Source: Acidobacteriaceae bacterium
GTDB taxonomy: Bacteria > Acidobacteriota > Terriglobia > Terriglobales > SbA1
Reading direction: 5' to 3'
NCBI GenBank assembly: GCA_003156615.1
Contig: PMHI01000349.1
Coordinates: 4,974-20,917, forward strand
Length of the DNA: 15,944 nt
Positions within the stretch are counted from its first letter, which is position 1, and every line of letters begins with the position of its first letter. The notes beneath the pieces were generated by a model. The model was not told where the DNA came from, did no database searches, and saw nothing but the letters and a program-made list of their open reading frames with translations. The position numbers and the translations under genes are program-made. Shown here piece by piece: positions 1-15,944 of the stretch.

Positions 1-158
1 ATGATGCCCTGCGGGATGAACAGATCGTGGATTCGCTGGAGGCTAACGGTTGCGCCAGGCGTAGGTGAGAAAAGCCGGAAGAATTCCGCCGTTAGTTCGT
101 CGATACGGCACTTGTCCTTGTGAATGGATGGAACAGCTGGCGCTTCGAAACCCTGCAT
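1..158 (-). CDS. Partial small protein, possibly NTF2-like/DUF4440 (N-terminus only)
   Basis: Reading the minus strand from the ATG at 158 gives 52 codons with no stop before the window edge, so only the N-terminus is visible. A good Shine-Dalgarno sequence (GGAGGAAG) lies just upstream of the ATG and fixes the start. The peptide begins MQGFEAPAVPSIHKDK and continues with a helix of the type IDELTAEFFRLFS followed by LQRIHDLFIPQG. This resembles the opening helices of NTF2-like/SnoaL proteins, where a first helix is followed by a 'lhxlFip.G' segment, but the call rests on impression only. It lies 158 bases downstream of the PmoB-like gene on the same strand and could be the last gene of that operon. 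No signal peptide is visible, so a cytoplasmic location is likely. Confidence 0.5.
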   Translation of the reverse strand, partial: MQGFEAPAVPSIHKDKCRIDELTAEFFRLFSPTPGATVSLQRIHDLFIPQGI

Positions 159-316
159 GGAAAACTTCCTCCGGTTAGCTCAGTGGCCTTCTTCCGCCTT
201 CTTCTCTGACAGTAGGATACAAGCGATTATGGCATAGATGTGAGCCAAGCCCAGGAAGCAAAGTATTCTCCTTTTCGTCTCTTGAAGAGAAAAAGCCGTT
301 TCTGGAACTAGTCCGA

Positions 317-1771
317 TCAGCTTCCTATGTGCGCGTCGAATACGCCCGTCTCGACCTGACCATGCCGCTTCACCTGTACAAACAAACGGTAGTCGCCCGG
401 CTGGGGAAAGCCATAAGGAAACGAAATTTCATCCGTAGCATGCATGGAGCCGCAGTCCATGGGCATTCCGAAATCCTTTTGCGCAATCGTGAGTGACGCC
501 ATCGGTACCGATCCAGCTGGATGGATGTGAGCAAAGACAGAAAAATCTGATCTTACGAATTCTGCGTGACCGGCCATCCCCATGTAGGGTTCCAGATCCT
601 TAGCCGGCTTATGCTCGGGGTCTTCGATGCGAAAACGTAACCAGGAAAGCTGCCCGGCTTTCAAGACCGCTCCATTTTTTTCTCCATCCTGCTCCCAGAC
701 CATGCGACCACCATCCGCCAGCGGCGAAACATTCGTGGTGTGGACATCGAGGGCCTCTGCATCCACACCCGAATCGTCGCCCGAGAATGGTTCTCCTGTC
801 ACATTGGGCAAGTCGATTTCGCTGACCATGGTCTCCGGGAATCCGGTGCTGCGAACAATGTCGCCGAAAATCTTGTATTTTCCCGACGGAATTGCGGGCA
901 GCTTCAGAGTGAACGATCCATCGTTGGCTTGTTCCGGATGTAAATGATAAAAGCGGTCCATCGCGGGGACTCGTACAAGGAATACATGCATCAGGTGCCC
1001 GTGATCTGGAATCAGGGTCATCGACCATTGATCCTTGCGGATCTTGTGCCAGGAGTCTTCCTCCATCCGCAACGTGAGCTGATCAAAGCCGTCGAAGGAA
1101 ACTCTGAGCGGGGGAGCGCTATAGACCGTGTTTCGCTTCAGGTCAGCGGCCTGGGCGTTCCACCACCAGTTTCCCAAGGCAAGCACAGTGACAACCAGCG
1201 CACCCGCAACCGCCATTGCGATTCGTCCAAGACGTCTGTTCTGTGGCGAAGGAATGGCCGCGGCTCGGAGACCACCTTCCCGTGCCGCTGCTCCCGCGAT
1301 GGAGACAATCCCCACGGAGAGCAGTAGCATGAGTCCGAAGAGCAAGGTGCCAAGCGCCTTTTGCATGGGCAAGGTTCGCCGCGCAAACGCGGGAACAGGA
1401 ACGGCCAGCCTGCCGATTCCTTGCGGCCCGGAGACCTCGACACGGATCTCCCACGAGCCCGACTCCATCAGCCAAACCTTGCCCGTGAACCATTGTGGAT
1501 CGGCGCCAGATTGCATCAAGTCGGGGGTTGGGGGCAGACCTTGATCTTTGCCGTTTATATAAACCGGTGTAATTCTGATGCTCTTCACAGTGCCGGATGC
1601 AACCCGAACTTGCACTTGCGCGATGCCAGGAACCATGGCCGGCGGATTCACCGAGAGCAATAAGTGATAGGGTCCGGCATCGCCCTCTAAATACACGTTC
1701 GGGCTTCCGACGTGCGCAAAGGCCGAGGAGCTCGACATCAAGATCAGAACAGCTAGTCCACAGGCTCGCAT
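317..1771 (-). CDS. Membrane-anchored periplasmic protein with PmoB/AmoB-like architecture and His-rich C-terminus
   Basis: This 484-residue protein starts at an ATG preceded by AGGAAT. Residues 1-19 form a signal peptide ending AFA, so the mature protein would begin with His20, like the N-terminal metal-binding His of PmoB. Residues 20-130 look like a beta-sandwich. Hydrophobic helices lie near 137-162 and 184-206. The rest is a large periplasmic region. This order (beta domain, two helices, second periplasmic domain) is that of PmoB. The histidine pair of PmoB's copper site (G-D-W-H-V-H) corresponds to G-S-W-E-I-R around 106-110, so that site would be lost apart from His20. The C-terminal part holds two related His-rich units: HGHLMH (257-262) with HLHP (276-279), and GH (401-402) with HIHP (415-418). 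A Met/Cys/His cluster (MPMDCGSMH, 436-444) follows, which suggests copper handling. It lies 83 bases downstream of the PmoC/PmoA-like gene. It could instead be an unrelated YtkA/FixH-type protein, since the link to PmoB rests on topology and context. Confidence 0.6.
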   Translation of the reverse strand: MRACGLAVLILMSSSSAFAHVGSPNVYLEGDAGPYHLLLSVNPPAMVPGIAQVQVRVASGTVKSIRITPVYINGKDQGLPPTPDLMQSGADPQWFTGKVWLMESGSWEIRVEVSGPQGIGRLAVPVPAFARRTLPMQKALGTLLFGLMLLLSVGIVSIAGAAAREGGLRAAAIPSPQNRRLGRIAMAVAGALVVTVLALGNWWWNAQAADLKRNTVYSAPPLRVSFDGFDQLTLRMEEDSWHKIRKDQWSMTLIPDHGHLMHVFLVRVPAMDRFYHLHPEQANDGSFTLKLPAIPSGKYKIFGDIVRSTGFPETMVSEIDLPNVTGEPFSGDDSGVDAEALDVHTTNVSPLADGGRMVWEQDGEKNGAVLKAGQLSWLRFRIEDPEHKPAKDLEPYMGMAGHAEFVRSDFSVFAHIHPAGSVPMASLTIAQKDFGMPMDCGSMHATDEISFPYGFPQPGDYRLFVQVKRHGQVETGVFDAHIGS

Positions 1772-1854
1772 AGATTCCTGCTTTCCCGTCTTAAACTTCC
1801 CCGTCTTAGGCTTTCCTGTCTAAACGAGGAGCAATACTGCTCAGAATGCAATCG

Positions 1855-3048
1855 CTAACGCTGAATACGACGCATCCAGTCCCCCCACAACATGCCGATG
1901 CGCGCTGAAAGTGCGGTCGCCACCAGCGCGATCAGTATCCCGACCCAGAATCCAACTCGCGTCTTTTCGTAAGACTGGAACTCCCACGCCAGGTGATATT
2001 GAGAAGGGGGAAAGTTGTAGCCAAATTCGTTCATGGCGAAAATCCGGTTGCGGGCGTAAGCAGACATCATGAAGTAGGCGAATGGCCAGTTCACCGCCAG
2101 ACTCGCAGCCGTGAAGCCGATGCCGCCCACCACCGCCTTCCACGTGTCTCCGTGGCCGGCAAATCGATTGAGAACCAGATCCAGAACGATGGCCCCGGGG
2201 AGCAGCAACACGGGAAACCCGAGCGGCACCATGTGAGTGATCGGGGTGAAGACGGGTCCAAGCTTCGCGTGTGCGGGAAACAGTGGGAAAATCCAATTGC
2301 CGGCGAGCCACAAGCCGCTGTAGATCGAGGCCACAATCGTGGCGGCCCAACGGCGTCCTGAGGTTCGAGCAATTCCGACCAGCACGACTGGTGCGATCAT
2401 GCCGAGTACACGATAGTAGATCGCGCTGTGCATCAGAGTTTGGTCGCCGATGTATTCATAGCCCAGCATGAGCAGCAGACACAGAAGCAGCGATCCGTTG
2501 TACAAAAGGATCTGGTTAAACTTGTCTCGGCTTTGCCCGGATGACAGGTTCATCTGGCCGGTGGTTAGGACCAGTCCGCCTGCGCCCATGACGAAGATTC
2601 CCAATAGCAGCACCACGTGGGGCGGGCTAAGAATGGTTACGTCCAGGCCATAGGAGTCGTGCCACCAGTTGTCGAAGGGGGCAGACGTAAGCATGCAAAA
2701 TCCGCCCCACGCCCCAATGAACGCGCCCAGTGGGCCACGCAGCCCCCAGATCTTCACCGATCTCTCTTGACTTGCACCATCACCCGCGAAAGTAGTGTGC
2801 AGAATCAACCAGGCGCAGGAAAGTCCGGTGAGCAACGCTCCAAACTGAATGGCCAAGTGAGCGGGCGTCCAAAATGTGTCGCGCCCGATTCCGACATGCC
2901 AGGAAATATCCCAGTAAAGACCCACGGTGGTAGACGTCACGGCCATAGCGGCCGACCAAACATACCAAGGCACTGCACTCACTCGGAGCGAAGACAGTTC
3001 CCTGGCTGCCGCAGTAACCGGCATCGGTATACGTATACTCTCTACCAT
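1855..3048 (-). CDS. Divergent copper membrane monooxygenase-like protein: PmoC-PmoA fusion
   Basis: A 397-residue polytopic membrane protein with about ten predicted helices. Residues 47-64 read DISWHVGIGRDTFWTPAH. The PmoC CuC-site segment, recalled from Methylococcus, is DGTWHQTIVRDTDFTPSH: 10 of 18 identical with identical D-x3-H-x12-H spacing (D47, H51, H64). Residues 126-144 (DNWWHDSYGLDVTILSPPH) match the spacing of the PmoC CuD site N-x3-H-x13-H, with Asp126 in place of Asn and H130 and H144 kept. The C-terminal half resembles PmoA: PGAIVLDLVL at 284-293 (PmoA PGAIILDTVL), NWP at 320-322, GYN at 343-345, and a last helix ending in a W-G-D-W type segment. PmoC and PmoA are normally separate proteins of roughly 250-290 residues, so this is a compact fusion lacking the usual PmoC N-terminal region. 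It would sit in the cytoplasmic membrane and be the metal-bearing core of a complex with the B-like protein. The substrate is unknown. The start is set by AGGAG seven bases upstream. An in-frame ATG at 3123 lacks such a site. Confidence 0.8.
   Translation of the reverse strand: MVESIRIPMPVTAAARELSSLRVSAVPWYVWSAAMAVTSTTVGLYWDISWHVGIGRDTFWTPAHLAIQFGALLTGLSCAWLILHTTFAGDGASQERSVKIWGLRGPLGAFIGAWGGFCMLTSAPFDNWWHDSYGLDVTILSPPHVVLLLGIFVMGAGGLVLTTGQMNLSSGQSRDKFNQILLYNGSLLLCLLLMLGYEYIGDQTLMHSAIYYRVLGMIAPVVLVGIARTSGRRWAATIVASIYSGLWLAGNWIFPLFPAHAKLGPVFTPITHMVPLGFPVLLLPGAIVLDLVLNRFAGHGDTWKAVVGGIGFTAASLAVNWPFAYFMMSAYARNRIFAMNEFGYNFPPSQYHLAWEFQSYEKTRVGFWVGILIALVATALSARIGMLWGDWMRRIQR
3027..3038. repeat. Perfect 12-base palindrome GTATACGTATAC near the start of the PmoC/PmoA-like gene
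   Basis: The sequence equals its own reverse complement and begins ten bases after the start codon of the minus-strand gene, where it encodes part of SIRIP. It might serve as an operator or be chance. No second copy was noticed in the window. Confidence 0.35.
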
Positions 3049-3055
3049 AAAATCA

Positions 3056-3060
3056 CTCCT
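3056..3060 (-). promoter_or_regulatory. Ribosome binding site deciding the start of the PmoC/PmoA-like gene
   Basis: On the minus strand AGGAG is followed by seven bases and then ATG at 3048. This selects the 397-residue product over the longer reading from 3123, whose extra 25 residues are polar and have no ribosome binding site. Confidence 0.75.
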
Positions 3061-3272
3061 TGACGACTGGAAGTACGGCGTCGGAACCTGGGAGCCATGA
3101 TTTAAAGCAACCCCGCGGTTCAAAGGCAGGATTCCGCTTTCGCCTAGAGTAACCCATCGACCGCCGCTTGCTTATGTCAAATCCGCGGCCTGCCTGGGGA
3201 GTGAGGTGAACCGACGGTTCTGCGCGGCGAACCGCGCTCGCGATAAGCTGCGATAGCAACCCGTCATAGGTT

Positions 3273-3404
3273 TCATCGACCCGCCGCCAGACTTCGGCGG
3301 AGCGGCTCCCACCGCAGGTAGGTCAGGCATCGCCACACCCATTCCAGCGGACCAAACAAGAAAATCTTCAACCAGATCGGCGAGACCACCAACTGCAAGA
3401 AGCA
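3273..3404 (-). pseudogene. DUF418 (YeiB-type) C-terminal relic
   Basis: In one minus-strand frame the last 43 codons before a stop include SPIWLKIFLFGPLEWVWRCL, then a Tyr and a short basic tail. This matches the very conserved C-terminal signature of DUF418 membrane proteins (S-P-x-W-L-x-x-F-x-F-G-P-L-E-W-x-W-R-x-L-T-Y). Upstream of it in the same frame the sequence is only the antisense of the histidine kinase gene, so the roughly 300 residues that should precede it are missing. It fills part of the space between the CuMMO-like operon and the kinase and marks an old rearrangement breakpoint. Confidence 0.65.
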
Positions 3405-3521
3405 AACTATCGCAGATTGGGCTCGGCTGTTTGGCTTTCTCCGTCGAACGCATGAGCCATGCGACGAACTGCGGGTTTGGAGCGGCAGAACGAGTCTCGA
3501 GGGCAGCGTTCCTGCGCTAGA

Positions 3522-4610
3522 ATGCTGCTCATGGCCAGCGACCGCCCACTGCGTTTCCCATCGTTCTGGCAGCTGCAGATGATGGGATGGGTGTGCATAT
3601 ACGTGCTGATGCTGGTGGCATGTATCCCTGATCTTTTCCAAAAACCAGGAGTGCTGCGCGACAGCACCTTGGCTGTGGTCTTCATGTTCTTCGGCAGTTG
3701 CATTCTCCATCCCGTTTGCCGATCGCTGCTGCGCCGCTCACCTACATGGCTCGCTTTCGAGCTCAGGATCTCCGCATGGTCCTTGGTTGTGGGAACGGCG
3801 AGTGCAATCGCGGCTGAATTCACAGTGCTGGCGTTCCGCAAAATGGATTGGCCTGACCTGGCGAGTAACTCCGTGCAGTTTTCGGTTGTGCTTTTTCTCT
3901 GGTGCAGTCTGTACTTCAGCATCAAGCAATGGCAGCAGTCGACTCAGGAGCGAGAACGCCTGCTGCGCGCCGAAAACGAGGCCCGCGAAGCGCGGCTCAG
4001 CGCTTTGCGTTATCAGCTGAATCCGCACTTCCTCTTTAATTCGCTGAATGCGGTTTCTACTCTGGTTCTCGATGGGAATGCTCCCGCCGCCACCCGCATG
4101 CTGGCGCAGATCGGGGAACTTCTGCGCACCAGCCTGGATAGCGAAGTCATCCCGGAAGTTACGCTTTCTCGAGAGATGGAGTTTACGCGGCGGTATCTCG
4201 CCATCGAGCAGACCCGGCTGGGGGAGCGGTTGCAGGTCGATTTGGCGATTCCCTCCGACACTCTGGATGCACTGGTACCCAGCATGTTGCTGCAGCCGTT
4301 GGTGGAGAACGCTGTCCGCCATGGCGTAGTGCCAATGGTTCAAGGCGGAAGGATTATGATCACGAGTGCCATTCGCGCTGACCGGTTGCAGATGGTGATC
4401 GGGAATTCCGGCATTCGCCGAGATGAACAACGCAATAAAAATGGGAACGGAATTGGCCTCAGAAATACCGCAGAACGATTGAAGACGCTGTACCGCGATG
4501 ACCATCGCTTTACTTTGCAGTGGCCGGAGACCGGGGGTTGTCAGGTAATCATCGAATTGCCTTTCCGAAAAATTGTCCAAAACGTAGAGGAAGCAACGTG
4601 CGCGCAGTAA
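3522..4610 (+). CDS. LytS/YehU-family sensor histidine kinase (His_kinase PF06580 type)
   Basis: Membrane sensor kinase of 362 residues from the ATG at 3522. An in-frame ATG at 3531 is equally possible, and neither has a clear ribosome binding site. Four hydrophobic segments in the first about 130 residues form the membrane sensor part. A short coiled coil rich in Glu and Arg (QERERLLRAENEAREARL) leads to the phosphoacceptor motif ALRYQLNPHFLFNSLN, with His169 in this numbering. The ATP-binding region shows LLQPLVENAVRHG (N box) and NGNGIGLRNTAERL (G box), as expected for the LytS class, which phosphorylates LytTR regulators. It overlaps the following response regulator by 13 bases, so the two are translationally coupled. 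It is divergent from the CuMMO-like operon, with 473 bases between the two starts, which makes it a candidate regulator of that operon (inference). The signal sensed is unknown. Confidence 0.92.
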   Translation: MLLMASDRPLRFPSFWQLQMMGWVCIYVLMLVACIPDLFQKPGVLRDSTLAVVFMFFGSCILHPVCRSLLRRSPTWLAFELRISAWSLVVGTASAIAAEFTVLAFRKMDWPDLASNSVQFSVVLFLWCSLYFSIKQWQQSTQERERLLRAENEAREARLSALRYQLNPHFLFNSLNAVSTLVLDGNAPAATRMLAQIGELLRTSLDSEVIPEVTLSREMEFTRRYLAIEQTRLGERLQVDLAIPSDTLDALVPSMLLQPLVENAVRHGVVPMVQGGRIMITSAIRADRLQMVIGNSGIRRDEQRNKNGNGIGLRNTAERLKTLYRDDHRFTLQWPETGGCQVIIELPFRKIVQNVEEATCAQ

Positions 4611-5356
4611 TTGTCGACGATGAGCCTCTGGCGCGACGCGGCGTCAGGCTCCGGCTGCAGAAGTTTAAGGATATCGAAATCGTCGGCGAGTGCGGAGACG
4701 GTGCGTCCGCGGTCGGGAAGATTGTTGAGCTCTCTCCAGATGTTGTCTTCCTCGATGTCCAAATGCCCGGCATGGATGGGTTCGAGGTTCTTCGGGCTTT
4801 GCCGCGGGAGAATCTGCCCTCCGTTATCTTTCTTACCGCTTACGAGCAGCACGCTTTGCGCGCGTTCGAGGTCCATGCGTTGGACTACCTGCTTAAGCCC
4901 GTCGACGACGAACGTTTTAGCGCCGCTGTGCAACGAGCCAGGCAGGCGGGCGATGCCGGTTCCAGGATTCAGATGGCCGAACGAATCCTGCAGATGCTTC
5001 AGCGCGATTCCGTGCGGTACCCATCCCGTTATCCGGTGCGAATTGGTTCGCGGATTCAGGTTGTGCTTACCGACGACATCGAATGGATCGCGGCAGCGGG
5101 AGATTACGTGGAATTACGCGTTGGCGGGCGATGTCATTTGTTGCGTGAGACCATGAATTCTCTGGAAGAGAAACTCGATCCCGCGCAGTTTCTTCGCATT
5201 CATCGTTCCCGGATCCTGCGCGTCAAATGCATCCGGGAACTTAGAAACATCGACAATCGAGAGTATCTGGTGAAGCTATCCGACGGCTCAGAGCACCGCT
5301 CCAGCCGAACCTACGCCGATCGTCTGGAAAATTGGCTATCTTCCCCAAAACCTTGA
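4598..5356 (+). CDS. LytTR-family response regulator
   Basis: Cytoplasmic 252-residue regulator starting at GTG (4598), preceded by GAGGAAG and overlapping the kinase stop. The N-terminal receiver domain (about 1-120) has the acidic pair D7-D8, the phosphoacceptor Asp53 in FLDVQMPGMDG, the Thr of FLTAYE and the Lys of LLKPVDD. The C-terminal half (about 145-250) is a LytTR DNA-binding domain, with a start of the type VRIGSRIQVVLTDDIEWIAA, then AGDYVELRV, the signature FLRIHRSRILR and a terminal L-SDG-E-SR segment. The pair is a complete LytS/LytTR two-component system. Its targets cannot be read from this window. The nearest divergent operon is the CuMMO-like one. Confidence 0.93.
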   Translation: MRAVIVDDEPLARRGVRLRLQKFKDIEIVGECGDGASAVGKIVELSPDVVFLDVQMPGMDGFEVLRALPRENLPSVIFLTAYEQHALRAFEVHALDYLLKPVDDERFSAAVQRARQAGDAGSRIQMAERILQMLQRDSVRYPSRYPVRIGSRIQVVLTDDIEWIAAAGDYVELRVGGRCHLLRETMNSLEEKLDPAQFLRIHRSRILRVKCIRELRNIDNREYLVKLSDGSEHRSSRTYADRLENWLSSPKP

Positions 5357-5655
5357 GGGCCGGCAACCAGTTTGGTGAGGGATTTTCCCGATTCAGCTGA
5401 GTCGTCGGCGACGAGCGGGGTGAGGAAAGCCCAGGCGTGTGCGGTCGTCAGCCAGACCACGAGATAGCCATGCCACTGGACGGGTCGAGGTTGAAGCAGA
5501 AGACTGCTCGCATTTTCGCTGATGAAGAAAACCGCGAACAGGGTCCAGCCGGCCACATACGCCAGCCAACGGATTGGCCCTTCCGGCAAGGATCTCTTCG
5601 CGGATAAGTTTGCGACTAGCCGTAAGAACTCCTCGAGAGCTTTCAACATCATCAT
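5311..5655 (-). pseudogene. Truncated N-terminal membrane part of a second LytS-type kinase (relic)
   Basis: A minus-strand reading of 114 codons begins at a cluster of three ATGs (5655, 5652, 5649) without a convincing ribosome binding site. It contains two hydrophobic stretches, RWLAYVAGWTLFAVFFISEN and a second one ending WAFLTPLVADDS. The pattern G-W-T-L-F-A-x-F-F ... W-x-F-L-T-P-L resembles the N-terminal membrane segment of LytS-family kinases in soil bacteria. After that point the reading becomes the antisense of the response regulator's end, so the kinase core is missing. It may be a decayed paralogue of the neighbouring kinase. The alternative is a small membrane protein of unknown function. 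Confidence 0.4.
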
Positions 5656-5839
5656 CGCATTCTAAATCCAGGGTTTTTCTCGGTGACGAGTAACAGACGG
5701 CGATGGGTTCATTTCGACTCCGTGGCGCCCGCTTGCCGCCTTGGCGCTCCGGTTCGTCAGGCGCTAGGTCCATCTGGTCAGAAAAGTCTTCTTCGCAATA
5801 GTTAGTTGGCCTAGTGTGGCTTCGAGGTCACGCCTTCTA

Positions 5840-6086
5840 ATGAGGCTATTGCTGTTGTCGTGTGCAGATGCTCAGTCGTCCATCGATTCTGCGGAGTACC
5901 AGGCGCGGCGGCGAGCTGCCATGGAAAAGATCCCGGATGGAATCGTCGTGCTGCGCATTTTCCGGACTGAAGCACTGGGATGAGTCGGGTTTCCATCAAG
6001 ACGCGAGTTTCTACTACTTCACGGGTCTGGCCAATCCCCACGGGGCGATCCTGACGCTGGACGGTACGCAGAACAATGAGACCTTT
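5840..6086 (+). pseudogene. Xaa-Pro aminopeptidase N-terminal relic, frameshifted
   Basis: From the ATG at 5840 one frame gives a signal-peptide-like start (MRLLLLSCADAQSS), then EYQARRRAAMEKIPDGIVVL, which matches the beginning of aminopeptidase P/Xaa-Pro aminopeptidase, and stops near 5970. Another frame picks up with WDESGFHQDASFYYFTGLAN and PHGAILTLDG, the next conserved block of the same family (F-x-Q-D-x-x-F-Y-Y-x-T-G-L). The switch falls near 5950, so an indel has broken the gene. Everything downstream of LDG, including the whole metallopeptidase domain, is absent. The second frame runs straight into the amidohydrolase that starts at 6087, so deletion appears to have joined the two genes. 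Confidence 0.7.
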
Positions 6087-7400
6087 ATGAAACCGCTGAT
6101 GCTGACCGCTATTGTTGCTGTTTTATTAGGCGCAACCGTTGCCGAAACAGGCCCGCCGACGCCAAACTACGCCTTTGTAAACGGGCAGTGGTGGAACGGA
6201 TCCGGTTACGAACAGCGCACCGTTTACACGGTGAACGGCATGATTAAGTGGAAGCGGCCTGCCTATATTGATCAAACTTTTGATCTTCATGGCGGGTTCG
6301 TGATTCCCCCGCTGGCTGAAGGCCACAATCACTGGATCGAGCCTTCGAAGGTGGACGACTATAACGCCTGCTATTTGGCGGACGGAGTTTACTACGTTCG
6401 AGACATGGCGAACATACCGTTCCTGGTGGATCAGTTTCGCGACAAAGTCAATCTCCCGACGAGCGTTGACTGGGTGAGTGCCATGACCCCGTTCACCGGC
6501 CCGGGCGCCCATCCCGCGGAGGTCATCGAAGGGTTCGTGCACTTTGGAATTCTCCCCAAGGATTGGAAGCCGGATTATGACGAGCAAGCGGAGTTCGTGG
6601 TCCGCACAGAAAAGGATATTGATGAGCGCTTCCCGCTGTTACTGGAACAGCATCCGGCGTATGTCAAAGCCTTTCTGCTCTTCTCGGACCGCTATGAGGA
6701 AAACCTGAACGACCCAAGCATAAAGGCCGATGCCCGAGGTATGGATCCCAAGCTTCTCCCACATCTCGTCAAGCTGGCGCACGCCGCCGGGCTCAAGGTG
6801 ATCGTGCACATCTATTCCGCAGCGGACTTCAGAAACGCGGTTGCCGCGGGAGTCGACGAAGTCGCACATTTTCCCGGAAACGGATACGGGGTGATCCAGT
6901 CACCCGAGCTATTCCAGATCACGGCAGAAGATGCCAAGGCGGCAGCCAAGGCGCACATTTCCGTAACCACGACGTTGGCCTGGCTGGGCGAGTACAAGGA
7001 AAAAAATCCGTCGAGCTACGAGATCACCAGAGATCAAATTTTAATCCCCAACATGAAGTTACTGAGAGCGGCTGGGGTGCGAATCCTGATTGGAAGCGAC
7101 AAAGCCCGTCGCGACGTAGTGCCAGAACTCCATTCCTTACGCCTTCTCGGAATGCTTTCCGATGCCGAATTACTGCGAATGGATACGGAGACGACTGCCC
7201 AGGCGATCTTTCCCGATCGCAAGATTGGGAAATTGCAAGACGGCTACGAAGCAAATTTTCTCGTGCTCGATCGCGACCCGGCGGCGAACCTGGAAAACCT
7301 GAGTTCGATCTCAATGCGGGTGAAACAAGGGCGGAGGATCTCTGTACCAGCGTCTGCGGTTTCGCGTCCAAGCCCTGATTGCGTGCAGGGCAAGCCTTGA
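6087..7400 (+). CDS. Secreted amidohydrolase-family metal-dependent hydrolase
   Basis: The 437-residue protein begins at the ATG at 6087, giving a clear signal peptide (MKPLMLTAIVAVLLGATVAE). The same frame is open upstream to 5862, but that part is the aminopeptidase relic. Ligands of a subtype-I amidohydrolase are visible: HxH at His80 and His82 (GHNHW), a candidate carboxylated Lys194 (AYVKAFLLF), His241 (VIVHIYS), His261 (EVAHFPG) and the catalytic Asp338 (LIGSD). The C-terminus has the usual GKLQDGYEANFLVLDRDP segment that closes the composite beta sandwich. It is related to imidazolonepropionase-like and prolidase-like exported hydrolases of Acidobacteria. The substrate, probably a C-N bond in a small amide or peptide, cannot be told. 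No strong ribosome binding site is seen, and expression may depend on the promoter of the deleted gene upstream. Confidence 0.85.
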   Translation: MKPLMLTAIVAVLLGATVAETGPPTPNYAFVNGQWWNGSGYEQRTVYTVNGMIKWKRPAYIDQTFDLHGGFVIPPLAEGHNHWIEPSKVDDYNACYLADGVYYVRDMANIPFLVDQFRDKVNLPTSVDWVSAMTPFTGPGAHPAEVIEGFVHFGILPKDWKPDYDEQAEFVVRTEKDIDERFPLLLEQHPAYVKAFLLFSDRYEENLNDPSIKADARGMDPKLLPHLVKLAHAAGLKVIVHIYSAADFRNAVAAGVDEVAHFPGNGYGVIQSPELFQITAEDAKAAAKAHISVTTTLAWLGEYKEKNPSSYEITRDQILIPNMKLLRAAGVRILIGSDKARRDVVPELHSLRLLGMLSDAELLRMDTETTAQAIFPDRKIGKLQDGYEANFLVLDRDPAANLENLSSISMRVKQGRRISVPASAVSRPSPDCVQGKP

Positions 7401-7420
7401 ATGAATATCGCCGTTCGCAT

Positions 7421-7778
7421 CGTTGCATGCGCTCCCGGAAGGTGAATCGAAAAGGGCACCTCTATGTGATTATCGGTCGACGGACTTTTTCGGCGGCTAT
7501 GAACGCGGTCTCGTACTTCGGGAAATATATGGCAGCTGTGTTGGTGGCCGAGCCCATCGGCGGCAAACCAAATGCACCCGGCGACGAGACGTTTTTCACG
7601 CTGCCGTATAGCGGAATCATGGTCAATCTGTCGGATCGTTATTGGCAGGGAACTTGGCCCGATGACTTCTCCGTCTGGCGCGCACCAGAGATCGCCCGCT
7701 CCCGTGACCTTCGTGGACTATGCCGCCGGCCGCGATGCCGCAATGGAAATCATCAAGGCGCAGACGGCGTCTAAATGA
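7421..7778 (+). pseudogene. S41-family peptidase C-terminal relic, frameshifted
   Basis: The first frame reads GHLYVIIGRRTFSAAMNAVS, then AAVLVAEPIGGKPN-PGD and LPYSGIMVNLS-YWQ. This is the C-terminal part of tail-specific-protease-like S41 hydrolases, including the block R-T-F-S-x-A with the catalytic-Ser position, and the V-x-E-P-x-G-G-K-P-N block. Near 7695 the homology moves to another frame with PVTFVDYAAGRDAAMEIIKA and a stop at 7776. The N-terminal and PDZ parts are missing, so this is a fragment with an additional indel. It follows the amidohydrolase directly. Its stop overlaps the next start as ATGA, a typical arrangement of a former operon. Confidence 0.7.
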
Positions 7779-8995
7779 GGACCATGGGCAGCAACGCTTG
7801 GATTTCAGTTTTTCTTGTCGCGGTCTTAGCCACTGCTTTTGGGCACGCAACCGATCAAACAACCGTTGCCTTCAACTCACACCAGTCTTCAATCTCTGGG
7901 CCCTTCAGATTGGTGGATGGACGCATTTTTGTCGATGTTAGCGTGAACGAGGAAGGGCCGTTTGCCTTCATCTTCGACACCGGCGGCAACGCCGTTATCA
8001 GTACAAAATTGGCCGAGGGCTTGCATTTGTCCGCCGGTAACACCGAAACTGGGACGGGTACGGGAGAGAAGCCCGTAACGGCTGTCGATACTACGGTGCG
8101 AGAGCTGCAAATAGGAGACCTGCGGCTCTCGAATATAGCCTTCCACGCGATCTCCTTGGACGATGCTCCTGCAGTTTTTGGAAACCAGCCGCTGGATGGC
8201 ATCATTGGGTTCCCGATTCTCGAGCAGTTGATCGTCGAAGTCGACTACGAGACGAACCGGTTGAGGCTGACGCTGCCCTCTGACTATAGGCCACGAAATT
8301 CAGGAAACACTCTCCATTTTGAGCGGCCGCGTTGGGTCCCACTCGTCGAGGCCACTCTGGATGGCATTCGTGGAAATTGTGGACACCGGAGCACGCTTGT
8401 CGCTTCTGCTTTACGGTCCCTTCGTAGATCAAAACAATCTGCGCGCCAAGTACCATCCGGAGGTGAGCGGCATCACGGGCTGGGGACTCGGCGGGCCCAT
8501 TCGTTCTCAGATTGCTCGCGGCAAGATCGTCGCTTTGGGCAACCTAGAGGTCCACGATCCATTGGTTCGCCTGCCCTTGCAGACGACCGGCGGTCTTACG
8601 CTCTCGGACACTGCGGGGCTGATTGGCCCTGACATCTTGAGCCGGTTCAGTATCACGTTTGACTATGGCCGCCAATCGATCACCTTTCAAAAGAACCATT
8701 ACTACGGCAAGCGCTCTACTTTTGATCGAGTCGGCGTTTGGCTGGCCAGAATGACGCCAGCGCCAGCGCCGGTTTCAGCGTTATTGATGTAGTTTCAGGG
8801 AGTCCGGCAGACCGTGCGGGAATCAAGTGTGGTGACAAAATACTGGCCATCGACGGCACGCCAGTTAATTCGCTGGACCTTACGGCAGTTCGCGAACGGT
8901 TTAGAAGCGATCCGGCAGGCAGGAAATTGCGGCTGCGCGTGCAGTCTGGCTCTGAGGTGCGAGACGTGGTCCTTCGATTGAGGGACCTGGTCTGA
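7775..8995 (+). pseudogene. Two-domain aspartyl protease with C-terminal PDZ, broken by two frameshifts
   Basis: Three segments in order make one recognisable exported retropepsin-like protein of about 400 residues. Segment one (7775 to about 8375) has a signal peptide, the first catalytic motif FAFIFDTGGNAVIS (Asp68) and the flap/fold motif PLDGIIGFPILEQL. Segment two (about 8375 to 8745, next frame) has the second motif EIVDTGARLSLLL and IGPDILSRFSITFDYGRQSI. Segment three (about 8750 to 8995, back in the first frame) is a PDZ domain with GFSVIDVVSGSPADRAGIK and GDKILAIDG. The two shifts are opposite in direction and restore the frame. All key motifs are intact, so the breaks are recent or are sequencing errors. 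If the gene is functional in vivo, the corrected product would be a periplasmic peptidase. Confidence 0.75.
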
Positions 8996-9640
8996 ACCAA
9001 GCTGCGCTGTTGCCGGTGGAGCTAGCTGACCCGGTGCGTTTGGGCAAGGCTCACACTTTTGTTCTTCATTTTCTTGTTTCCTTGTGAGGGAGAAGGCTCC
9101 TCCATAGTTCACTGCGTGGGAAGGTGATGGTATTATCCGATTTGATCCCAACCAGCTCCCCCAGCGCCTTCCAATGCCTCGGATGGAATGGGATCAACTT
9201 TTGCGGAATTACTTCTCGACAAACTATGGGAATGGGCACCCGTAAAAGAATTGGAAGTTTTTGGCAGCTTACACAATTTTCATGGCAAAGGCTTCCGTTG
9301 AGACATACGGGAAATACACCCAGAGCGTGGCGGTTAACCGTGCGCGCTAAATTGAATCGCCTCAGGGTGCAAAGTTGGCAGACTCTAGACCGCCGATGTC
9401 TCATGTTGCTTGGGGCATAATTGAGGGATGAGAGCGTGCATTCAAGACCACATGGGCTCATGGAGAGCATCAATTCATCTTGAATCTGATTAGGGAAGCG
9501 CCGAGTCCACGGACCACTGTGGGTCGTAGACGGCCAGAGGCGCAAGAGAAAAAACCGCGACCGTGAATCGGGGCCGCAAAGATAGTATGTTTCAGAGCAC
9601 ACACTTGGTTGACAAATCGAATCCGCAGCCAGCGTGACTT
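8996..9640. other. Intergenic stretch without a recognisable gene
   Basis: About 645 bases between the broken protease and the FAD-linked oxidase. Short open readings exist on both strands (for example plus-strand 9124-9420 and minus-strand 9066-9602), but none has a ribosome binding site, a signal peptide or a motif I recognise. No strong terminator hairpin or repeat was seen. Given the relics on its left it is probably decayed sequence. Confidence 0.5.
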
Positions 9641-10987
9641 ATGAACAAGAGGACTTTTATCAAACTCTTCGCTGCAGTGCTAGCATCTGCTCCGGTCATG
9701 CGTCTTCTGGCCTGGGCAGGACAGGAGAAACTCAGAAACTGGGCCGGCAATATCGAGTACAGCACCGACCGGGTTCAGACTTCCACTTCGCTAGCGCAGG
9801 TACAGGACTACGTCAAGACGCAACCCAAGCTGAAAGTGCTGGGCACGCGGCATTGCTTCAACAACATTGCCGACAGTAAGGATGGGTTCCTGTCGCTGAA
9901 GCCGATGGACGAAGTGATTTCTCTCGATCCTGCGAAGCGCACCGTGACGGTCGCCGGGGGCATCACCTATGGACAGTTGTGCCCCTATCTCGACGCCAAG
10001 GGCTTTGCCCTTCACAACCTCGCCTCGCTACCTCATATCTCCGTCGCGGGCGCGTGCAGCACTGCGACCCATGGATCTGGTCAGAGAAACGGTAATCTGG
10101 CTACGGCAGCCTCTGGACTGGAAGTGGCGACGGCGGACGGCACAATCGTAAACCTGTCGCGCGAACGAGACGGCGAAACCTTTAATGGGGCGGTCGTCGG
10201 ATTGGGTGCTCTCGGGGTAATCACAAAAGTCATTCTCGACATTCAGCCGCGCTTCATGATGCGTCAGTATGTGTATGAAGACCTTCCCCTTCGCGAGTTG
10301 AAAGAACACTTTGATGCCATCGAATCCAGCGGCTACAGCGTGAGCCTGTTCACCGACTGGCAAAAGCAGCGCATCAATGCGGTGTGGATCAAGAGCCGCA
10401 TCGAAGAAGGACAGGAATTTCACGCCAGCCCCGAGTTTTTCGGAGCCAAGCTTGCTACCCGCAACCTGCACCCGATTACAGCGCTGTCGGCGGAAAACTG
10501 CACCGAGCAGATGGGCGTTCCCGGTCCGTGGTATGAGCGCCTGCCGCACTTTCGCATGGGTTTCACGCCCAGCGCCGGTAAGGAATTGCAATCGGAATAC
10601 TTCGTGCCACGGCAGCAGGCGGTGGAAGCAATCTTGGCGGTCGAGAAGCTGCACGATCAAGTGAGCCCGTCGCTGCTGATTACCGAAATCCGCACCATCG
10701 CCGCCGACCATTTATGGATGAGCCCGTGCTACGAGCAAGACTGCGTAACCATCCACTTCACCTGGAAACCAGATTGGCCTGCTGTAAGCAAACTGCTGCC
10801 GGTCATCGAAAGGGAACTCGCTCCATTCAACGCGCGCCCACATTGGGGGAAGCTGTTCACAACTTCTCCGGCGCAATTGAAGAGCATTTACAAGAAGATG
10901 CCTGAATTCGTTGAACTGAGCAGGCGCTACGATCCCCAAGGCAAGTTTCGCAACGACTATCTGAACCGGAACATCTTCGCTGCTTAG
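9641..10987 (+). CDS. Exported FAD-linked oxidase, alditol/aldonolactone oxidase-like (VAO family)
   Basis: A 448-residue flavoprotein with an N-terminal export signal (MNKRTFIKLFAAVLASAPVM). KRTFIK resembles a degenerate Tat motif, which would suit export of a folded flavoprotein. The FAD-binding domain shows the block VLGTRHCFNNIADS, where His71 sits at the position used for covalent flavin attachment in alditol oxidase and related enzymes. Further FAD contacts are VAGGITYGQLCPYLDAKG, SVAGACSTATHGSG and VVGLGALGVITKV. The C-terminus (YDPQGKFRNDYLNR) is the typical end of the D-arabinono-1,4-lactone oxidase/alditol oxidase group. The likely reaction is oxidation of a polyol or sugar lactone with O2 or another acceptor. 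The substrate is not determinable. The length fits the family. The ribosome binding site is weak, and the start rests on the signal peptide. Confidence 0.88.
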   Translation: MNKRTFIKLFAAVLASAPVMRLLAWAGQEKLRNWAGNIEYSTDRVQTSTSLAQVQDYVKTQPKLKVLGTRHCFNNIADSKDGFLSLKPMDEVISLDPAKRTVTVAGGITYGQLCPYLDAKGFALHNLASLPHISVAGACSTATHGSGQRNGNLATAASGLEVATADGTIVNLSRERDGETFNGAVVGLGALGVITKVILDIQPRFMMRQYVYEDLPLRELKEHFDAIESSGYSVSLFTDWQKQRINAVWIKSRIEEGQEFHASPEFFGAKLATRNLHPITALSAENCTEQMGVPGPWYERLPHFRMGFTPSAGKELQSEYFVPRQQAVEAILAVEKLHDQVSPSLLITEIRTIAADHLWMSPCYEQDCVTIHFTWKPDWPAVSKLLPVIERELAPFNARPHWGKLFTTSPAQLKSIYKKMPEFVELSRRYDPQGKFRNDYLNRNIFAA

Positions 10988-11041
10988 CTTTCAAAGGATT
11001 TGTTTTGAATGGCCCGGAGCTAGAAATTCAGGAGCGTTTTC

Positions 11042-13180
<2,139 letters not shown>

Positions 13181-13259
13181 TCGGTGCCGCCACAGCGACC
13201 GTTCCCCCCATTTTCTGGGTAGAATCGTTGAACAAGGACCTCATGATCAGGTATGAATC

Positions 13260-14261
13260 ATGAAACTGTCGAGTCTGCTGTGTCTGAGTCTTCTTCTGGG
13301 TATTTGCAGCGGCGTTGGGCACGCGGTTTCCTTCAAGTACAAGCGCCTGGGCAACCCGCAGGACGTGCAGGTCCGTCCTGAGGCCGGGATCGCCATGATG
13401 GGCGGCGGTTCTGACCTGAGCGAAGCATTCCGCTGGCTGTGCGGCAAGGCCAACGGTGGCGACTTCCTGATTCTGCGGGCGCGCGGCAACGACGCCTACA
13501 ACCCGTACGTCAACGGCTTGTGCAAAGTGAATTCGGTGGCAACGCTGGTGATTTCCAGTCGAAAGGCCGCGCAGCAGCCGCGCGTGGCGGAGATCATCCG
13601 CCAGTCGGAAGCGGTTTTCATCGCCGGCGGCGATCAGTCACTCTATGTGAACTTCTGGAAGGGAAGTCCGGTGGAAGATGCCATCAACGCGCATGTGGCC
13701 GCGAGCAAACCCATCGGCGGGACCAGTGCGGGCCTGGCCGTGCTCGGACAGTTTGTCTTCGGCTGCTTGGAAGACAAACCGAATGATGCCGATCTCACGT
13801 CGCGCGAGGTTCTGACTGATCCCTACATGAAGCGGGTGACCGTGATACGCGATTTTCTGAAGGTTCCCGGTCTGGATAACATTCTTACGGATAGTCACTT
13901 CGCCAGGCGCGACCGCATGGGGAGAAGCCTGGGATTCCTGGCGCGCATCGTGATGGATGGTTGGTCGAAAACGCCCCGTGAAATTGCCATCGATCAAACA
14001 TCGGCGCTGCTGGTAGATGGTAACGGCCGAGCAAAGATCGTGGGCACGGGCCTGGGCGTTTATTTTCTGCAAGTCACGGAAGCGCCGGAGGTATGTAAGC
14101 CCGGCCAGCCCTTGACCGTGCGCAACATTGCCGCCTATCACGCGCCCACGGGAGCCACGTTCGATGTGCGCGACTGGAACGGCGAAGGCGGGGAAAGCTA
14201 CGTGATCTCAGTCGACGCGGGCCAAGTCCGTACCAGCCGCATTGGAAATGCGGTTTATTAA
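13260..14261 (+). CDS. Secreted cyanophycinase-like peptidase (S51 family)
   Basis: A 333-residue protein with a signal peptide (MKLSSLLCLSLLLGICSGVGHA), starting at an ATG preceded by a weak AGG. The glutamine-amidotransferase-like fold of family S51 is indicated by GIAMMGGGSDLSEAF, FIAGGDQSLYV (oxyanion/GGDQ block), the nucleophile Ser156 in GGTSAGLAVL and the histidine block TDSHFARRDRMGR (His213). Intracellular cyanophycinases degrade cyanophycin to beta-Asp-Arg dipeptides. An exported member would act on external cyanophycin or another isoaspartyl-type polymer (inference). No cyanophycin synthetase is present in the window. It lies 79 bases after ptrB on the same strand, so two peptide-degrading enzymes are adjacent. 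Confidence 0.85.
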   Translation: MKLSSLLCLSLLLGICSGVGHAVSFKYKRLGNPQDVQVRPEAGIAMMGGGSDLSEAFRWLCGKANGGDFLILRARGNDAYNPYVNGLCKVNSVATLVISSRKAAQQPRVAEIIRQSEAVFIAGGDQSLYVNFWKGSPVEDAINAHVAASKPIGGTSAGLAVLGQFVFGCLEDKPNDADLTSREVLTDPYMKRVTVIRDFLKVPGLDNILTDSHFARRDRMGRSLGFLARIVMDGWSKTPREIAIDQTSALLVDGNGRAKIVGTGLGVYFLQVTEAPEVCKPGQPLTVRNIAAYHAPTGATFDVRDWNGEGGESYVISVDAGQVRTSRIGNAVY

Positions 14262-14759
14262 CTTCTTCGTGGGCGGCGGTGCGAACTATTTGTACGTTCG
14301 TGCAATTGATAGTTAGTCGCTACGTCATATCCAGTTTCTGAAGTCGACAACACCAGCGGCGACGGAGTTAACTCTGGGTACATTAAGAGGACGACAACAG
14401 TGACTCAGAATGTCTTGCCGTACCAAACTGTGCCTGCCGACACCGTTTGATTTCAATCAGTTACCACTTGTTGTTGCTGTCACGGCAGAGACCGCGGGTT
14501 CGGGTCCCGTCGTCTCCGCCATTTCAAATCAGACTTACCGGAAGCCTTCCGATTCCGCGTGGGTACATAATACGCAGCTTGTTTGGCCGCTACTGGGGTG
14601 AACCCACACGCTGCGACAGTTTTGAATGACTCACATGCCATTGAATTGGGTTTGGGTTGTTCATCGCTAGCCGGGGATGAGGTCTGGAGCAGGAGACGGC
14701 GTTTGAATCCCCTGCTCCAGCATCCTCGTAGAAGTGTTCTCTTCGCCTCCTGTGTTCGG
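14262..14759. other. Intergenic stretch between convergent genes
   Basis: About 500 bases between the cyanophycinase-like gene and the phosphatase, which converge on it. Apart from the tRNA 3'-end-like fragment listed separately I see no gene. Short open readings lack ribosome binding sites and family features. No clear bidirectional terminator was identified. Confidence 0.5.
14494..14521 (+). repeat. tRNA 3'-end-like fragment, possible attachment-site relic
   Basis: GCGGG, a seven-base loop TTCGGGT and CCCGT form a T-arm. They are followed by CGTCTCC, then G, then CCA, exactly the order of a T-stem-loop, acceptor strand, discriminator base and CCA end. G as discriminator and this acceptor strand would suit a tRNA-Ser. 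No matching 5' half (GGAGACG or similar, D-arm, anticodon arm) lies at the right distance upstream, so this is not a complete tRNA. Such orphan 3' ends are typical of att sites left by integration into a tRNA or tmRNA gene, whose intact copy would be elsewhere. Confidence 0.45.
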
Positions 14760-15845
14760 CTATGAGGTGCGTTTGACGATAAACACGCTCTTGTCGTCGA
14801 TCAAGGCTGAGTCGCCGTTCGCCCGGAGAATGTCGTCTTGCTTTACTGCGTAATCCAGCAAGGCGTTGCAAATGTCCCTGGCCGGCTGTCGGTAGTGTTC
14901 GCGCAAAACCATTTCCAGTTGCTCGCGCGCCTGTCTGTCGCTGCCGTCGTAAACTCCATCTGTATAGAGAACTAGAATATCCCCTGGACTCATCAGCGTT
15001 ATCTCACCGAGATCCGAAGATTCGACCTCTGTTTGCCGAAGGTTCAAGGAGTAGTATTTCTTACGATCCGGATGATTTGCGGGGATCTGCAAACCAAGCG
15101 CAAGAAATTGCACCATGCGGCTTTCATTGATGTTCATGAATTTGCGATACTCCGCCGAGAACACCAGCGGTGGAGGATGCCCGAAATTTGCAAAGCGAAA
15201 ATGGCCACCTGGGCGGACTTCGCCGTACACCATGGTTGCGATTTCGCGTGCGGCTTCTTTCTCGATGATCCCCAATGCGTTGCGGGCGGTCACCGATTGC
15301 GCCAGCCGCAGGTTGATGTTTTCGAGTAGCATGGGCGTTGTTCTGCCGTACCGATCTAGTTCGGTGAGCATCAAAGCCTGGAATGTGTCATGTACTGTGG
15401 ATGCGATCTTGGCTGCGATAAGTCCGTGTCCCTGTGCGTCTACGATCAGAACACCCGCCGTCGAATAAAGATCACGCAACTCTTCTGCAACACGCACCTG
15501 TTCGCAGCTCCTTGCGAATCGATACTCCGCTTCCATCTCGAGTCTGTAGCCTGGCATTGTTTTCAGCCACTGCACGTGATCGTCGACCGAATTGCGTAGA
15601 GGAACTCCTGGAGGAAGCGGCTCGAGAAACTCTTTTGACAGGCGTTGAGCCTGCTGAATGCGTGCGTCAATGTCGTAACGCTGTTGAAAATTAATGTATT
15701 CAAAAAGATCCCCACCGACAGTTTCAACAGGAATAGAATTCCCAAACATCTCGATGCCCGGGATGTGCGGTATCGCTCCTTCCGCCGGCATCAACCGCTC
15801 ACGCAGGTATTCATCGATGCTTGGAGCTGTGTTCGTCTTCGTCAT
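14760..15845 (-). CDS. SpoIIE/RsbU-type PP2C serine phosphatase
   Basis: A 361-residue protein from the ATG at 15845. The frame is open further upstream to 15938, but that extension is rich in Arg, Gly and Pro and looks non-coding. Neither start has a strong ribosome binding site. The PP2C metal-binding motifs are present: GGDLFEY (Asp46), VDAQGHG (Asp136), FANFGHPPPLVFS (212-230 region), LMSPGDILVLYTDGVYDG (Asp296) and DDKSVFIV near the C-terminus (Asp350/351). No membrane, GAF, PAS or receiver domain precedes them. Between the first and second motif there are about 85 residues instead of the usual 20 or so, forming a largely helical charged insertion. It probably acts in a partner-switching pathway by dephosphorylating an anti-sigma-factor antagonist. 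No such partner is in the window. Confidence 0.85.
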   Translation of the reverse strand: MTKTNTAPSIDEYLRERLMPAEGAIPHIPGIEMFGNSIPVETVGGDLFEYINFQQRYDIDARIQQAQRLSKEFLEPLPPGVPLRNSVDDHVQWLKTMPGYRLEMEAEYRFARSCEQVRVAEELRDLYSTAGVLIVDAQGHGLIAAKIASTVHDTFQALMLTELDRYGRTTPMLLENINLRLAQSVTARNALGIIEKEAAREIATMVYGEVRPGGHFRFANFGHPPPLVFSAEYRKFMNINESRMVQFLALGLQIPANHPDRKKYYSLNLRQTEVESSDLGEITLMSPGDILVLYTDGVYDGSDRQAREQLEMVLREHYRQPARDICNALLDYAVKQDDILRANGDSALIDDKSVFIVKRTS

Positions 15846-15944
15846 AAAAGAATCCGGCGGCAGTGCACTTCCGGGCATGATAGCAGACCGCATGGCAAGT
15901 CCTGCCCGCCCTTTTGCGCATGGCCGCGGTGAACCCACTTTTCT

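What the first reader, a model, noticed from the sequence alone, without database searches (positions are those of the whole stretch)
1855..3048. Natural PmoC-PmoA fusion: a divergent copper membrane monooxygenase core
Seen: residues 47-64 (DISWHVGIGRDTFWTPAH) share 10 of 18 positions, with identical spacing, with the PmoC CuC-site segment as I recall it (DGTWHQTIVRDTDFTPSH). Residues 126-144 repeat the CuD-site spacing (D-x3-H-x13-H, PmoC has N-x3-H-x13-H). The second half has PGAIVLDLVL, NWP and GYN in the order found in PmoA (PGAIILDTVL, NWP, GYN). Known: in pMMO/AMO these are two separate subunits, and the PmoC sites bind the metals tied to activity. Inference: this is one polypeptide combining both, at only 397 residues, in an organism without an evident methane or ammonia oxidation context. 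I am not aware of such a fused family being described, but I could not search.
Basis: partly seen in the sequence, partly recalled or inferred. Interest (0 to 1): 0.95.

Follow-up and report, generated by a model that had tools for sequence, protein, structure and literature searches.

The report
Fused relative of methane monooxygenase
This gene encodes one membrane protein whose front half carries the metal-site motif of methane monooxygenase subunit C and whose back half is predicted to fold like subunit A; an exported partner gene sits beside it in every locus checked that reaches that far, and the pair is likely an undescribed copper oxygenase of environmental bacteria.

Summary
The ORF (1855-3048, minus strand, 397 aa) is real and belongs to a large unnamed family (7,702 relatives among 7,999 database candidates scored; no family assignment of its own). 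Its front half is a remote PmoC relative: PmoC leads in PDB and genome searches, and PmoC/AmoC models match most members in Pfam and NCBIfam scans, always under cut-off. The CuC triad (D47, H51, H64), R56, and a second D-H-H triad (D126, H130, H144) at CuD spacing are invariant in 82 of 82 distinct rows. The back half is predicted to fold like PmoA (the twelve best structural rows are PmoA/AmoA), with only weak sequence similarity. The gene opens a strict two-gene operon; the partner encodes an exported protein with His predicted at its mature N-terminus and two TM helices, laid out as I recall PmoB but not shown to be homologous. It lies next door in 83 of 88 loci; the other five end within 105 bases. 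New here: the metal half is a tandem duplication of one helical hairpin. Best reading: a divergent, fused, two-gene branch of the copper membrane monooxygenase superfamily, likely oxidising an unknown substrate. Copper binding and activity are untested.

The parts
1855..3048 (-). PmoC/PmoA-like fused membrane protein, 397 aa (stop 1855-1857)
3056..3061 (-). Shine-Dalgarno-like AAGGAG, 7 bases before the ATG
   Evidence: read
2785..2967 (-). Hairpin 1 (residues 28-88), relative of the PmoC CuC hairpin
   Evidence: helices; hhalign to PmoC hairpin 1, 4.1e-7, 0 of 100 controls
2857..2910 (-). CuC-like site: D47, H51, R56, H64
   Evidence: invariant 82/82; ligand numbers
2545..2730 (-). Hairpin 2 (residues 107-168), tandem copy of hairpin 1
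2617..2673 (-). CuD-like site: D126, H130, H144
   Evidence: invariant 82/82; register with PmoC N/H/H; ends of AmoC match
1858..2541 (-). PmoA-like half (residues 170-397)
317..1771 (-). Partner gene p2, 484 aa: signal peptide, beta domain, 2 TM, C-terminal beta domains
   Evidence: adjacent in 83 of 88 loci
1715..1771 (-). p2 signal peptide (residues 1-19), predicted cleavage AFA|H20
   Evidence: read from sequence; H20 in 75 of 77 rows
1382..1714 (-). p2 domain 1 (residues 20-130), CopC/CrdA-like
1130..1360 (-). p2 two TM helices (residues 138-165, 176-214)
   Evidence: helices
320..1114 (-). p2 C-terminal beta domains (residues 220-484) with conserved His 257, 262, 276, 278, 402, 415, 417

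Best explanation
The two genes likely form a copper-dependent membrane oxygenase: a single-chain PmoC/PmoA-like core predicted to hold metal in two paired D-H-H sites, and an exported PmoB-like partner predicted to supply or support the copper. Shown here: the ORF, the invariant residues, the obligate neighbour, the PmoC profile similarity and the internal repeat. Predicted: about ten membrane helices with both metal sites at the periplasmic face, and a PmoA-like fold in residues 170-397. Inferred: common descent with the pMMO/AMO/HMO superfamily; copper at the CuC/CuD-like sites, possibly as a close pair because the CuD Asn is an Asp in all 82 rows; O2 activation there; delivery of copper or structural support by p2. 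Untested: the substrate. The carrier genomes tested hold no PmoC over Pfam's cut-off, so I take a small or membrane-dissolved compound other than bulk methane or ammonia as the likelier target.
For: Six metal residues and R56 invariant in 82/82, also in the most divergent member found (E 2.0e-81). A1 profile against all PDB sequences: PmoC 6cxh_C and 7s4l_C first, E 0.0034, next entry 6.2. Scanned one by one, 12 of 38 members match Pfam AmoC (best E 0.0044, under cut-off; next family 3 of 38); 9 and 8 of 38 match the NCBIfam PmoC and AmoC models (next 2). Of 297 genomes in the phylum sample of T. roseus, 17 match A1: 14 near full length, 2 as fragments, and one at E 1.7e-4 that is a true PmoC (Pfam AmoC E 1.3e-87). 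Of 150 genomes sampled around a Gemmatimonadetes MAG, 41 carry the family; the AmoC model (E up to 1) falls in the fused gene in 25 of these 41 and matches 7 of the other 109; 14 of the 25 run through both metal sites and one spans exactly D47-H144. In 4 of 6 carriers searched first the best AmoC match is the fused gene. hhalign: N-half to PmoC 2.3e-5; hairpin 1 to PmoC hairpin 1 4.1e-7, 0/100 controls. PmoA/AmoA fill VIA-align rows 1-12 and Foldseek rank 1. p2 adjacent in 83 of 88 loci, the other 5 ending within 105 bases; fused gene and p2 occur in the same 41 of 150 genomes. K+R density of inferred inner loops 0.19, outer 0.08.
Confidence: 0.6

Rival explanations
1. A copper acquisition or transport pair that works like CopC-CopD: p2 binds copper outside and hands it to the membrane protein, whose His/Asp sites pass it on; a CuMMO-derived fold without oxygenase chemistry.
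For: p2 domain 1 is matched best by the CopC-like H. pylori CrdA in sequence and VIA-align; CrdA is a CopC-like Greek-key barrel (PMC9182242, passages). No metabolic neighbours.
Confidence: 0.22
2. A heme or non-copper (zinc, iron) membrane protein: the four invariant His of the four-helix bundle hold heme b or another metal, and the PmoC likeness is convergent.
For: Four invariant His in a four-helix bundle is also a bis-His heme pattern (general knowledge).
Against: Two invariant Asp at PmoC spacing and R56, and PmoC models leading in separate searches; p2 points to copper.
Confidence: 0.1
3. Only the front half is CuMMO-derived; the back half is an unrelated membrane domain whose likeness to PmoA is a common helical arrangement.
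Confidence: 0.15
4. Chance motif match in an ordinary membrane protein.
For: Individual E-values are modest, and weak AmoC matches to unrelated frames occur.
Against: Invariance in 82/82, 0/150 and 0/100 controls, and a true PmoC as the only non-family match among 297 genomes at E 0.001.
Confidence: 0.03

Closest known systems
PmoC/AmoC (Pfam PF04896), subunit C of particulate methane / ammonia monooxygenase
   Same: D-x3-H-x12-H CuC triad with RD following; R165 counterpart; second His pair 14 apart ending in P-x-H.
   Different: Below Pfam's cut-off; CuD Asn is Asp; the second site looks like a copy of the first; fused to a PmoA-like half.
PmoA/AmoA, subunit A
   Same: Predicted fold and register over residues 170-397; FP, D and W positions shared in the profile alignment.
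   Different: The conserved PmoA stretch GDWSFWxDWKDR is not seen in alignment A1; sequence similarity not significant.
PmoB/AmoB, subunit B
   Same: Downstream gene; signal peptide, His predicted as mature N-terminus, beta domain, two TM helices, beta domain(s) (PmoB layout recalled).
   Different: No sequence similarity; no conserved internal His in domain 1; an extra C-terminal beta domain.
CopC / H. pylori CrdA copper proteins
   Different: CrdA has no His; p2 is a larger two-TM protein.
Thermoplasmata (Ca. Angelarchaeales) CuMMOs (PMC9038741)
   Same: Another highly divergent branch, accepted because CuC and CuB residues are kept (passages).
   Different: Those keep A, B and C proteins and all three CuB His.

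Membership tests
CuMMO superfamily (pMMO/AMO/HMO) | PmoC CuC triad D-x3-H-x12-H | tested here: met
   D47, H51, H64 in 82 of 82 rows; hhalign 4.1e-7 to the PmoC hairpin
CuMMO superfamily (pMMO/AMO/HMO) | CuD ligands N-x3-H-x13-H | tested here: inconclusive
   Both His at equal spacing and in register, Asn replaced by Asp in 82 of 82; hairpin 2 alone not significant
CuMMO superfamily (pMMO/AMO/HMO) | PmoA-fold subunit | tested here: met
CuMMO superfamily (pMMO/AMO/HMO) | PmoB subunit with three-His CuB site | tested here: inconclusive
   p2 has the layout and H20 (75 of 77) but no conserved internal His in domain 1 and no hhalign link; PmoB not among listed fold matches
CuMMO superfamily (pMMO/AMO/HMO) | Three separate genes in order C-A-B | tested here: not met
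   Two genes, with C and A parts in one ORF; the order is kept
CuMMO superfamily (pMMO/AMO/HMO) | Match over Pfam PF04896 cut-off | tested here: not met
   Best E 0.0044 among 38 members; 0 of 150 genomes over cut-off, 41 of them carriers
CuMMO superfamily (pMMO/AMO/HMO) | Copper-dependent monooxygenase activity | not testable with these tools
   needs biochemistry
CopC-CopD copper uptake pair | CopD (PF05425) membrane protein | tested here: inconclusive
   CopD not among the 25 families shown of 34 matched for the 38 members
CopC-CopD copper uptake pair | CopC-like exported domain | tested here: inconclusive

The most novel reading that the evidence does not exclude
The fused protein keeps an older layout of the copper monooxygenase active site. 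Its metal half is a tandem duplication of one helical hairpin, each copy carrying D-x2-W-H-x3-G-x-D-x(4-5)-P-x-H, so two equivalent D-H-H sites face each other and would bind a metal pair. The CuC and CuD sites of methane and ammonia monooxygenase would then be the diverged remains of this duplicated hairpin, and a large unrecognised class of single-chain, two-gene copper oxygenases would exist in Acidobacteriota and Gemmatimonadota.
Probability: 0.3. Interest if true: 0.96.

Novelty: new variant of a known kind. Interest (0 to 1): 0.88.

Why it matters
The pMMO/AMO superfamily controls the first step of aerobic methane and ammonia oxidation, and which metal site does the chemistry is still argued. 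A remote branch that keeps the CuC/CuD-type residues strictly while the PmoA- and PmoB-like parts have changed beyond sequence recognition is a natural test of which site is essential. A single-chain core may also be easier to express than the three-subunit enzyme. If it is an oxygenase, thousands of unannotated proteins of environmental bacteria gain a function, and gene surveys that use present PmoA/PmoC models with their cut-offs would miss them.

Tried and rejected
Chance resemblance: rejected by invariance and permuted controls. Other conserved neighbours: clustering of flanking ORFs over 88 loci gave no third gene at a fixed place; response-regulator-like ORFs recur in 13 loci at scattered distances. 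p2 as a true PmoB: no profile link, so claimed only as PmoB-like in layout. Viral relatives by fold: no match with E below 0.4. Global-mode hhalign gave meaningless alignments. Weak AmoC matches in G043 and G049: the G043 frame is a chromate transporter, the G049 one reads alike. Foldseek with the p2 model is led by complement and receptor beta domains; CrdA is only rank 31 there. PmoC did not appear among the listed VIA-align rows for the fused model, nor PmoB for p2. Internal repeat: not detectable in PmoC; with 38 rows marginal in the fused family (11 of 200 controls), clear with 82 rows (0 of 150). The PmoC profile also matched the second site in 18 of 82 fused proteins, only 4 with E below 0.1. 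Hairpin 2 alone against either PmoC hairpin was not significant (23 and 29 of 100). Limits: PmoC, PmoA and PmoB alignments hold 11 of 15, 9 of 12 and 7 of 10 copies found, all from the verrucomicrobial sample, so they are narrow. Literature: searches (and 61 for CrdA) returned no paper that I recognised as describing this fused family; I saw listings and abstract starts, plus passages of PMC12576850, PMC12533140, PMC9038741, PMC9182242, PMC8163846 and PMC6215863. Subscription papers and preprints are not covered.

Full report
WHAT IS THERE. The ORF at 1855-3048 (-) starts with ATG seven bases after AAGGAG and encodes 397 residues. On its own it matches no Pfam or NCBIfam family and no PDB sequence. 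The protein database holds 7,702 relatives among the 7,999 candidates scored; among the 120 listed the only names are 'hypothetical protein'. One 83%-identical relative is named from Candidatus Sulfotelmatobacter, so the window is probably from an acidobacterium. A genome scan gave 41 loci; record titles name mostly Acidobacteria, Gemmatimonadetes and Verrucomicrobia, including cultured Terriglobus roseus DSM 18391.

CONSERVATION. Alignment A1 (38 sequences) and a larger set of 82 distinct near-full-length rows (from 88 loci, 4 partial and 2 repeated rows dropped) show D47, H51, H64, D126, H130 and H144 invariant, as are W46, W50, R56, D57, W128, W129 and G134. Of 40 positions kept at 97% or more, 32 lie in residues 43-157. 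The most divergent member found (L089, E 2.0e-81) keeps all six. In M. capsulatus pMMO the CuC ligands are D156, H160, H173 and the CuD ligands N227, H231, H245, with R165 close by (PMC12576850, passages). The counterparts here have the same spacing, R56 matches R165, and the CuD Asn is Asp.

FRONT HALF = REMOTE PmoC. (i) The A1 profile against all PDB sequences ranks PmoC first, E 0.0034; the next entry is at 6.2. (ii) Scanned one by one, 12 of 38 members hit Pfam AmoC, next family 3; 9 and 8 hit the NCBIfam PmoC/AmoC models, next 2. All are under curated cut-offs, the window protein is not among them, and single members hit unrelated Pfam models at up to 0.0023. (iii) In 297 genomes of the phylum sample of T. 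roseus, 17 match A1: 14 near full length, 2 by fragments that I did not inspect, and one, at E 1.7e-4, that is a true PmoC (Pfam AmoC 1.3e-87). (iv) In 150 genomes sampled around a Gemmatimonadetes MAG, 41 carry the family. The AmoC model, at E up to 1 and under cut-off throughout, falls inside the fused gene in 25 of these 41, elsewhere in one, and matches 7 of the other 109. Fourteen of the 25 matches extend to model position 205 or beyond. The translated G747 match begins at the D47 equivalent and ends at the H144 equivalent, model 125-214; with the offset of 3 that I read these are the CuC Asp and the last CuD His. (v) hhalign: 38.2 to PmoC against at most 23.5 in 150 controls; with 82 rows the N-half reaches 2.3e-5 and hairpin 1 alone 4.1e-7 (single comparisons). 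In both alignments D126/H130/H144 sit on the PmoC Asn/His/His, in a low-confidence stretch. Hairpin 2 alone is not significant (29 of 100 controls).

TOPOLOGY. The model gives hairpins 28-54/62-88 and 107-133/142-168, so the six residues lie near one membrane face; distances could not be measured. Inferred inner loops have a K+R density of 0.19, outer loops 0.08 over 82 rows, which puts that face outside the cytoplasm.

INTERNAL DUPLICATION. Helix boundaries repeat with offsets of 79, 79, 80 and 80. At offset 79, five identical near-invariant residues coincide (D47/D126, W50/W129, H51/H130, G55/G134, D57/D136), reached in 1 of 5,000 permutations at the 95% threshold and 21 of 5,000 at 90%; hhalign hairpin 1 to hairpin 2 gives 1.1e-4, 0 of 150 controls. 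With only 38 rows it was marginal, 11 of 200. In PmoC itself the repeat is not detectable. So the repeat is shown for the fused family; its extension to CuC/CuD of pMMO is my inference.

DISTRIBUTION. In 387 genomes around a Verrucomicrobia MAG, one has the fused gene and six others have PmoC over cut-off; none has both. None of six carriers tested, nor any of the 150 genomes, has a PmoC over cut-off; the 14 carriers were not tested apart from T. roseus. In these samples the family and ordinary CuMMOs were not seen together.

MECHANISM. Committed reading: a single-chain membrane core binds copper outside the cytoplasm in one or both D-H-H sites and activates O2; p2 loads or stabilises it. Steps shown: residues, repeat, operon, similarity. 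Predicted: fold, topology. Inferred: copper, oxygenase chemistry, role of p2. The main rival is copper transport.

LITERATURE. CuMMOs are described as three-gene xmoCAB systems (PMC6215863, abstract start and passages). A divergent archaeal branch was accepted on CuC and CuB conservation (PMC9038741, passages; its 'D-sites' may not be CuD). A sponge survey with CuMMO HMMs reported bacterial hits only in UBP10 MAGs and an unknown group, though its MAGs included Acidobacteriota and Gemmatimonadota (PMC8163846, passages). My searches found no description of a PmoC-PmoA fusion; the phrase search gave zero papers. Open-licence papers only.

Noticed in passing
window residues 28-168 of the fused protein (2545-2967, -): Tandem duplication of a metal-binding helical hairpin with equal D-x2-W-H-x3-G-x-D...P-x-H motifs.
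   Followed up: yes
L089:6721-8037 (-): In the most divergent member (G451) a di-haem cytochrome c peroxidase (CCP_MauG, E 3.5e-38) lies directly upstream of the fused gene.
   Followed up: partly
L088:2497-3279 (+): A true PmoC gene at a contig end in a genome drawn from the T. roseus phylum sample.
   Followed up: partly
window 3459-5356 (+): LytS-type histidine kinase (PF06580) followed by a LytTR response regulator, divergent from the fused gene; similar regulators recur near some relatives.
   Followed up: partly
window 7775-8995 (+): Aspartyl-protease-like ORF (PF13650) that appears split over several frames, with a PDZ domain at 8738-8995; possible frameshift or pseudogene.
   Followed up: no
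window 13260-14261 (+): Peptidase S51 family protein, cyanophycinase-like (subtype recalled).
   Followed up: no
window 14760-15938 (-): SpoIIE-type phosphatase.
   Followed up: no
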